The notes under the pieces were generated by a model. The model saw only the letters and a list, made by a program, of their open reading frames with translations. It was not told where the DNA came from and ran no database searches. DNA of 64,000 nucleotides, taken from Halorubrum sp. BOL3-1. GTDB lineage: Archaea; Halobacteriota; Halobacteria; Halobacteriales; Haloferacaceae. How positions within the stretch are numbered: position 1 is the first letter of the stretch; each line of letters opens with the position of its first letter. The position numbers and the translations under genes are program-made. Shown here in pieces: positions 1 through 64,000 of this stretch. The stretch covers positions 806,001-870,000 of the forward strand of contig NZ_CP034692.1 of assembly GCF_004114375.1 (NCBI RefSeq), read 5' to 3'.

Positions 1-66
1 GCCGGCGACGAGGACGACCCCGGCAGCGAGGAGATCGACCCGTTCGAGCGCGGCTACGAGGACTGA
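1..66 (+). CDS. C-terminal end of an unidentified protein (partial)
   Basis: The first 66 bases read as an open frame to a TGA at 64-66, and the start lies outside the window. The 21 visible residues are acidic (Asp, Glu, Gly and Pro rich, ending ERGYED), as is usual for haloarchaeal C-termini. Nothing here identifies the family. The next gene starts 115 bases downstream on the same strand. Confidence 0.6.
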   Translation, partial: AGDEDDPGSEEIDPFERGYED

Positions 67-181
67 TCGAGTGTGGCCAGTCCCCGCCGCCCTTCGGCGG
101 TCACGGGGTCGAGTGCTCCGATCGTGTGTCGCGGTCGGGAAACCACCGAACCGGTTTGTCGATACCGCGCGAAGCCGGTCC

Positions 182-700
182 ATGGAATCCGGGGACCCGC
201 CCGAACTGCTCTCCTGTGACGACTGCGACACCCTCGCCGTCGGGACCGGACCGGTCACCTGCTGCGGAGCGACGATGACGCCGACCGCGTCCGTCGACGC
301 CGTCGCGGAGCCCGAACTCGATGACCTGCTCCGCGACGTCTTCGAGATGTCCGACACCGAACTCGAAGTCTGTCTCTGCGTGATGGAGGGCGGAACGATG
401 ACGGTGAACGAGCTGGCCGACCGGATCGACCGCGACAGGAGCGTCGTCGCTCGGCACCTCAACCACCTCGCGGCGCTGGGGGTCGTGGAAAAGCGGCGGC
501 GGCTCATCGAGGACGGCGGACACGTCTACGTGTACCGTCCGGTCGAGCCGGAGGTCGTCCGGCGGCGACTCACGGCGGCCTTCGGAACGTGGGTGCGCGG
601 GGCGACCGAGCGACTCGCCGCCCTCCGCCGGGAGAAGGTCGCCTCCGTGGCCGACGTGGACGGCGACCCGGCGTGGACGCTGTTCAGAGACGACGGTTAG
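182..700 (+). CDS. winged-HTH transcriptional regulator with N-terminal Cys motif
   Basis: 172-residue cytosolic DNA-binding protein. The N-terminus carries a CxxC (SCDDC) followed by CC about 15 residues later, a possible small zinc site. Residues about 60-125 form a MarR/TrmB-like winged helix-turn-helix (NELADRIDRDRSVVARHL, then EKRRRL and a VYVYRP wing). The C-terminal third is a helical, Arg-rich tail that could dimerise. I chose the ATG at 182 because residues upstream of it look non-coding. Its stop overlaps by 4 bases the stop of the convergent membrane-protein gene. The target is unknown. Confidence 0.8.
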   Translation: MESGDPPELLSCDDCDTLAVGTGPVTCCGATMTPTASVDAVAEPELDDLLRDVFEMSDTELEVCLCVMEGGTMTVNELADRIDRDRSVVARHLNHLAALGVVEKRRRLIEDGGHVYVYRPVEPEVVRRRLTAAFGTWVRGATERLAALRREKVASVADVDGDPAWTLFRDDG

Positions 701-1167
701 ATCTGGTCCGCTACGACCGCGTAGACGCCGCCGAGCACGGCACCGTAGGTCGCGTGCCACAGCAGCGACGGCGGCGCGAAGTTCGGGAACGGCGGCGAGG
801 CCGGGGATCCGACGGCACTCAGCCAGACCGGCATTACGAGTGCGGCCAAGCCGATCCAGGTCGCGACCCCCCACCCCACGCCCGCACCGATCCGGACGGC
901 CGTCGAGTCGAGGTCGAACGTCCCGACAATCCCGGCGAAGACGACACCGAGGACCGCGCCGTGGGAGAGGTGGACGACGAGTCCGGTGCCGGGACTCGGC
1001 GGCGGCGCGAGCGCGTACAGCGACGGGATGGCGACGGCCAGCGTCGCCGCGTTCATCGCCAGTACGAGACCGCCCATGGCGGCGGCGCCGACGATGCCGC
1101 CGACGAGCCCGGCCCGCCAGTTTCCGACTTCATTCCCGGTTGTCTGCGATTGAGTCGTGGTCGACAT
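697..1167 (-). CDS. small integral membrane protein
   Basis: 156 residues with about four hydrophobic segments: the first from about residue 17 (Gly/Ala-rich GGIVGAAAMGGLVLAMN), others near 60-80, 90-110 and at the C-terminus (YGAVLGGVYAVVADQI). A short Thr/Gln-rich cytosolic N-terminus (MSTTTQSQ) supports the start at 1167; the longer frame upstream is basic and unlike protein. It is convergent with the HTH gene, overlapping it by 4 bases. The family resembles haloarchaeal membrane proteins of unknown function; no catalytic motif is visible. Confidence 0.7.
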   Translation of the reverse strand: MSTTTQSQTTGNEVGNWRAGLVGGIVGAAAMGGLVLAMNAATLAVAIPSLYALAPPPSPGTGLVVHLSHGAVLGVVFAGIVGTFDLDSTAVRIGAGVGWGVATWIGLAALVMPVWLSAVGSPASPPFPNFAPPSLLWHATYGAVLGGVYAVVADQI

Positions 1168-1356
1168 GCGTCCGTTGGTCGTTTTCGTGCCCGAATAACG
1201 CCGGTGAGGTCGTTCGTCGTCGAGACGAGAACGGGGAAGATATTTCTGTTTCCGAAGGCTTCGGCTCCGAAATATAGCGCGGTCGACGAACGGATAGAAC
1301 GCACGTCTCGCGAGCAACGCATCCGGAGCGATACGGCGAACAGGGTCGAACGGGGG

Positions 1357-1815
1357 TTAGCGCGCCTCAACGAGCGCCGCGAACCGGTTGAGGGCGCGCC
1401 GACAGACCGGGACGTATCCAACCGCGACGAGCGGGACTTCGACGACGACTCGGCACCGGTCGGTCGCGTCGGCGTACCGGTCGACCCGGTGGCCGGTCGC
1501 GGGGACACCGACGACCCGCCAGTCCCAGCGGAGCCGCGTCGCGCTCGTGACCCGAAACGGGACCCGAACGCCGGCGACTCGGACCCGTCCGGTCGTTCCG
1601 GTCTCGACGTACCGGTCCGTGCTCTCGACGCCGCGGACGGACGGGCTCCAGTCGGGCCACCGACGCGTGTCCCGAAGCGCCCTCGCGGTCGGCTCGACCG
1701 CGCCGGCGACGTCGCGGCCGACCGCGAGCTTCGTCCCCTCTCTGACGACGGTGGGTCGGTCGTCCGGACCGGGATTTCCGGGCACGTTTCGCGTTCCGGG
1801 CGCACGGCGCTTCAT
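1357..1815 (-). CDS. SRPBCC (START/polyketide-cyclase-like) family protein
   Basis: 152 residues. The core pattern (RRWPDWSPSV, then GVES, then a run of beta strands ending in a long C-terminal helix, RRALNRFAALVEAR) fits the SRPBCC helix-grip fold, which binds hydrophobic ligands. The N-terminal strand with REGTKLAVGRDVAGAVE is the expected first strand and helix. The ATG at 1815 is used because the longer frame adds only basic, non-conserved residues. It stands alone, with about 190 bases on each side. The ligand is unknown. Confidence 0.65.
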   Translation of the reverse strand: MKRRAPGTRNVPGNPGPDDRPTVVREGTKLAVGRDVAGAVEPTARALRDTRRWPDWSPSVRGVESTDRYVETGTTGRVRVAGVRVPFRVTSATRLRWDWRVVGVPATGHRVDRYADATDRCRVVVEVPLVAVGYVPVCRRALNRFAALVEAR

Positions 1816-1970
1816 CGTCGCGGTCCGCCGGCCGCTTCCGCACGTTCGTTCAGTTCTGAACAACCGGGTCGGCGGTGGTTCGTGGTTCGTTCACCGATCG
1901 AGTCGCGACCGCACCGATCAGTATTAAGTCATTATATGGTATCAAGACTCATTATCTCTTTCCACGAAGG

Positions 1971-1979
1971 GTTAATACG
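1971..1979 (+). promoter_or_regulatory. TATA-like element before a small gene
   Basis: GTTAATACG lies about 34 bases before the ATG at 2005, inside an unusually AT-rich stretch (about 1920-1980) for this genome. The spacing suits an archaeal promoter with a very short or absent leader. Confidence 0.4.
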
Positions 1980-2004
1980 GGGGTTCGGACTATCGTGAGT
2001 CAAT

Positions 2005-2121
2005 ATGGCAAGCGACCGTGATAGCATAAAAGACGTCTCGCACACCGCACCGAACGACACCTCCGCGGACGCCGTCTGGGAACGAGGGCGAGGACCGGCC
2101 GAGGAAGAGGAAGAAGAGTAG
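2005..2121 (+). CDS. very small acidic protein (38 aa)
   Basis: ATG to TAG, 38 codons. The sequence starts MASDRDSIKDVSHTAPND, has a VWERGRGP segment and ends in a run of Glu. I recall similar tiny haloarchaeal proteins with a HTAPN...V(F/W)ERG core, but I cannot verify this. A TATA-like element sits about 34 bases upstream in an AT-rich stretch, which supports real expression. There is no membrane segment and no cysteine. Function unknown; it could be a small regulatory or binding protein. Confidence 0.55.
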   Translation: MASDRDSIKDVSHTAPNDTSADAVWERGRGPAEEEEEE

Positions 2122-2473
2122 TAACGCGTCGATTCGGCGTTTTCTGAGCGCTTTCTCTCAGCTTTCGCGGCCCGCGCAGCGGCCGGTGCGTTTCTGCTAC
2201 CGCTCCCGAGTCCTCCCGGGTCGACTCACCGGCGTCGCCCACTGCCGTCTCGTCACCCGCCGCCGTCTCTCGCCCACTGCCGTCTCGTCGCCCACTGCCG
2301 TCTCGTCGCTCGGGCCCCACGATCCCCCGCTACGCTCGGCGGCGATTACGGCGTCGACGCCGCGGAGGTCCGAGGAAGGCTACCGGCGGCGGAGCGCGGC
2401 TACAACTCGACCCGTTCTCGCGGCTGATACCCGCAGGCGTGGGTTTAACCCGCACGACGGCGGAGCCGCACGC
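2122..2473 (+). repeat. 352-bp gap with short direct repeats
   Basis: No convincing gene in either strand. A 19-base unit (CGCCCACTGCCGTCTCGTC) occurs at 2236-2254, 2271-2289 and 2289-2307; the last two are tandem with an 18-base period. Just before the ABC operon, around 2432-2455, there is a short stretch (TGGGTTTAACCCGC) that may be its promoter region and contains the small palindrome GGGTTTAACCC. Confidence 0.5.
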
Positions 2474-3532
2474 ATGATCGAGGTGTCGGGGCTGCGGAAG
2501 ACCTACGGCGACTTCGCGGCCGTGGTCGACAGCGACTTCGCGGTCGACGACGGGGAGGTGTTCGGGATCGTCGGCCCGAACGGCGCCGGGAAGACGACGA
2601 CGCTGAAGGTGCTCGCCGGCCTCGTCGAGCCGACCGAGGGGGAGGTGACCGTCGCCGGGTTCGACGCCTCGGACCCCGAGATGCGCCGCCACCTCGGGTT
2701 CCTGCCGGAGGAGTCGCCGCTGTACGAGGAGATGACCGCTCGGTCGTACCTCCGTTTCTTCGCGGACCTCTACGACGTGCCCCGAGACGCGGCCGACGAG
2801 CGGATCGAAGCCGCGCTCGACCGGCTCGAACTCGACCACCGCGAGCGTCGCCTCGGAGACGTCTCGAAGGGAATGAAACGCAAGGTCGCCATCGCGCGCT
2901 CGCTCGTCAACGACCCGGACGTGCTGGTGTACGACGAGCCGGCCTCCGGACTCGACCCCGTGACGACGAACTCCGTGCTGGCGTTCACCCGCGAGCTCCG
3001 CGAGACGGGCAAGACGGTCGTCTTCTCGGCGCACAACCTCTATCACGTCGAGTCGGTCTGCGACCGCGTCGTGGTGATGAACGAGGGCCGGATCGTCGCG
3101 CGCGGGAGCGTCGACGGGATCCGCGAGCGACACGGCGAGACGACCTACCGCGTGTTCACCGACGCCGAGCCGACCGCGACGCCCGCGCTCGACGACCTCG
3201 ACGCGACGACCGAGGAGGTCGGTGACCGCTTCCGGACCGCCGTCCCGAGCATGGACGCGGTCGCCGCCGTCCGCGAGGCCGCCGCCGACGCCGGCGGCGA
3301 GGTCGTCGACATCCGGAGCCGCGAGCCGAGCCTCGAAGACGTGTTCCTCGACATCGTCGGACGCCCCATGCCCGGGAGGTACACCGGCGATATCGGTGAG
3401 GGAGACAGCGACGAGACCGACGGGGACACGGGCGACAGCGACGAGACCGACGGCGACGCGGGCGACCGAGACGACAGAGACGGAGACAAATCTGAGACGG
3501 AAACGGCGACGGCGACGGAGGCGACCGAGTGA
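2474..3532 (+). CDS. ABC transporter ATP-binding protein (NatA/CcmA type)
   Basis: 352 residues. It is the ATPase of an ABC-2 type exporter, acting at the inner face of the membrane. Walker A is GPNGAGKT (34-41), the signature is the NatA-like VSKGMKRK (about 138-145), Walker B is VLVYDEPASGLDP, and the H-loop His is in SAHNLYHVE. The last 45 residues are a low-complexity tail with repeated (D)SDETDGD units. The start at 2474 gives the standard beta strand MIEVSGLRKTYG. Its stop overlaps the GTG of the permease (GTGA, 4 bases), so the two are probably translationally coupled. The substrate is unknown. Confidence 0.93.
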   Translation: MIEVSGLRKTYGDFAAVVDSDFAVDDGEVFGIVGPNGAGKTTTLKVLAGLVEPTEGEVTVAGFDASDPEMRRHLGFLPEESPLYEEMTARSYLRFFADLYDVPRDAADERIEAALDRLELDHRERRLGDVSKGMKRKVAIARSLVNDPDVLVYDEPASGLDPVTTNSVLAFTRELRETGKTVVFSAHNLYHVESVCDRVVVMNEGRIVARGSVDGIRERHGETTYRVFTDAEPTATPALDDLDATTEEVGDRFRTAVPSMDAVAAVREAAADAGGEVVDIRSREPSLEDVFLDIVGRPMPGRYTGDIGEGDSDETDGDTGDSDETDGDAGDRDDRDGDKSETETATATEATE

Positions 3533-5658
3533 TCGATCGGCTGCGCCGCGTCGGCCGACGGCTCGCGGTCGCCGTCCGCCGCGTCCTCCGAGTCGCTAGG
3601 TGGGAGTCCGCCCGCGCGTCCGGGGGGGTCGACCGCCGGACGCTCGCAGCCGGGGTCGCCCTACTCCTCGTGGCCGGCGGCGTCGTCGGGGTCGGCGTGG
3701 CGACGGGCGTCGCCGGTCTCGACGTCGACCGCGATGTCTACCGGGTCGGCGTCGACCCCGGATCGCCGTACGCGGACGCGATCGAGGAGGAACCGTCGCT
3801 CCGACCCGTTCCGGGCGGAACCGCGTCGCTCGGTGATTCCGCCGACGCGGTCGTGCTGACGGTAGTGCGGCCCGGCGCGGCCGACGACGGGGGGATCGAC
3901 TCCGCGGACGTCGAGGAAGTAGTCGTCCGCGCGAGCGACACGCGGAAGGGACAAGCGGCGGCCGCGTCGGTCCGCGAGGCGGTCGAGGCGCACAGCGAGC
4001 GCCTGATGCGCGCCGAGCCGAATCGGACGGCGGCGTTCCCGGTCACCGTCACGCTCCGGTACGTCGGCCGGACGACCGGGTTCGACGACGGCGCGACGCT
4101 CGGGGAGAGCGACGGCGGATCGGCGGGCGACTCCGGCGGCGGAACCGACGGGAGCGACGACGGCGGGGACACGACGGGCGGCGACGCCGGTAGCGGAGAC
4201 GGTGACTCGACGGGCAGCGACGACGGGGGAACCGACGAGAGTGATGCCGGTGGAGACACGACGGGCGGTGACGGCAGCGGGGACACGACGGGCGGTGACG
4301 GCAGCGGGGACACGACGGGCGGTGACGGCAGCGGGGACACGACGGGCGGTGACGGAGGGGGAAGCGCGGAGTCGGACGACGGCGGGCTCGCGGTCCCGTC
4401 GATCGGCGGCGGCGCCTTCGGCGCGGACACGGTCGGGTCGCCCGGGTCGATCACGCCGCCGTTCCCGTTCACATCGCTGCTCCTGGCGTTCGCCTTCCTC
4501 GTGCCGATGAACTTCCTGATCCAGGCGTACGGCTCGTCGATCCTCAACGAGCGGACGAACCGACGCGGGGAGCCGCTCCTCGTCACGCCGCTGTCGCCGG
4601 CCGAGATCGTCGCCGGCAAGACGCTGCCGTACGCCGCGGCCGCCGCGCTCGTCACGGCCCTCATCGCGCTCGTCGTCGGCGGCGGGCCGCTCTCGGTGAT
4701 CGCCGTGGCACCGGTCGCGGCCGCGTTCCTCGGAGCCACGTTCGTCGGCGCGATGTTCGCGCGTTCGTTCAAAGAGCTGACCTTCGTCACGGTGGGCGTG
4801 AGCGTCCTGTTGACCACCTACGCGTTCGTGCCGGCCATCTTCACGAACGTGACGCCCGTCGCGCTCGTCTCACCGCTGACGCTCGTCGTCTTCGACCTCC
4901 AGGAGGAGGCCGTCTCGGCCGGCGAGGTCCTCTTCTCGACCGCGCCGATGGCGGTCGGGGCGACGCTGCTGTTCGGTCTCGGACTCGGCGTCTACCGCGA
5001 GGAGGACATGTTCTCCCAGAAGCCCGTGACGCGGAAGTTCCTCGACGCGCTCGCCGTGCGGCTCTCCGCGGTGCCGGCCGGGGGCGGACTCCTCGACCGA
5101 GACCGCCTCCGCGCGCTCGGCTCGGTCGCGTTCCTCACCGCCTGTACGATCCCCTTCGTGTTCGTCGCGGAGCTGCTCGCCGTCGCGGTGCTGTTCGCGC
5201 TGCCGATCACGGTGTCGATCCCGGTGCTGCTCGTCGCCATCGCGTTCGTCGAGGAGGTCGCGAAGAGCGTCGGCCTGTACGCCGGGTTCGAGCGCGGCGT
5301 CTTCGAGCGGCCGGACGGCGACGCCGTCCGCGGCGGAACGCTCGGCGTCGCGCTCGCGGTCGGACTCGCCTCGGGGACCGGCTTCTTCCTCGCGGAGAAG
5401 GCCACCGCGGTCGTCCAGGCGGTCGGACTCACCGACCTGTTCTTGGGCCGCGCCGCTTTCGGTGACGTGACCGGGCTCTCCGGCCTTCCGCCGGTCGCGC
5501 TCGCGGCGTTGTTCTTCGCGCCGCTCGTCCTCCACGGAGTCACGACGAGCGTCGCCGCCGTCGGCGCGAGCCGCGGGCGGACCGCCTACGCGCTGGCGCT
5601 GACGCTGGCGACGCTGGGGCACGCCGCGTACAACGTCGGGGTGGTGAGCCTTGGATAG
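3529..5658 (+). CDS. ABC-2 permease fused to PrsW-type intramembrane protease
   Basis: 709 residues in three parts. The N-terminus has one membrane segment (about 25-45), then an extracytoplasmic region with a long Gly/Asp/Ser/Thr linker (about 190-290). A NatB-like ABC-2 membrane domain follows (about 310-500, with PMNFLIQAYGSSILNERTNR). The C-terminal domain (about 520-709) has FVEEVAKSVG, with E575, E576 and K579, and later H669 and H698, as in PrsW glutamic-type intramembrane proteases. It is the middle gene of a three-gene operon, overlapping the ATPase by 4 bases and the next permease by 8. The protease part may process or gate exported cargo (inference). Confidence 0.85.
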   Translation: MIDRLRRVGRRLAVAVRRVLRVARWESARASGGVDRRTLAAGVALLLVAGGVVGVGVATGVAGLDVDRDVYRVGVDPGSPYADAIEEEPSLRPVPGGTASLGDSADAVVLTVVRPGAADDGGIDSADVEEVVVRASDTRKGQAAAASVREAVEAHSERLMRAEPNRTAAFPVTVTLRYVGRTTGFDDGATLGESDGGSAGDSGGGTDGSDDGGDTTGGDAGSGDGDSTGSDDGGTDESDAGGDTTGGDGSGDTTGGDGSGDTTGGDGSGDTTGGDGGGSAESDDGGLAVPSIGGGAFGADTVGSPGSITPPFPFTSLLLAFAFLVPMNFLIQAYGSSILNERTNRRGEPLLVTPLSPAEIVAGKTLPYAAAAALVTALIALVVGGGPLSVIAVAPVAAAFLGATFVGAMFARSFKELTFVTVGVSVLLTTYAFVPAIFTNVTPVALVSPLTLVVFDLQEEAVSAGEVLFSTAPMAVGATLLFGLGLGVYREEDMFSQKPVTRKFLDALAVRLSAVPAGGGLLDRDRLRALGSVAFLTACTIPFVFVAELLAVAVLFALPITVSIPVLLVAIAFVEEVAKSVGLYAGFERGVFERPDGDAVRGGTLGVALAVGLASGTGFFLAEKATAVVQAVGLTDLFLGRAAFGDVTGLSGLPPVALAALFFAPLVLHGVTTSVAAVGASRGRTAYALALTLATLGHAAYNVGVVSLG
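4255..4353 (+). repeat. 27-bp in-frame tandem repeat (GDTTGGDGS)
   Basis: About 3.7 copies of a 27-base unit start at 4255, 4282, 4309 and 4336, nearly identical at the DNA level. They encode the nonapeptide DTTGGDGSG within the extracytoplasmic linker of the permease-protease fusion. Diverged copies lie just upstream (from about 4168). The array is a multiple of three, so copy-number change would lengthen or shorten the linker without a frameshift. Confidence 0.9.
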
Positions 5659-6697
5659 CCGCCTGACGATCGCCGGGCGGGAGCTCGCCGGGCTGCGCGC
5701 CGAGAAGACGATCCTGCTGGCGATCGGGATCCAGCTGTTCATCGCGATGTTCTCGTCGTTCCTCGTCGTCGGACTCGTCTCGATGTACGACCCGGGCGCG
5801 CTCGACGGGGCCGAGATCGAGGTCGCGGCCGCGGGCGACGCGGTCGACGGCTTAGAGCGCGCCGCGAGCGAGGTCCCCGGCGCCTCGGTCACGCCCTACG
5901 CCGACGCGGACGCCGCCCGGAGCGCGTTCGAGCGGAACGCGGCCGACGCGGTGGTGGTCGCGACCCGCACGGACGAGGGGCGGGTATCGGCGGTCGTCAC
6001 CGCCCCGGACGCCACGGTCGAGACGACGGTGATCGTGGTCCAGCTGCGCGATCTCCTACGGACCTACGAGCTGAACGAGCGCGACCGACGGGCGTCGTTC
6101 CTCGACGAGTCGCCGCTCCCGCTCCCCGACCGGGGAGAGACCAGCCCGTACTTCTCGTTCACCTACACCGTGTTGATCCCGGTGTTGGTGTTCCTCCCGG
6201 TGTTCATTTCGGGGTCGCTCGTCGTCGACTCGATCACCGAGGAACTGGACCAGGGGACGATGGAACTGCTCCGGGTCGCGCCCGTCACGCTCGCGGAGAT
6301 CGTCGACGGGAAGGCGGCGGCGGCGATCGGCATCGCCCCCGGCCAGGCGCTGCTGTGGCTCCTCCTCTTAGAGGCGAACGGCACCTCCGTGGCGAACGTC
6401 GGCCCGATACTGGCGCTGATGACCGCGCTGACGACGCTGGTCGTCGCCGTCGCGGTCGGCGTCGCGGCGGTCGCGCCCGACCGGCAGGCGGCCCAGCTGC
6501 TCTACTCGGTCGCGGTCCTCGTGCTGTTCGGCGGCGCGACCGCGATGGCCGGCGGTCCCGCGAACGCAGTTGCGAGACTGGCCATCGACAGCGCCGACGC
6601 GACGACGGGCGTCCTCGTGGTCGCGTACGTTGGCATCGCCGCGGCCGCGTACCTCGGCGTCCGCCGCGTCGTCGCGGTCGAGGGATTCGGTCGGTGA
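5651..6697 (+). CDS. ABC-2 type permease
   Basis: 348 residues, the second membrane subunit of the exporter. It has an N-terminal membrane segment after GRELAGLRAEKTILLAIG, an extracytoplasmic domain (about 50-160), then about five membrane helices including the ABC-2 stretch DQGTMELLRVAPVTLAEIVDGK. The best start is TTG at 5651, overlapping the preceding gene by 8 bases; no ATG or GTG fits better in this frame. It ends at 6697, close to the end of the convergent TRIC gene. The pairing of two permeases with one ATPase suggests a heterodimeric transporter. Confidence 0.85.
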   Translation: MDSRLTIAGRELAGLRAEKTILLAIGIQLFIAMFSSFLVVGLVSMYDPGALDGAEIEVAAAGDAVDGLERAASEVPGASVTPYADADAARSAFERNAADAVVVATRTDEGRVSAVVTAPDATVETTVIVVQLRDLLRTYELNERDRRASFLDESPLPLPDRGETSPYFSFTYTVLIPVLVFLPVFISGSLVVDSITEELDQGTMELLRVAPVTLAEIVDGKAAAAIGIAPGQALLWLLLLEANGTSVANVGPILALMTALTTLVVAVAVGVAAVAPDRQAAQLLYSVAVLVLFGGATAMAGGPANAVARLAIDSADATTGVLVVAYVGIAAAAYLGVRRVVAVEGFGR

Positions 6698-6717
6698 GGA
6701 GTGGATCGCCGAGGGCT

Positions 6718-7377
6718 TCAGTCGCCGATCCGCTCGTCGAGCCGCTTCGCCGTCGGGAGCCGCCATCCCCGTGCGACGGCGACGAGTCGGAGACCGACGG
6801 TCAGCGCCGCGCACACCGCTGCCGCGACCCCGGAGGGCGCGCCGAGCGTCCCGGCCAGCCAGTAGGCGACGCCGCCCGCAACCGCGCAGCTCGCGTAGAA
6901 GTCCTCGAAGAGGACGAACGGCGCCCGGTCGAGGAGGATGTCGGCGAGCGCGCCGCCGCCGACGGCGTTGACCGTCGCGACGGCGACGACGCCGAACGCG
7001 GAGACGCCGGCGTCGGTGGCGACGATGGCGCCCGTGGCGGCGAACGCGGCGAGACCGACGGCGTCGGCGACGACCGTGACGGGGTGTTCGTCGGGTGAGG
7101 CGAGCCACGCGCTCAGGCCGACCGCGAGCGCGACGCCGACGAGTCCGAGGATGATCTCGACCGGCGAGCGTAACGCGAGCGGGACGCGGGCGACGAGGAG
7201 GTCGCGGGTGACGCCGCCGGCGAACGCCATCGCCAGCCCGACGACCGCGACGCCGAAGAGGTCGAACTCCTCGCGGACCGCCTTGCTCGCGCCGACTAAG
7301 GCGAACGCGACCAGTCCGACCGTGTTCATCGCGGCGAACGGGTCCCCGAAGAGCACCGTCAGGATGCCGCCCGTCAC
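6718..7377 (-). CDS. TRIC (UPF0126) family cation channel
   Basis: 219 residues with about seven membrane helices in two related halves. Each half has the family's glycine signature: AFAGGVTRDLL in the first and AVGGGALADILL in the second. Family members are trimeric K+/cation channels. The GTG start at 7377 overlaps the stop of the DUF2797 gene (GTGA, 4 bases), so translational coupling is likely. A later ATG at 7329 would cut into the first helix. K+ handling suits a salt-in haloarchaeon, but a specific role is inference. Confidence 0.85.
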   Translation of the reverse strand: MTGGILTVLFGDPFAAMNTVGLVAFALVGASKAVREEFDLFGVAVVGLAMAFAGGVTRDLLVARVPLALRSPVEIILGLVGVALAVGLSAWLASPDEHPVTVVADAVGLAAFAATGAIVATDAGVSAFGVVAVATVNAVGGGALADILLDRAPFVLFEDFYASCAVAGGVAYWLAGTLGAPSGVAAAVCAALTVGLRLVAVARGWRLPTAKRLDERIGD

Positions 7378-8198
7378 CCTCCGAACGCGCCGAGGCTCGA
7401 CTGTAGCTCCCGCTCCGGCACCGCGTCGGTCAGTTCGTGGCCGACGAGGTCGCGGGCGTCGACCGCGTACGTCGACCCGCCGCGGTCGAGCACGAGTACC
7501 CGTCCCTTCCAGCCCCGGACGGTCCCTGCCGCCATCGTCTCGGTGACCGGGCGCTCGTCGAGGTCGAGTCCGTAGTCGAAATCGAACCGTTCGATCGGGT
7601 CGAACCGGTCGAGCAACGCCTCCCACGCGGCCTCGTCGACCGCGCGCCCGAACCCGTCGAGCTTCGTCGGGACCCGGACCCGGTCGACGAGGTCGTCGCC
7701 GGCGGCGAGTTCGGACTCCACTTCGCGGGCGATCCGACCGTTCGGGAACGTCCGAACGTGTGCCGCGCGGTCCGCTCCCTGCTCGCGGAGGCGAGTGTTC
7801 AGGCGCCACTCCCGGGTGACGCCCACCTTCAGCACGTCCGGCGCGAACGCGGCGAGGTACATCGCGTGCGTCTCGTGGCAGTCCATCTCGTCTTTCAGGC
7901 ACGTCCCGGTACACCGGGCGCACACCCAGACGTGACCGTGGCCGTCGCAGTACGGCGCGCCGGGCGCGTCGCAGGCGATGTGATCGCCGTCGTGGAGGGT
8001 CCCCGCGCAGCGTCGCTCCCCCAGTCCGAACGCGAGTTCGGTGCCCGGATCGGCCTCCACGTAGTCCACGCTCCCGCCGCTCGCAACGTGGAGTCCGCCG
8101 CCGATCGGTCCGTCCGCGTCCCCCGCCCCGGGGGGCGGACTCCCGTCCGACGCCGACGAACCGTTCGCGACGTCCGTCTCGTAGCCGACGACCTGCAC
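7374..8198 (-). CDS. DUF2797 family protein
   Basis: 274 residues, soluble. The Cys/His cluster (C..GTLHDG, CDAPGAPYCDGHGHVWVC, CTGTCL) followed by MYLAAFAPDVLKVGVTRE and LREQGA is the DUF2797 pattern, which I recognise as related to GIY-YIG-like folds with a zinc site. No function is established to my knowledge. It is the upstream partner of the TRIC channel gene with a 4-base overlap. Its ATG is at 8198, and the upstream 140 bases separate it from a divergent gene. Confidence 0.8.
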   Translation of the reverse strand: MQVVGYETDVANGSSASDGSPPPGAGDADGPIGGGLHVASGGSVDYVEADPGTELAFGLGERRCAGTLHDGDHIACDAPGAPYCDGHGHVWVCARCTGTCLKDEMDCHETHAMYLAAFAPDVLKVGVTREWRLNTRLREQGADRAAHVRTFPNGRIAREVESELAAGDDLVDRVRVPTKLDGFGRAVDEAAWEALLDRFDPIERFDFDYGLDLDERPVTETMAAGTVRGWKGRVLVLDRGGSTYAVDARDLVGHELTDAVPERELQSSLGAFGG

Positions 8199-8339
8199 GC
8201 CGCGATCTACGGGCAGGCGAGGCTTATAGGCGTCGTCGGCCGTCCCGTCCGCGCCGTCTCGTCCGCGCCGCCCCGACGGGCGGAACCCGACCGTCGGGCG
8301 CGGCGAGGCCTTTTGTCCGGGGGCGACGCAGACGCGATC

Positions 8340-8738
8340 ATGCTCGACGCGGCGCTCGCGACGACCGAGACCGACGACGGCGTGGCGCTCTCGCTACGGA
8401 TCGAAAACGGTGGGTCGGACCCGGTCACGCTCGACTTCCGGACCGGCCAGCGCGCGGAGTTCACCGCGTACCCGGCGGGCGAGTCCGGTGACGGGACGGG
8501 AGACGCCCCGACCGACGGCGACTCGCCCGGTCGCGACTCGGTCGACTCGGTCTGGCGGTACGGCGCGGGCCGGATGTTCACACAGGCGCTCGCCAGCGAG
8601 ACGCTCGCGCCGGGCGAGTCGGTCGAATACGAGGGGACGTGGCGAGACCCGCCCGCGGGGACCTACCGGACCGTCGGCGAGGCGACGGTGACGGACCGCG
8701 ACGTGCGCGCGGAGACGACCGTCGTCGTGGAGCCCTGA
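8340..8738 (+). CDS. BsuPI-domain (intracellular proteinase inhibitor-like) protein
   Basis: 132 residues, all-beta. The pattern LSLRIENGGSDPVTLDF, then VWRYGAGRMFTQ and LAPGESVEYEGTW with PPAGTY matches the BsuPI (PF12690) immunoglobulin-like domain, named for a Bacillus proteinase inhibitor. There is no signal peptide, so it is probably cytosolic. A Gly/Asp-rich loop (about 48-65) is inserted between strands. ATG at 8340 is the only sensible start. It is divergent from the DUF2797 gene. Confidence 0.75.
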   Translation: MLDAALATTETDDGVALSLRIENGGSDPVTLDFRTGQRAEFTAYPAGESGDGTGDAPTDGDSPGRDSVDSVWRYGAGRMFTQALASETLAPGESVEYEGTWRDPPAGTYRTVGEATVTDRDVRAETTVVVEP

Positions 8739-8740
8739 AT

Positions 8741-8747
8741 TTATAAG
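8741..8747 (+). promoter_or_regulatory. TATA box of the 8772 gene
   Basis: TTATAAG is centred about 28 bases before the ATG at 8772, directly after the stop of the BsuPI gene. This spacing predicts a leaderless transcript. Confidence 0.6.
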
Positions 8748-8771
8748 TATCGTGCGACGCGGCCTCTCGGT

Positions 8772-9221
8772 ATGCGCACGGCAGCCCTCCCACCGGTCGT
8801 CGCCGCGGTCGTCGCGCTCGCGGTCAGCGGAATCAGGCGGCTCTCGGCGCTCCTCCTCGAATCGTCCGTCTCGCTCCGGCCGGCCGAGCGACTCACGACG
8901 TACGTCATGAGCGGTCGGTTCGCCGGCTTCCTCCTGATTTACGGCCTCCTGTTCGGCGTCGCGTTCGCGGCCGGCCGGCGGGACTCGGACGTCTCCGCGA
9001 CGTCGACCGCACTGGCGACGGGCGCGAGCGCGACCGTCGCGTTCCTCGTCGGGTCGGCCGCCGTCCTCTCGTATCTCTCCGCGGACCGCAGCGTGGTCGT
9101 CACCGTCGTCTTCGCGCTCGGCGCGGCGCTCGGCGTCGGGGTCCAGTTGACGGTCGTCGCGTACGCGGGCGTCGCGCTCGGCGGCGAGCGCCGCGACGAG
9201 TCGAATCCGGCCGCGGCCTGA
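8772..9221 (+). CDS. membrane protein, unknown function
   Basis: 149 residues. The first 20 residues are hydrophobic (possible signal anchor), and three further hydrophobic segments lie near 50-70, 80-105 and 112-137. No conserved catalytic residues are visible. The TATA box 28 bases upstream supports the ATG. It is convergent with menD, whose stop is only 29 bases away. Confidence 0.7.
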   Translation: MRTAALPPVVAAVVALAVSGIRRLSALLLESSVSLRPAERLTTYVMSGRFAGFLLIYGLLFGVAFAAGRRDSDVSATSTALATGASATVAFLVGSAAVLSYLSADRSVVVTVVFALGAALGVGVQLTVVAYAGVALGGERRDESNPAAA

Positions 9222-9250
9222 CTCCTACTCGGCCGACTCCGGACTGACCC

Positions 9251-11185
9251 TTACTCGCCTGCCCCGTCGCCGTGGACCCCGCGCTCGACCGCGGCCGCCA
9301 GTCGCTCGCGCGTTCGGTGGCTGGACTCGGCGTCGGTCTCGACCTCGATCAGGTGCGACCCCGCCGCCTCGTGGGCGCGGGAGACGGCGGCGCCGACGTC
9401 GTCCGCGACCGCCGCCGCGCGCTCCGCCGGGTCCTCGCCGCGGTCCGCGACCGCGTCGGGACGCGCGTCGATCCGGGCGTAGTCGAGACCGTACAGCTCC
9501 GAGAGCGGCTCGAACGCCAGTCCGTGCGGCGTCTTGAACGACTCGGTAAACGGCGGTTCGAACGCCTCGATCGGGAGCTCGTGGAAGATGCCGCCGCCGT
9601 CGTTGTTGATCGTCACAATCGTCGCGTCGACGTCGCAGCGGTCGATCGCGAGCAGACCGTTCGCGTCGTGGTACGTGGCGAGGTCACCGACGACGAGCGT
9701 GAGATCGTCGGTCGTTCCGGCGCCCGCGCCGAGCGCGCTGGAGACGACGCCGTCGATGCCGGAGACCCCGCGGTTCCCGAGCGCGGTGACGTTCGCGGTC
9801 GTCGGCCCGACGAACCGGTCGAGGTCGCGGACGGGCATCGAGTTGGAGACGAAGAGCGTCGCGGGGTCGGGCAGCGCGTTCGCGACCGCGCGAAGCGCGT
9901 CGCCCTCGTGGAAGCCGGCGGGCGGGGAGCCGGCATCCGCGGGCACGTCAGCGTCGACGTCGCCCCCTCCGAGCTTCCGAGCGTGAACCGCCTCCGCGAT
10001 CCGGTCCGCCTCCTCCCACTGCGCGCGCCAGTCCGGGTTCCCGCTTCCGCCCGCGACGAGCCGCGAGAGGCGGGCACAGAGCCGACTCGGCTCGGCGACG
10101 ACGAGGTCGGTCGCGGCGAACTCCGCCTCGCGCCAGCGCCCGGCGGGGTCGACCTGGTACTGGTCGGCGTCCGTCCCGGCGAGGTACTTCCGGAGCCGCT
10201 TCGAGGTCGGTGAGGCGCCGAGTCGGAGGACGGCGTCGGGATCGGCCCAACCGTCGCCCGGAGCGTCGCCGCCGCCGTCGCCGCCGCCGCCGTCCGCGTC
10301 CGCTCCGCCGCCGGCGAGGTCGGCCGAGAGGTACGCGTCGTAGGCGCCGACGACGGGAGCGACGCGCGTGTGCCCCCCGTACCGAAGCCCCGAGAGCGGG
10401 TCGGCCAGCACGGGGAACCCGGTCGCGTGCGCGAGCGCCGTGACCGACTCCGGGTCGATCCCCGGCGGGTCGGCGGGACCGGCGACGATCAGTCCGCGGT
10501 CCGCGTCGCTCAGGGCGGTCGCGAGCGCGCGCAGCCCGTCGTCTCCCGGCTCGGGGGAACCGGGCGTCACGTCGACGTAGGGACCGTCGCGCCCGCGCTC
10601 GGCCGCCGCCGGGAGGTCGTCGGGCACGTCGCCCGGGACCGGGGTCGGCTCCAGCGGCTTCTCGAACGGGACGTTGAGGTGAACCGGTCCCTGATCTGCG
10701 CCCTCGGCAGCCGCGACGGCGCGCGCGACAGTGGTGCGTAGCGAGCGGAGCGCCCGGTCGTCCGCGGCCGGCTCGGGGAGGTCCTTGTAGTACCGGACCG
10801 CGTCGCCGTACAGCTTCTCCTGATCCGCGGTCTGGTTCGCGCCCGAGTCGCGCAGCTCGGGCGGCCGGTCGGCGGTGAGCGCGAGGAGGGGGACCCGGGC
10901 GTTGCTCGCCTCCATCACGGCCGGGTGGTAGTTGGCGGCGGCGGTGCCCGAGGTGCAGATCAGCGGCGTCACGCGGCCGGTCCTGCGGGCGCGTCCGAGC
11001 GCGAAGTACGCGGCGGAGCGCTCGTCGAGCTGGGAGAACACGCGGAGTTCGTCGTGGCCCGCGGCGGCGACGGTCAGCGGCGTCGAGCGGCTGCCCGGCG
11101 AGACGACGACGGCGTCGACGCCCGCGGCGGCGAGCTCGTCGACGAGCGCGGTCGCCCACAGGACGTTCCGGTTCGGCGCGGTCAT
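9251..11185 (-). CDS. menD: MenD, SEPHCHC synthase
   Basis: 644 residues. It catalyses the ThDP-dependent joining of 2-oxoglutarate and isochorismate in menaquinone synthesis. The N-terminal Pyr domain begins NVLWATALVDELAAAGVDAVVVSPGSRSTP in style, with LICTSGTAAANYHP and LTADRPPELRDSGANQT. The C-terminal PP domain has GNRGVSGIDG and the metal-binding stretch VVGDLATYHDANGL with NNDGGGIF. It is longer than bacterial MenD (about 550) because of acidic Gly/Asp insertions near 290-310. Only a DUF5830-like gene is upstream, so no other men gene adjoins it. Confidence 0.93.
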   Translation of the reverse strand: MTAPNRNVLWATALVDELAAAGVDAVVVSPGSRSTPLTVAAAGHDELRVFSQLDERSAAYFALGRARRTGRVTPLICTSGTAAANYHPAVMEASNARVPLLALTADRPPELRDSGANQTADQEKLYGDAVRYYKDLPEPAADDRALRSLRTTVARAVAAAEGADQGPVHLNVPFEKPLEPTPVPGDVPDDLPAAAERGRDGPYVDVTPGSPEPGDDGLRALATALSDADRGLIVAGPADPPGIDPESVTALAHATGFPVLADPLSGLRYGGHTRVAPVVGAYDAYLSADLAGGGADADGGGGDGGGDAPGDGWADPDAVLRLGASPTSKRLRKYLAGTDADQYQVDPAGRWREAEFAATDLVVAEPSRLCARLSRLVAGGSGNPDWRAQWEEADRIAEAVHARKLGGGDVDADVPADAGSPPAGFHEGDALRAVANALPDPATLFVSNSMPVRDLDRFVGPTTANVTALGNRGVSGIDGVVSSALGAGAGTTDDLTLVVGDLATYHDANGLLAIDRCDVDATIVTINNDGGGIFHELPIEAFEPPFTESFKTPHGLAFEPLSELYGLDYARIDARPDAVADRGEDPAERAAAVADDVGAAVSRAHEAAGSHLIEVETDAESSHRTRERLAAAVERGVHGDGAGE

Positions 11186-11263
11186 TACCGCCGCTTCGGT
11201 CTCCGGCGTAAATACTCCGGCGGGTTCGGTCGGGCGGTCGTCCGCGTCCGGCGCCCTCGGGTC

Positions 11264-11650
11264 TCACTCCGACTCGGCTTCTCGTCCCGTCACCTTCCGG
11301 ATACACGAGGAGCCGAACGGCCCGAGTTCGCCGGCGTCCAGCTCGACGAAGTGGCCGGTGGAGATGGCGGCACCGCACCGTCGACACTCGAAGTCGCCCT
11401 CGCGGGCGACGACCTGACTGTCGTACTCGACGTACGTCCCGCCCCGGCGGACCCGGAGTCGGGCGCCGTCGCGGTCGATGACGCCCCGCTTCTCGGCGGC
11501 GTCGAGGATATCGCGCGTGAGCGCCGGGCTGGTCGTGATCGTCTCGATCCGGTCGACGGCCGCGGCGAGGTCGAGCGCCTCGAACTCGAGGTGTGCCAGC
11601 AGCTCGACGCCGAGCTCCAGCTTCTCCTCGCGGGTCGACGGCTCACTCAC
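11264..11650 (-). CDS. small helical/zinc-finger protein (DUF5830-like)
   Basis: 128 residues. The first 60 are helical and resemble a winged-helix fold (LTRDILDAAEKRGVIDRDG). The C-terminal third has C89xxC92, H100 and C116 (FECRRCGAAISTGHF, SSCIRK), a likely zinc site. I recognise the pattern as a haloarchaeal family often labelled DUF5830; function unknown. It lies 78 bases upstream of menD on the same strand, so co-transcription is possible. Confidence 0.7.
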   Translation of the reverse strand: MSEPSTREEKLELGVELLAHLEFEALDLAAAVDRIETITTSPALTRDILDAAEKRGVIDRDGARLRVRRGGTYVEYDSQVVAREGDFECRRCGAAISTGHFVELDAGELGPFGSSCIRKVTGREAESE

Positions 11651-11774
11651 GGCCGGCGAGACGGTGCGATCCCTCTTAAGTCGGCTGGATAGCGACCGGG
11701 CTTCGGACCGAACTTTCGGCCGGACCGCGCTCGCGGACCAGTAGATTCACGTCCGCCGGCCGACACGTCGGGGC

Positions 11775-12140
11775 GTGAGCCGATCTCGCGACCGGTCTCG
11801 GCGTCGCCCCGCCTACCGCAGCCGCCCGAACGAGTTCTACTGGCTGTGGATCGCGGCGACCGTAACGTACGGCGTCGGTGATCTCGTCTCCACGATCGCG
11901 TTCCTTCGGTACGTCCCGACCGTCGAGGAAGCGAATCCGGTCGTGGCGTTCTCGCTCGAGTCGTTCGGTCTCTCGGGACTCGTCGCGCTGAAGATCGCCG
12001 TCTACCTGGTCATGCTCTGGATCAGCGTTGAGGGCGCGCGCGAGGGCGACGGCCTGCTGTACTACTTCCCACCGGTACTGCTCACGGCGACGGGGACGTA
12101 CCTCACCGCGAGCAACGTGCGGCTGCTGTGGATCGCCTGA
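11775..12140 (+). CDS. small membrane protein, 3-4 TM
   Basis: 121 residues with a basic N-terminus (RSRDRSRRRP) then helices at about 22-42, 58-85 and 92-118. Motifs VGDLVST and EEANPV resemble DUF5658-type membrane proteins; that link is weak. The start is GTG at 11775, about 5 residues before the Arg-rich stretch. It is divergent from the 11264-11650 gene. Confidence 0.65.
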   Translation: MSRSRDRSRRRPAYRSRPNEFYWLWIAATVTYGVGDLVSTIAFLRYVPTVEEANPVVAFSLESFGLSGLVALKIAVYLVMLWISVEGAREGDGLLYYFPPVLLTATGTYLTASNVRLLWIA

Positions 12141-12235
12141 GCGGCGACGCCGACGCTCCCTGTCTCGGTCTCCGTTGAGCCCCGAACGTGTTCGCGCCGT
12201 TCGACATGCGTCCGTAGCGTCGACGCCGAGTCACG

Positions 12236-12910
12236 ATGTCCGAACTCGACGTCAGGGAGATCCCGCCGAACGAGCGACACGACCGGATTCACGACGTCGA
12301 CGACCCGGAACCGGGAGAGTCGCTCACGATAGTCAACGACCACGACCCGAAGCCGCTCTACTACGAGCTGTCGGCGGAGGTCCCCGCGTTCGACGACGAG
12401 GCCTGCGCGGTCGAGCGCGAGGGGCCGGAGCGGTTCGTGGCCGAACTGCCGAAGGCGGCGACGGGGTCCGAGCCGGAAACCGTCCGGATCGACGACCTCA
12501 ACGGCGAGCCGCACGCGCGGGCGTTCCCCGGCAGCGAGCCGAAGACCGTCCGGCCCTCGCTGTCGGCGGGCGAGGACGTCGCGGAACACGACCACCCCGA
12601 CAGGACGGTCCTGTTCCACGCGCTGGAGGGGTCCTTCGACGTCGCCCTCGACGGCGAGGACTACCGCGTCGAGACGCTCGGCGGCGACGACGTCCTGATC
12701 CAGTACAACGACCGGACGCCGCAGTTCCTCTTCCCGCGGCTCGACGACCGCGGGTTCGCGCACGCCGCGGTCGAGACCGACGAGACCGACGCGGTCGTCA
12801 CCGCGGTCTGGCCGGCCGACGGTGAGGCCGGCGTTTCGACCGGTGACGGAGGGGGCTCGGGAGGTCCCGACGCGACCGACCCGGCCTCGGACAGCGCGTC
12901 GAACCCCTAA
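12236..12910 (+). CDS. DUF2249-cupin fusion protein
   Basis: 224 residues, soluble. Residues 1-75 match DUF2249 (LDVREIPPNERHDRI, then GESLTIVNDHDPKPLYYEL), a family found near nitrogen-oxide and respiratory genes. Residues about 100-190 look like a cupin barrel (AEHDHPDRTVLFHALEGS, with two His two residues apart), which may bind a metal. The C-terminus is a Gly/Ser/Asp-rich tail. No respiratory gene adjoins it here. Start at ATG 12236. Confidence 0.75.
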   Translation: MSELDVREIPPNERHDRIHDVDDPEPGESLTIVNDHDPKPLYYELSAEVPAFDDEACAVEREGPERFVAELPKAATGSEPETVRIDDLNGEPHARAFPGSEPKTVRPSLSAGEDVAEHDHPDRTVLFHALEGSFDVALDGEDYRVETLGGDDVLIQYNDRTPQFLFPRLDDRGFAHAAVETDETDAVVTAVWPADGEAGVSTGDGGGSGGPDATDPASDSASNP

Positions 12911-13013
12911 TAGGGAGGGCGTCGTACAACGCTTCCCGTGGTAGGTGTTTCGCGATCTCAAGGCCGGATCAGTCGTCAGAACGCGTCTGTTTATAAACCG
13001 CTGAGCGAGGCGA

Positions 13014-13342
13014 AGGCCACCGAAGCCCCGGCCGATCGGCCGTACGTGACGGTGAGAACTCATAAACTGCCGACCGACACGAACACCACCGAAGCCCCAG
13101 CCGCGAGGCGGGCGCACGCTCGCTGTAGTCCTCAGTCGCTCACTGCGTTCGCTCCTTGCGGTCCTTGTGTCGCCCCCGACGTCCTCGCGGCTGCCCCTTC
13201 GAATCCCGCCCCGCACAGCAACCACACCTCATACCTCCCCAGCCTCGTCGCTGACGGCCGTCGCTCCGCTCCGGCCGCCAGCGACTCCCTCGCGCGACGC
13301 CGCTCGGCCGCAAGGCGGCCTCGCAGGCGCGCGCCACCGCAC
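13014..13342 (+). repeat. dispersed hairpin-rich element, copy A
   Basis: About 330 bp non-coding, one of four related copies in this window. Ordered blocks: CACCGAAGCCCCGGCCGA with the 14-base palindrome CGGCCGATCGGCCG (13029-13042); GTGAGAACTCATAAAC (13051-13066); CGACACGAACACCACCGAAG then GCCCCAGCCGCGAGG; an internal segment closed by CCTCGCGGCT; CTTCGAATCCCGCCCCGCAC; ACCTCCCCAGCCTCGTC; a stem TCGCTG...CAGCGA; and GGCGCGCGCCACCGCAC at the end. The rest of the 12911-13541 gap (both flanks) shows no gene. Confidence 0.85.
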
Positions 13343-13541
13343 CCCCGGTGGGTCGTCTTTCCTGCGACAATACGCGATTCGTGGCCCCGGTGTGCGAACG
13401 CTTCTATGACTCGTTTTGGTCTACCCCGTCGATTCCGGTCGTCGAACACCGACCCGATCGGCCGGTCCCGCCCGGCGAGAGGGCAGGGGAACACGTTCGG
13501 GAACGCCCCCGAGCGGATCGGGATCGTAACCGGAGGTGAGG

Positions 13542-14401
13542 ATGTTCGACGACATCGACACGGACCGGCGGCCTTTGGTCCTCGTCTGGGAGGTCACGCA
13601 GGCCTGCGGGCTGGCGTGTCGGCGCTGCCGCGCCGACGCTCGGCCGCACCGGCACCCCGACGAGCTGACGACCGCGGAGGGGAAGCGACTGCTCGGGGAC
13701 GCGGCCGAGTTCGGGGACGGCCAGCTCGTCGTCCTCTCCGGCGGCGGCGACCCGCTCGCCCGCGACGACCTCGTGGGGCTGGTCGCGCACGGCGACGACC
13801 TGGGCCTCCGGATGACGGTCACGCCGAGCGGGACGCGGTCCTCTGGAGCGTCTTCTTCCTCGTCCCGGTCGGCCGGGGCCGCGTCCTCAACCCGGTCTCC
13901 CCGGAGCGCGCCGAGGCGGTCATGACGTGGCTCCACGAGGTGTCCGACGAGGAGCGGTTCGGCGTCAAGACCACGGAGGCGCCCTTCTACCGGCGCGTCG
14001 GGATCGAACGCGCGACCGAGGGCGAGACGGACGGAGCCGCGAAGCGCCGCGGCGGGATCACGGCCGGACGCGGGTTCGCGTTCGTCAGCCACACCGGCGA
14101 GGTGTACCCCTCGGGCTTCCTCCCCGAGTCCGCCGGCGACGTCCGCGAGCGGTCGGTCGTCGACATCTACCGGAACTCGGGCCTGTTCGAGTCGCTCCGG
14201 GACCCCGACGGCTTCGCGGGGAAGTGCGGCGCCTGCGAGTTCCGCCACGTCTGCGGCGGGAGCCGGTCGCGGGCGTACGCCGTTACCGGCGACCCGGCCG
14301 GCAGCGACCCCCTCTGTCCGTACGTCCCCGAGGGGTACGAGGGTCCGCTCCCGGAGCGGCAGCGGGCCGGGGACGCTGAGCGGCCCGGGGCGGCGGACTA
14401 A
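13542..14401 (+). pseudogene. radical SAM/SPASM protein with internal deletion and frameshift
   Basis: The frame from ATG 13542 gives about 97 good residues: VWEVTQACGLACRRCRAD with the CX3CX2C cluster motif, then LSGGGDPLARDD. At about 13824-13838 it passes into another frame, which continues with VLWSVFFLVPVGRGRVLNP to the end, including a SPASM-like Cys set (KCGACEFRHVCGGS, DPLCPY). I recognise TIGR04053-type enzymes of about 370 residues, so about 90 residues are missing. A good ribosome site (GGAGGTGAGG) precedes the start. Intact relatives modify haem or peptides; this copy is probably dead. Confidence 0.8.
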
Positions 14402-14450
14402 CGCCGGATTTAGCTCGGCTCAGCGGGCCGACACCGGGCTCGGCGGCGGT

Positions 14451-16553
14451 TCAGTTCGGTCGTTCGCCGACGAGCGGTTCGACGTCGGCGACGTCGCCGG
14501 CGGGGTCGAACCCGAACGCCGCGGCGTAGAACCCGAGTTCGGCGGCGTGCGCCCGAGCGACGTTGTCCGCGTCGCGGAACCCGTGTCGTTCCTCCGGGAA
14601 CTCCACGTACGCGTACGGCGTCTCGTTCGCGACCAAGGCGTCGATCATCGCCTCGGCCTGGGCGGGCGGGACGACCTCGTCTTCGCCCCCTTGGAGCAAT
14701 AACAGCGGCGCGGCGATCCCCTCGGCGTGCGCGACCGGCGACCGCGCCTCGTAGACGTCGGCCGCGTCGGGGAGGGAGCCGACCAGCCCGTCGAGGTACC
14801 GCGACTCGAACTTGTGCGTCTCCTCGGCCAGCGCGCGGAGGTCGGCGACCCCGTAGTAGCTCGCGCCCGCGTCGAACGCGTCGTGGAACGCGAGCGCGGC
14901 GAGCACCGCGAACCCGCCGGCGCTGCCGCCCGAGATAGCCAACCGGTCCGAGTCGGCGAGCCCCTCCGCGGCGGCGTACCGAGCGGCGTTGACGCAGTCG
15001 AGCACGTCGCGGAGCCCCCACTCCCCTTTCAGCGCCTCGCGGAACGCGCGGCCGTATCCGGTCGATCCGCGGTAGTTCACGGCGAGCACGCCGACGCCGC
15101 GGGTCGTCCAGAACTGGACCGTCGACGACAGCGACGCCTCGGACCGGCTCGTCGGCCCGCCGTGGACCCGGACCAGCAGCGGCGGCGCCGTGTCGCCCGG
15201 CGGCTCGACGTCGGGGTTGTGGGGCGGGTAGTAGTGGGCGTGCGCCGTCGCGTCGTCGGCGCCGACGGCGTCGCCGGTCGGGAAGGCGATCGGTTCCGGC
15301 TCCGAGACGTACGCCGGATCGAGCGCGTCGTCGTCGGCCTCCCGGAGCCGCGTCGTCGCTCCGCCGTCACTGCCCTGAGACCGCCACTCGACGACCGCGC
15401 TCGGGGCGTCGGTCCGGTGGCCGGCGAAGACCACGCGCTCGCCGTCGGAGCGGATCGACGCGGGTCGGAACGAGGTGTACGGGAGGCCCGGGTCCGTCAT
15501 GTCGCCGGTCTCCGGGTCGAGCAGCCGGAGGCTCGGCTCCCCGGATTCGGTGGCCAGCGTCGCGATCCGCCCGTCGTCGCGGAACGCGAACGTCGACACA
15601 CCGAGGGTCCACATCGGCACGCCGAACGCGATCGGCGCTTCGTGGATGTTCTCCGCGTCGGCGGCGGTCGGAAGCGCGGCGTCGCCGGCTCCGCGGTCAG
15701 CCCCGGCGCCGTCGCCGGCTCCGGCCCGGAACCGGTAGATGTTCCACCACCCGGTTCGGTCGTCGGCCGCGTGGAGGACGCCGTCCGGCGACCACTTGGG
15801 CGAGACGACCGACTCGTCGGGACCGCCGGCGACGACGCGCTCCCTCCGGAGGTCCCCCGCCTCGTCGACCGCCGCGACGACGAGTTCGGTGCCGTCCCAC
15901 GGCATATTCGGGTGGTCCCAGCGCAGGTACGCGAGCCGGTCGTCGTCCGGCGCGGGGCGCGGCGCGGCGTAGAAGTCGCTGCCCCCGGCGACGACGACCG
16001 GGTCCGCGACGGCGCCGCCGCCGTCCGCGTTCTCCGACGGTTCCGGGGAGAGGCGGAGTCGGATTAACTCGTTCCGGGGGTCCCCGTCGGTCACCGGGCC
16101 CGCGTGGCGCTCGCGGACGGCGTAGACCGTCTCGCCGTCCGGAGCCACGCGCATGTCGGCGTACCGGTGAGCCATCGGCTCCGGCGGGGCCGGCGTGACC
16201 GGCGTCGGCTCGGCGTCCCCGTCGACCGCGCTGCCGTCCGCGGGGAGCCGGTAGAGCCGTTGGTCGTCCATGTTTGCGGCGAGGACCGTTCCGTCGGTAA
16301 CGAGGAAGTCGCCGCCGCCGTACTGGTGAACCAGCGTCCGCACGTCGACGTCCGCCGGCGTGACCTCGGTCGGCCGGGCGGCGGGGTCGTCGGTCGGGAG
16401 GCGACAGACGACGCCGCGGCCCCCCTCGGAGGGACGGCGTTCGAGCCAGTACACGTGGTCGCCGTCGGTCGTGACGGACGCGAACGACCTCGCGTCGGCG
16501 GCGACGTCTTCCGGGGCGACCGGCGAAGGCCACTCGCCGTAGGGTGTCGGCAT
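14451..16553 (-). CDS. S9 family serine peptidase (prolyl-oligopeptidase type)
   Basis: 700 residues, no signal peptide, so cytosolic. The N-terminal 400 residues form a beta-propeller that limits substrate size. The C-terminal alpha/beta-hydrolase has the nucleophile in ISGGSAGG (S544), the acid in QGGEDEVVPP (D625) and the base in EERHGF (H657). Another family mark is HGGPTSRSE near the oxyanion region. It probably cleaves short peptides (acylaminoacyl or dipeptidyl type). It is followed downstream by the radical-SAM pseudogene on the opposite strand. Confidence 0.92.
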   Translation of the reverse strand: MPTPYGEWPSPVAPEDVAADARSFASVTTDGDHVYWLERRPSEGGRGVVCRLPTDDPAARPTEVTPADVDVRTLVHQYGGGDFLVTDGTVLAANMDDQRLYRLPADGSAVDGDAEPTPVTPAPPEPMAHRYADMRVAPDGETVYAVRERHAGPVTDGDPRNELIRLRLSPEPSENADGGGAVADPVVVAGGSDFYAAPRPAPDDDRLAYLRWDHPNMPWDGTELVVAAVDEAGDLRRERVVAGGPDESVVSPKWSPDGVLHAADDRTGWWNIYRFRAGAGDGAGADRGAGDAALPTAADAENIHEAPIAFGVPMWTLGVSTFAFRDDGRIATLATESGEPSLRLLDPETGDMTDPGLPYTSFRPASIRSDGERVVFAGHRTDAPSAVVEWRSQGSDGGATTRLREADDDALDPAYVSEPEPIAFPTGDAVGADDATAHAHYYPPHNPDVEPPGDTAPPLLVRVHGGPTSRSEASLSSTVQFWTTRGVGVLAVNYRGSTGYGRAFREALKGEWGLRDVLDCVNAARYAAAEGLADSDRLAISGGSAGGFAVLAALAFHDAFDAGASYYGVADLRALAEETHKFESRYLDGLVGSLPDAADVYEARSPVAHAEGIAAPLLLLQGGEDEVVPPAQAEAMIDALVANETPYAYVEFPEERHGFRDADNVARAHAAELGFYAAAFGFDPAGDVADVEPLVGERPN

Positions 16554-16662
16554 GAGATCGACGGGTGCCGCGAGCCAGTTAAGTTCACCTCCGCCGGAGG
16601 GTCGTCCGACGGACTCGACCCCGCGGTCGGCCCGGGGGAGCCGCCACCGCAGCCGTCCGGCC

Positions 16663-18051
16663 TCAGGCGTACGCCTCGAACTCCTCGCCGTACGCGAGGA
16701 AGTAGCCGGTGCCGGCGACGCCGATGACGGCGGCGACGGTGAACGCGACCTCGGGGCTGACGAAGTCCCAGAGGTACCCGCCGACCGCGGCGCTCGGGAT
16801 GACGATCGTGTTTCGCAGGAGGTAGTACGTCCCGGTGACGCGGCCGCCCGAACCGCTCTCGGCCGGCCCGACGATCAGGGCCTTGTGCGACGGCAGCCCG
16901 GCGAACCGCAGGCCCGAGAACGCGAAGACGGCGACCATCACCGCCCACAGCGGCAGCGCCGACCCCGCGAGCGCCGGCGCGTAGATCAACACGACCGGGA
17001 AGACGGCGTACACCGCGAAGCCGACCGCGACGACCGGCTTGAGTCCGACCCGCTCCGCGAGCTTCGAGGCCGGGACCATGATCAAAAGCGCGACCAGCAT
17101 CTCGACGCCCAGCAGGTAGCCGAAAAAGGCCTGCGGCGAGAGGTCGACGTCGTACGCGAACCCGCCGAGCGCGACCGTGGCGTCGAGACCGACCTCGAAG
17201 AACCGGGTGACCACCAGCACGAAGAACACGTACACCATCCCGTTTGCGAACCGCACGAGCGTGTCGCCGACGAGCAGCGGCCGGAGCGGCTCGGGCATCT
17301 CCCGGAGGTCTCGCCGGATCTGATCGAGTCCCGCGAAGGAGTCCCCGAACGAGTCGCCGCTCGCGTCGTAGAGGACGTGCTGGACGAGGGTTCCGAGGAC
17401 GCCGAACGCGACCGCGACCGCGAGGACGAACTGGAAGCTGACGGTGAACTCGGCGCGGAGTCCGATGAGGACGGCCGCCAACACCGGGCCGACGAGGAAC
17501 GCCGTCCGTCGGAACGTCTCCGTGCTGGCGAACCCGGCGGCCAGCCGCGAGGGGTCGGTCGCCTGCTTCACCACCGCGAACGTCGCGCCGAGCCCGAACG
17601 ACTTCCACGCCTGCGCCAAGATCAGGCCGACGAAGATCCACACCCACGGTTCGACGGTCACCCCGGCGACCGTGACCGCGCCGATACCGGGGGCGACGAG
17701 CCAGACGAGGAAGCCGACGGTCGACAGCAGCGCGAACACCGTCAGCGCGTACCGGGACCCGAGACGGTCCGAGACCGCGCCGCCGGGGTACGGGTACAGC
17801 GCCGAAATGACGTTTCCGAACGTGCCGAACAGGCCGACGACGAACCCGGACGCCCCGAGTGCGACCATGTACTCCGGGAGGAACCGGTTCGTCATCTGAA
17901 ACCCCAGACTGAACGCGAACATCGCGACCGACAGGACGAGGACGTCCCGCTCCAGCGCGAAGAACTGACGGAACCCGTCCAGCGCGCCGGCGGTCGTCGC
18001 GTCGTCACCTCCGGGGTTTGCCGCGTCGCCAGCGCCGTCGCCGTCGCTCAC
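16663..18051 (-). CDS. MFS transporter
   Basis: 462 residues with about 12 membrane helices after a 35-residue Asp/Gly-rich cytosolic N-terminus. The loop between helices 2 and 3 has GGAVSDRLGSRYALTV, the major-facilitator motif (GxxxDRxGRR type). The C-terminal end EEFEAYA is cytosolic. The substrate is unknown. It lies downstream of the helicase/nuclease pair on the same strand, separated by 127 bases that contain a T-tract, so it probably has its own transcript. Confidence 0.88.
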   Translation of the reverse strand: MSDGDGAGDAANPGGDDATTAGALDGFRQFFALERDVLVLSVAMFAFSLGFQMTNRFLPEYMVALGASGFVVGLFGTFGNVISALYPYPGGAVSDRLGSRYALTVFALLSTVGFLVWLVAPGIGAVTVAGVTVEPWVWIFVGLILAQAWKSFGLGATFAVVKQATDPSRLAAGFASTETFRRTAFLVGPVLAAVLIGLRAEFTVSFQFVLAVAVAFGVLGTLVQHVLYDASGDSFGDSFAGLDQIRRDLREMPEPLRPLLVGDTLVRFANGMVYVFFVLVVTRFFEVGLDATVALGGFAYDVDLSPQAFFGYLLGVEMLVALLIMVPASKLAERVGLKPVVAVGFAVYAVFPVVLIYAPALAGSALPLWAVMVAVFAFSGLRFAGLPSHKALIVGPAESGSGGRVTGTYYLLRNTIVIPSAAVGGYLWDFVSPEVAFTVAAVIGVAGTGYFLAYGEEFEAYA

Positions 18052-18151
18052 GGAACGCCCTTCGAGGTCGTCGAACGGTCGAGGCCGTCGACTCCGAGTC
18101 GTCCCGGTGATACGAGTACGAGAGCCATACGCTCAGTCGGTTTCGCGTCAG

Positions 18152-18156
18152 TAAAA
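18152..18156 (-). terminator. T-tract after the helicase operon
   Basis: On the minus strand a run of five T (TTTTT) lies about 22 bases after the helicase stop. Archaeal transcription often ends in such T-runs, so this may separate the helicase/nuclease transcript from the MFS gene. Confidence 0.35.
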
Positions 18157-18177
18157 AGCCGCCCGGTGGAGGGGTCG

Positions 18178-21063
18178 TCAGTCGAGATCCGACTCGGTCT
18201 CTCGGACGAGCGCGCGCAGCTCCTCGACCGCGAGCGGTTCGATCGGTTCGCGCGTCCCGTCGACGGTGTAGAACAGGCTCGCCGCGACCGCCTTCCCGGC
18301 GAACCACTCGTCGAGGACGTGGTAGTACACGCTGAGCTGCTTCCGGTACTCCGACTGTGCCCGCGGCGTCGCGTCCGTCTTGTAGTCGACGACCTCGACC
18401 CGGTCGGCCGTCTCGTGAACGAGGTCCGCGATCCCCGAGACGGTGACCCGGCGACCGTCGACCTCGACCGGGAGCGTGACCGGCTGCTCGACGCGTAGCT
18501 CGCCCGGCAGGCCGTCGAGGAAGGCGACGATCCGGCGCTCGTGGTCGTTCGACGGCGTCACGTCGTCGTCGAGCGCGTACGCCTCCGCGAAGTCGTGGAC
18601 CCGCGAGCCGAAGTCCGTCCCCCGCGTCTCCGAGACGGGGTCGGGGCCGGCCTCCGTCCGTTCGCCGGACTCCTCGAAGACGGTCTCGTCCATCAGCGAG
18701 TGCGGAGTGTGACCGATCGGCCCGTCCGGCGCCGTCACCGCGAACGGCAGCTCCGCGTCGGCCGGCTCGTCTCGGTCGAACGGCTCGACGGAGGGGTCGA
18801 CCTCCTCGACGGCGACCGGAAGCGACTCCAGAAACGCGTTCGGCTCCTCGCCGGCCGCGAACACGACGTGGCTCTCAGCGCGCGAGACCGCGACGTATAG
18901 CAGCCGGCGTTCCTCGTCGTACTCCCGGGGAAGACAGCGCCGGAGGACGTCGTGGCGCCAGTCGTCGTAGACGTGCGGATGAGTCCCCTCCTCGGAGTAG
19001 CGTTTCCGCTGTCGGAGCCCGATCGGGTCTCGATACTCGATGACGCTCGACCCGCCGGCCCGCGGCGGGAAGCGCCCCTCGTTCATATTCGCGAGCACGA
19101 CGATCGGATACTCCAACCCCTTCGCCGTGTGGATCGTCTGGACGGTCACGGCGTCGTCGCCCGCGCTCGCGGTGAGGTCGACCGTGCTCCCGGTCTCGAT
19201 ACCGCGCTCGACGAACCGGATCAGCTCGCCGCGAGTGGCCGCCGTCGAGTCGTGCGTCGACTGGACCGTGTGGAGGAGGACGTCCGCGGTGTCGCCCGTG
19301 AACCCGTAGCGGTCGAAGACGCTGCGCGCGACGGCGCCGACCGACTCCAGCCCGCGGAGCGCGTCGCGGAACGCGGCCGCGTCGTCCGGGTACGTCTCCG
19401 TCTCCAACGCGCGGTCGATCTCGTCGAACCCGTACCCGACCCGTTCCAAGACGACCGCCCAGCCGCGGTCGGCGTCCGATTCGAGGATCCGGAGCCACGC
19501 GAGCAGCAGCTTCGCCGGGTCGGTCCGGAACAGCTCGATACCGCCGTCGTACGCCATCGGGAAGCCGTACTCGTCCGCGACGTCGAGGAGTTCCCGGCCG
19601 TAGTCCCGGGTCCGCGTGAACACCGCGACGTCGCCGTACTCCGGCGGACGCGGGTCGCCGTCCTCCCCCTCGACGGCGTAGTCGTCGTTACCGACGATGT
19701 CTTGGACCTTCGAGAGGACGGCCTCGTGTTCGTCCTCGTGACGGATCCCCCCGACGACCGTGTTGTCGAACGCCGCGTTCGAAGAGAGTTCGACGACGTC
19801 GTCGAGCGGGGCGTCGACCGTCTCGCCGCTCGTCGCCGGCGTCGCGATCGCCCGCTCGGAGAGACCGATGACCGACGCGGTCGACCGGTAGTTCTCCCGG
19901 AGTTCGATCCGGGTCGGGTCGACCGCGTCGAGCGAGACCCGCTCGGCGTCGTCGTTGAGGTCGTCCGTGAATCGCTCCAACCGCTCCTCGAAGTCGAGAA
20001 TGTTGCGGACGTCCGCGTACTGGAACGAGTAGATGCTCTGCTTCCAGTCGCCGACGGCACAGAAGTTGTCCGTCCCGGACAGGAGCAAGGCGAGCTTGAA
20101 CTGGACCTCGCTGGTGTCCTGGAACTCGTCGACCATGACGTACTCGAACTGCGCCGCCTCCCGAACCCGCGGGTCCTCGCGGAGGAGCACGAACGCGAAC
20201 AGCTGGAGGAAGTCAAAGGTGAGGTAGTTCCGACGCAGGGCGAACCGGACGTACTCGACGTAGACGTCGTGAACGAACGCCTCGAGACCGTCGCGCTCCT
20301 CGAAGAAGACGTCCCGCGCCACGTCGTCGTCGAGCCGCTTCGTCCCGCGGCCGCCGCGCAGCTCCGACTTCGAGGGCGCGTCGCTGCGGTACGTCTTGTC
20401 CCGGCCGAAGCGGCTCAGGTCCTCGCGGAGCGCCGACTGCTTCCGCCCGTCGTTTCGGGGGCGATTCGCGGCGTCGAAGCGCTCTTCGAACGCCTCGAAG
20501 TCGCCGTCGAGGTGTTCCTCCCCGTCTCCGTACCACCCGTCCGTCGTGGGAAATACTCCCTTCGACGCGAGCTCCCGGATCAGATCGAGCAGCTCGCCCG
20601 GCTCGGAGAGCACCCGATAGAACTCGGCGTGTTCCGGGTGGTCGTCGCGGAAGCCGTCGAAGAACTCGCGAAACCGCTCGGTCTCGATCAGCTCGTCGTC
20701 CACCACCCGCGTCGAGTCGGTGATCCGCTCGTCGAGTCCGAGGTGCGTCGGGGCGGCGTGGCCGTGTTCCCGCAGGACGTCATGACAGTGTGAGTGAAAC
20801 GTCCGGATCGGCGCGTCGGCCAGCTCTCGCAGCCCGTACCCGCTGTGGTCGACGATCCGCTCTTTCATCTCCGTCGCGGCGCTCCGCGTGAACGTCGCCA
20901 GCAGGACGTCCGCCGGTTCGACGTCCGACCGGTCGACGATCTCCCCGTAGCGCCGGGTGACGGCGAACGTCTTCCCCGTCCCCGGCCCGGCGTCGACGAG
21001 GTACGTCCCCTCGGTGTTCTCGATGAGCCTCCGCTGTCGGTCGTTCGGCGTCGGGTCAGTCAT
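18178..21063 (-). CDS. UvrD/RecB-type helicase-nuclease (AddA-like)
   Basis: 961 residues. Superfamily 1A DNA helicase: Walker A GPGTGKT (26-32), motif Ia LATFTRSAATEM, Walker B/II VDEFQDTS, motif IV-like QTIHTAKGLEYP and motif VI LLYVAVSRAESHVVF. The last 100 residues hold a PD-(D/E)XK nuclease (VVDYKTDATPRAQSEYRKQL). It is the partner of the upstream nuclease gene with an 8-base overlap (21056-21063). A double-strand-break processing complex like AddAB is the natural reading; a defence role is also possible. Confidence 0.88.
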   Translation of the reverse strand: MTDPTPNDRQRRLIENTEGTYLVDAGPGTGKTFAVTRRYGEIVDRSDVEPADVLLATFTRSAATEMKERIVDHSGYGLRELADAPIRTFHSHCHDVLREHGHAAPTHLGLDERITDSTRVVDDELIETERFREFFDGFRDDHPEHAEFYRVLSEPGELLDLIRELASKGVFPTTDGWYGDGEEHLDGDFEAFEERFDAANRPRNDGRKQSALREDLSRFGRDKTYRSDAPSKSELRGGRGTKRLDDDVARDVFFEERDGLEAFVHDVYVEYVRFALRRNYLTFDFLQLFAFVLLREDPRVREAAQFEYVMVDEFQDTSEVQFKLALLLSGTDNFCAVGDWKQSIYSFQYADVRNILDFEERLERFTDDLNDDAERVSLDAVDPTRIELRENYRSTASVIGLSERAIATPATSGETVDAPLDDVVELSSNAAFDNTVVGGIRHEDEHEAVLSKVQDIVGNDDYAVEGEDGDPRPPEYGDVAVFTRTRDYGRELLDVADEYGFPMAYDGGIELFRTDPAKLLLAWLRILESDADRGWAVVLERVGYGFDEIDRALETETYPDDAAAFRDALRGLESVGAVARSVFDRYGFTGDTADVLLHTVQSTHDSTAATRGELIRFVERGIETGSTVDLTASAGDDAVTVQTIHTAKGLEYPIVVLANMNEGRFPPRAGGSSVIEYRDPIGLRQRKRYSEEGTHPHVYDDWRHDVLRRCLPREYDEERRLLYVAVSRAESHVVFAAGEEPNAFLESLPVAVEEVDPSVEPFDRDEPADAELPFAVTAPDGPIGHTPHSLMDETVFEESGERTEAGPDPVSETRGTDFGSRVHDFAEAYALDDDVTPSNDHERRIVAFLDGLPGELRVEQPVTLPVEVDGRRVTVSGIADLVHETADRVEVVDYKTDATPRAQSEYRKQLSVYYHVLDEWFAGKAVAASLFYTVDGTREPIEPLAVEELRALVRETESDLD

Positions 21064-23644
21064 CGGTCTCCCCCGCCAACAGCAGGTCGCGGTTGTCCAC
21101 GCGCCGGTAGTTCGGCTCGCCCCCGGGCCCCTCGACCGGGAAGCGTTCCTCCCCGGCCCGCCGGCGGTTCAGGTCGTCGAGGCGCTCGTCGACGAACGAC
21201 TCGAACGCGTCCAGGTCATCGCGGAAGAACGTCCGCCTGCGGACGCCGTTGAGCGCTCGAATCGCCTGGTCCGCCCCCTTCTCCGCGTCGACGTCACCTG
21301 ACGTCCCGGCGTCGACGGCGGCGGTGAACCGCTCGGCGAACTCGGAGTCGCGCAGCTCGGATCTGTCCGTCGTCTCGGGGAACGTCAGGTCCGCGACAAC
21401 CTCCTCGTGGGCCGGGTATCCGAGGTCCTCGAACGTCTCCCGACAGTCGGTGTAGCCGTCGAGCAGTTCCTCGTAGGCGTCCCGAGAGCCGACGTACTCG
21501 TCGAACGTGACCGGGCGATACGAGACCGTCGTGAGCGCGTCGTCGAGGTCGGCGTCGCCCGCGATCACGTCGTCCATCGGGTCGAGGAAGTGGAAGAACG
21601 TGAACTCCAGCTGCTCGTCCGGCCGGAGCTGACGGTAGTGGGTCAGGTACAGCGCCGCCTGGAAGTTCGGCGCCTCCGCCGGCGGATCGATCGCCGCGCC
21701 TTTGACGACCTGCGACGGTCGCTTCTTGCGCCCGCTCTTGTAGTCGAGCAGGTGCGTCGGCGCCCGAACGAGGTCTATTTTCCCCTTGACGCCGAGCGAG
21801 CGGTCCTCGAACCAGCGCTCGGTGAGCGGGGAGTCGACCGGCTCGTCGAAGCGGTCCGCGAAGAAGTTGCTCCCCCGCCCCGACGTCGCCGTGAGGAAGT
21901 CGTCCGACTCGGGCCCGTCGTCGTCGAGGTACTCCGAGATCAGCTCGATTCCGATGCGGTACTTCCGCCGGCGAAGGGACTCGTCCGAAGACGAAAAGAA
22001 CGCTCGGGTCTCCCCGAGCATGGCGTCGACGAGGTCGTCGACGACGGTCGCCGCGACGACATCGGGGCGGTTCACGTAGAACTCCGCGAAGTCGTGGAAG
22101 AGGTTCCCCTCGACGAACCGCTCCCGATCGGGCGAATCGAGGAGGCGCCCGAAGAAGTAGTCCCGCGGACTGTTGACGTAGCTGTTGAGAGCGGACTGGC
22201 TGACCGTGTCGACCGTCTCGGCGTCGACCCCGAGCGGCTGGCGGTCGAAGCCGACGCCGTTCGAGCGCGGGCGCCGCCGATGCTCGACCGAGTCGAGGTC
22301 GCTGAACCGGTCGAACGCCTCGTCGAGGAGGTCACCGAAGTACAGACACGGGGTGACCGGCTCCCCGCCGGCCGCGTCCCGGACGAGGTAGTACCGTCGG
22401 TCGCCGCTCTGGATCAGCCGCTGGAACTCCCCGACGTCGCGATCGAACTGCGTCTCGGTGTCCACCCACGGTCGCTGCGGGGCCGAGTGCGTCCACTCCT
22501 CGCCCATCCCGAGGTGGAAGACCACGGGCCGGTCCACGTAGGCCGAGGACTTCGCGTCGGCCAAGAGGACGCCCTCGTTGTCCCTGTCGACGGGGACCTC
22601 GTAGGTCTGGAGGTAGTAGGCGAGCCGGTCGACCGCGCCCTCGGTCACGGGCTGGGCGGCGAGACCGAGCGCCCGCAGCTCCTCGTCGAACCGCGCCAGC
22701 CCGACGCCGGCCCTGTCCGCGTACGCGTCGAGCGCCTCCGCGAACGTCAGGTCCTCGACGCCGGTACGGAACGTTCGCAGCCACTCGGCGTCCGGGTCGT
22801 CGACCGCCGCCAGTCGCTTCTCTCGGTCGGACGCCGGAACGTCGACGCCCAGCTGCGCGAGCAGCGGTCGGACGTCGTCGACAGTCGTGTCGGAGCCTCG
22901 GAAGCCGAGCCGGAGCAGCCGAACGAAGGCCCTGTGGTGCGGGTCGTCGACGAACCCTGGCCCGCCGTAGAACGGAACTTCCGCGGCTTCGAGGGCGGAC
23001 TCGACGAGCGAGGAGTACCGGCCCCCGCCGTCGAGCACGACCGCGACGCGGTCGGCGTTGCGCGTCGAGACCGCGTCGAGGACCGCGGAGACGATGTCGG
23101 TCGCGGACTCGAAGACGTGGAACGGCGGACGCTCGAACGCCTCGTCGGTGAACAGGTCGACGCGGTCGAACGCTTCCGGGAGGACGCTGCGTTCCAGCGC
23201 GGTCAGCTGATCGTAGCCGACGACCGCGACCGACCGACCGTCGTCGATGGCGTACTCCGTGAGCCGCTTCGACGTCGTTCGGAGGTCTCGCATGACCCCG
23301 ACGACCTCGCGGGTCGCGTCGTCGACGTAGGCGTCGTAGTCGAAGATCGCGTCGAGACGGCCCCGATGTTCCCAGCACTGGAGCACGTTCCCGACGGCGT
23401 ACGCGATCTCCTTCCAGTCGCGGTCCGTCTCTCCGACGAGTTCGAGGAACGCGCGACGGTCCTCCGCCTGTTCGCGCCGACCGGCCGCGAGGCGGCGCGG
23501 CGTGGTCGCGAACGTCCCGAAGTGCGGGCGGTCGAGGCGGCGGTTGATCGCGCTCGCCAGCGGGGCGTCGGGAGCGACGACGAGGTCGTGGTCTCGGACC
23601 TCGTCGTAGAGCGAGTCGACTTCTTTCGCTTCGCGGATAGGCAC
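21056..23644 (-). CDS. PD-(D/E)XK nuclease, AddB-like subunit
   Basis: 862 residues. The N-terminal half looks like a degenerate helicase fold (VVAPDAPLASAINRRL, AVVGYDQLTALE). The C-terminal nuclease has KGKIDLVRAP then LLDYKSGRKKRPSQV and later FQAALYLTHYRQL, the PD-(D/E)XK core. Bacterial AddB carries a four-Cys Fe-S cluster; I see only three scattered Cys, so it is probably absent. It is the first gene of the pair and overlaps the helicase by 8 bases. Start at ATG 23644. Confidence 0.82.
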   Translation of the reverse strand: MPIREAKEVDSLYDEVRDHDLVVAPDAPLASAINRRLDRPHFGTFATTPRRLAAGRREQAEDRRAFLELVGETDRDWKEIAYAVGNVLQCWEHRGRLDAIFDYDAYVDDATREVVGVMRDLRTTSKRLTEYAIDDGRSVAVVGYDQLTALERSVLPEAFDRVDLFTDEAFERPPFHVFESATDIVSAVLDAVSTRNADRVAVVLDGGGRYSSLVESALEAAEVPFYGGPGFVDDPHHRAFVRLLRLGFRGSDTTVDDVRPLLAQLGVDVPASDREKRLAAVDDPDAEWLRTFRTGVEDLTFAEALDAYADRAGVGLARFDEELRALGLAAQPVTEGAVDRLAYYLQTYEVPVDRDNEGVLLADAKSSAYVDRPVVFHLGMGEEWTHSAPQRPWVDTETQFDRDVGEFQRLIQSGDRRYYLVRDAAGGEPVTPCLYFGDLLDEAFDRFSDLDSVEHRRRPRSNGVGFDRQPLGVDAETVDTVSQSALNSYVNSPRDYFFGRLLDSPDRERFVEGNLFHDFAEFYVNRPDVVAATVVDDLVDAMLGETRAFFSSSDESLRRRKYRIGIELISEYLDDDGPESDDFLTATSGRGSNFFADRFDEPVDSPLTERWFEDRSLGVKGKIDLVRAPTHLLDYKSGRKKRPSQVVKGAAIDPPAEAPNFQAALYLTHYRQLRPDEQLEFTFFHFLDPMDDVIAGDADLDDALTTVSYRPVTFDEYVGSRDAYEELLDGYTDCRETFEDLGYPAHEEVVADLTFPETTDRSELRDSEFAERFTAAVDAGTSGDVDAEKGADQAIRALNGVRRRTFFRDDLDAFESFVDERLDDLNRRRAGEERFPVEGPGGEPNYRRVDNRDLLLAGETDD

Positions 23645-23668
23645 GACTACGCGAGATACGGACGAGTC

Positions 23669-23675
23669 AAAAAAA
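23669..23675 (-). terminator. T-tract between tRNA-Arg and the nuclease gene
   Basis: Seven A on the plus strand read as TTTTTTT on the minus strand, about 225 bases downstream of tRNA-Arg and just before the nuclease start. It may end read-through from the tRNA side. Confidence 0.35.
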
Positions 23676-23776
23676 GATAGCGGGGAGCGCGGCGGTGGGC
23701 GAACGAGCGCCCGAGGTGTACCTCGTCGATGTGTGACGCGCCGCTATCCGACAGATTCGAATCGTTCGGAAAACGG

Positions 23777-23863
23777 ATGGACGCTGCGGGATTAGGAACC
23801 TCCGAGAGGCGGTCGCCTCACTTCGTTCGGCGCTGCGTCTCTCGTGGTTCAAATCCTTCGCCC
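23777..23863 (-). repeat. degenerate tRNA-Arg tail: direct and inverted copies
   Basis: In the non-coding 23645-23898 gap. At 23777-23800 the plus strand (ATGGACGCTGCGGGATTAGG, then AACC) matches the tRNA-Arg 3' tail at 23898-23920 with few mismatches and one extra base inside the T-loop, at an offset of 121 bases. At 23846-23856 GGTTCAAATCC is an exact 11-base inverted copy of the same tail, followed by CTTCGCCCC. The two copies can pair as a hairpin of about 20 bases. Confidence 0.75.
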
Positions 23864-23898
23864 CGGTTTTCACTCCTCACTACGTTCGTCGTGAAACA

Positions 23899-23973
23899 TG
23901 GGCGCTGCAGGATTTGAACCCGCGACAGCTTGGTCCGAAGCCAAGTACTCTGTCCAAACTGAGCTAAGCGCCC
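23899..23973 (-). tRNA. tRNA-Arg (anticodon UCG)
   Basis: Cloverleaf on the minus strand, 75 nt including the discriminator A. Acceptor stem GGGCGCT/AGCGCCC (7 bp), D-arm GCTCAGTTTGGACAGAGT, anticodon stem CTTGG/CCAAG around loop CTTCGGA giving UCG (Arg, CGA codons), and T-arm GCGGG-TTCAAAT-CCTGC. CCA is not encoded. No intron is seen. The 3' tail is duplicated twice downstream. Confidence 0.95.
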
Positions 23974-24300
23974 GTACTTCGATTTAGCTTTGAGACCGTG
24001 TTAAGTCCCGCGATCCGAAACCGATGCCGTGCGGTCCGTCAATCCGGCACCGCCACCGGATCGATCCGTAAACGTGACACGTCCGCGCGATCCGGCGAGG
24101 TGCGGCCCTGACCTCGCAGTCGGATCCGGTGATCGAGCGCATCCACGACCGGAGCGGAGACGCGGCGTCGGCTCGCGAGGGGCGATCAAAAAGAATATTA
24201 TTCGGAGCGGGCATGTTCAGGTAGTAGATGTGTCCTGGTCGCACGGCCTCACGGTCGACCGAGCGGTTCGCGCCGACGTCGTCGCCCCCGAGGTGCGTCT
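23974..24300. other. 327-bp intergenic region, divergent promoters
   Basis: No gene found. The half next to the tRNA has a moderately AT-rich patch (GATTTAGCTTTGAGACC, 23981-23997) where a tRNA promoter would be expected. Near 24187-24202 the stretch AAAAAGAATATTATTC is the strongest TATA-like signal of the region and probably drives the downstream ATPase gene with a leader of about 75-80 bases. Confidence 0.45.
24290..24295 (+). promoter_or_regulatory. Shine-Dalgarno site of the 24301 gene
   Basis: GAGGTG ends 5 bases before the ATG at 24301. With the TATA-like element about 100 bases upstream, this suggests a leadered mRNA, unlike most genes here. Confidence 0.5.
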
Positions 24301-24900
24301 ATGTATGAGTTGACGCCGCATTTCGACGCTGAGGTTGAACCCGGGACTAACATCCTGTTGACCGGCCCGCCGCTCAGCGGGAAGCGGTCGACCATGATGG
24401 ACGTTCTCGCCGCGGGGACCGACCGCGACGAGGGCGCCATCGTCGTCACCACGAAGGACGGCGCCGACCGGGTGCTCCGCGACTACGAGAAGCGGACGCC
24501 CTACGAGGGGAAGCCCGTCGCGGTCGTCGACTGCGTCACCCAACAGCAGGGCGGCGATATCCGGGAGTCCGACCGGATCAAGTACGCCTCCTCGCCGGTG
24601 GACATGACCGGGATCGGGATCAAGCTCTCCGAGTTCCTCCAGGCGTTCGGTGACCGGGGCATCGAGCGGAACCGCGTGATGGTCCACTCGCTGTCGACGC
24701 TGCTGATGTACTCGGACCTCCAGACCGTCTTCCGCTTCCTCCACGTGTTCACGGGGCGGGTCCAGAGCGTCGACGGACTGGGACTGTTCAGCATCGACTC
24801 GACGGCCCACGACGACCAGGCGATGAACACGCTCAAACAGCTGTTCGACGGGATTGTCACCGTCACCGAGGACGGCGAACCCGAGATTCGACTCGCCTGA
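24301..24900 (+). CDS. RecA-superfamily (KaiC/RadA-like) ATPase, haloarchaeal type
   Basis: 199 residues. Walker A-like GPPLSGKRS (22-30) follows a KaiC-style start (MYELTPHFDAEVEPGTNILL). A Walker B-like strand RNRVMVHSLSTLLMYSD and the C-terminal DGIVTVTEDGEPEIRLA agree with the small haloarchaeal RecA-fold family linked with signalling (DUF7504-like, from memory). The Walker B strand lacks the usual Asp, so ATP hydrolysis may be weak. A Shine-Dalgarno site supports the start. It stands alone. Confidence 0.75.
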   Translation: MYELTPHFDAEVEPGTNILLTGPPLSGKRSTMMDVLAAGTDRDEGAIVVTTKDGADRVLRDYEKRTPYEGKPVAVVDCVTQQQGGDIRESDRIKYASSPVDMTGIGIKLSEFLQAFGDRGIERNRVMVHSLSTLLMYSDLQTVFRFLHVFTGRVQSVDGLGLFSIDSTAHDDQAMNTLKQLFDGIVTVTEDGEPEIRLA

Positions 24901-25010
24901 CCACCCGGCTACGCGGTCGACGTTCTGCGCACGTCTCTGTGCGACCGATCGGAGACGTTCGATGCTCTCGCGGGGATCCGCTTAATCGGGTCGCGCCCGA
25001 AGAGTCGACC

Positions 25011-25433
25011 ATGCCAATCACGGACGACGAGGGACTCGACCGCCTGCTCGACGCCGAGACGATCGCCGTCGTCGGCTGCTCGACGACGCCCGGGAAGGCC
25101 GCCCATGACGTGCCCGCGTACCTCCAGAACCGAGGGTACCGCGTGGTCCCGGTGAACCCGTTCGCGGACGAGGTCCTCGGTGAACCGGCGTACGACGCGG
25201 TCGGTGACGTCGAGGAGGCGATCGAACTTGTCGACGTGTTCCGTCCGAGCGAGGAGGTGCCGGAGATCGTCGACGCCGTCCGCGAACGCCACGCCACACG
25301 CGGTGACGCCGGCGCGGTGTGGCTCCAGCTCGGGATCAGTCACGACGAGGCGGCCGCAGCCGCGGGGGCCGACGGGATCGACGTTGTCCAGGACCGCTGT
25401 ATCAAGGTTGAACACGGACGGCTGCGCGGATAG
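25011..25433 (+). CDS. CoA-binding domain protein (YccU type)
   Basis: 140 residues, one Rossmann domain. IAVVGCSTTPGKAAHDVPAY, then NRGYRVVPVNPFADEVLGEP and VDVFRPSEEVPEIVD match the CoA_binding_2 family, stand-alone relatives of the succinyl-CoA synthetase alpha N-domain. C-terminal VVQDRCIKVEH is also a family mark. The start at 25011 removes a non-conserved upstream extension. Physiological role unknown. Confidence 0.88.
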   Translation: MPITDDEGLDRLLDAETIAVVGCSTTPGKAAHDVPAYLQNRGYRVVPVNPFADEVLGEPAYDAVGDVEEAIELVDVFRPSEEVPEIVDAVRERHATRGDAGAVWLQLGISHDEAAAAAGADGIDVVQDRCIKVEHGRLRG

Positions 25434-25505
25434 CGGTTCGTCGCGAGGCGGGTTTCCCGCCTGCCCCGTCTATTTCACCTGTCTCATCTGCCCTGCCCGC
25501 CTCGC

Positions 25506-26486
25506 CTACCCCTCCCACTCTTCGAAGCTCCGGTAGACGCCCTTCGAGAGGTAGCGCTCGGAGGAGTCGGCGAAGACGGTGACGACCGCGTCGTGGGGGG
25601 CGTCGATCTCGCCGTCGCGGACGTCGCGGGCGACGCGCTTGGCGGCGAGCGAGTTCGCGGCCGCCGAAGAAGCGACGAGCTGGCCCTCCTCGGCCGCGAG
25701 CCGACTCATTTCCTCGTGGACGTCTCGGTCGTCGATCGCTTCGATCTCGTCGACGAGATCGGGGTCGAACAGCTCGTTGCGCTCGGTGTCGTGGGTGCCG
25801 ATCCCCTCGGTCTTGTACTCATCGTGGTCGACGTCCTCGCCGAGGAACTCGCGGTACGCGGAGCCGGCGGGTTCGACCGCGACGACGCGGGTGTCGGCGT
25901 CGCGCTCGCGGAAGTAGCGGGCGATTCCCATCAGCGTGCCGCCGGTGCCGCAGCCGGCGACGACCGCGCCGACCTCCCCATCGAGGGCGTCGTCGATCTC
26001 CGGCGCGGTCGTCTCGTAGTGCGCCTCCGCGTTGAGCGGGTTCGAGAACTGCTGGGGGACGACGGCGTCGTCGAACTCCTCGGCGATCTGGTGGGCGCGG
26101 TCGATCGCGAACCCCATCCCGTCCTCGCTGGGCGTGTTCACGACCTCGGCGTCGAGCGCGCGCATGAGCTGCTGTTTCTCCACCGAAAAGCGCTCGGGGA
26201 CGACGAAGATCGCGTTCAGGCCGAGCTGTTTCGCCGCGACCGCGATCCCGATCCCGGTGTTGCCGGCGGTCGGTTCGATCACGGTGCCGCCCTCGTCCAC
26301 GTCGCCGCGCTCCAGCATGCGTTCGAGCATGTACTTTCCGATGCGGTCCTTGATGCTCGCGCCGGGGTTGAACGACTCCAGCTTGGCGTACACCGGCACC
26401 GCGTCCGGCGCGTCGTGGACCTCGACGAGCGGCGTCTCCCCGATCGTCTCCAACACCGACGACAGGGGCTCCCGATGAGCGGTCAT
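25506..26486 (-). CDS. PLP-dependent cysteine synthase family protein
   Basis: 326 residues, fold type II PLP enzyme making cysteine from O-acetyl- (or phospho-) serine and sulfide. The Schiff-base lysine is K46 in NPGASIKDRIG. PTAGNTGIG binds substrate, and the phosphate loop is GCGTGGTLMG. The longer upstream frame is Arg-rich and non-coding in style, so I use ATG 26486. It is divergent from thrS, with 212 bases between. CysK versus CysM type cannot be decided by eye. Confidence 0.92.
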   Translation of the reverse strand: MTAHREPLSSVLETIGETPLVEVHDAPDAVPVYAKLESFNPGASIKDRIGKYMLERMLERGDVDEGGTVIEPTAGNTGIGIAVAAKQLGLNAIFVVPERFSVEKQQLMRALDAEVVNTPSEDGMGFAIDRAHQIAEEFDDAVVPQQFSNPLNAEAHYETTAPEIDDALDGEVGAVVAGCGTGGTLMGIARYFRERDADTRVVAVEPAGSAYREFLGEDVDHDEYKTEGIGTHDTERNELFDPDLVDEIEAIDDRDVHEEMSRLAAEEGQLVASSAAANSLAAKRVARDVRDGEIDAPHDAVVTVFADSSERYLSKGVYRSFEEWEG

Positions 26487-26667
26487 AGGCCGGCAAACGT
26501 TGCCGCGGGATTTGTGTGTTGCCATCGGCCCGTTCGGATCCGCGGATCCCGGGCGACGGCGCGACTTGCCGGTATCGAACCGCGCGGAGCGCGGGATCGG
26601 ACCGGGTTCGCGCCGCGACCCGGCGTCGCGACTGCGAACGTGCGAACCCGCGCCGCGGATCGAACAC

Positions 26668-26676
26668 ACTTATGCC
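26668..26676 (+). promoter_or_regulatory. TATA-like element of thrS
   Basis: ACTTATGCC sits about 27 bases before the thrS ATG at 26699, a spacing typical of leaderless haloarchaeal transcripts. Confidence 0.45.
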
Positions 26677-26698
26677 GGTCGTCCGGCTCCGACACAGT

Positions 26699-28660
26699 AT
26701 GAGCGAGACCGATGCGGAGGCCGACGACGAGGCCGAGGTGACGGTCGTCCTGCCGGACGGATCAGAGCTGACCGTTCCGGCGGGGTCGACAGTCGAGGAT
26801 GTCGCCTTCGAGATCGGCCCCGGGCTCGGTCGCGACACCGTCGCGGGGAAGATCGACGGCGAACTCGTCGAGAAGCACGCCGAGGTCCGCGACGGCGCGC
26901 GGATCGAGATAGTCACCGACCAGTCCGACGAGTACCTCACGGTGTTGCGCCACTCCGCGGCCCACGTGTTCGCGCAGGCGCTCCAGCGGCTCCACCCGGA
27001 GGCGACGCTGACGATCGGCCCGCCGACCGACGACGGGTTCTACTACGACGTCACCGACGTCGACATCGACGAGGACGATCTGGCCGAGGTCGAAGCCGAG
27101 ATGGACGAGATCATCGCGGCCGACTACGACATCGAACGCGAGGTCCGGTCCCGCGAGGAGGCGACGGAGATCTACGCCGACAACGAGTACAAGCGACAGA
27201 TCCTAGACGAGGAGGCCGACGACGAGGAGGTCACCTTCTACGTCCAGGACGGCTGGCGGGACCTCTGTCGGGGACCGCACGCCGAGTCGACGGGTGAGAT
27301 CGGCGCCGCGACCCTTCTGGAGGTGTCGGCCGCCTACTGGCGCGGCGACGAGGAGAACGACTCGCTGACGCGCGTGTACGGCACCGCGTTCGCGACCGAG
27401 TCTGACCTGGACGAGTACCTCGAGCTGCGCGAGCAGGCCCAGGAGCGCGACCACCGGAAGATCGGCCAGGAGATGAACCTGTTTTCGATCCCGACGGTGA
27501 CCGGTCCCGGGCTCCCGCTGTATCACCCGCCGGGGAAGACGGTGCTCCGCGAGCTGTCGAACTTCGCGAACGAACTCAACCGCGACCACGGCTACGAGGA
27601 GGTCGAGACGCCGCACGTGTTCCGGACGGAGCTGTGGAAGCAGTCGGGCCACTACGAGAACTACAAAGACGACATGTTCCTCCTCGACGTCAACGACGAG
27701 GAGTACGGCCTGAAGCCGATGAACTGTCCGGGCCACGCGACCATCTTCGACCAGCAGTCGTGGTCGTACCGCGACCTCCCCAAGCGCTACTTCGAGAACG
27801 GGAAGGTGTACCGGAAAGAGCAGCGGGGAGAGCTGTCGGGCCTCTCGCGCGTCTGGTCGTTCACCATCGACGACGGTCACCTGTTCGTCCGCCCCGACCA
27901 GATCCGCCAGGAGATCGAATCGGTGATCGAGATGATCTTCGAGGTCGTCGAGACGCTCGATCTGGAGGTCGAGGTCGCGCTCGCCACCCGCCCCGACAAG
28001 TCGGTCGGGAGCGACGAGATCTGGGAGTCCGCCGAGGAGCAGCTCCGCGACGTGCTCGACTCGGGCGGCTACGACTACGACGTCGAGCCGGGCGACGGCG
28101 CCTTCTACGGCCCGAAGATCGACTTCGGCTTCGAGGACGCGCTGGGCCGGGTCTGGGACGGCCCGACGGTCCAGCTCGACTTCAACATGCCCGAGCGGTT
28201 CGACCTGAGCTACACGGGCGAGGACAACGAGGACCACGAGCCGGTGATGATCCACCGCGCGCTGTACGGCAGCTACGAGCGCTTCTTCATGGTCCTGATC
28301 GAGCACTTCGACGGCAACTTCCCGCTGTGGCTCGCGCCCGAGCAGGTCCGGATCCTCCCCGTCTCCGACGAGACGCTCGGCTACGCTCACCGCGTGAAGA
28401 ACGCCCTCGAAGACGAGGGGTTCCGCGTCGAGGTCGAGGACCGCGACTGGACGGTCGGCCGCAAGATCCGCGCGGGCCACGACGACCGGCTCCCGTACAT
28501 GGTGATCGTCGGCGACGACGAGCGGGAGGCGGGCACCGTCTCGGTCCGCGACCGCTTCGAGAACCAGCGCGGCGACGTCGACCTCGACGCGTTCGTCGAC
28601 CACCTCGTCGACGAACGCGACGCGAAGCGGACGGAGCCGGACTTCGTCGACGCCGAGTGA
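26699..28660 (+). CDS. thrS: threonyl-tRNA synthetase
   Basis: 653 residues, class II synthetase charging tRNA-Thr. Bacterial-type layout: TGS domain (about 15-75), SAD editing domain ([11 protein letters not shown] with [13 protein letters not shown], later RGPHAEST), catalytic core with motif 2 near [12 protein letters not shown] and the zinc-site stretch [11 protein letters not shown], then the anticodon domain ([16 protein letters not shown]). Many archaea have a different N-terminal editing domain; the bacterial type is known in haloarchaea. The TATA box and compact spacing support ATG 26699. Confidence 0.96.
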
Positions 28661-28710
28661 ACCGCGCTCTCGTCGACGAGTGAGATCACCCTCCCCCCCG
28701 CCGGATCGGC

Positions 28711-30237
28711 TCACTCCGCGGCGAACTCCACGTCTTCGAACTCGAACCGGGCGCCGCCGTCTCGACCGTCCGTCACCGACACCGTCCAGCCGTGCGCGGC
28801 CGCGATCTCCGCGACGATGCTCAGCCCGAAGCCGCTACCGTCGTCGCTCGTCGTGAATCCGGTCTCGAACACCTCTTCGCGCTGCGCCTCGGGGATCCCG
28901 GGCCCGTCGTCCTCGACGGTGAAGCCCGCGGCGTCGGGAAGCGACTCCAGCCGGACGGTCACGTCCGTCCCCCCGTGGTCGACCGCGTTGCGGAACAGGT
29001 TCTCGAGGAGCTGTCGTAACCGCGACCCGTCCGCGCGGATCTCGCCCCGGCCGAGTTCGACCGACAGCTCGGCGTCGGCCGTCTGAGCGGTCGCCCACGC
29101 GTCCTGAGCGGTCTCAACGAGGTCGATGTCGACGAACTCCTCGACCTGAACGCCGTCTCGGGCCAGCGTCAGCAGGTCGTCGATCAGCGTCTCCATGCGC
29201 GAGAGCGATCGCTCGATCGGGGGGACCCGCTCGCTGTCGGACTCGGCGGCGAGCAGGTCGAGATGCCCCATTGCCGTGTTCAGTGGATTCCGGAGGTCGT
29301 GGCTCACGACGCTCGCGAACTCGTCGAGCCGGTCGCGCTCGCGTTCGAGCCGCGTCGCCGCGTGCTGTCGCTCCAGCTCGTAGCTCACCCACCGCGTCAG
29401 CAGCTCGACGAACGTCCGCTGGGTATCGGTGAACGGCTCGCCGTGGGGGGTCGTGGCGGCGAAACAGAGGGTCCCGTACCGCTCGCTGTCGACCTCGACT
29501 CTCCCGCCGATGTACGTCTCCAGCCCGAACGTCTCATAGGCCGGATCGTCGACCCAGCCCTCTTCAGACGCGTCGACGACGGTCAGCAGTCGGTCGCGCT
29601 CGATGGTCCGCTTGCAGTAAGCCTCGTCGAGCGGACAGGTCTCTCCCGGTTGTAACAGTGGGTGGTCGGCGTGCGACACCTCGACGTGCTGGGTTCCGTT
29701 CTCGATCCGCGTGAGGAATCCGTTCGGGACGTCGAGATACTCGCAGCCGAGCGTCAGGATCGCTTCGACCTTCCCCTCGAAGGTGCGATCGTTGTCCGAC
29801 GAGACCGCGTAGAGTCGCTGGATAGCGTGGAGACTCTCCCGTTGTCGCTTCTCTAAGTCCCGCCGCTCGGTGATGTCTCGGAGGTAGACGGAGAGGCCGT
29901 CCGCGGACGGAAACGCGCGCGCCTCGAACCACGTGTCCAGCGGTTCGTAGTACGAGTCGAACGAAACGGACTCCTGAGTGTCCATGGCGCGGTGATACTC
30001 GTCGTAGAACTGCGTCTCTTCGGACCCGGGAACCGTGTCCCACAGGTGACACCCTTCGAGTGCCCCCTCCGGCCCGACCGCGTCGTCGCTCATGGCGGTC
30101 CCGAGGACCCGGCTCGCTTCCTCGTTCGCGTACGTGACCCGCCAGTCCGCGTCGAGCGCGAAGAATCCGTCCGCCATCCGGTCGAGGACGGTCTCTAGGT
30201 CCTGATCCGACACCGGTCTGTGCGGGGGGCCGGACAT
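28711..30237 (-). CDS. PAS-GAF sensor histidine kinase (cytosolic)
   Basis: 508 residues without membrane helices. PAS domain about 15-115 (RMADGFFALDADWRVTYANE), GAF domain about 145-290 (with CPLDEAYCKRTIE), HisKA with phospho-acceptor H313 in VVSHDLRNPLN, then HATPase with NLFRNAVDHGG (N-box), DDGPGIP and GSGFGLSIV. The input is probably a soluble signal sensed by PAS/GAF. No response regulator gene is adjacent, so it is an orphan kinase. Start at ATG 30237; upstream frame is not conserved-looking. Confidence 0.93.
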   Translation of the reverse strand: MSGPPHRPVSDQDLETVLDRMADGFFALDADWRVTYANEEASRVLGTAMSDDAVGPEGALEGCHLWDTVPGSEETQFYDEYHRAMDTQESVSFDSYYEPLDTWFEARAFPSADGLSVYLRDITERRDLEKRQRESLHAIQRLYAVSSDNDRTFEGKVEAILTLGCEYLDVPNGFLTRIENGTQHVEVSHADHPLLQPGETCPLDEAYCKRTIERDRLLTVVDASEEGWVDDPAYETFGLETYIGGRVEVDSERYGTLCFAATTPHGEPFTDTQRTFVELLTRWVSYELERQHAATRLERERDRLDEFASVVSHDLRNPLNTAMGHLDLLAAESDSERVPPIERSLSRMETLIDDLLTLARDGVQVEEFVDIDLVETAQDAWATAQTADAELSVELGRGEIRADGSRLRQLLENLFRNAVDHGGTDVTVRLESLPDAAGFTVEDDGPGIPEAQREEVFETGFTTSDDGSGFGLSIVAEIAAAHGWTVSVTDGRDGGARFEFEDVEFAAE

Positions 30238-30384
30238 ACGACCGAGTACGCGACAGGGCGATTTAATTGCCGGGGATCGCCTCGTCGACGGCCTCACCGC
30301 GAGAGCGCGAAACCCCCGACTGTGCTCGGCTCCACAGCGGATCCGTGACGGATCGCCGGAGGCGATCACCCCGGTTTTCGTCGG

Positions 30385-30393
30385 CTTTTTTTA
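30385..30393 (+). promoter_or_regulatory. T-rich TATA-like promoter of the aminotransferase gene
   Basis: CTTTTTTTA lies 25-33 bases before the ATG at 30417, in the correct window for an archaeal TATA box with a leaderless start. Confidence 0.4.
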
Positions 30394-30416
30394 CCTCGCT
30401 CGTCGGATCCCGACAC

Positions 30417-31589
30417 ATGTCGAACTCGCACACCGTACTCGGCACCGACGGGCGGCCGCCCGACGTCGGAGAGCTGACGCCGCCGGACCGCACGCTGATG
30501 GGTCCCGGACCGAGCGACGTCCACCCGCGCGTACTCAAGGCGATGAGCACCCCGCTCGTCGGCCACCTCGACCCCTCGTTCGTCGAGATCATGGACGAGG
30601 TCCAGGAGCTGCTCCGGTACACGTTCCGGACGGACAACAAGTGGACCATCCCCGTTTCCGGTACCGGCTCCGCGTCGATGGAGGCCGCCGTCGGCAACCT
30701 CGTCGAACCGGGCGACACCATGCTCGTTCCGACGAACGGCTACTTCGGCGGGCGGATGAAGTCGATGGCCGAGCGGGCCGGCGGCGAGGTCGTCGAGGTG
30801 GCGGCGCCGTGGGGAGAACCCCTCGACCCCGTCGACGTCGAGCGCGCGTTCGACGACCACCAGCCGGACGTGTTCGGGTTCGTCCACGCGGAGACCTCGA
30901 CTGGCGTCCGCCAGCCGAACGTCTCCGAGCTGACCGACATCGCACACGATCACGACGCGCTCGTGATCGCGGACTGCGTCACCTCGCTCGGCGGCGTCGA
31001 GCTGCGCGTCGACGAGTGGGGCGTCGACGTCGCCTACTCCGGCCCGCAGAAGTGCCTTTCGTGTCCACCGGGCGCGAGCCCGCTCACGCTCAACGACCGC
31101 GCGATGGACAAGGTGCTCGACCGCGACGAGCGCCCCCGGTCGTGGTACCTCGACCTCTCCCTGCTGGAGGAGTACTGGGGCGACGACCGCTCGTACCACC
31201 ACACCGCGCCGATCACGAACGTGTACGCGTTGCGTGAGGCGCTCCGCCTCGTGGCAGAGGAGGGGATCGAAGCACGGTGGGACCGCCACCGCGAGGTCGC
31301 CGGCGAGCTGAAGGCCGGCCTGCGGGATCTCGGGCTGGAGATGAACGCCGCCGAGGAGTACTGGCTCCCGAGCCTGAACGCCGTGCGCGTCCCCGACGGC
31401 GTCGACGACGGCGCCGTCATCGAGTATCTGCTCGACGAGTACGACCTCGAGATCGCGTCCGGTCTCGGTGACCTGGAGGGCGACATCTGGCGGATCGGCT
31501 GTATGGGCCACTCCGCGCGCCGGAAGAACGTCGAGTACGTCATCGCGGCGCTGGAAGACGCGCTGGCGCGACAGGGGTACGAGGCGTAG
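30417..31589 (+). CDS. alanine--glyoxylate / serine--pyruvate type aminotransferase
   Basis: 390 residues, class V PLP aminotransferase. GPGPSDVHPRVL is the family start, SGTGSASMEA binds PLP phosphate, D186 (VIADCVTSLGG) pairs with the PLP nitrogen, and K212 in YSGPQKCLSCPPG forms the Schiff base. The C-terminal IWRIGCMGHSARRKNV is also typical. It probably transfers amino groups between Ala or Ser and glyoxylate. It stands alone with its own promoter. Confidence 0.92.
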   Translation: MSNSHTVLGTDGRPPDVGELTPPDRTLMGPGPSDVHPRVLKAMSTPLVGHLDPSFVEIMDEVQELLRYTFRTDNKWTIPVSGTGSASMEAAVGNLVEPGDTMLVPTNGYFGGRMKSMAERAGGEVVEVAAPWGEPLDPVDVERAFDDHQPDVFGFVHAETSTGVRQPNVSELTDIAHDHDALVIADCVTSLGGVELRVDEWGVDVAYSGPQKCLSCPPGASPLTLNDRAMDKVLDRDERPRSWYLDLSLLEEYWGDDRSYHHTAPITNVYALREALRLVAEEGIEARWDRHREVAGELKAGLRDLGLEMNAAEEYWLPSLNAVRVPDGVDDGAVIEYLLDEYDLEIASGLGDLEGDIWRIGCMGHSARRKNVEYVIAALEDALARQGYEA

Positions 31590-31619
31590 TCGCGGTCGAC
31601 GACCGCGCGGGGATCGCTC

Positions 31620-31751
31620 CCCGGTGACGGGAGCCTCCCGGTTCCGGCCGACGAGGTACGAACCGTACAGCAGCACGCCGACTCCGAGGGGGGACCCGGA
31701 ACCCGCCTCGCCGTACGGTTCGAGTATCGCGAGTCCGATAATCCGGTCAGC
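31620..31751 (-). pseudogene. possible remnant of a small membrane protein
   Basis: After the TGA of the MFS gene the same frame continues with coherent residues (IIGLAILEPYG, then LGVGVLLYGSYLVGRNR) before decaying. The LLYGSYLVGRNR end resembles small haloarchaeal membrane proteins I have seen, but there is no start and no clear stop before the aminotransferase. Only a fragment, if real. Confidence 0.25.
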
Positions 31752-31754
31752 CGT

Positions 31755-33038
31755 TCACCACGCCGTCAGCGCCGCGCGCCCGTGGTCGTTCGCGAGGATC
31801 GCGAGGAACGCGAGGACGCCGGTGACCGCGAACGCGCCGCCGACGTAGAACACCGAGGCCATACTCACCTCGACCATCAGCCAGCCGGCGATCAGCGGTC
31901 CCGCCACCGAGCCCGGCCGCCACACGAGTTCGCGGATGCCGAAGCTGGCGGCGACGCCGCCGTCGTCGGTCCCCTCGTCCGCGAACAGCGCCATGCTCGC
32001 CGGCTCGCGGAAGGAGTCGGCGACGCCGAGAAGCCCTGAAAGCGCCACCAGCGGCAGATACGCCGGCGGTAGCCCGCCGAGGACCGGAACCGCTACGTCG
32101 GTTCCCAGGGCCGTTCCGACGGCCGGAGCGAACGGGATCAGGACCGCGATCATCCCGTACGCGCCGCCGCCGGCGAAGACGAACAGCGACCGGCCGTAGG
32201 CGTCCGAGAGCCGGCCGGTGAACAGCTGTCCGACCATGTTGGTCGCCTTCTCGGCGGTGACCGTCACCGCGACCGCGGTCGCGCCGACCGCGAGCCCGCC
32301 CGCGGCCATCTCCGTCCCGGCGTAGATCGGGATCCACGTCCGCACCATCGTCACCGCGAACGCGTACTGCGCGCGGAACGTCGTCATCGTGAGTATCCTG
32401 CGGTTCACCGCCAGATCGCTGAACGGGAACCCCTCGATCCGCGTCGGGTCCGCGTCGAGCATTCCCCACGTGACGAGCCACGCTACCACCATCAGCGCCG
32501 TGATGAGCGTGAACACCGGCCCGAAGCCGACGGCGTCGTAGATTGCCCCCGCGCCGAGCGAACCGAGGATCGAGGCCCCGAAGGAGGCGGCGTTCGCCTT
32601 CCCGATCTTGTCGGCGCGGGTTCCGACCTCAGCGATCTGCCCGACCAGCGACAGCGTCATCAGCCCCGCGCCGGTGACGACCAGCCCCTGTAGCGCGCGG
32701 ACGAGGATGAACGAGCCGGAGGAGTCGACGAACGGGAACAGCGCGTACACCGCCGCGCCGACGCCGAGGACGCCGAGCAGCACGACCCGCTTGTCGAAGC
32801 GGTCCCCCGCCCACGCGAGCGGGATCACGGCGACGGTCTGCGCGAGCGTGAAGCCGGTGGTGTACATCCCGATGATGAACCCGGCCGAGATGGTGACGCC
32901 GAGGACCGTCGTTGCCTGCGGGTCAAGCGTGTTGATGTACGTCGGCAGCAGGGTGATGAGGGTGATGAACCCGAACCCCTCCGCGAAGCGAGTGAGATAG
33001 AGGGCCCAGAACTGCGTGGGGCGGTCGGCGTTGCTCAC
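31755..33038 (-). CDS. MFS transporter
   Basis: 427 residues with about 12 membrane helices. It starts MSNADRPTQFWALYLTRF and has LAWAGDRFDKRVVLLGV in the 2-3 loop (major-facilitator motif) and a repeat of it, FTGRLSDAYGRSLFV, in the second half. The long central loop around residue 200-215 is cytosolic. Substrate unknown; a drug or small-metabolite exporter is a guess. Not closely similar to the other MFS protein at 16663-18051. Confidence 0.88.
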   Translation of the reverse strand: MSNADRPTQFWALYLTRFAEGFGFITLITLLPTYINTLDPQATTVLGVTISAGFIIGMYTTGFTLAQTVAVIPLAWAGDRFDKRVVLLGVLGVGAAVYALFPFVDSSGSFILVRALQGLVVTGAGLMTLSLVGQIAEVGTRADKIGKANAASFGASILGSLGAGAIYDAVGFGPVFTLITALMVVAWLVTWGMLDADPTRIEGFPFSDLAVNRRILTMTTFRAQYAFAVTMVRTWIPIYAGTEMAAGGLAVGATAVAVTVTAEKATNMVGQLFTGRLSDAYGRSLFVFAGGGAYGMIAVLIPFAPAVGTALGTDVAVPVLGGLPPAYLPLVALSGLLGVADSFREPASMALFADEGTDDGGVAASFGIRELVWRPGSVAGPLIAGWLMVEVSMASVFYVGGAFAVTGVLAFLAILANDHGRAALTAW

Positions 33039-33137
33039 ACCGAGTTGCGGTCGGACGATTCAATAGGAGTTACGATTCGAAAGGGATAGCCTGGCGTCGG
33101 CCGAAGCCATTTGTGTTCGCCCGGTCCCGTCCGGTCC

Positions 33138-33810
33138 ATGGGAGACGACGCCTGCGACCGAGCGTTCTGTTCGGAGTGCGACCTCCGCAAGCCGGGCGAG
33201 TGCGTCTCCGGCTCCTCGCTGGACGACCGGGCGAGCGTCTACTGGTGGATACAAACCGCGTCGTGGAAGCAGGAAGCCCCGAGTCTTGACCTCGGGGCAG
33301 GTCCGCGTGCTGCTGAAAACCGTCCGGCTCGCCGATCCCGAGGTGACCGTCCACTACGCTGCGACGGTCCAAGAGGAGGTGGGGCTTCGGGGCGCGGCCG
33401 CCCTGGGCGTGGACATCGACCCGGACCTCGTCGTCGCGCTCGACGGGACGCTCGAACAGTCGTACCCCGGCGTCGGCCCGTCGGACGCGATCACGACGCT
33501 CGGCAACGGCGTCGGGATCAAGCGGAAGGACGCGAGCGTCATCCCGACGCCCGGCGTCGTGGAACGGTTCGAGCCCGTCGCGAACGCTCGTGACACCGCG
33601 TTCCAGCGCGAGGTGTCTTGGAACATCGGGAGCGACACTGCCGCCATTCAGAACGCCGGGGGAGCGCGGCCCGTCGGCGCGCTTTCGATACCCGTCCGCT
33701 ATCACCACTCTGCCGTCGAGACGGCCGACGTGCGCGACATCGAGGCCGCCGTCGGTCTGCTTACGGTATTCGTCTATACCGAGGACGGTGCGGACTACGC
33801 GTCAAACTGA
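33138..33810 (+). pseudogene. M42 metallopeptidase remnant with tnpB footprint
   Basis: From 33138 a short Cys-rich start leads into SGSSLDDRASVY, the M42 metal-site motif. This is cut at about 33243 by a tnpB scrap and resumes in another frame at about 33300 with VHYAATVQEEVGLRGAA (catalytic Glu pair), ALDGT, and SIPVRYHHSAVE to the stop at 33810. M42 aminopeptidases are about 350 residues; roughly the N-terminal half is lost. The gene is very likely inactive. Confidence 0.8.
33245..33298 (+). mobile_element. IS200/IS605 (IS1341-type) right-end scar with tnpB tail
   Basis: Reading from 33245, the codons give VDTNRVVEAGSPES and stop (33287-33289), which I recognise as the C-terminal tail of haloarchaeal TnpB. 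The stop lies in the loop of a perfect 8-bp hairpin, GCCCCGAG (33276-33283) and CTCGGGGC (33291-33298), typical of the right end of this IS family. The left end and the rest of tnpB are gone. Confidence 0.7.
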
Positions 33811-33916
33811 CTGGGCGGGGTACAGTCGGAATAGTCAGACCCGGTTTTATCGGGGATCTCAGCGGTTGATAGTTTTTCGGCTCGATCGGTTAGTACAAGC
33901 AGAGCAACGACCGATC
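33811..33916. other. AT-rich intergenic stretch
   Basis: No gene. The stretch includes GGTTTTATCGGGG and TAGTTTTTCGGCTCG; the latter may be a transcription end for the peptidase remnant or a promoter for nothing visible now. It leads directly into repeat copy B. Confidence 0.35.
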
Positions 33917-34224
33917 TGCGGTGCTGTGGCGCGCGCCTCCGGGCGGTCGCCTCTGGCGACCGCGAGGAGCACCGTGCGAGGGAGTCGGTGGTCCGGAGCG
34001 AAGCGACGGACCACCGACAAGGCTGGGAGAGGTGAGAGGTGCGGTGCTGTGCGGGGCGGGAGTTGAAGGGGCAGTCGCCGGCGCTGCGCGCCGGCTGGCA
34101 GAGAATCTTCGATTCTCGCTGCCGCGAGGCGGAGAGAGGCGACGTAAGCACCGCAGCGAAGGTGCGATAGCGACTGAGCGAGGAGCACAGCGAGCGTCTC
34201 TCCGCCTCGCGGCTGGGGCTTCGA
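33917..34224 (-). repeat. dispersed hairpin-rich element, copy B
   Basis: About 308 bp, minus orientation. Reading the minus strand it has GAAGCCCCAGCCGCGAGG, an outer stem with 17-base arms (34121-34137 and 34197-34213), a small hairpin GAGAATCTTCGATTCTC (34101-34117), GCCCCTTCAACTCCCGCCCC, a stem near 33983-34017 (GTCGGTGGTCCG with its complement), and the terminal GGCGCGCGCCAC. The region 34225-34536 beyond it holds no gene. Confidence 0.85.
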
Positions 34225-34417
34225 GAGTGTCACCGCGTCAGAAACAACTTCATTTTACTACCTTCCTATCCCCGGAATAACCGTTTTATAAATACGCTTG
34301 AACGAGCGCCTGCTTCAGTCGTAAATGTACGAAAATTAGGTCCCACAGAGTCATAGATCCGCACCTCCTAACTGATAGACCTATCAGTAAACGTTAAAAA
34401 AGCGCATTTATCAGGAG

Positions 34418-34495
34418 CGGGCCGGACGCGATTTGTAACACACGGTCACTCGCTCCGCTCGCGCTGCGTGTTCCCTGCGTTCAAATCGTGCCTGC
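34418..34495 (-). repeat. degenerate tRNA-Lys tail: direct and inverted copies
   Basis: Plus-strand 34418-34441 (CGGGCCGGACGCGATTTG, then TAACAC) repeats the tRNA-Lys 3' tail at 34537-34559 with one mismatch and one extra base in the T-loop, offset 119. An inverted copy, GTTCAAATCGTGCC, lies at 34479-34492. The layout repeats that behind tRNA-Arg. Confidence 0.75.
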
Positions 34496-34536
34496 CGGTT
34501 CGTTCGACGGTTCGCGTCGCTCACCGTTTCACTGTA

Positions 34537-34610
34537 CGGGCCGGGCGCGATTTGAACACGCGACCGACGGATTAAGAGTCCGTCGCTCTCCCTAACTGAG
34601 CTACCGGCCC
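34537..34610 (-). tRNA. tRNA-Lys (anticodon CUU)
   Basis: 74 nt on the minus strand with discriminator G. Acceptor GGGCCGG/CCGGCCC, D-arm GCTCAGTTAGGGAGAGC, anticodon stem ACGGA/TCCGT with loop CTCTTAA giving CUU (Lys, AAG), and T-arm CGCGT-GTTCAAATC-GCG. No CCA encoded and no intron. On the minus strand CCTTTTACCG (34633-34642) about 25-30 bases upstream is a likely promoter. Confidence 0.95.
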
Positions 34611-34790
34611 TCGTACTATGATACCGGAGTCACGGTAAAAGGCCTTTTCATTCGACCCCGTCAGTGTCCCCGCGTCGTCGCTCGAATCGCACCAGCGCGA
34701 CGGGAGCGACTCGGTCCAGCAGAGGGCAACCGGCTCGAAACCGACGGACACCGCGACCCCTTCGGCGCATCGCGGCGGCGAGAGCGTACT

Positions 34791-34799
34791 CGTTAAGTG
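34791..34799 (+). promoter_or_regulatory. TATA-like element of the DHH gene
   Basis: CGTTAAGTG lies 23-31 bases before the ATG at 34822. It is followed by GC-rich sequence and ATTTA directly at the start, consistent with a leaderless transcript. Confidence 0.4.
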
Positions 34800-34821
34800 T
34801 CGTGCCGCGGAAATCCATTTA

Positions 34822-36288
34822 ATGAGTAGTGGGGCATCCGGGTCCGCGCGGACCCGGTACGCCATCCTCGGCTGTGGGAGCGTCGGTCACGCCGTCGCGG
34901 AGGAACTGACCGAGCGCGGCAAGGACGTCCTCATCCTCGACCGCGACGAGAGTCGGGTCGAGGCGCTCCGCGATCAGGACCTCAACGCGCGCGTCCAAGA
35001 CATCGCCGACGCCGACATCGTCGACGAGATCGGGGACCGCGACATTGTGTTGATCCTCGCCAGCGACGTGGAGGCGAACAAGGCGGCCGTCTCGGCGGTC
35101 AGAGAGACAGGCGGCGACCACTACGTCGTCGTCCGCGCCTCCGACCCCGTCAGCGAGGACGAACTGCGCGAGCGCGGTGCCGACGTGGTGATCAACCCCT
35201 CGACGGTGATCGCGGACAGCGCGCTCCAGTCGCTGGAGACGGGCGAGTTAGAGTACATGGCCCGCCAGCTCGCGGAGATAATCGAAGCGGGCGGCGACCG
35301 GATGGCGATCCTCACGCACGACAATCCCGAACCCGACTCGATCGCCTCCGCGACCGCGCTCCAAGCCATCGCCGAGGCGTTCGGCGTCGACGCCGACATC
35401 GTCTACTCCGGCGACGTCGGCCACCAGGAGAACCGGGCGTTCGTCAACCTGCTCGGGATCGACCTGCTGGCGCGCTCCGAGGTCCAGAACCTGTCGGAGT
35501 ACGGGACGGTCGCCGCGGTCGACCTCGCGAAGTCGGCCGAGGATGGCTTCGACTTCGACGTCGAGGTCGACGTCTACCTCGACCACTTGGAGGCGGAGGT
35601 GCCGTTCGACGCCCGGTTCGTCGACGTGCGGACCAACGTCTCCTCGACGTCGACGATCCTCACGAAGTACCTCCAGGAGTTCGACCAGTCGCCCTCGGAG
35701 GCGGTCGCGACCGCCCTCCTCTACGGGATCCGCGCCGAGACGCTCGACTTCAAGCGGGACACGACGCCCGCGGACCTGACCGCGGCCGCGTACCTCCACC
35801 CGTTCGCGAACCACGACACGCTCGAACAGGTGGAGTCGCCGTCGATGAGTCCGGAGACCCTCGACGTGCTCGCGGAGGCGATCCAGAACCGCGAGGTCCA
35901 GGGGAGCCACCTCTTCTCGACGGCGGGGTTCATCCGCGACCGCGAGGCGCTCGCGCAGGCCGCCCAGCACCTCCTCAACCTCGAAGGGATCACGACGACG
36001 GCGGTGTTGGGCATCGCGGACGACAACATCTACCTCGCGGCCCGCTCGAAGGACATTCGGCTGAACATCGGGAACGTCCTCGACGAGGCGTTCTCCGAAA
36101 TGGGCGACGCCGCCGGCCACTCGACGCAGGGGTCGCTCGAAATCCCGCTCGGCATCTTCACCGGCATCGAGGCGAGCGGCGAGAACCGCGACACGCTCCT
36201 CCACCTCACCGAGGAGGCGGTCCGGCGGAAGCTGTTCGACGCGCTCGGCGTCGAGGGCGGAAGCGGCGACGGCTCGAACGGCTCCTGA
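34822..36288 (+). CDS. TrkA-N / DHH phosphoesterase fusion
   Basis: 488 residues. Residues 10-130 form a TrkA-N Rossmann domain (YAILGCGSVGHAVAEEL, LILDRDESRVEALR). From about 160 a DHH domain follows with THDNPEPDSIASA (the DNPDPDA-type motif) and later YGTVAAVDLAKS. The C-terminal DHHA1 part has ILGIADDNIYLAARSKD in style, with GDAAGHSTQGS. Such fusions hydrolyse small (cyclic or di-) nucleotides or nanoRNA. The N-domain may sense a nucleotide. Start at ATG 34822. Confidence 0.9.
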   Translation: MSSGASGSARTRYAILGCGSVGHAVAEELTERGKDVLILDRDESRVEALRDQDLNARVQDIADADIVDEIGDRDIVLILASDVEANKAAVSAVRETGGDHYVVVRASDPVSEDELRERGADVVINPSTVIADSALQSLETGELEYMARQLAEIIEAGGDRMAILTHDNPEPDSIASATALQAIAEAFGVDADIVYSGDVGHQENRAFVNLLGIDLLARSEVQNLSEYGTVAAVDLAKSAEDGFDFDVEVDVYLDHLEAEVPFDARFVDVRTNVSSTSTILTKYLQEFDQSPSEAVATALLYGIRAETLDFKRDTTPADLTAAAYLHPFANHDTLEQVESPSMSPETLDVLAEAIQNREVQGSHLFSTAGFIRDREALAQAAQHLLNLEGITTTAVLGIADDNIYLAARSKDIRLNIGNVLDEAFSEMGDAAGHSTQGSLEIPLGIFTGIEASGENRDTLLHLTEEAVRRKLFDALGVEGGSGDGSNGS

Positions 36289-36358
36289 ACCCCTTCGACC
36301 GCCGCTCTCGGCGGGGCAGTTTTCCGGCTCGGGACCGTCACTCCGAGCGTCACGTCGC

Positions 36359-36574
36359 ATGTACGTCCCCGACGATCCGCCGGCGGACTGCCCCGCCTGC
36401 GGCGATCCGTACGACTCGGTCTCGCGACACGCGGGCGGCTTCGTGGCGAACCTCTTGGACAACGACCGCTATCAGCGGGTCTGCTTTCACCCCGTGACCG
36501 ACGACGGCGACTCCGTGCTGGACTGTTACCACCACACGCACGCGCAGGCGGGTACCGACGGAGGCAACGGCTGA
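36359..36574 (+). CDS. small CPxCG zinc-binding protein (71 aa)
   Basis: 71 residues. CPACG near the N-terminus and a later VCFHPV and CYHHTHAQ give a C2-C-C/His-rich layout that may bind zinc. Similar tiny CPxCG proteins are common in haloarchaea and several affect growth or motility, but I cannot assign this one. It sits 70 bases after the DHH gene on the same strand. Confidence 0.65.
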   Translation: MYVPDDPPADCPACGDPYDSVSRHAGGFVANLLDNDRYQRVCFHPVTDDGDSVLDCYHHTHAQAGTDGGNG

Positions 36575-36604
36575 CCGTCCCGGAGACCCGTCCCGTCCAG
36601 ACGT

Positions 36605-37579
36605 TCAGAAGTCGTCGCCCTCGGTGATCGAGGTGTACGAGCCGATCAACGCGCCGGAGAGGTCGACGCCTTCGAGGGCGGCGCCCGTGTCGATCGCGGA
36701 ATTACGGATCTCGGAGTCGGTCACCGTCGCGTCGTCGAAGACGACGGCGCGGTCGAGCGTCGAGTCGGTCACCGTCGCGCCGCTCATCACGTGGACCACG
36801 TCGCCGAGGTCGCTGCCCTCGACAGTCGCGTCGGCGGCGACGAGTGTCCCGCCGTCGAGCGCGTACTCGACGGCGTCGAGGTAGCTTTCGGCGGTGCCGA
36901 TGTCGAACCAGGCGCCGTCGAAGGTGTAGGCGTGGACCGCCCCGCGCTGTTGGAGCCACTGGAGGAACCAGCCCGGCTCGTCCGGGTTGTTGTCGTCTTC
37001 GAGGTACGTCGTGAGCTTCGGGAGCGTCTCTGCGGGGAAGGCGTAGCAGGCGATGGAGACGAGCGTCGACTGCGGGTCGTCGGGTTTCTCTTGGAAGTCG
37101 ATCACCTCGTCGCCGTCCAGTTGGACGAGACCGTACGACTTCGCGCGGTCGCGGTCGCCAACGTCGTACGCCGCCAGCGTCGGCGTTCCCTTGTCCTCGA
37201 AGAAGTCTGCGAAGTCGCCCAGGTCGAAGCTGATCATGTTGTCGCCGGCGACGACGATCAGGTCGTCGTCGACGGCCTCGCGCTCGACGAGCTGTTCGAG
37301 CGCCCCCACGACGCCGAACTTCTCGTCTTCCTCGACGGTCTCCTCGACGGAAAGCGTCGGCTTCTCGAAGGGACTGTCGGCGAGGTACTCCGCGAACGTG
37401 TCGGCGAAGCGCTCGTTCGTCGACACGAACACCTCGTCGACTCGGTCGTCGGCCTCTAAGTCCTCGAATATCTCGTCGATGACGTTGTTTTCTCCGACCG
37501 GCAGGAACATCTTCGGCCGGTGTTCGGTGATCGGCCAGAGTCTGGTCGCGTAGCCACCCGCGAGTACGACTGCTTTCAT
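36605..37579 (-). CDS. sugar-phosphate nucleotidyltransferase with left-handed beta-helix
   Basis: 324 residues. It couples a sugar-1-phosphate to an NTP. The N-terminal signature is LAGGYATRLWPITEHRPKM (residues 5-23), followed by the metal-site VVAGDNMISFD. From about residue 230 the sequence shows hexapeptide-like repeats (GSDLGDVVHVMSGATVTD). Glucose-1-phosphate thymidylyl- or uridylyltransferase is the closest type. The upstream frame is basic and non-coding, so the ATG at 37579 is used. It is divergent from a HTH/zinc-ribbon gene. Confidence 0.88.
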   Translation of the reverse strand: MKAVVLAGGYATRLWPITEHRPKMFLPVGENNVIDEIFEDLEADDRVDEVFVSTNERFADTFAEYLADSPFEKPTLSVEETVEEDEKFGVVGALEQLVEREAVDDDLIVVAGDNMISFDLGDFADFFEDKGTPTLAAYDVGDRDRAKSYGLVQLDGDEVIDFQEKPDDPQSTLVSIACYAFPAETLPKLTTYLEDDNNPDEPGWFLQWLQQRGAVHAYTFDGAWFDIGTAESYLDAVEYALDGGTLVAADATVEGSDLGDVVHVMSGATVTDSTLDRAVVFDDATVTDSEIRNSAIDTGAALEGVDLSGALIGSYTSITEGDDF

Positions 37580-37673
37580 ACCCCTCCTGTCTCCCCCCGG
37601 TGACATACCTTTTGCGCCCGCGCCAGTCGTTCGGTCCCGAGGAATTTTACTCACCGCACCGCGAACGCGTGGC

Positions 37674-37967
37674 ATGGAGACGACTCGTCAGCGGATCGCG
37701 GACGCGCTCCGCGAGGAACCTCGGACCGCGAGCGCCCTCGCGACGACGCTGTCGCTACCGACCCCGACGGTTTACGAGCACCTCGAACACGTCTCGAAAT
37801 CGATCGCGGACGGTGGCGGCGGCGACGTCGACGAGGAGTTCCTCGTCGCCCCGCCGACCTGCCGCGAGTGCGGGTTCGACGGCTTCGACGACCCCGTCAA
37901 CGAGCCGTCGCGGTGTCCCGAGTGTAAGTGCGAGCGGATCGAGGAGCCGGCGTTCGTGATCCGGTGA
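37674..37967 (+). CDS. HTH plus zinc-ribbon regulator (COG3357-like)
   Basis: 97 residues. The first 45 form a winged-helix (IADALREEPRTASALATTL, then VYEHLEHVSKSI). The rest is a zinc ribbon with CRECGFDGF and CPECKCERI. This is the small archaeal predicted regulator containing HTH and C4 ribbon. It is divergent from the nucleotidyltransferase, 94 bases apart, and could control it (inference). Confidence 0.85.
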   Translation: METTRQRIADALREEPRTASALATTLSLPTPTVYEHLEHVSKSIADGGGGDVDEEFLVAPPTCRECGFDGFDDPVNEPSRCPECKCERIEEPAFVIR

Positions 37968-37980
37968 TCGGGGGGTCTAA

Positions 37981-38658
37981 CTACAGTTCGTCGAGCAGCG
38001 TCGCGGCCGCGGCCGACGACGAGCCCGGGCCGCGGGCGGTGATCAGGTCGCCGTCGACCGTGACGCTCGCGTCGGCGTCGAGTTCGGCGTCGAAGTCGGC
38101 GCCGGCGAGGGCGACCTCGTCTTCCACCCAGTACGGGAGCTTCCGACCGTCGGGGAGGACGTCGTCTCGGTCGACGATATCTGTCTCCCACTCGTTCGGG
38201 AAACCGGTCACGGAGCGCCCCTCGACGAGCGGCGTTCCGTCGGCCTCGCGCGTGAACGCGAGGATGCCGACCGCGTGGCAGACGACCAGGGCGACGCCCT
38301 CCTCGCCCGCGACCGCGTCGAGCAGCAGCTGGCGGGCGTGTCGGTCCTGGTTCACGTCCCAGACGGTGCCGTGGCCGCCGGGGACGACGACGGCGTCGTA
38401 GTCCGGGGCGTCGACCGCGGCGACCGGCTCGGGGTCGTTGAGCCGCGGGTGCGTCTCGTCGACCTCGCGAAGCTCGGCCGCGACCTCCTCGCCGCCCGCG
38501 GCCTCGGGGTCCAGCGAGCGCTCGTCGACGACCGGCGGCGACCCGGAGGGAGTCGCGACCGTCACGTCGACGCCCTCTGCCTCCAGCGTCGTCAGCGGCT
38601 CGATACACTCTTCCGCCCAGTAGCCTTCCTCGCTTACCACGAACAGCGCACTCGTCAT
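37981..38658 (-). CDS. DJ-1/PfpI family protein (Hsp31-like)
   Basis: 225 residues. VVPGGHGTVWD and the nucleophile elbow LVVCHAVGIL (Cys followed by His) are the class I glutamine-amidotransferase-like marks of the DJ-1/PfpI superfamily; TGFPNEWE and LPYWVEDE resemble Hsp31/YhbO-type glyoxalase III. It probably detoxifies glyoxals or acts as a protein deglycase. It overlaps nothing and ends 13 bases from the convergent HTH gene. Confidence 0.88.
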   Translation of the reverse strand: MTSALFVVSEEGYWAEECIEPLTTLEAEGVDVTVATPSGSPPVVDERSLDPEAAGGEEVAAELREVDETHPRLNDPEPVAAVDAPDYDAVVVPGGHGTVWDVNQDRHARQLLLDAVAGEEGVALVVCHAVGILAFTREADGTPLVEGRSVTGFPNEWETDIVDRDDVLPDGRKLPYWVEDEVALAGADFDAELDADASVTVDGDLITARGPGSSSAAAATLLDEL

Positions 38659-38747
38659 GTGTGTCTCGACATTCGCCCCGGTGGCTGAAAAGGCGCCCGC
38701 GCTCGGAAGGGACGTGGGGCGACGCGAGGTCGATAAATCGAAACGGC

Positions 38748-38977
38748 GGTACGGTGGCGCGTCGCGCCACGCTGTCGCCGGCGGCTGCCGGAGAATCTCC
38801 GATTCTCGCTGGAGTCGCGAGCTACCTGGCGACCGAAGGAAGCCCGGAGCGAGCGATGAGGCTGGGGAGGCGTGAGGCCCTGCGGGGCGGTCGGGTGGGG
38901 CTTCGGTGTCGTTCGTGTCGGTTGGTGGTTTATAAGTGAGAACGGGTAGCTAAACGACCGGGGCTTCGGTCTTCGCC
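38748..38977 (-). repeat. dispersed hairpin-rich element, copy C
   Basis: About 230 bp, minus orientation, the shortest copy. Minus-strand reading: ACCGAAGCCCCGGTCG, GTTCTCACTTATAAAC, CCGACACGAACGACACCG, AAGCCCCACCCGACCGCCCC, GCCTCACGCCTCCCCAGCCT, a stem, the small hairpin GAGAATCGGAGATTCTC, and a terminal GGCGCGACGCGCCACCG. It lacks the CCTCGCGGCTGCCCCTTCGA block of A, B and D. It shares the ATAAAC block with A. The flanking 38659-38747 and 38978-39009 hold no gene. Confidence 0.85.
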
Positions 38978-39009
38978 GCAGAACTACGACTCCATCGAGC
39001 AGTATCGAC

Positions 39010-39579
39010 TTATTCGTCGCCCTGCGCGTCGACGATCACGACCTCGCCGTCCTCGACGGCAACGTTGATCAGCGTCTTCACGTTGTAGTCGGTGTCGTCC
39101 AACTCGTTGTCGCCGGCCTTCTTGATCACGGCGACGACATCGACGACCTCCGCGCCGACCTCGTTCGTGAGCGCGTCCAAGATCGCCTTCATCGTGCCGC
39201 CCGTCGAGAGCACGTCGTCGAGCACGAGTACGCGGTCGCCCTCCTCGACGTCGTTGATGAACATCTCCGACTCGGAGTAGCCGGTCTCCTGGAACAGCGG
39301 GACCTCGCCCTCCAGCCCGTACTGGCGCTTGCGGATGACGACGAGGGGAATATCAGTCATCAAAGAGAGCGCGGTGGAGATGTGGATTCCCATCGCGGCC
39401 GGAGTGACGATCTTGTCGACGTTCTCCAGGTCCGCCTTCCGGATCAGTCGGATGACGATCTCTCGGAGGAGTTCCGGTTTGAGCATCGGCACCCCGTCGC
39501 TGATCGGGTGGACGAAGTACTGATACTCGCCTTTCTCGATGATCGGCGCGTCGAGGAGCGACTGCCGCAACTGGTCCAT
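39010..39579 (-). CDS. hpt: hypoxanthine/adenine phosphoribosyltransferase
   Basis: 189 residues. It joins a purine base to PRPP in salvage. The PRPP loop is [18 protein letters not shown], and the pyrophosphate-side Arg/Lys region is [13 protein letters not shown]. The N-terminus ([19 protein letters not shown]) agrees with the archaeal Hpt/Apt type of about 187 residues. The gene lies alone between two repeat copies whose GAAGCCCC ends both point towards it. Confidence 0.9.
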
Positions 39580-39744
39580 GTCGCGGGTACTCGGGCGGAT
39601 TAATAAAGCGTGGCGGTTGCGCGATCACGGTGTGAGTCGGTGGCAAGACGAACGTGTGCGAACGACGTGTGACCGAGACGCAACGATGAATCTCTTCGAG
39701 GTCCCGGACGCCGATACTGTGTGACTGATTGTACTGCGATCGAG

Positions 39745-40079
39745 ACCGCCGAAGCCCCAGCCGCTCGGCTGTACGACGGTGGTTCTGCGTGTGAGTCTTC
39801 GGTCGGCACGAACATCACCGGAGCCCCAGCCGCGAGGCGGGCAGACGCTCGTTGTCGCCCGAAAATCTCCGATTTTCGGGATGACGAGAGAGCTCCGCTC
39901 TCGTGAACGCCTCTGCCCGCCTCGCGGCTGCCCCTTCGAGTCCCGCCCCGCTCCGCACAGCACCTCACGCCTCCCCAGCCTCGTCAGTCGGTCTCCGCTT
40001 TGCTCCGACCGACTGACTCCCTCACGCGCGCTCCTCGCGGCCGCCGGGGGCGACCGCTCGGAGGCGCGCGCCACCGCAC
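39745..40079 (+). repeat. dispersed hairpin-rich element, copy D
   Basis: About 335 bp, plus orientation. Blocks: GCCGAAGCCCCAGCCGCTCG; GGTCGGCACGAACATCACCG then GAGCCCCAGCCGCGAGG; an outer stem with perfect 17-base arms (39828-39844 and 39913-39929) enclosing two small hairpins (CCCGAAAATC...GATTTTCGGG and GAGAGCTCCGCTCTC); GCCCCTTCGAGTCCCGCCCC; CACCTCACGCCTCCCCAGCC; a stem GTCGGTC...GACCGAC; and the terminal GGCGCGCGCCACCGCAC. 39580-39744 holds no gene. Confidence 0.88.
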
Positions 40080-40097
40080 GACGTGTGAGGATGCGGT

Positions 40098-40874
40098 CTA
40101 TTCGAACTCCGGCTCGCGCTTCTCTAAGAACGCCTCCATCCCCTCGCGCTGGTCGTGCGTGCCGAACAGCCCGGCCCACGCCCTGCGTTCGAGGGCGAGC
40201 CCGGTCGCCGCCGAGCCGTCGGCGGCCGCGTTCAGCGCCTCCTTAGCGGCCCGCAACGCGGTCGCCGGCTTCGCCGCGAGTTCGCCCGCCAGCTCGTCGA
40301 TCCGCTCGTCGAACGCGTCGTCGTCGACGACCTCCCCGACGAACCCGACCTCGGCCGCCTCCGTCGCGTCGATCCGCTCGCCGAGGAAGATCAGCCGACG
40401 GGCGACCTCGTCACCGACCAGCGCCGGGAGCCGTTGGGTGCCGCCCCAGCCGGGGATTATCCCGAGGTCGATCTCCGTCTGTCCGAGGACCGCGCTCTCG
40501 GCGGCGACCCGGAGATCACACGCTAAGGCGAGCTCGCAGCCGCCGCCGAAGGCGTACCCGTCGACCGCGGCTATCGTCGGCGCGGGGAACGTCTCGATCG
40601 CGCTCGCGACGCGGTGGCCCAGCTCGGCGTACGCCTGCGCCTCGGGCGTCGACAGGTCGACCATGTGAGAGATGTCGGCGCCCGCGACGAACGCCTCGTC
40701 GCCCGCGCCGGCGACGACGAGGGCGCGCGCGTCGCGGTCGACCGCCTCGTCCAGCGCGCCCTCGATCGCTTCCAGCGTCCCGGCGGTGAGCGCGTTGAGC
40801 TGTTCGGGTCGGTCGACGGTGATCGTCGCGACGCCCCGGTCGTCGATGTCGAACGCGATGGTCTCCCGGCTCAT
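40098..40874 (-). CDS. enoyl-CoA hydratase/isomerase (crotonase family)
   Basis: 258 residues. It hydrates enoyl-CoA in beta-oxidation or a related route. The oxyanion-hole region is AFVAGADISHM and the two catalytic Glu positions are in GGGCELALACDLR and GQTEIDLGIIPGWGGTQR. The C-terminal helix ends EAFLEKREPEFE. The upstream extension is non-coding in style, so ATG 40874 is used. Substrate not determined. It follows repeat copy D by 18 bases. Confidence 0.93.
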   Translation of the reverse strand: MSRETIAFDIDDRGVATITVDRPEQLNALTAGTLEAIEGALDEAVDRDARALVVAGAGDEAFVAGADISHMVDLSTPEAQAYAELGHRVASAIETFPAPTIAAVDGYAFGGGCELALACDLRVAAESAVLGQTEIDLGIIPGWGGTQRLPALVGDEVARRLIFLGERIDATEAAEVGFVGEVVDDDAFDERIDELAGELAAKPATALRAAKEALNAAADGSAATGLALERRAWAGLFGTHDQREGMEAFLEKREPEFE

Positions 40875-40951
40875 ACGCTCCCCGTCACGCGGCGGCGTGA
40901 AAACGGTTCGGCAGCCGGAACCGCTCCCGCGGTCGTCGCCCGTCTCGACTG

Positions 40952-41173
40952 TCAGACCCCTTCGCGGCTGTCGATCCCGGTGTAAATGAACCACGCCGTC
41001 GTGTACACGCCGACGAACAGCAGGTACCCGACGATGAGGCCGCCGAGCTGCCGGCTCGCGAGGCCGCCGGGGAGCGTCCGCGAGAGGATTCCGAGGGCGA
41101 GCGCGAAGACGACGAGCGAGAACAGCCCGGAGAGGGCGTACACGCTGAGGTCCGAGGTGAGGCGGTCACGCAC
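40952..41173 (-). CDS. small two-helix membrane protein
   Basis: 73 residues with two hydrophobic helices (about 12-30 and 42-64, VGYLLFVGVYTTAWFIYTG) and charged ends. GTG start at 41173. It lies 77 bases upstream of the enoyl-CoA hydratase on the same strand and is divergent from aroC. No functional motif is visible. Confidence 0.65.
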   Translation of the reverse strand: MRDRLTSDLSVYALSGLFSLVVFALALGILSRTLPGGLASRQLGGLIVGYLLFVGVYTTAWFIYTGIDSREGV

Positions 41174-41323
41174 GGCTCCGCCAACGCGGTCCCGTTACAT
41201 ACTCCCACCGGTCGCGCGTCGGTCCCCGTTACGTACTCCCACCGGTCGCGCGTCGGTTTCCCCGTCTCCGGACGCGATGCGGGTCGGTCGACCGCCGACG
41301 ATCCCGTTGCGGGGATTACAACC

Positions 41324-41331
41324 CCTATATG
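41324..41331 (+). promoter_or_regulatory. TATA box of aroC
   Basis: CCTATATG lies 22-29 bases before the aroC ATG at 41353, matching a leaderless archaeal promoter. Confidence 0.55.
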
Positions 41332-41352
41332 CCCCCGGCCACACGTAACGGT

Positions 41353-42540
41353 ATGAACGGGAACCGGTTCGGCCGACTCTTCCAGCTGACGACCTACGGC
41401 GAGAGCCACGGCGACGCGATGGGCGTCACCGTGTGCGGCGTGCCCGCGGGCGTCGAGCTGGACGAGGAGGCGATCCAGGCGCAGCTCGACCGGCGCAAGC
41501 CGGGGCAGTCGATGATCACCACCTCGCGCGGCGAACCCGACGAAGTCGTCGTCAACTCCGGCGTTCAGGACGGCTACACGACGGGCACGCCGATCGGCAT
41601 GGTGATCCAGAACAAGGACGCCAAGTCGGGCAAGTACGAGCCGTACGTGACGGCGCCGCGCCCCTCGCACGGCGACTACACCTACTCCGCGAAGTTCGGC
41701 ACGCGCAACTGGGGCGGCGGCGGGCGCTCTTCGGCCCGCGAGACGGTGAACTGGGTCGCGGCGGGCGCGGTCGCGGAGCAGGTGCTCGACGCCTCCGACC
41801 ACGACGTCGAGATCAAGGCCCACGTCAACCGCATCGGCGACGTGGAGGCCGACGACGTGCCGTTCGAACAGCTCCTCGCGAACAGCGAGGAGAACGACGT
41901 GCGCTGTGCCGACCCCGAGGCGGCCGCGGAGATGCAGGAGCTGATCGAGGAGTACCAGGAACGGGGAGACTCGATCGGCGGCTCCATCTACTTCGAGTGC
42001 CGCGGGGTCCCGCGCGGACTCGGCGCCCCGCGGTTCGACAGCTTCCCCGCCCGGCTCGGACAGGCGATGTTCTCGATTCCGGCGACCACCGGCGTCGAGT
42101 ACGGGCTCGGCAGGGGGGCGACCGACGTCGCCGGCAGCGACCGCAACGAGGACTGGACGTTCGACGACGGCGAGTCGTTCGACCACGTCGAGAGCGACGA
42201 GGGTGATCCGGTCCCCGTCGGCAACGACCACGGCGGCCTCCAGGGCGGGATCACCACCGGCGAACCGATCTACGGCGAGGCGACGTGGCACGCGCCCACC
42301 TCGATTCCGAAGAAGCAGCGCTCGGCCGACTGGGAGACGGGCGAGGAGAAGGAGATCCGGGTCGTCGGCCGCCACGACCCCGTGCTCCCGCCGCGGGCCG
42401 TCCCCGTCGTCGAGGCGATGCTCTACTGCACCGTCCTCGACTTCATGCTGCTCGCCGGCCGGATCAACTCCGACCGGGTCGACGGCAGACCGGGCGAGTA
42501 CGACACCGACTACCACCCGAGCAGTCCCCGTAACGAGTAA
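41353..42540 (+). CDS. aroC: chorismate synthase
   Basis: 395 residues, the last enzyme of the shikimate pathway, needing reduced FMN. Marks: N-terminal MNGNRFGRLFQLTTYGESHG, RRKPGQSMITT, GGGRSSARETVNWVAAGA, and the C-terminal GRHDPVLPPRAVPVVEAM. A leaderless promoter precedes it. No other shikimate gene adjoins; this is usual for haloarchaea. Confidence 0.97.
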   Translation: MNGNRFGRLFQLTTYGESHGDAMGVTVCGVPAGVELDEEAIQAQLDRRKPGQSMITTSRGEPDEVVVNSGVQDGYTTGTPIGMVIQNKDAKSGKYEPYVTAPRPSHGDYTYSAKFGTRNWGGGGRSSARETVNWVAAGAVAEQVLDASDHDVEIKAHVNRIGDVEADDVPFEQLLANSEENDVRCADPEAAAEMQELIEEYQERGDSIGGSIYFECRGVPRGLGAPRFDSFPARLGQAMFSIPATTGVEYGLGRGATDVAGSDRNEDWTFDDGESFDHVESDEGDPVPVGNDHGGLQGGITTGEPIYGEATWHAPTSIPKKQRSADWETGEEKEIRVVGRHDPVLPPRAVPVVEAMLYCTVLDFMLLAGRINSDRVDGRPGEYDTDYHPSSPRNE

Positions 42541-42586
42541 CGGGCCCCGGTCGAGAGGAACCTCCCGAATCTTCATAACCGCCGGT

Positions 42587-42603
42587 TGTCAACGCTGTCA
42601 ACG
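42587..42603 (+). promoter_or_regulatory. vapB: direct repeat, possible VapB operator
   Basis: TGTCAACG occurs twice with a 9-base period (42587-42594, 42596-42603), just before the antitoxin ATG at 42612 and after a TATA-like CTTCATAACC (42571-42580). A repeated half-site at the promoter is what toxin-antitoxin autoregulation would need. Confidence 0.4.
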
Positions 42604-42611
42604 AGGGGGCG

Positions 42612-42842
42612 ATGTCACATCAGATCCGGCTCGACGACGACGTGTACGAGCGAATCAAGGCGACGAAACGGGACGACGAGTCGTTCAGCGACGCCGTCGG
42701 GCGGCTGATCGGCGGCCGATCGCTCCGTGATCTCAGAGACGTCTTCGACGGGAGAGAAGTCGCCGAGATGCGGGACGCGATCGAGACGGCCGACGAACGG
42801 GACCGAGCCGAGGCCCGCGAAGTCGGAGAGCGGTTCGAATGA
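42612..42842 (+). CDS. vapB: VapB-type antitoxin
   Basis: 76 residues. SHQIRLDDDVYERIKATKRD at the start with ESFSDAVGRLIGG is the UPF0330/DUF7557-like antitoxin pattern. The acidic/basic C-terminal half would wrap the toxin. Its stop overlaps the toxin ATG by 4 bases (ATGA), giving translational coupling. Start is the ATG at 42612 following a GAGGGGGCG ribosome site. Confidence 0.85.
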   Translation: MSHQIRLDDDVYERIKATKRDDESFSDAVGRLIGGRSLRDLRDVFDGREVAEMRDAIETADERDRAEAREVGERFE

Positions 42843-43246
42843 TCGTCGACACGAGCTTCGTTCTGGACGTCGCCGACGATGTCGACGCGGCGGTCGCGAA
42901 AGAGCGAGAGCTCGAAGCCGAAAGCGTGCCGCTGGCGATCCCGAGGATGACCGTTCTGGAACTGTACATCGGTGTGGGAAAGGTGGCGGATACGCGAGAG
43001 GAACGGCGACAGGTCGAAGCGATCCTCGACTCGTATCCGATCGTCTCGATGGCCCCGAGTATCGCTCGACGCGCGGGACAACTGCTCGGTCAGCGACTCG
43101 GATCCGCACTCGGTGAGGAGGGTCCGGGGATCCGAAAGGGTGACGCGGTGATCGCCGCGACCGCGATCGAACGCGACGAGGCGGTTCTCGCGGGCGACAC
43201 GCACTTCGAAACAGTCACCGGCGTCAGTCACGAGACGTATCGATGA
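42839..43246 (+). CDS. vapC: PIN-domain ribonuclease toxin VapC
   Basis: 135 residues. The PIN active-site acidic residues are D4 (MIVDTSFVLD), E41 (TVLELYIG), D102 (RKGDAVIAAT) and D120 (LAGDTHFETV). VapC toxins cut specific RNAs and are neutralised by VapB. It is coupled to the upstream antitoxin by a 4-base overlap. Confidence 0.9.
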   Translation: MIVDTSFVLDVADDVDAAVAKERELEAESVPLAIPRMTVLELYIGVGKVADTREERRQVEAILDSYPIVSMAPSIARRAGQLLGQRLGSALGEEGPGIRKGDAVIAATAIERDEAVLAGDTHFETVTGVSHETYR

Positions 43247-43286
43247 AGTCGGGACACACGGGGTCGGGTCGGTTTCGAGAACTCCG

Positions 43287-43589
43287 TCACACCGTCACGA
43301 CCGCGTCGACGACGACGAGCAGGTAGCCGAACACGGACGCGACGACCTGCGGGACGACGCCCGAGAGCGCGGTGTCCCAGACCACCCGCAGGGTGGACAT
43401 CCCGGTCTCGGCTATCGGCACCGCGAACCCGTCCGGCACGTTCTGGAGACCGATCACGACCGCCAGCCCGAGCGCGGCGTCGTATACCCGGTGGGTCACG
43501 CTGGCGCGAAAGAACACCGGCACCGCGCCGAGCGCGGTCGCGAGTCCCGCCGCGGTGGTCACACCGGGCACGGTCGTCAGCGTCGTCAT
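43287..43589 (-). pseudogene. ZIP metal transporter shortened by two in-frame deletions
   Basis: The 100-residue frame is open. It starts as a ZIP transporter (GLATALGAVPVFF, VYDAALGLA), then jumps at residue about 43 to the later helix with QNVPDGFAVPIAE (49-54), and again at about 88 from VASVFG to the very C-terminal YLLVVVDAVV. Family members are about 260 residues, and the helix with the usual HNxPEG motif is missing. Both jumps keep the frame. Non-functional as a transporter, or a minimal derivative; ATG 43589. Confidence 0.7.
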
Positions 43590-43664
43590 GCGATCCGGAT
43601 TCGCACACGGGCTCATAAAGGGGCCGGAGGGACCAGCGGAGGACGCGGAACGACCGGCTCCGGC

Positions 43665-44231
43665 TCAACGCGTCGCCATGCGCCGGAGGTCGCGCCCGTA
43701 AACTCCGAGCGCGACGATGAACGTCGCGACCGCACCCGCCGGGAGCACGGCGAGCCAGCCGGCGGTCGCGCCGACGCCGAAGCGCACGCCGAGTCCGGCG
43801 GCAACCCACAGGGACGCGGCGGCGGCGAGCACGAGCAGCCCGCCGGTGACCCGGCGGTCCTCGCGACCGAACGCGGCGCCGCTCGTCGCGCTGACCGCCG
43901 CGGTCAGGTGGAACCCGACCGCGAGCGGCCACGCGCGGATCGACGGCGGCAGGGCCGTGAGGGGCCGCGGTTGGTCGAGGAAGTACGCCCACACCGGGTA
44001 CCCGCCGACGCCGGCAACACCGTCGCCGCCGAGCGTCACGAACCCCCAGAGGCTCACCAGCGTCGCGTCGCCGTCCCCGGGGACGACCGCCATCGGGACC
44101 GCGAGCAGCGCGACGACGAGAACCCACTCGACGGGGACGCTCGTCGCGGACGGGCGGTCGCCGTCGACTCCCACCGTCTGCGGCCGCCGCGACTCCCCCG
44201 CCGACTCTCGGTCCTCGTCGACTCCGACCAT
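43665..44231 (-). CDS. membrane protein (TIGR04206-like)
   Basis: 188 residues with five or so hydrophobic segments from about residue 35. VWAYFLDQPRPLTALPPSIRAWP between helices is the most distinctive loop and agrees with a haloarchaeal family I recall as TIGR04206; not verified. The hydrophilic N-terminus is Ser/Arg/Asp-rich. Function unknown. It is upstream of the ZIP remnant on the same strand. Confidence 0.65.
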   Translation of the reverse strand: MVGVDEDRESAGESRRPQTVGVDGDRPSATSVPVEWVLVVALLAVPMAVVPGDGDATLVSLWGFVTLGGDGVAGVGGYPVWAYFLDQPRPLTALPPSIRAWPLAVGFHLTAAVSATSGAAFGREDRRVTGGLLVLAAAASLWVAAGLGVRFGVGATAGWLAVLPAGAVATFIVALGVYGRDLRRMATR

Positions 44232-44297
44232 GCCGGCGGTTCACGCCGCGCGCGGAAGTATCGTCGGGGCGGAGCGCGGTCGAGACGGAGCGCGGTC

Positions 44298-44420
44298 GCG
44301 CCCGGGGCCGGCGTCCTGCTGGCGACGGGGCTGTTCGGGGCCGCGTCCGCGACGTACTCCGTCGCGTTCTACCGGACGGTCTCGCCGGACGGTGACGCGG
44401 CGATCGGTCGCCGGGCGTAG
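44298..44420 (+). pseudogene. possible remnant of a one-helix protein
   Basis: The frame ending at TAG 44418-44420 reads APGAGVLLATGLFG then AASATYSVAFYRTVSPDGD, coherent with a membrane helix followed by a short tail. No ATG, GTG or TTG start precedes it in frame, so it is a fragment or a coincidence. Confidence 0.25.
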
Positions 44421-44470
44421 TCGTCGTAACCGACCAGTAGGCGTAAGCGGCCCCCGCCCGTAGCGCGCGT

Positions 44471-45238
44471 GTGAACACGAACGACGGCGGGCACCACGAC
44501 GCGGCGGTCGACGCGCTGGCGGTCCGCGAGTACGAGCGCGCGGGGAACCGCTACACCCGCGGCGGGCGGCGAGTCCTCGCGGATCCGCGACCGGAGATCG
44601 ACCCCTTCGAACCGGACGAGAAGGGATGGGTCGGCCAGGGACTCCAACAGCTGCTCGCGGCCGCGGTCGCGTACCGCGTCGCGGGCGTGGACGGTCGGGC
44701 CACGCAGCGCGCGGTCGAGGGGATCGCGGCGGCGCGCGACTTCGAGACCGCCTTAGAGCGGCCGGGACAGGCGGCCTGTCTGGCCGAGTTCGTCGCGGAC
44801 TTCCGGGTCGCCGGCGGCCTCGACGGCGCCGAGGCGGCCTACGACGCGGCGGCCGAGCGCTACGATACGGCGGGCGAGAAGATCGAATCGCCGCAGGCGC
44901 TCGCGACGACGCCGCTGTTCGGGGCCGCGGCCGCGACGATCAAGCGGGTCGCCCGCGGGCAGGCGGACGGCGAGATCGCGATCAAGTGGGAGGACCTCCA
45001 CGGCGCGGACCCGTCCCGTCCGGGTGCGTTCCTCGCGCACCGGGCTCAGTTCAAGCGGCAGCGCTTCGCGGGGCTCGTCGAGCGCGCGGTCGACGACGGC
45101 CACCTCGCCGCGCCCCGAGGGACCACTGAGTACAACAACGAGACGCGCGAGTGCCCGAACTGCGGGTCCAACCACGTGAACTGGGCCGGCACCGGAATCG
45201 TCTGTCTGCGGTGTTCGACGCCGACCGAGGAGGTCTGA
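44471..45238 (+). CDS. helical-repeat protein with C-terminal zinc ribbon
   Basis: 255 residues, soluble. The body is a set of Ala-rich helices with TPR-like spacing (AAVDALAVREYERAGNRY, then GLDGAEAAYDAAAERYDTAG). The C-terminus has CPNCGSNHVNW and CLRCSTP, a zinc ribbon. Start is GTG at 44471. I recognise a haloarchaeal conserved protein of this shape but no function. It may be an RNA- or protein-binding adaptor. Confidence 0.7.
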   Translation: MNTNDGGHHDAAVDALAVREYERAGNRYTRGGRRVLADPRPEIDPFEPDEKGWVGQGLQQLLAAAVAYRVAGVDGRATQRAVEGIAAARDFETALERPGQAACLAEFVADFRVAGGLDGAEAAYDAAAERYDTAGEKIESPQALATTPLFGAAAATIKRVARGQADGEIAIKWEDLHGADPSRPGAFLAHRAQFKRQRFAGLVERAVDDGHLAAPRGTTEYNNETRECPNCGSNHVNWAGTGIVCLRCSTPTEEV

Positions 45239-45253
45239 CCGCCGGAGCGTTCC

Positions 45254-46591
45254 CTACGAAACGATGCTCTCGCCGTCGAAGTCGGCGTCGACCTCGACGT
45301 CCATCAGGTCGAGGACTGTCGGCGCCACGTCGAAGAGGTTCGCGTCGGTCAGGTCGAGGTCGGGATCGGTCGAGTATAGCAACGAGTTCTCGAACTTGTG
45401 CATCCCGTTGCGGGGCCCCTCGGTGAACACCGCCTCCTTGCCGCCGAAGCCGGACTTCAGATCGAACCCGTCCGCGGGGATGACGACGAGGTCCGGCGCG
45501 ATCTCGTCGTCGTCGAAGACGGTCTCGCCTTTCACGATCCGCTTGCACACCTGCCGCCCGTCGGGACCGGTGAGCGATTCGAGGTCCGAGATTAGCTCCT
45601 CGCGGGTCGCCTCGTACTCGGACTCGGAGACGACGCCGTTCGGCTCGCGCCCCTCCAGGTTGAGGTAGAATCGCCCCGGGATCAGCGAGTACGCGCGGGC
45701 GTCGCCGTCGATGTCCGCCAGCGAGTCGTGGTCGTCGGCCCCGTAGGAGAGCCACCCCTCCTCGGCGAGCCACTGGTTACAGTTCACCTCCCGCTCCAGC
45801 CGGGTGAAGCCGTGGTCGGAGGCGACGATCAGCGTGGTGTCGTCGTCGAGCGCGTCGCGGATCTCGCCGATGTACTCGTCGAGGACCCGGTAGAACTCGA
45901 GGAACTCGTCGGCGTACTCGCCGTCGGTCGCGTAGTCACCGAACAGGAAGTGGTTCACGCGGTCGGTGCTCATGAAGACGCCGAAGAAGAGGTCCCAGTC
46001 GTCCTGGTCGAGGTAGTGGCTGAAGGCGTCGTACCGCGCGTCGAGGGTGGCGTGCGCGTTCTCGATGAACTCCGTCTTGTCGTCGTCGTGGCCGAGCTTG
46101 GCGTTCACGTCGATGGCGTAGTCGTTGTCCGCGAGGACCTCCCGGACGTCGTCGTCGCTCGCGGCCGACTCCAAGTCGGGCGAGAGGAAGCCGGAGACCA
46201 TCCGCTGGACCCGGCTCGACGGCGGGAACGTGACGGGGACGTTGAGCACGGTCGCGTCGCGGCCCGCGTCGGTGACGCGGTCCCACAGCCGGGTCGCCCG
46301 GACGTGTCTACCGAGCGGGACGTACGTCTCGTAGGAGTCGACCTCGCGGTCCTGGAACCCGTACACGCCCGTCGCGCCGGGATTTTTGCCGGTCGTGAGG
46401 CTCGGCCAGCACGCGCTCGACTCCGGCGGAACGATGCTCTCTAACCGCCCCCCGGAGCCCGTCTCCGCGATGTCGGTCAGGTTCCCGAAGACCTCGGGGT
46501 GGTCCTCGACGAGGTCGAGCGGTACGCCGTCGATCCCGAGGAAGACGACACGCCCGTCGTCGTCGCCGCGGAGTCGGTCGAACAGACCCAT
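45254..46591 (-). CDS. alkaline-phosphatase-fold phosphodiesterase
   Basis: 445 residues, no signal peptide. FLGIDGVPLDLVEDHP at the N-terminus, SACWPSLTTGKNP with the likely nucleophile Ser/Thr, and the metal site ASDHGFTRLE are marks of nucleotide pyrophosphatase/type I phosphodiesterases. The end has FDVAPTVLDLMDV, the sulfatase/NPP family tail. A start at 46618 (MTAATERPT before MGLFDRL) is an alternative. It is divergent from the PAPS-reductase-like gene; a shared sulfur or nucleotide theme is possible. Confidence 0.88.
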   Translation of the reverse strand: MGLFDRLRGDDDGRVVFLGIDGVPLDLVEDHPEVFGNLTDIAETGSGGRLESIVPPESSACWPSLTTGKNPGATGVYGFQDREVDSYETYVPLGRHVRATRLWDRVTDAGRDATVLNVPVTFPPSSRVQRMVSGFLSPDLESAASDDDVREVLADNDYAIDVNAKLGHDDDKTEFIENAHATLDARYDAFSHYLDQDDWDLFFGVFMSTDRVNHFLFGDYATDGEYADEFLEFYRVLDEYIGEIRDALDDDTTLIVASDHGFTRLEREVNCNQWLAEEGWLSYGADDHDSLADIDGDARAYSLIPGRFYLNLEGREPNGVVSESEYEATREELISDLESLTGPDGRQVCKRIVKGETVFDDDEIAPDLVVIPADGFDLKSGFGGKEAVFTEGPRNGMHKFENSLLYSTDPDLDLTDANLFDVAPTVLDLMDVEVDADFDGESIVS

Positions 46592-46717
46592 AGTCGGTCG
46601 TTCCGTGGCAGCGGTCATATCCCTTGTGTTCCGGCGAATTCCGCCGTCTGCTCGGTGTGCCGGGGAGTGAGGCGGATTCAGAAGGCATATTGGCTCCGAC
46701 GACGACATTTCCGGCGT

Positions 46718-47689
46718 ATGAGCGATGACTTCCCGGCACGCGTCGACGTCGATTACACCGACGGCGAGGGCGAAGACCCCGGCGACTACCCGTCGGTCCA
46801 GCACAAGATCGAGAAGGCGGTCGAGGTCACCCGCCGCGGGCTCGAACAGTACGACAACCCGGCCGTGATGTGGACCGGCGGGAAAGACTCCACGCTGACG
46901 CTGTACTTCATCAACCAGGTCGCCGAGGAGTACGGCTACGAGAAGCCGACCGCGGTCTTCATCGACCACTTCCAGCACTTCGACTCGATCACCGACTTTG
47001 TCGAACACTGGGCCGACGAGTGGGACATCGACCTCGTCTACGCCCGCAACGACGACGTCGGCGCGTACGTCGACGGGCACGGCCTGGAGCCGGGCGACGA
47101 CATCCCGGTCGCAGAGCTGTCCGAACACAATCGGCACCACGTCCGCGACATCCTCGAATACGAGGAGGACACGTTCCCGTTCCTGCTCGACACCTACGTC
47201 GGCAACCACCTGCTGAAGACGGTCGCGCTCAACGACGCCCTCGAAGAGTACGGCATCGACGGCGTCATCTCCGGCGTCCGCTGGGACGAACAGGAGGCCC
47301 GCGCCGACGAGACGTTCTTCTCGCCGCGCCACGACCCCGACCTGTTCCCGCCGCACGACCGCATCCAGCCCATCCTCCAGTTCGCCGAGGCCGACGTCTG
47401 GGACACATTCTGGAACTTCGTCGTGCCGGACACGGTCGAGGCGTTCCCCGACGAGGGGTACGTCCCGCAGACCGACGACGACCTGCCCGAGGGCGTCACC
47501 CGGGAAGACGTCCCCATCTCTCCGAAGTACTTCGCCGGGTTCCGGTCGCTCGGCAGCGAGATCTCGACCGAGAAGACGACCGAGGAGCCCGCGTGGCTCC
47601 AGGACCTCGAAGACACGACCGAGCGCGCCGGCCGCGCCCAGGACAAAGAAGACCTGATGGAGCGGCTGCGCGACCTCGGTTACATGTGA
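46718..47689 (+). CDS. phosphoadenosine phosphosulfate reductase family protein
   Basis: 323 residues. PP-loop AMWTGGKDSTLTLYF near residue 50, RWDEQEARADE and a sulfotransferase/FAD-synthetase-like core identify COG0175. It lacks the C-terminal ECGLH cysteine motif of true assimilatory PAPS reductases (no Cys visible), so it may be a different adenylation enzyme. ATG 46718. It has its own promoter region in the 126-base divergent gap. Confidence 0.85.
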   Translation: MSDDFPARVDVDYTDGEGEDPGDYPSVQHKIEKAVEVTRRGLEQYDNPAVMWTGGKDSTLTLYFINQVAEEYGYEKPTAVFIDHFQHFDSITDFVEHWADEWDIDLVYARNDDVGAYVDGHGLEPGDDIPVAELSEHNRHHVRDILEYEEDTFPFLLDTYVGNHLLKTVALNDALEEYGIDGVISGVRWDEQEARADETFFSPRHDPDLFPPHDRIQPILQFAEADVWDTFWNFVVPDTVEAFPDEGYVPQTDDDLPEGVTREDVPISPKYFAGFRSLGSEISTEKTTEEPAWLQDLEDTTERAGRAQDKEDLMERLRDLGYM

Positions 47690-47749
47690 TCGCCGCGACG
47701 GACTGAACCTCTCCGAGCGCTCTTTTCGCGGCCCGTACCCGACCGACGG

Positions 47750-49021
47750 TCAGGATCGCTTGTCGTCCGCGACCCCGTCGACCGACGCGGTGAAGCCGAC
47801 CGCGCGGAGCCGCTCCGCGAGCGGGAGCCCGATGCCCGACGCCGGCGTCAACACGCCCCCGTCGAGCGGGGAGTCGACGTCGCCGCGCGCCAGACACACC
47901 GCCGACTCGCCGAGCATGCGCGCGGTCGCGCCGTAGCCGGGGTCGCGGTCGGCGCCGAACTCGGCCTCGACGGTGAAGGGACCGTCCGTGGCCGTGCCGC
48001 GTCCGCGGACGCCGATACGGAAGTGACCGGCCTCGGCCTCCTCGCGCGTCGGTCCCTCGCCTGGGTCCGGGAAGGCGTACCGTCGGAGCGCCGAGCGCAC
48101 CGGACCGACGGACATGGCGGCGGTGAACGCTCCGAGCCCGCCGGCGACGAGTCCGGCGACCGCCGCGCCCCGAACTCCCTCTCCGGTCGGGACGACCTCG
48201 GTACACCGGAACTCGCGACCCCACGGGTAGCCGAGCAGCGCGTTGCTGCGCCGCACTACGCGCTCGTTCACCGGGGCCATCGGCGAGGGCGCCGTCCATC
48301 CCCCGCGTAGCGGGTCCGTCCGCGGCCATCGCTGTGCGCCCGGGTCGACGCCGCTCCGCTCGCCGTTCGGAGCCAGCGAGTAGGGATTCCGGAGCGTCTC
48401 CCGGGCGACCGGATCGGTCGCGGCCGCCTCGAACAGCTCGCCGAAGCTCGCCAGCGTGCCGCCGCTGACGCTCCCGCTGCCGCCGTCGAGGTAGATCCGA
48501 ACCGTTTCACAGGGCGCGCCGAACGTCTCCGCCGCGAACGACTCGACGAGCAGGGTGCCGATGTCCGACGGCACCGAGTCGAACCCGCAGCTGTGGACGA
48601 TCCGGGCCTCGGCGTCGGCCGCACCCTCGTGGAACCGGTCGACCATCTCGCGGGTCCAGTTCACCTCGCCGGTGAGGTCGCAGTAGTCGGTCCCGGTCTC
48701 GACGCAGGCCTCGACCAGCGGCGAGCCGTATCTCGTGTACGGGCCGACCGTCGTACAGACGACCCGCGCGTCCCGCGCGATCGCGCGCAGGCTCTCGGGG
48801 TCGGTGGCGTCGCCCACGACGACGGGCACGTCGTCCCAGGCGTCGCTGCGACGGGTGAGGTCGTCGACGAGCGCGTCGAGTTTCTCCGGGCTCCGTCCGC
48901 CGACGGCCACGGAGAGGTCCTCGGGCGCGTACCGCTCGGTGAGATACTCGGCCGTGAACCGCCCGGCGACTCCGGTCGCTCCCCACACCACGACGTCGTG
49001 CGTCCGATCGGGGTCCGTCAT
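47750..49021 (-). CDS. saccharopine dehydrogenase-like / trans-acting enoyl reductase
   Basis: 423 residues. The N-terminal Rossmann motif VVWGATGVAGRFTAEYL binds NAD(P). TTVGPYTRYGSPLVEACVE and CDLTGEVNW follow, and a hydrophobic segment (about 285-305) is characteristic of the membrane-associated family. Relatives act on lipid or polyketide substrates as trans enoyl reductases. Substrate unknown. Start at ATG 49021. Confidence 0.88.
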   Translation of the reverse strand: MTDPDRTHDVVVWGATGVAGRFTAEYLTERYAPEDLSVAVGGRSPEKLDALVDDLTRRSDAWDDVPVVVGDATDPESLRAIARDARVVCTTVGPYTRYGSPLVEACVETGTDYCDLTGEVNWTREMVDRFHEGAADAEARIVHSCGFDSVPSDIGTLLVESFAAETFGAPCETVRIYLDGGSGSVSGGTLASFGELFEAAATDPVARETLRNPYSLAPNGERSGVDPGAQRWPRTDPLRGGWTAPSPMAPVNERVVRRSNALLGYPWGREFRCTEVVPTGEGVRGAAVAGLVAGGLGAFTAAMSVGPVRSALRRYAFPDPGEGPTREEAEAGHFRIGVRGRGTATDGPFTVEAEFGADRDPGYGATARMLGESAVCLARGDVDSPLDGGVLTPASGIGLPLAERLRAVGFTASVDGVADDKRS

Positions 49022-49169
49022 ACGACGGCCCTACGCGGCGGCCACGGTAAACCGCCGGGGTCGCGGGTCCGTCGGCCGGGCGGACGAGCACGAAGCGGCG
49101 GCGACCGCGCGGCGTCACCGACACCGCGGAGCACGCTACCTCTTTATATGACTAGCCGCAAGGGCGGGT

Positions 49170-49433
49170 ATGGCCGTTGGCACTCGGTTGTCACTACAGC
49201 TCGCTGACTTCGGCACCCGATCGCTCGTGACCCACAGCCTCATGGCGGTGGGATTCGTCGGCGCGATCGTCGCGGGGCTGTTCGTCGAGGGACAGATCGG
49301 AACCATCTCGATGGCGGCGTTCATCAACTTCACCGCCGGGTTATGGATATCGCAGTCGGTCCACTCGCTCGGCAACGCCGCCACCGAAGACGAGTACCAG
49401 GGCGTTCTCAAAGAGCTGTTAGACCGTGTCTAG
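49170..49433 (+). CDS. two-helix membrane protein
   Basis: 87 residues. Helices at about 22-42 (SLMAVGFVGAIVAGLFV) and 45-65, then an acidic cytosolic end (EDEYQGVLKELLDRV). Its end overlaps the GTG start of the next gene by 8 bases, so the two form a small membrane-protein pair. A TTTATATG stretch (49142-49149) about 25 bases upstream is a good TATA box. Function unknown. Confidence 0.75.
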   Translation: MAVGTRLSLQLADFGTRSLVTHSLMAVGFVGAIVAGLFVEGQIGTISMAAFINFTAGLWISQSVHSLGNAATEDEYQGVLKELLDRV

Positions 49434-49635
49434 CGAGCCCGGAATCGATACCGGCCGCTTCGGTCGAATCCTCGTGCTCGTCGGCTTCGTCACGACGGTG
49501 TTCCTGTTTCTCACCGCGAGCCGCCTGTCGGGCGACGCCTTCCGGATCGGCGCCGCCGCCATCGGGATGGTCGGACTGGTTACCGCCATCATCGGCTTCC
49601 TCGTCGCCGCCGGCAGCGCGGTCGACGCGTCCTGA
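49426..49635 (+). CDS. two-helix membrane protein
   Basis: 69 residues with helices at about 12-30 and 40-65. GTG start at 49426 overlaps the preceding gene by 8 bases. Probably acts with its partner. No family recognised. Confidence 0.7.
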   Translation: MSSEPGIDTGRFGRILVLVGFVTTVFLFLTASRLSGDAFRIGAAAIGMVGLVTAIIGFLVAAGSAVDAS

Positions 49636-49717
49636 CGGCGATCGGAGAGCGACGTACCGGGGTGCCGCGTGATCGACGGGACGGTGTGGCCGGCCCGGTT
49701 ACGGCTTGTCAAGCACG

Positions 49718-50629
49718 TTACCGGTACGGCTCACACACCAGCTCGACGCCCTCCTCGAAGCCGACCTCCGGCTCCCAGCCGGTCGCCTCGTGGAACGTCG
49801 AGTAGTCCGCCATCGTGTCGTGGACGTACCCGTCGAACGGGCACTCGATGTACTCGGGGTCGATGTCCGTGCCGAGCGCGTCGTTGATCAGCGAGACCAT
49901 CTCGTTGAAGGAGTACGCCTCCTCGGTGCCGACGTTGAACACGCCCGTCAGCCCGTGGTCGGCGGCGAGTTCACAGGCGCGGGCCACGTCCGAGACGTGC
50001 GTGAAGTCGCGGGTCTGGCTGCCGTCACCGAACAGCTCCGGGGCCTCGCCGTCCGCGATCTTGTCGGCGAACTGCGCGATCGTGTTGGCGTACTCGCCTT
50101 TGTGTTCCTCGTTACCGCCGAATCCCTGATACACCGAGAAGAAGCGGAGGCCTGCCATGTTCATGTCGTGGTGGTTGGCGTAATATTCGGCGTAGCGCTC
50201 GCGCGCCAGCTTCGAGGCCTCGTAGGCGGTGTGGGCCTCGACGTCCATGTCGACCGGCGAGGGTTCGGTTCGGCTGCCGTAGATGGAGGACGTGGAGGCG
50301 TAGACGACCGTGTCACACCCCGCGTTCCGGGCGCGCTCGACCGCGTTGACGAACCCCTCGACGTTGACGCGGCAGCCGCGCTGGGGGTCGTTCTCGTGCA
50401 TGTTCCGCGAGGAGAGCGCGGCGAGGTGGAAGACGACGTCGACGTCGACGGGGTAGTCGTCGTCGACGACGTCGGCCTCGACGAACTCGACCGCGTCGTC
50501 GAGGTTCTCGGCCGCGCCGAGGTAGAGGTCGTCGACCGCGATAACGTCGTTGTCGGCCGCGAGGCGGTTCGCGAGGTTCGAGCCGATGAAGCCCGCGCCG
50601 CCCGTGACGAGGACGCGTTTGCCCTGCAT
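49718..50629 (-). CDS. NAD-dependent sugar epimerase/dehydratase
   Basis: 303 residues, short-chain dehydrogenase of the extended class. VLVTGGAGFIGSNLANRLA binds NAD, STSSIYG holds the catalytic Ser/Thr, and Y136xxxK140 is in AYEASKLARE. UDP-glucose 4-epimerase-like enzymes are the closest type. It probably interconverts nucleotide sugars for glycosylation, in line with the sugar genes at 55.5-63.7 kb. Start ATG 50629. Confidence 0.9.
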   Translation of the reverse strand: MQGKRVLVTGGAGFIGSNLANRLAADNDVIAVDDLYLGAAENLDDAVEFVEADVVDDDYPVDVDVVFHLAALSSRNMHENDPQRGCRVNVEGFVNAVERARNAGCDTVVYASTSSIYGSRTEPSPVDMDVEAHTAYEASKLARERYAEYYANHHDMNMAGLRFFSVYQGFGGNEEHKGEYANTIAQFADKIADGEAPELFGDGSQTRDFTHVSDVARACELAADHGLTGVFNVGTEEAYSFNEMVSLINDALGTDIDPEYIECPFDGYVHDTMADYSTFHEATGWEPEVGFEEGVELVCEPYR

Positions 50630-50744
50630 AAGCGTGTCTCCTCGGGGACCGCTGTTTAGCGCTTCGGTCTCGTCGCCTCGCTGAGGACACGGAACCCTTG
50701 CCGACGAAAGTCATTTGATCGCCGTGCCGCCAGCGTGAACACGA

Positions 50745-51107
50745 ATGTCGTCCCGCGAGGCAGAACTAATAATCGAGGCGTGACGCGTTCGCGGGCGCGA
50801 CCTTCCGCGCGTTCCACCAGCCGGGTGGGAGAGCGTCGATCGGCTCCGCGAGACCGTGTGTCTCGCGGTGGCGTGCGGCGTCGACGGGATCGGGCGCGTC
50901 GAGCCGTTCGAGGGCCCAGCCACCGAGCGCGAACGCTTCGCGGCGACGCTGACGACGGAGTCAGTCGACGACGAACTCATTCGGGTGCGGCCCACGCTGG
51001 ATACCGCGGACGGTGACGCCGCGGGCGACGCAACGGCGGGACGGGACGAGGATTTCGAGGACACGACGGAGCAGTTCGACCTCGACGAGGCGCTCGACCG
51101 GCTCTGA
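50745..51107 (+). pseudogene. small gene with two compensating frameshifts
   Basis: The frame from ATG 50745 reads MSSREAELIIEA and meets TGA at 50781-50783, then continues open to TGA 51105-51107. If the T near 50781 were absent and one more G were present near 50823, the protein would read ...EADAFAGATFRAFHQPG WESVDRLRETVCLAVACGV... without a break, about 121 residues, ending FDLDEALDRL. A GTG start at 50856 would give an 83-residue protein instead. Family unknown; next to the RNase HI remnant. Confidence 0.6.
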
Positions 51108-51168
51108 CGCGTCCACTTTGACGGCGTGATCTCGGTCGGTCTCGCCGCTGCTCGACCTGTCGCCGCAG

Positions 51169-51513
51169 TTACGGCCCGAGCGCAGCGATGTCCCCGCCGA
51201 CGGTGGCACGGGCGTCTGCCGGGTTCGGATCGCTGTCGGCCAAGTGCGTCCACTCGCAGGCGGGCAGCGCCGCGACGCGGTCGCGGATCGCCAGCCTGTA
51301 GGGCGCCGCCGCAGCGAGTCCGTCCGCGTCTCCCCAGACGCCGTCGATGACGGTCCGCGAGTCGATCCGGACCTCGACTGCCGCCGGCTCACACCGCGCC
51401 GCCAGCGCTTCGAGACCGAGATCGAGCGCCGCGTACTCCGCGGTGTTGTTCTCTAAGCGCGCGCCGACCGGGCGACCGAGTCTGACCGTCAGTCCGTCCG
51501 CGATCCGGAGCAC
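51169..51513 (-). pseudogene. rnhA: RNase HI lacking its N-terminal active-site strand
   Basis: The open frame carries the later RNase HI motifs: LENNTAEYAALDLGL (Glu), VRIDSRTVIDGVWG (Asp) and the C-terminal ADARATVGGD (Asp). The frame can be extended back (EPDAGAGAVLRI) but meets a TGA at once, and the strand with the first catalytic Asp (DG...GNPG) is absent. GTG 51513 would give 114 residues against about 150-200 for the family. Probably inactive. Confidence 0.65.
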
Positions 51514-51572
51514 GGCGCCCGCGCCGGCGTCGGGTTCCGCGCCTGTTCATCGCTCTCAATAGGGCCAGCAGG

Positions 51573-51579
51573 AAAAAAA
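51573..51579 (-). terminator. T7 tract after the envelope module
   Basis: Seven A on the plus strand read as TTTTTTT on the minus strand, about 65 bases after the stop of the DUF4097 gene. A likely end for the minus-strand transcript of the module. Confidence 0.45.
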
Positions 51580-51644
51580 GATGATGGCGGGAAGCGGTTC
51601 CGGCGCGGCCGACGAGGCCCGCGATGGCTACGGCGTCGCCGCGG

Positions 51645-52541
51645 TCACGCCCGGATCGCGACGTCGCCGTCGTTCGTCCGAGCCGTCAGGACGGCGTCCC
51701 CGTCGTTGACGGCCGCCCGCAGCCGGGTCTCCGTCCGCTCTCGCACCCGGAATGACGAACCGGCATTCGTGACGCTGACCTCGCCGTCGTGGGTGCGGGC
51801 GGTGAGCGCCGCGCTCAGTCCCTCGCCGAGCCGGAGCGACAGGTCGCCGTCCGACGACTCGACGACTGCGTCCTCGACCACGGCGGGCACGTCGGCCACG
51901 ACGTCGCCGTCTCGGGTCCGGAGCGTTTCGACCCGGCCCGGGCTTCTCACGCGAATCGTTCCGTCGCTCGTCGTCGCCGACACGGGCCCGCCGGTTCCGT
52001 CGATGTCGACGTCCCCGTCTCGGGACTCGACGGCCACCGCGCCGCGAGCGTCGGTGACCGAGACGTCGCCGTCCGACGTGACGAGCGTCGCGCCGTCCGG
52101 AACCGACGCCGCGTGAACGTCTCCGTCGGCGGTGTGGAGTCGGTCGACGGCCACGCTCGGCGGGGCGTGTATCTCGACGTCGACCCGCCCGCCGCCGAAC
52201 CCGAAGATCCGCGGCTCGCCCGTCGTCACTTCGAGGCGGTCGTCGGCCACGCGTACCGTCGCGTCGAGTTCGTCGAGTGAAACGCCGCCGAGGGCGTGCT
52301 TCCGAGCGACGACCTCGATGTCGTCGCGGGGCTTACTGCGGAATGAGATGTCACCGGTGGCGTCCGTCACGGCGAGCGTCGACACCGTCGACGCGTCGAC
52401 GGTTCGGCGCTCAGTCGTCGATCGGCGCTCGGCGTCGGCGACCGCGCTACACCCGGCGAGGACGCCGCCCAGCGCGGCGCCGCCCGCGCCGAGCAGGCGT
52501 CGACGGGTCGTCGGTGCGCCGTCGTCCGACCCGTCAGTCAT
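51645..52541 (-). CDS. Tat-exported DUF4097 lipoprotein
   Basis: 298 residues. The N-terminus has TTRRRLLGAGGAALGG (twin-arginine) followed by the lipobox LAGC, so it is exported folded and anchored by a lipid-modified Cys. The mature part is a chain of beta repeats with recurring DGDV/SSDGDLS-type turns (DUF4097, adhesin-like). It overlaps the sensor-domain gene upstream by 8 bases. In bacteria DUF4097 proteins accompany cell-envelope stress sensors (Lia/Psp type). Confidence 0.88.
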   Translation of the reverse strand: MTDGSDDGAPTTRRRLLGAGGAALGGVLAGCSAVADAERRSTTERRTVDASTVSTLAVTDATGDISFRSKPRDDIEVVARKHALGGVSLDELDATVRVADDRLEVTTGEPRIFGFGGGRVDVEIHAPPSVAVDRLHTADGDVHAASVPDGATLVTSDGDVSVTDARGAVAVESRDGDVDIDGTGGPVSATTSDGTIRVRSPGRVETLRTRDGDVVADVPAVVEDAVVESSDGDLSLRLGEGLSAALTARTHDGEVSVTNAGSSFRVRERTETRLRAAVNDGDAVLTARTNDGDVAIRA

Positions 52542-53217
52542 CGGCGGCCTCCGTCGTCCGCGCCTCACCGCCGAGGAGCGTTCCGGTGAGGAACCCACCG
52601 AACCGAGCGACGCCGTTGAGGACGTGGAGCGACACGAGGACCAGGAGGACGCCGAGCCCGGCGCCCGCGACCGCCTCCCGCAGCGTGTCCACCACGTACG
52701 GACCGACCGTGTAGGTCACGCCGGCGGCGTCGTAGAACACCGGCAGCGTGAGCAGCGAGACCGCCACGGCGAACGCGGTGACGAGCGCGGTGAACGCGAC
52801 GATACCGTAGACGAACTTGAGGCCTACCAACAACAAGCCGGTCCACGTCGTCGGTGCGATCAGGATACGTTTCGCCGTCCCGACCGCCTCCTCGGCCGAA
52901 CCGAAGGCGAGTTCGACGTCGGACGGCGCGCCGTCGATGTCCACGTCGAGGAGCCACTCGGCGAGCCGGCGTTCGAACGAGCCGATCCCGATCGTCACGA
53001 CGAGCGTCCCGACGACGATCGGGACGCCGGCGAGGGTCACGAGCAGCCCGAGGCCGGTCGAGAGGCCGGTCGTGACGACCGTGAAGTAGGCGATCCCCAG
53101 CGGGAACGCTAACAGCAGGTACGCGAGGTTCCGATACGTCTGTCCGTCGAACGGCACACCGACGAAGCGCGCGAGCGCCTCGCCCGGCGAGCGTGGGGAC
53201 CAGCTGTGGTCGCTCAT
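52534..53217 (-). CDS. sensor-domain (PF13796-like) membrane protein
   Basis: 227 residues with four main helices. YRNLAYLLLAFPLGIAYFTV with STGLGLLVTLAGVP is the N-terminal mark of the putative sensor domain found in front of some histidine kinases. Here the domain stands alone. It overlaps the DUF4097 gene by 8 bases. The ATG at 53217 is the best start. It is about 30% similar by eye to the protein at 53427-54197. Confidence 0.85.
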   Translation of the reverse strand: MSDHSWSPRSPGEALARFVGVPFDGQTYRNLAYLLLAFPLGIAYFTVVTTGLSTGLGLLVTLAGVPIVVGTLVVTIGIGSFERRLAEWLLDVDIDGAPSDVELAFGSAEEAVGTAKRILIAPTTWTGLLLVGLKFVYGIVAFTALVTAFAVAVSLLTLPVFYDAAGVTYTVGPYVVDTLREAVAGAGLGVLLVLVSLHVLNGVARFGGFLTGTLLGGEARTTEAADD

Positions 53218-53286
53218 GCTGTGCTTTCGGCTTGACACCGAATTGTGGTATAAGCAACTGAGCGCTACACAGCGGGCAAGGCCACC

Positions 53287-53300
53287 AAAAATATAAATAG
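53287..53300 (-). promoter_or_regulatory. AT-rich promoter before the first sensor-domain gene
   Basis: AAAAATATAAATAG is the most AT-rich stretch of the neighbourhood, 70-80 bases before the ATG at 53217 on the minus strand. It would give a leadered transcript. Confidence 0.4.
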
Positions 53301-53426
53301 CAGTTTTCGCTGGCTTCCAGCCGACGCGGAGATGCGGCCGAGAACGGGGTCGTTCGAGCGCACGTGATGAGAGCGGTTAGGACGCCCCGCGACGAGAGCG
53401 ATTAGGACGCCCCGCGACGAAAACGA

Positions 53427-54197
53427 CTACGACGCGTCCGCGCCGTCGACCGTCGAAGTCCCCATCCGGCCCAGCGTGAGTTCCGCCCAGCGCGCGCAGA
53501 CCCAGCCGGCGGCGTTCAGCGCGTTCAGTCCGATGACGAGCGCCACGACGCCGACGAGCGACATCGCGAGCGCGCCCGGAAGCGTCGACACTTCCCACGA
53601 CGTGAGCCGGAGGATGAACGAGACGCCGACCTCGAACCGCTCCCACGGGACGACCAGCGACAGTTCCCGCCGGATCGGTTCCGGGAGCATGAGACCGACG
53701 GAAGCGCCCGGTGCGTCGTAGTACAGCGGCGTCGACAGCAGCGACCCGCCGACGCTGAGGACGACCGTGATGAGTGTGAAGCCGACGACGCCGACGACCA
53801 GCTTCGAGAGGACGAAGACGACGGCGCCCCACACGGCGAGGTCGGTCACCACGGCGACCGCGCCGTCGACCGCGCCGGACGCCTCTCTGACCTTCCACGA
53901 CGGGGGATCGACGTCGGCCCCGAGGAGCGTCCGGGCGAGTGCGCGCTCGCCGATCGACACCAGAACGACACCGCCCAGGGTCGCGGCGAGTATCGGGACG
54001 CCGACCAAGAGCACGGACAGCCCGAGACCGAGCGAGAGCCCGACCACCGTACAGACGAAGTACGCGATCCCGAGCGGAAACGCGAGCGCGAGGTACAGTG
54101 CGGCGGCGTACGTGCGGGCCCGGAACGGCGCCGAAAGCACCGTGGCGGCGAGGCGATCGTTCGCGGGTCCGGGCGGGAACGCGTCCGAGAGGGCCAT
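53427..54197 (-). CDS. sensor-domain membrane protein, paralogue
   Basis: 256 residues. RARTYAAALYLALAFPLGIAYF with GLSLGLGLSVLLVGVP repeats the pattern of its neighbour at the same position. A central region about 110-145 links to further helices (YYDAPGASVGLMLPEPIRREL aligns with the neighbour's VFYDAAGVTYTVGPYVVDTLRE). Clearly a duplication. A 209-base gap with AT-rich AAAAATATAAATAG (53287-53300) lies between the two, so they may be transcribed separately. Confidence 0.85.
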   Translation of the reverse strand: MALSDAFPPGPANDRLAATVLSAPFRARTYAAALYLALAFPLGIAYFVCTVVGLSLGLGLSVLLVGVPILAATLGGVVLVSIGERALARTLLGADVDPPSWKVREASGAVDGAVAVVTDLAVWGAVVFVLSKLVVGVVGFTLITVVLSVGGSLLSTPLYYDAPGASVGLMLPEPIRRELSLVVPWERFEVGVSFILRLTSWEVSTLPGALAMSLVGVVALVIGLNALNAAGWVCARWAELTLGRMGTSTVDGADAS

Positions 54198-54363
54198 AGA
54201 CGATTCAGCAGAGCGGACAACACATAATAAATCCCTGCCTCGCGGCCGGGCCGAGACGCGTATGCACCGCCGGGAGGCGGGCGGCGCGCCGACTCGGTCG
54301 ATCGCGGTGTGCGGGGCGCTCCCGTCGGGGAAACTAAGTTTCTCCGAGGATACCTTCCGTCGG

Positions 54364-54720
54364 ATGGCCTCTGAGCCGTCGGTAGACCAGCGGGAAGTGT
54401 ACTCCCTGCTCGACGATGAGTATGCCCGACGGATCCTCATCGAGACCTACGACGAGACGCGCTCGGCGCGGGCGCTCAGCGAGGCGTGCGACGCCTCCGA
54501 GGCGACGGTGTACCGGCGACTCGAACGGCTCCGCGAGCAGGACCTCGTCGAGACCGTCCAAGAGGTCGACCCGAACCGAGGGCCACAACAGGTGTACGCC
54601 GCCCGGCTCAGTCGGGTCTCGGTCGACCTGACGGCGACCGGCTTCGAAGTGAGCGTTGATTACGTCGAAGAGACGGCCGCAGACCGACTGACGCGGCTCT
54701 ACGAGGAGTTATCGGGATGA
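54364..54720 (+). CDS. ArsR-like winged-HTH regulator
   Basis: 118 residues. REVYSLLDDEYARRILIET then RSARALSEACDASEATVYRRL form the winged helix, followed by a wing (GPQQVYAARLSRV) and a tail. It is divergent from the paralogous sensor-domain gene (167-base gap), and its stop overlaps the next start by 4 bases (ATGA). It probably controls the divergent module. Start ATG 54364. Confidence 0.88.
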   Translation: MASEPSVDQREVYSLLDDEYARRILIETYDETRSARALSEACDASEATVYRRLERLREQDLVETVQEVDPNRGPQQVYAARLSRVSVDLTATGFEVSVDYVEETAADRLTRLYEELSG

Positions 54721-55085
54721 CCGCGGGATACTCGGCGGCGACGGCGCTCGGTCTATTCGCGACGCTCGGACCGTCGGCGGTGCCGACACAGGTCGAGGCG
54801 GTCGGTGGCAACGCTACGCTCGCGGCGGTCACGGTGGTCGCGTTCTTCCTCTCGGTGCTACTCGCGGTGTTCGTCACGTACCGCTTCGCGCGCGGCTACC
54901 TCCGGACCCGCCGCCGGCCGCTGTTGTACCTCACGCTCGGACTCCTCCTGCTGGCCCCGCTCCCGATGTTCCTCCGGTTGGCGTTCGGCAACGTCGGGGG
55001 GGTCAGCGCCACCGAGCGGACGGTGCTCGTGACAGCGAGCAAGCTCTGCGGGCTCCTGCTCGTCCTCGGGGTGGTCCACCGGTGA
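54717..55085 (+). CDS. small membrane protein (DUF7521-like)
   Basis: 122 residues with helices at about 35-55, 68-85 and 100-120. Overlaps the HTH gene by 4 bases and the next gene by 4 (GTGA). Resembles the next protein in layout (YRFARGYLRTRRRPLLYLTLG against YDGYRRNRSRTMLLLAVG), so the two are likely related. The family name DUF7521 is from memory. Confidence 0.8.
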   Translation: MTAGYSAATALGLFATLGPSAVPTQVEAVGGNATLAAVTVVAFFLSVLLAVFVTYRFARGYLRTRRRPLLYLTLGLLLLAPLPMFLRLAFGNVGGVSATERTVLVTASKLCGLLLVLGVVHR

Positions 55086-55354
55086 CGCTCTCGCTCGTGG
55101 CGACCGCCGGCGGGGTCGCGACCGCCTGCCTCGGAACGTACGTGGCGTACCTGGCCTACGACGGCTACCGCCGGAACCGGAGTCGGACGATGCTCCTGTT
55201 GGCCGTCGGCGTCGCGTGTATCGCGGTCCTGCCGTACGTCATCGCGTACGGCGTAACGCCCCTGTTCGCGCTCTCCGACGCGGCGACTGTGTTCGGCGTC
55301 ACGGTGGCACACCTGATCGGGCTCGGGGCGTTGGCGCGGTCAGTGACCGAGTGA
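55082..55354 (+). CDS. small membrane protein (DUF7521-like)
   Basis: 90 residues, three helices. GTG start at 55082 overlaps the previous stop. Together with the preceding gene and the HTH gene it forms a tight three-gene unit. Function unknown; the pair may be the membrane partner that informs the regulator. Confidence 0.78.
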   Translation: MTLSLVATAGGVATACLGTYVAYLAYDGYRRNRSRTMLLLAVGVACIAVLPYVIAYGVTPLFALSDAATVFGVTVAHLIGLGALARSVTE

Positions 55355-55522
55355 TCCGTCTTCTGTACCTACCCGCCGTTCACGGCTCGCGGATCGGAGG
55401 CTTTCGATCGGTAACCCCGTGACCGCCAGAGTGACCACGAGAACGAGGCTGAGGGTTTCCTCGACCACGGGCACCGATTTCCTTCCCGAACGGTCTTTGC
55501 GGTGGGTTGCGATCACCTCGGT

Positions 55523-56860
55523 ATGTTCGGCACAAGCGGCGTGCGGGGTCCGGTCGGCGAGGCGGTCACGGCCGACCTCGCACTCGACGTCGGCCGCGCG
55601 CTGGCGACGGACGGCGTGGAGACCGTCGTGATCGGCCGTGACGCCCGCGACAGCGGGCGGATGCTCGCACGCGCGCTCACCGCCGGCCTCACCGAGTGCG
55701 GGGCCGACGTGGTCGATGTCGGCGTGGAGGCGACGCCGACGGTGGCGCGGGCGGTCGCCCGCGAGGGCGCGGACGCCGGCGTCGTCGTCACCGCATCGCA
55801 CAACCCCGCGCCCGACAACGGGATCAAGCTCTGGACGGCGTCCGGGCGTGCGTTCGATGAGGAGCGCAACGACCGCATCGCCGAGACCGTCGAGGCGGCA
55901 GCGTTCGACTTCGCCGGCCACGACGGGATCGGCGCGGTCGAAGAGCGCGACGTGGTCGCGGGCGGCGACGCCCGACGCGCTCACGAACGCGCGCTCCGCG
56001 AGACCGTCTCGCTCCCCGGCGACCTGTCCGTCGTCGTCGACCTCGGGAACGGGGTCGGTCGCGTGACCGCGGACGCCCTCCATGAAGCCGGCTGCGACGT
56101 GGAGACGCTCAACGGCCAGCGCGACGGGCGGTTCCCCGGCCGTCCGAGCGAGCCGACCGCGGCGAACTGCGAGACCGCCTGCGAGGTCGTGGCGGCGACC
56201 GACGCGGACCTCGGCCTCGTCCACGACGGCGACGCCGACCGGCTGATGGCGATCGACGAGCGCGGGCGGTTCGTCGCCGGCGACGCGCTGCTCGCGCTGT
56301 TCGCCCGGCGCGAGGCGAGCGGGGGTGACCGCGTGGCGGTCCCGGTCGACACCAGCCTCCTCGTCGCGGACGCGCTCGCGGAGGTCGACGCCGACGTGAC
56401 GTACACGCCGGTCGGCGACGCCTACGTCGCCGCGGAGGCGGCGAAGTCGGGCGTCGCCTTCGGCGGCGAGCCGAGCGGGGCGTGGATCTGGCCCGAGCGG
56501 ACGCTCTGTCCCGACGGCCCGCTCGCGGCCTGTGTCCTGACCACGCTCGTCGACGCGGAGGGGTCGCTGGCGGCGCTCGTCGACGACCTCCCCGAGTACC
56601 CGATCCGTCGGGACTCGGTACGGGCCGAGGCGAAGGAGGCCGTCGTTGAGGGCGTCGCCGCCGCCGCGAACGAGGAGTACGACGACGTCTCGACGCTCGA
56701 CGGAATCCGCGTGGAGACGGAGACCGGCTGGTTCCTCGTCCGCGCGAGCGGGACCGAGCCCCTGGTGCGGATCACCGCCGAAGCGCGCGAGGCGGACGAC
56801 GCCGACGCTCTCTTCGAGACGGCTCGCGACCTCGTCGACCGCGCCGTCGAGACGGTATAG
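55523..56860 (+). CDS. glmM: phosphoglucosamine mutase (GlmM) family
   Basis: 445 residues. It moves phosphate between C6 and C1 of glucosamine or a hexose. The N-terminal FGTSGVRGPVG, the phospho-Ser S92 in VVTASHNPAPDNGIKL, the metal loop VHDGDADRLM and the C-terminal phosphate loop RASGTEPLVRI are all visible. With glmS and the GlmU-like gene nearby it completes the UDP-GlcNAc route. A shorter start than the upstream GTG-like extension is preferred because FGTSG normally follows the first residue or two. Confidence 0.92.
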   Translation: MFGTSGVRGPVGEAVTADLALDVGRALATDGVETVVIGRDARDSGRMLARALTAGLTECGADVVDVGVEATPTVARAVAREGADAGVVVTASHNPAPDNGIKLWTASGRAFDEERNDRIAETVEAAAFDFAGHDGIGAVEERDVVAGGDARRAHERALRETVSLPGDLSVVVDLGNGVGRVTADALHEAGCDVETLNGQRDGRFPGRPSEPTAANCETACEVVAATDADLGLVHDGDADRLMAIDERGRFVAGDALLALFARREASGGDRVAVPVDTSLLVADALAEVDADVTYTPVGDAYVAAEAAKSGVAFGGEPSGAWIWPERTLCPDGPLAACVLTTLVDAEGSLAALVDDLPEYPIRRDSVRAEAKEAVVEGVAAAANEEYDDVSTLDGIRVETETGWFLVRASGTEPLVRITAEAREADDADALFETARDLVDRAVETV

Positions 56861-56884
56861 CGGATACTGCCTCCACACGCCTCG

Positions 56885-57322
56885 TCAAGAGGTAAGCCTT
56901 TCCGGCACGAGACGATCGACGATGCCGTCAAAATCGTCGTCGAAGCTTAACACGCGATCGATGTCGTGGTACTCAACGTGAGCGACGGTCATCGCGTCGG
57001 TGAAGCTGAGCCGGTGGTCGGCGTACGTTCGGTGTACTTCCACGGCGCGGTCGAACAGCGTCGGCGAGGAATGGAGAAGCTCGATAGCCGAGGGGTACTC
57101 TTCCCCTCGGATCCGGTTGCCGACCTCGAGTCCGGCGTCGAGATCGCCCGTTCGTCGATGCGTAAGTGTAACCACTTCGTCGTAAACGTAGTCGCTCGTC
57201 ATCACATGGCCGTACTCCGGCGACGTGAGGACGGCGTTCAACGCTGCGGCGCCGGCATCGTGACGGCTCGCGTCGGCGTCGTGATGCGCGTAGAAGACGC
57301 CGGTATCGACGAACACGCTCAT
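56885..57322 (-). CDS. vapC: PIN-domain toxin VapC
   Basis: 145 residues. Acidic active-site set D6 (VFVDTGVFYA), E49 (YVYDEVVTL), D109 (LSFTDAMTVA) and D128-D130 (LSFDDDFDG). Overlaps the antitoxin by 4 bases. Convergent with glmM, 24 bases away. Confidence 0.9.
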   Translation of the reverse strand: MSVFVDTGVFYAHHDADASRHDAGAAALNAVLTSPEYGHVMTSDYVYDEVVTLTHRRTGDLDAGLEVGNRIRGEEYPSAIELLHSSPTLFDRAVEVHRTYADHRLSFTDAMTVAHVEYHDIDRVLSFDDDFDGIVDRLVPERLTS

Positions 57323-57594
57323 CCGTAGAGGATGTCGTCGATGTCCTCCTCGTCGGTTTCGACTCCCGAGGCGATCGTGCCCTCGTTGAACCGTTCGAGT
57401 TCGTCCTCACTCAGCTCCGGATGTCCCTCGCGGAACGAATCGATAAACTCGGACCGGGAGTCGATGACGGCGTCGATCAGCCGCGAAAGCAGCTCCTGTT
57501 GAGTGACCTTCCGTCCGGTCTTCAGTCGGATTTCCGCCTGTAGCTCCTCGAGGCGTGACTTCGAATGCTCGTCCATTTTCACTGCCGTAGACAT
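57319..57594 (-). CDS. vapB: VapB-like antitoxin
   Basis: 91 residues. The N-terminal half (KMDEHSKSRLEELQAEIRLK then TGRKVTQQELLSRLID) reads as a ribbon-helix-helix-like DNA-binding part; the C-terminal half is acidic and would bind the toxin. Its end overlaps the vapC start (ATGA). Upstream, ATAGTTTCTAT and GTAGTTAACCTTTCTAC are short inverted repeats in an AT-rich stretch (57599-57634). Confidence 0.82.
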   Translation of the reverse strand: MSTAVKMDEHSKSRLEELQAEIRLKTGRKVTQQELLSRLIDAVIDSRSEFIDSFREGHPELSEDELERFNEGTIASGVETDEEDIDDILYG

Positions 57595-57598
57595 ACAC

Positions 57599-57635
57599 GA
57601 TAGTTTCTATTACAACGTAGTTAACCTTTCTACTA
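57599..57635 (-). promoter_or_regulatory. AT-rich operator region of the second vapBC
   Basis: Directly upstream of the vapB start lie ATAGTTTCTAT (arms ATAG/CTAT, about 57600-57610) and GTAG...CTAC (about 57618-57634) around TTAACCTTT. Small inverted repeats here fit self-repression by the VapB/VapC complex. Confidence 0.4.
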
Positions 57636-57830
57636 CGCTGGCTCTAGTACCTGTTCGGCGTTAGTACGCTCGGCGATGCGTTCGTCGGACTCCGCTTCGT
57701 GGACGGGCTCCCAACTCTCCGTGAACACCGCGACGATCACGTACCGCTCGCAACACGCGTAGTGTCGCCGATCGCGAGGGGTCGCGACACGCGGCGGTGA
57801 GCAGTGCGATCGATGTCATCCACGGCAGTG
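57633..57830 (-). pseudogene. C-terminal scrap of an unknown protein
   Basis: The frame ending at TAG (57633-57635) reads upstream RHYACCERYVIVAVFTESW then EPVHEAESDERIAERTNAEQ with normal haloarchaeal residue use. No start is visible and the upstream part becomes low quality by about 57830. It overlaps the vapBC operator. The rest of the 57595-57926 gap shows no gene. Confidence 0.35.
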
Positions 57831-57926
57831 AGGTTGAGCGGTCGTCTTTCGACGAGGAGAACCCCCTGATCGAGAGCGTCGCTACCGACCACAGCGGCTA
57901 AAACCCGGCCCGCCGTCGCCCCGGAT

Positions 57927-59129
57927 ATGTACGGAGTCGTGCTCGCGGCCGGCCGCGGGACCCGGATGCGACCGCTGACGGACCGCCGACCCAAACCGCT
58001 GCTGCCGGTCGGAGACCGCTCGCTGCTCGAACAGGTGTTCGAGGCCGCCCGCGACGTCGTCGACGAGTTCGTCGTCGTGACGGGGTACCGCGGCGACGCG
58101 ATCCGCGATGGCGTCGGCGAGTCCTATCGCGACCGTCCGGTTCACTACGTCGAGCAGGCGGAGGCGCTGGGGACCGCCCACGCCGTGGCGCAGGCCGAGC
58201 CGATCGTTGACGACGACTTCCTCGTGCTCAACGGCGACGTGGTCGTGGACGCGTCGCTCCCGCGCGCGCTCGCCGACGCCGGCGCACCGGCGATCGCCGC
58301 CACCGAAGTCGAAGACCCGCGGGCGTACGGCGTGCTCTCGACCGCCGAGGACGGGTCGCTCGCGGCCGTCGTCGAGAAGCCCGACGACCCGCCGACGAAC
58401 CTCGCGAACGTCGGCTGCTACGTGTTCGAGCCGGAGGTGTTCGAGTACATCGACCGCACGCCCGAAAGCGAGCGCGGCGAGTACGAAATCACGACGACGG
58501 TCGACCTCCTGCTCGATGACGGCCGGCGGATCGACGTCGCCCCCTACGACGGCACGTGGCTCGACGTCGGCCGCCCGTGGGAGCTGCTGGAGGCGAACGA
58601 GCTGGTGCTGGCGGAGCTGGACGACGAGACCGACATTTCTGGCACCGTCGAGGAGGACGTTCACCTCCGCGGGCCGGTCGTCGTCGAGGAGGACGCGCGG
58701 GTCCGGTCGGGGACGTACGTCGAGGGGCCGGCGCTGATCCGCGAGGGCGCCGACGTGGGACCGAACGCCTACGTCCGCGGGTCGACCGTGGTCGGGCCGG
58801 GCGTCCACGTGGGCCACTCGGTTGAGGTGAAAAACTCGGTGCTGATGGCCGACGCGTCGGTCGGCCACCTCTCGTACGTCGGTGATTCGGTGGTGGGCCG
58901 CGGCGTCAACTTCGGCGCGGGGACGAACGTCGCCAACCTCAGACATGACGACGAGAACGTCTGCCTGACCGTCAAAGGCGACCCCGTCGACACCGGGCGC
59001 CGGAAGCTCGGCGCGATCGTCGGTGACGGCGCGAAGACCGGAATCAACACCTCGCTGAACGCCGGGGTCAAGATCGGTGCGGGCGAGACGACCGGTCCCG
59101 GAGAAGTCCTGACGCGCGACCGGACGTGA
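57927..59129 (+). CDS. glmU: bifunctional nucleotidyltransferase/acetyltransferase (GlmU-like)
   Basis: 400 residues. N-terminal nucleotidyltransferase: LAAGRGTRMRPLTDRRPKP, LVLNGDVVVD and VVEKPDDPP. From about 225 a left-handed beta-helix with hexapeptide repeats (ALIREGADVGPNAYVRGSTV) ends in the acetyltransferase-like GDGAKTGINTSLNAGVKIG. Expected to make UDP-GlcNAc from GlcN-1-P. Same strand and about 190 bases before the next nucleotidyltransferase. Confidence 0.9.
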   Translation: MYGVVLAAGRGTRMRPLTDRRPKPLLPVGDRSLLEQVFEAARDVVDEFVVVTGYRGDAIRDGVGESYRDRPVHYVEQAEALGTAHAVAQAEPIVDDDFLVLNGDVVVDASLPRALADAGAPAIAATEVEDPRAYGVLSTAEDGSLAAVVEKPDDPPTNLANVGCYVFEPEVFEYIDRTPESERGEYEITTTVDLLLDDGRRIDVAPYDGTWLDVGRPWELLEANELVLAELDDETDISGTVEEDVHLRGPVVVEEDARVRSGTYVEGPALIREGADVGPNAYVRGSTVVGPGVHVGHSVEVKNSVLMADASVGHLSYVGDSVVGRGVNFGAGTNVANLRHDDENVCLTVKGDPVDTGRRKLGAIVGDGAKTGINTSLNAGVKIGAGETTGPGEVLTRDRT

Positions 59130-59315
59130 GGAGACCGAACCGGCGCAGTCCCGCCGCGATCCGCTACAGAAATGACTCCGCAGTACGATGTTTCCTCGTT
59201 GAGGGCCGTGCTTGGGTCCGATCGAGAAGCGGAGCGTCGACGGTGACGGCCGACCGCACACGGGCACCCGGTCGACCGCGAGTGATTTAACACCCGGGCG
59301 GGCGACGGTTGCGGT

Positions 59316-60491
59316 ATGTCCAACGACTCCGTGACCGCGGTGATCCTCGCCGCGGGTGAGGGACGGCGGTTGGCGCCGCTGACGAACCGGCGCCCGAAGC
59401 CGATGATGCCCGTGGCGAACCGGCCGCTCTTGGAACACGTCGTGGAGGCCGTCACAGGAGCGGGGATCGACCGGATCGTCCTCGTGGTCGGCTACCGACA
59501 GGAGCGTATCCGGAACCACTTCGGCGACGGCGACGACTGGGGCGTGACGATCGAGTACGTCGAGCAGGCGACCCAGCTCGGCACCGGTCACGCCGTGTTA
59601 CAGGCCGAGCCGGTCGTCGACGGTCCCTTCGTCGTGCTCAACGGTGACCGGATCGTCGACCCCGCGGTCGTCTCACAGGTCCACGACCGGCTGGGCGACG
59701 ACGACGGGCCGGTGATGGCAGTCACCGCGGCGGAGCGTCCCCGCGAGTACGGCGTCGTCTCGCTCGACGGCGACCGCGTGACGAGCATCGACGAGAAGCC
59801 GGAGGGGCCCGTCGACACGAACCAGATCAACGCCGGCGTGTACGGGTTCTCCCCCGACGTGTTCGACGCCATCCGCGAGACGCACGCGCCCGGCGAGCTG
59901 GCGATCACCGCGACGCTCAACGACCTCGCCGCGAGCGGAACGGTGTCCGCGGTCCGGTACGACGGGCGCTGGCTCGACGTGTCGAATCTCTGGGACCTGC
60001 TGACCGTTAACGCGGGACTGATCGACGAGTCCGCGGCGGCGGACGCTGACGGGGCCGCCCTCGGCGGGTCGGTCACCATCGCCGACGACGCCGCGCTCGC
60101 GGCCAACGTCCGCGTCGGGCCGAACGTCACGATCGGCGGCAGCACCGCGGTCGGGAGCAACGCGACGATCGAAGCCGGTGCGGTCGTCGAGAACAGCGTT
60201 GTCTTCCCCGACGCCGTGATCGGCGCGGGGGCGGTGGTCCGGGACGCGATCGTCGCCGGTAACGCACGGGTAGGGCCGAACGCGACGGTCGCGGGCGGGC
60301 CGGCGACGGTCGTCGTCGGCGACGCGGTCCACCGCGACGTGGAACTCGGCGGCGTCGTCGGGGACAACGCGACGATCGGCGGCGGCGCGACGCTCACCGA
60401 CGGTGCGGTCGTCGGCGACGACGTCGACGCCGACGCCGGAGTCGTGATCGACGGGCGCATTGAATCCGGTGCGGTCGTTCGGAGGGGGTAA
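59316..60491 (+). CDS. sugar-1-phosphate nucleotidyltransferase with beta-helix
   Basis: 391 residues, paralogous to the preceding protein. LAAGEGRRLAPLTNRRPKP, VVLNGDRIVD and DEKPEGPVDTN mark the catalytic domain. The helix (from about 230) is made of GPNVTIGGSTAVGSNATIE-like repeats and ends without the GDGAKTG acetyltransferase motif, so it may lack that activity. Two bases separate its stop from the glmS start, so the two are co-transcribed. Substrate probably UTP/dTTP with a hexose-1-phosphate. Confidence 0.9.
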   Translation: MSNDSVTAVILAAGEGRRLAPLTNRRPKPMMPVANRPLLEHVVEAVTGAGIDRIVLVVGYRQERIRNHFGDGDDWGVTIEYVEQATQLGTGHAVLQAEPVVDGPFVVLNGDRIVDPAVVSQVHDRLGDDDGPVMAVTAAERPREYGVVSLDGDRVTSIDEKPEGPVDTNQINAGVYGFSPDVFDAIRETHAPGELAITATLNDLAASGTVSAVRYDGRWLDVSNLWDLLTVNAGLIDESAAADADGAALGGSVTIADDAALAANVRVGPNVTIGGSTAVGSNATIEAGAVVENSVVFPDAVIGAGAVVRDAIVAGNARVGPNATVAGGPATVVVGDAVHRDVELGGVVGDNATIGGGATLTDGAVVGDDVDADAGVVIDGRIESGAVVRRG

Positions 60492-60493
60492 CC

Positions 60494-62368
60494 ATGTGTG
60501 GAATCACCGGCTACATCGGCGACGGCATCGTGCTCGACGAGGCAGACGCGGACGGCGACGCGACGGACGGCGGGGTCGCTCGCGTGGGCGATGTCGTCCA
60601 CGAGGGGCTCCGCAACCTGGAGTACCGCGGCTACGACTCGGCGGGCGTCGCGCTCGTGGGCGCGTCGAGCGGGCTCACCGTCGCGAAGCGGTCGGGCGAG
60701 GTGAACAATCTCACCGTTCCGGACGTCCCTGACGCGACGCTCGGGGTCGGCCACACCCGTTGGAGCACGCACGGGCCGCCGACGGACGCCAACGCCCACC
60801 CGCACACGGACTGCGCCGGCGACGTCGCGGTGGTCCACAACGGGATCGTCGAGAACCACGAGACGCTCAAAGCGGAGCTACAGGACCGCGGCCACGAGTT
60901 CACGAGCGACACCGACACCGAAGTCATCCCGCACCTGCTCGAAGCGGAGCTCGCGGCCGCCGACGGCGACGGCGACCTGCTCGACGCGGTCCGGACCGTC
61001 GAAGGCCGGCTGGCGGGGAGCTACGCGATCTGTGCGGTCCGCGAGGGTGACGACCGGATCGTCGTCGCGCGCCGCGGGAGTCCGCTCGTGTTGGGGCGCG
61101 ACAACGACGCGACGTTCATCGGCAGCGACGTGACCGCCTTCCTCGAACACACGCGCGACGTGACGTACCTCGAAGACGGCGACGTGGCGGCGCTGTCGGC
61201 GGACGGCGTCGAGATATACGCTGACGGCGACCTCGTCGACCGCGGCGTCGAGACGGTGACGTGGGAGGCCGACGCGGCCGAGAAGGGCGGCTACGAGCAC
61301 TACATGCGCAAGGAGATCCACGAGCAGCCGGAGTCGCTCCGGCAGACGATCGCGGGGCGGCTCGATGTCGACGGTGGGAACGCGGACTTGGACGTCTCGT
61401 TCCCGCCGGGCTTCCTCGCGGACTTGGAGGAGATCCAGATCGTCGCCTGCGGCACCTCCAACTACGCGGGGCGGTACGCCGCGCGGCTCTTCGAGGACCT
61501 CTCTGGCGTGCGTGCGACCGTCGAGATCGCCAGCGAGTACGAGTTCGGGGCGGGCCGGAGTCCGGACCGAACGCTGGTGGTCGCGGTCACCCAGAGCGGT
61601 GAGACCGCCGACACACTGGGCGCGGTCCGCCGCGCGAACGCCGCCGGTGCGCGGACCTTCGCCGTGACGAACACCCTCGGTAGCACCGTCACGCGCGAGG
61701 TTGACGACACTGCGTTCATCCGCGCCGGACCGGAGATCGGCGTCGCGGCGACGAAGACGTTCGCCTCGCAGGTGGCGACACTCGCGATGCTCGCGGTTGC
61801 GGTCGGTCGCGAGCGCGGCGCGCTGTCCGCCGCCGACGCCCGGCCCGTCTTGGAGGGACTTCGCGACCTCCCGGGCGCGGTCCAGCAGGTCCTCGACGCG
61901 GAACCCCAGGTGCGCGAGGCCGCGAGCGAGTACGGCGACAGCGAGGCGTTCTTCTTCGTCGGCCGGCAGCTCGGCGTCCCCGTGGCGCTGGAAGGGGCGT
62001 TGAAGCTCAAGGAGATCTCGTACGACCACGCCGAAGGGTTCGCTGCCGGCGAACTGAAACACGGCCCGCTGGCGCTGGTGACCCCTGAGACGCCCGTGTT
62101 GGCCGTACTGACAGATGGCGCGCGCGCCGACGAGACAATGAACAACGTCACCGAGGCGCAGACGCGCGGCGCGCCCGCGATCGGCTGCGTGTCCGCTGGC
62201 GACGAGTACGCGACTCTGGACGTGTCGCTGCCGGTCCCCGACGTCGGGATCGTCGAACCGCTCGTCGCGAACGTCTACCTCCAGCTGTTCGCGTACCACG
62301 TGGCCGACGACAAGGGGCGGTCGATAGACAAGCCGCGGAACCTCGCGAAGAGCGTCACCGTCGAGTAG
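60494..62368 (+). CDS. glmS: glucosamine-6-phosphate synthase
   Basis: 624 residues. Makes GlcN-6-P from Fru-6-P and glutamine. C2 of MCGITGYIGDG is the glutaminase nucleophile; RGYDSAGVAL, GHTRWSTHG and HNGIVENH follow. Two SIS domains (ACGTSNYAGRYAARL; TQSGETADTLGA) bind the sugar; it ends NLAKSVTVE. There is an Asp-rich insert (about residues 14-28) before VHEGLRNLEYRG. It follows the nucleotidyltransferase by 2 bases. Confidence 0.96.
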   Translation: MCGITGYIGDGIVLDEADADGDATDGGVARVGDVVHEGLRNLEYRGYDSAGVALVGASSGLTVAKRSGEVNNLTVPDVPDATLGVGHTRWSTHGPPTDANAHPHTDCAGDVAVVHNGIVENHETLKAELQDRGHEFTSDTDTEVIPHLLEAELAAADGDGDLLDAVRTVEGRLAGSYAICAVREGDDRIVVARRGSPLVLGRDNDATFIGSDVTAFLEHTRDVTYLEDGDVAALSADGVEIYADGDLVDRGVETVTWEADAAEKGGYEHYMRKEIHEQPESLRQTIAGRLDVDGGNADLDVSFPPGFLADLEEIQIVACGTSNYAGRYAARLFEDLSGVRATVEIASEYEFGAGRSPDRTLVVAVTQSGETADTLGAVRRANAAGARTFAVTNTLGSTVTREVDDTAFIRAGPEIGVAATKTFASQVATLAMLAVAVGRERGALSAADARPVLEGLRDLPGAVQQVLDAEPQVREAASEYGDSEAFFFVGRQLGVPVALEGALKLKEISYDHAEGFAAGELKHGPLALVTPETPVLAVLTDGARADETMNNVTEAQTRGAPAIGCVSAGDEYATLDVSLPVPDVGIVEPLVANVYLQLFAYHVADDKGRSIDKPRNLAKSVTVE

Positions 62369-62387
62369 TTCGCCGCTGTCGTCGGCC

Positions 62388-63698
62388 TTACCAAGTCAGT
62401 CCTTCGTAGGTAAAGCCGTCCCGCCGCTCGATGATTCGTCGGCCGTCAACGACGATCGGGTTCGCCATCGCGTCGAACTCCTCGTCTAAGGCAGCGAACT
62501 CGTCCCAGTCGGTGACGACGACCGCGCCGTCGGCGCCGTCGAGCGCCGCGGCGGCCGAGTCGGCGTAGGTCACGTCGTCGACGTAGTCCGGCGCGTTGTC
62601 CATCGCGACCGGGTCGTAGGCGGTCACGGTCCCGCCGCGCTTTTGCAGGTCGCGGATCACCGGGATCGCTCGGGAGTTCCGCATGTCGTCGGTGCCGGGC
62701 TTGAACGCGAGTCCGAGGACGGTGACGCGGGCGCCATCGAACTCGCCGTCGAGATGCTCTGCGAGGAGGTCGACCAGCCGGCCCGGTTGCCGCTCGTTGA
62801 GGTCGACAGCGGCGTTCAACACCGGCGGCTCGTACCCTCGTTCCTCTGCCGCAGAGATAATTGCGGAAACATCTTTCGGAAAACAACTTCCGCCCCACCC
62901 CACGCCGCTCCGGAGGAACTGTTCACCGATGCGGTCGTCTAACCCGATCGCGTCGGCGACCTCGTAGGCGTCGATGTCGAACTGCTTACAGATGTTGCCG
63001 ATGTCGTTGATGAGGCTGATCTTCGCCGCGAGGAAGGCGTTGTTGGCGTACTTGATCATCTCAGCGGTGCGGGTGTCGGTCTCGACGACCGGCGCGTCGG
63101 CTTGGGCAACGAGCGGGTCGAACACGTCGTGTATGTCCGCGAGCGCTCGGTCGTCGTCGGCACCGAGGACAACCTTGTCAGGGTTCAGGAAGTCGTTGAC
63201 GGCCGTGCCCTCGCGGAGGAACTCCGGGTTCATCCCGACGCCGAACGCCTCGCCCGCCGTCGTGTCGCTCGCGTCTTCGAGGATCGGTGTGATGGTGTCC
63301 TCGGTGGATCCGGGTACGACCGTACTCTTGACGACGACGGTGTGCCAGTCCGACTTCTCCGCGAGCGTCTCGCCCAGCTGCGTCGCGCCCGCCTCCATGA
63401 TCGAGAGATCGATGCTGCCGTCGTCGTTCTGTGGCGTCGGCAGACAGAGGAACGTTACCTCGGTGTCGAGGACGGCCGCGTAGTCGGTGGTCGCCTTGAG
63501 GCGGCCGGTGCCGTTCGGACCGGCGTGTTTAGCGATGAGTTCCGGCAGGCCCTCCTCGTGGATCGGCGCTGTTCCGTCGTTGATCGCCTCAACGATTTCC
63601 TCGTCGATGTCCACGTTGACGACCTCGTGGCCAAGGTCCGCGAAGCACGCCGCGACGGTCGTACCCACGTACCCGCTGCCGATAATAGAGAGACGCAT
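62388..63698 (-). CDS. aglM: UDP-glucose 6-dehydrogenase (AglM)
   Basis: 436 residues. Oxidises UDP-glucose to UDP-glucuronic acid. NAD-binding SIIGSGYVGTTVAACFADL, catalytic C272 in GVGWGGSCFPKDVSAI, and substrate loop LREGTAVNDFLNPDK are seen. AglM is the known haloarchaeal enzyme that supplies uronic acid for S-layer N-glycans. It is convergent with glmS (19-base gap). The longer upstream frame is non-conserved. Confidence 0.93.
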   Translation of the reverse strand: MRLSIIGSGYVGTTVAACFADLGHEVVNVDIDEEIVEAINDGTAPIHEEGLPELIAKHAGPNGTGRLKATTDYAAVLDTEVTFLCLPTPQNDDGSIDLSIMEAGATQLGETLAEKSDWHTVVVKSTVVPGSTEDTITPILEDASDTTAGEAFGVGMNPEFLREGTAVNDFLNPDKVVLGADDDRALADIHDVFDPLVAQADAPVVETDTRTAEMIKYANNAFLAAKISLINDIGNICKQFDIDAYEVADAIGLDDRIGEQFLRSGVGWGGSCFPKDVSAIISAAEERGYEPPVLNAAVDLNERQPGRLVDLLAEHLDGEFDGARVTVLGLAFKPGTDDMRNSRAIPVIRDLQKRGGTVTAYDPVAMDNAPDYVDDVTYADSAAAALDGADGAVVVTDWDEFAALDEEFDAMANPIVVDGRRIIERRDGFTYEGLTW

Positions 63699-63941
63699 GC
63701 TATGGCAGTATTCACGAGACCGGTACAAGAAACGTCTGATCAGGCGAACCTCTCCTTCGACGTTAGCCGTGTGCGAGTATCAATGCCTCCACTTTGAGAG
63801 TTTTTCCGGATGTCGCACCGAGGGGCATCGACTACGAGCGCCGCCGCTGGTCGAAGTGAGGCGCGATAAAAAAACCGCGTGTGGGGTCGGCCCGCGAGGG
63901 CCGATGGTTAGGAACTGCGAGTCGCGTCCGTAGCAGCGACG
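63699..63941. other. 243-bp gap upstream of aglM
   Basis: No gene. Holds TTTGAGAGTTTTTCCGG (63797-63813) and an A-tract GATAAAAAAACCGCG (63865-63879), which on the minus strand is a T-run about 65 bases after the surface-protein stop, so a likely terminator for it. Confidence 0.4.
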
Positions 63942-64000
63942 TTAGTCGTTGCGGCGGGTCGCGAGCAGCGCAGCGGCGATGAGCGCGACGAGAGCGACGA
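63942..64000 (-). CDS. C-terminal anchor of a cell-surface (PGF-CTERM-like) protein, partial
   Basis: Reading the minus strand into the stop TAA at 63942-63944 gives VALVALIAAALLATRRND. A hydrophobic helix followed by a short RR-containing tail at the very C-terminus is the end of archaeosortase substrates such as the S-layer glycoprotein. The PGF triplet itself would lie outside the window, so the label is an inference. Neighbouring aglM and sugar genes agree with a glycosylated surface protein. Confidence 0.6.
   Translation of the reverse strand, partial: VALVALIAAALLATRRND

Follow-up and report, generated by a model that had tools for sequence, protein, structure and literature searches.

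Two tRNA genes of the window, by which we mean the whole 64,000-nucleotide stretch of Halorubrum sp. BOL3-1 DNA that was analysed, taken from a 3.37-Mb contig, are each followed by a hairpin (H1), an inverted copy of the tRNA's own 3' tail (T'), a second hairpin (H2), and a direct copy of the same tail (T). Judging from sequence comparison, these features apparently belong to a previously unrecognised, class-wide family of gene-less tRNA-tail insertions of about 115 bases; no earlier description of the haloarchaeal units was found in the literature of one open library. We lean towards reading both as decayed members of ORF-less "tRNA-tail cassettes," which would be inserted into the T-loop of tRNA genes through site-specific recombination, with the enzyme supplied in trans.

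Table 1. Parts of the two units in the window and their host tRNA genes
Feature	Position	Strand	Basis
tRNA-Lys(CTT), host gene	34537..34610	-	ARAGORN; Rfam RF00005, 66.7 bits
H1, spacer hairpin from the tRNA-Lys 3' end to the inverted copy	34493..34536	-	sequence and folds
T', inverted tRNA-Lys T-loop and inner T-stem, GTTCAAATCGTGCC	34479..34492	+	93% complementary; offset 44-58
H2, second hairpin module (GCAGGGA...GAGCG...), from T' to T	34443..34478	-	sequence; single-strand fold pairs T'-H2-T
T, direct tRNA-Lys tail, T-loop to discriminator base; 1 mismatch and 1 inserted base	34418..34442	-	
tRNA-Arg(TCG), second host gene	23899..23973	-	ARAGORN; Rfam, 63.9 bits
H1 hairpin of the tRNA-Arg unit	23858..23898	-	sequence and folds
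T', inverted tRNA-Arg tail, GGTTCAAATCCT	23846..23857	+	12/12
H2 module, tRNA-Arg unit, ACGAGAGACGCAGCGCC...GGCGACCGCCTCTCGGA	23801..23845	-	
T, direct tRNA-Arg tail, degenerate, GGTTCCTAATCCCGCAGCGTCCA	about 23778..23800	-	

The direct copy behind tRNA-Lys, CGGGCCGGACGCGATTTG at 34418 to 34435, showed 94% identity to the tRNA tail at a spacing of 119 and ran on to 34442 past one inserted base, and the 14-nt inverted copy at 34479 to 34492 matched at 93%. The tail copies reported at this gene in the preliminary description are therefore real. The inverted copy lies 51 nt from the tRNA arm, and the same distance was measured at tRNA-Arg(TCG); the two genes also agree in the order of tRNA, inverted copy, and direct copy, as had been claimed. 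The flank past the degenerate direct copy of tRNA-Arg resembled the empty-site flank of sister species. The T'-H2-T segment of the degenerate tRNA-Lys copy alone gave a single-strand fold z of -1.0. The one-base insertion that the preliminary description noted in the direct-copy T-loop of both tRNAs was found at tRNA-Lys, tRNA-Arg(TCG), and tRNA-Thr(CGT) of the Halorubrum genome but is rare elsewhere (13 of 175 cases, as counted with a simple classifier in loci mostly selected for an intact loop); it is a locus-specific detail and not a general trait.

Three side observations concern the surroundings of these units. Positions 34030 to 34240, some 180 bp past the tRNA-Lys unit, hold a dispersed intergenic palindromic repeat ending in CGCGGCTGGGGCTTCG. 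Its blastn matches, 62 counting full and partial ones, fall at several dozen places in the genome, and its end motif matched four times in the window. About 50 kb past the tRNA-Lys locus, some twelve tRNA genes that are unusual or redundant lie densely clustered (L042, contig positions 888800 to 897000), an arrangement that calls to mind the tRNA array of a provirus or plasmid. In addition, a related form of the tRNA-Arg H2 core was seen inside dispersed repeats of the sister species G045 (L417 to L423, e.g., L419), which carry the arms GGGACC/GGTCCT in place of the T-loop arms; to judge from these repeats, hairpin modules nest in unrelated palindromes.

The tail of each of the 45 tRNAs in the Halorubrum genome was aligned, as such and inverted, to the 200 bp on either side of the gene, and the chance level was taken from 2,000 permutations of the tails among the tRNAs. 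A direct own-tail copy within 200 bp downstream was detected at 17 of the 45 tRNAs (permuted mean, 1.93; maximum, 6; 0 of 2,000 as good), an inverted copy at 12 (mean, 3.56; maximum, 10), and an inverted copy followed by a direct copy at 8 (mean, 0.90; maximum, 4). The upstream flanks of the same tRNAs yielded one direct copy and neither inverted nor ordered copies. Two further haloarchaeal genomes, whose tRNAs came from an unbiased tRNA scan, showed direct copies at 26 of 41 and 18 of 41 tRNAs (permuted maxima, 10 and 11). Across the three genomes, which represent different families, about 38 to 63% of the tRNAs carried own-tail copies at such a distance, with offsets clustering at 70 to 145 bp. 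The preliminary description had held that two tRNAs would hardly agree so well by coincidence and had suggested comparing every tRNA tail with its downstream DNA; the copies at other tRNAs place the agreement beyond coincidence. Short matches between tails and flanks are expected from chance similarity or paralogous T-loops, since the core TTCRAATC is common to all tRNAs. However, the permuted tails stayed far below the 17 copies observed, and the reversed form of the search pattern given below was unmatched in any genome. The tail permutation tests in three genomes rule this explanation out, and we give it practically no credence. The comparison loci used hereafter, outside the 45-tRNA and the two 41-tRNA sets, were picked by an intact-T-loop pattern, so that statements on loop integrity and location drawn from them are biased. 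At L057 (about 1440 to 1565; contig 1640912), a unit whose tail is of the CCCGGGACTA type, probably that of tRNA-Gln, stands as an orphan: it has no recognisable tRNA ahead and is joined to AT-rich DNA. This is probably a rearranged locus.

The pattern GTTCRAATC-N40-70-GATTYGAA-N22-52-TTCRAATC was present in 356 of 391 Halobacteria genomes (91%) and in 83 of 86 genera. In a phylum sample, 74 genomes matched, all of them among the 81 Halobacteria, and none of the 312 other genomes did; the reversed pattern found no match in any genome scanned, either among the 391 Halobacteria or in the phylum sample. When named genomes were scanned, most matches came from haloarchaea. By inspection, an equal plan was recognised outside haloarchaea in Woesearchaeota (L384), a Methanomassiliicoccales genome, Oligoflexia (L374), and two Oscillospiraceae genomes (L338 and L377). 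The direct copies of these units scored well over all shuffles, and their inverted copies scored over or near the best shuffle. In the Oligoflexia locus, the duplicated segment takes in the hairpin after the tRNA as well. Three bacterial scan matches (L312, L317, and L337) were rejected as chance tRNA clusters. Of the T'-H2-T places in the loci retrieved for comparison, which were selected by the pattern, 202 followed a detected tRNA at a distance of no more than 500 bp and 3 did not; the exceptions were two chance matches and a unit (L130) whose tRNA went unrecognised. The preliminary description is thus borne out in that the agreement of the two tRNAs is no coincidence, but the two forms in which it worded a general mechanism, a tRNA-tail palindrome generator or a conserved 3' structure, are not supported.

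The anatomy of the units bears on the first of these. Measured from the tRNA end to the end of the direct copy, unit length had a median of 114 (interquartile range, 104 to 123; n = 143), and the spacing of about 120 bases noted at the two window genes is typical. The units contain no ORF. The duplicated tail is 21 to 22 nt long and ends at discriminator base 73; identity was 0.85 to 1.00 from G52/G53 to base 73 and 0.13 to 0.48 outside these limits (n = 135 units). T' is complementary to the T-loop, with base 57 matched in 124 of 126 units, and to the own-tRNA-specific positions 62 to 64, where the match was 0.89, 0.76, and 0.46 to the own tRNA versus 0.70, 0.48, and 0.23 to other tRNAs. The order H1, T', H2, T repeats in arrays as alternating chains of up to four units, and single arrays combine different H1 and H2 types. 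Among 75 arrays, the tRNA-proximal direct copy was the better one in 40, the worse in 11, and tied in 24 (P = 1.4e-5). H2 modules were 88 to 100% identical across tRNAs of different amino acids and across genera; sharing of H1 between tRNAs was never seen in the same comparison. A de novo palindrome generator, in which replication template switching would copy the tRNA tail backwards and forwards with no mobile element involved, would fit both the host specificity of T' beyond the universal T-loop and an H1 that differs at every tRNA. It does not explain why the same H2 modules recur at different tRNAs and in different genera; the sharp limit at base 73 and the restriction to one class within the phylum also speak against it. 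Already weakened in this way, this generator appears very improbable to us. Two structural readings were also set aside: the T-runs after the tRNA showed no difference between filled and empty tRNAs, which speaks against a terminator explanation, and a kink-turn considered by eye for H1 gives way to ordinary Watson-Crick pairing in many units.

Next to sites carrying a unit, sister species showed empty sites with matching flanks for both window tRNAs. At tRNA-Arg(TCG), the empty locus L415 reads ...GCGCCCA-TTCGTTTTCCGAACGG, and in the filled locus L391 the unit stands before ...GCGCCCA-TTCGTTCTTCGAACGG; a second tRNA-Arg comparison sets the empty L410 and L407 against the filled L408. At tRNA-Lys, L080 is empty and L075 is filled, and the tRNA-Lys of L078 carries two different units in tandem. 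In empty sites, the homologous flank joins base 73 directly. The tRNA-Lys units of six species were 90% identical, and the flank that follows them was at the shuffle level (0.54 versus 0.52). The filled and empty pairs indicate that the unit was precisely inserted or lost. Its conservation far above the surroundings reflects either spread or constraint. That one and the same tRNA may be filled in one sister species and empty in another contradicts a conserved 3' structure.

A tRNA 3'-end duplication at both ends and a precise empty site are also found with tRNA-targeting integrative elements, and the units may be ordinary integration scars of viruses or plasmids, in which the element was deleted and the att-proximal DNA was left. 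Archaeal elements usually integrate at tRNA tails, and their sites are identical to the 3' end of the tRNA (PMC8371274); an exact 18-nt copy of the tail core lies 1228 bp downstream of tRNA-Gly(TCC) in L014 without T'; this distant copy suggests a conventional scar or a small island and serves as a contrast case. The units, however, keep a standard length and plan across the class and alternate in arrays, and haloarchaeal provirus scars duplicate 43 to 57 nt of the tRNA (PMC3119063), in contrast to 21 to 22 nt in the units. Phage and plasmid records gave no blastn match, and two specific H2 patterns were unmatched in viral contigs, where a looser pattern proved unspecific. Because of the short duplication, the standard size and plan, and the absence of a virus or plasmid match in these searches, simple integration scars are unlikely.

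Integration at the T-loop with restoration of the tRNA, as known from tRNA-targeting integrases (review, PMC8371274), would leave a sharp limit between GG and TTC on the left and would end on the right where the tRNA ends. The duplication in the units is sharply bounded at these two points, as T-loop integration would have it. We infer mobility of the units through site-specific recombination at the T-loop. Each insertion would leave a complete tRNA, H1, T', H2, and then the 21- to 22-nt tail copy joined to the old flank, and repeated insertion at the tRNA-proximal end would produce arrays of the form T-H1-T'-H2-T-H1-T'-H2-T. The putative recombinase would act in trans and is most likely a tyrosine recombinase. 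More speculatively, the T'-H2-T palindrome may fold as a single strand and serve as the recombination site in the manner of attC, the T-arm of the tRNA then taking the part of attI. The mixed arrays and the exchange of H2 between tRNAs favour movement. Against the cassette reading, H1 was never common to different tRNAs, although hops of whole units should sometimes give that; the polarity of the arrays could stem from gene conversion with the neighbouring tRNA as donor; and empty sites could come from deletion between direct copies, a process proposed for haloarchaea (Haloquadratum) (PMC3119063). No larger element ending in T'-H2-T was found within 8 kb of sampled tRNAs, and no recombinase was linked to the units. 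A wider version, which we put forward as a doubtful extension by analogy, is a gene-less integron-like system of Halobacteria in which folded T'-H2-T recombines with tRNA T-loops and tRNA genes act as array platforms; it would have sporadic archaeal and bacterial relatives, with E. coli RtT as a relict.

The main rival to the cassette reading is an RtT-like RNA, and we regard it as a real possibility, though a clearly less probable one. The units would then be transcribed trailers of tRNA operons, 3'-processed into functional small RNAs and inherited mainly vertically, with tandem duplication and loss between direct copies. In a comparison of folding energies over 173 units, used here because ungapped palindrome mismatch counts gave too few events for a strand test, T'-H2-T folded strongly, and the tRNA-sense strand of H2 with its arms folded better than the complement in 143 units versus 30 (P = 2e-18), which counts for the RNA explanation and for the cassette reading as well. 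In the same comparison, the sense strand was not richer in G.U pairs than its complement, and RNA-level selection is for this reason neither shown nor excluded. Conservation of the units well above the flank is also in favour of this rival, as are the E. coli tyrT repeats, which show an equal alternating chain of inverted and direct tails, match the RtT family, and vary in copy number (median, 2; range, 1 to 9 places per genome). Against it, units occur at only 40 to 60% of tRNAs and are patchy among sister species, arrays contain unrelated H1 and H2 types, H2 is common to different tRNAs and genera, and no Rfam family was assigned to the haloarchaeal units at the gathering score.

Roughly one tRNA gene in two across an entire archaeal class seems to bear a regularly patterned, unannotated insertion that standard annotation has missed, which affects the calling of mobile-element scars and tRNA pseudogenes. 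Hundreds of natural filled and empty sites become available for tracing the responsible enzyme, and the origin and role of E. coli tyrT/RtT become testable by comparison.

The puzzling tyrT repeat of E. coli has been known since 1979, and RtT has been described as an RNA transcribed from a single tRNA operon; it is not known as a family of insertions. Downstream of E. coli tyrV, we found inverted tail copies at 59 to 80, 237 to 258, and 415 to 436 and exact 19-nt direct copies at 159 to 178, 337 to 356, and 515 to 534; the repeats of this locus (L457) match RtT RNA (RF00391). As in these repeats, a direct tail ends each haloarchaeal repeat, an inverted copy lies inside it, and the repeats stand in tandem behind the tRNA. 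The E. coli tyrT/tyrV repeats (RtT, RF00391, rttR) differ in that the unit is longer (178 bp), the direct copy begins inside the T-loop (AATCC) and takes in CCA, and the repeats carry the tpr ORF, whereas the haloarchaeal units are ORF-less. No sequence relation between the two was detected at Rfam thresholds, and the RtT model at its gathering score was unmatched in the window and in 14 haloarchaeal loci. Integron cassettes with attC resemble the units by analogy only, as a lead, in an imperfect hairpin as the 3' part with a variable hairpin interior, and integron arrays are alike in order, in their mixed composition, in having the best-preserved member nearest the fixed site, and in a left duplication limit between G and TTC. 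Integron cassettes, however, carry genes and the units none, and the fixed site of the units is a tRNA T-arm. Archaeal integrative elements of the SSV, pNOB8, pT26-2, and SNJ2 types likewise target tRNA 3' halves, duplicate the tail, and restore the tRNA (PMC8371274), but they are kilobases in size and carry an integrase gene, in contrast to ORF-less units of about 115 bp with an internal inverted tail. REP/BIME sequences and haloarchaeal PATEs and MITEs (PMC3119063) are also short non-coding palindromes, and the units share with BIMEs the alternation of orientation and two kinds of spacer. Derivation as an IS200/IS605-type PATE, which is dispersed, has subterminal palindromes, and makes no target duplication, does not fit the 21- to 22-nt duplication and the tRNA-tail location. 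The units differ from all these palindromes in that their repeat is the host tRNA's own tail and their place is at tRNA 3' ends.
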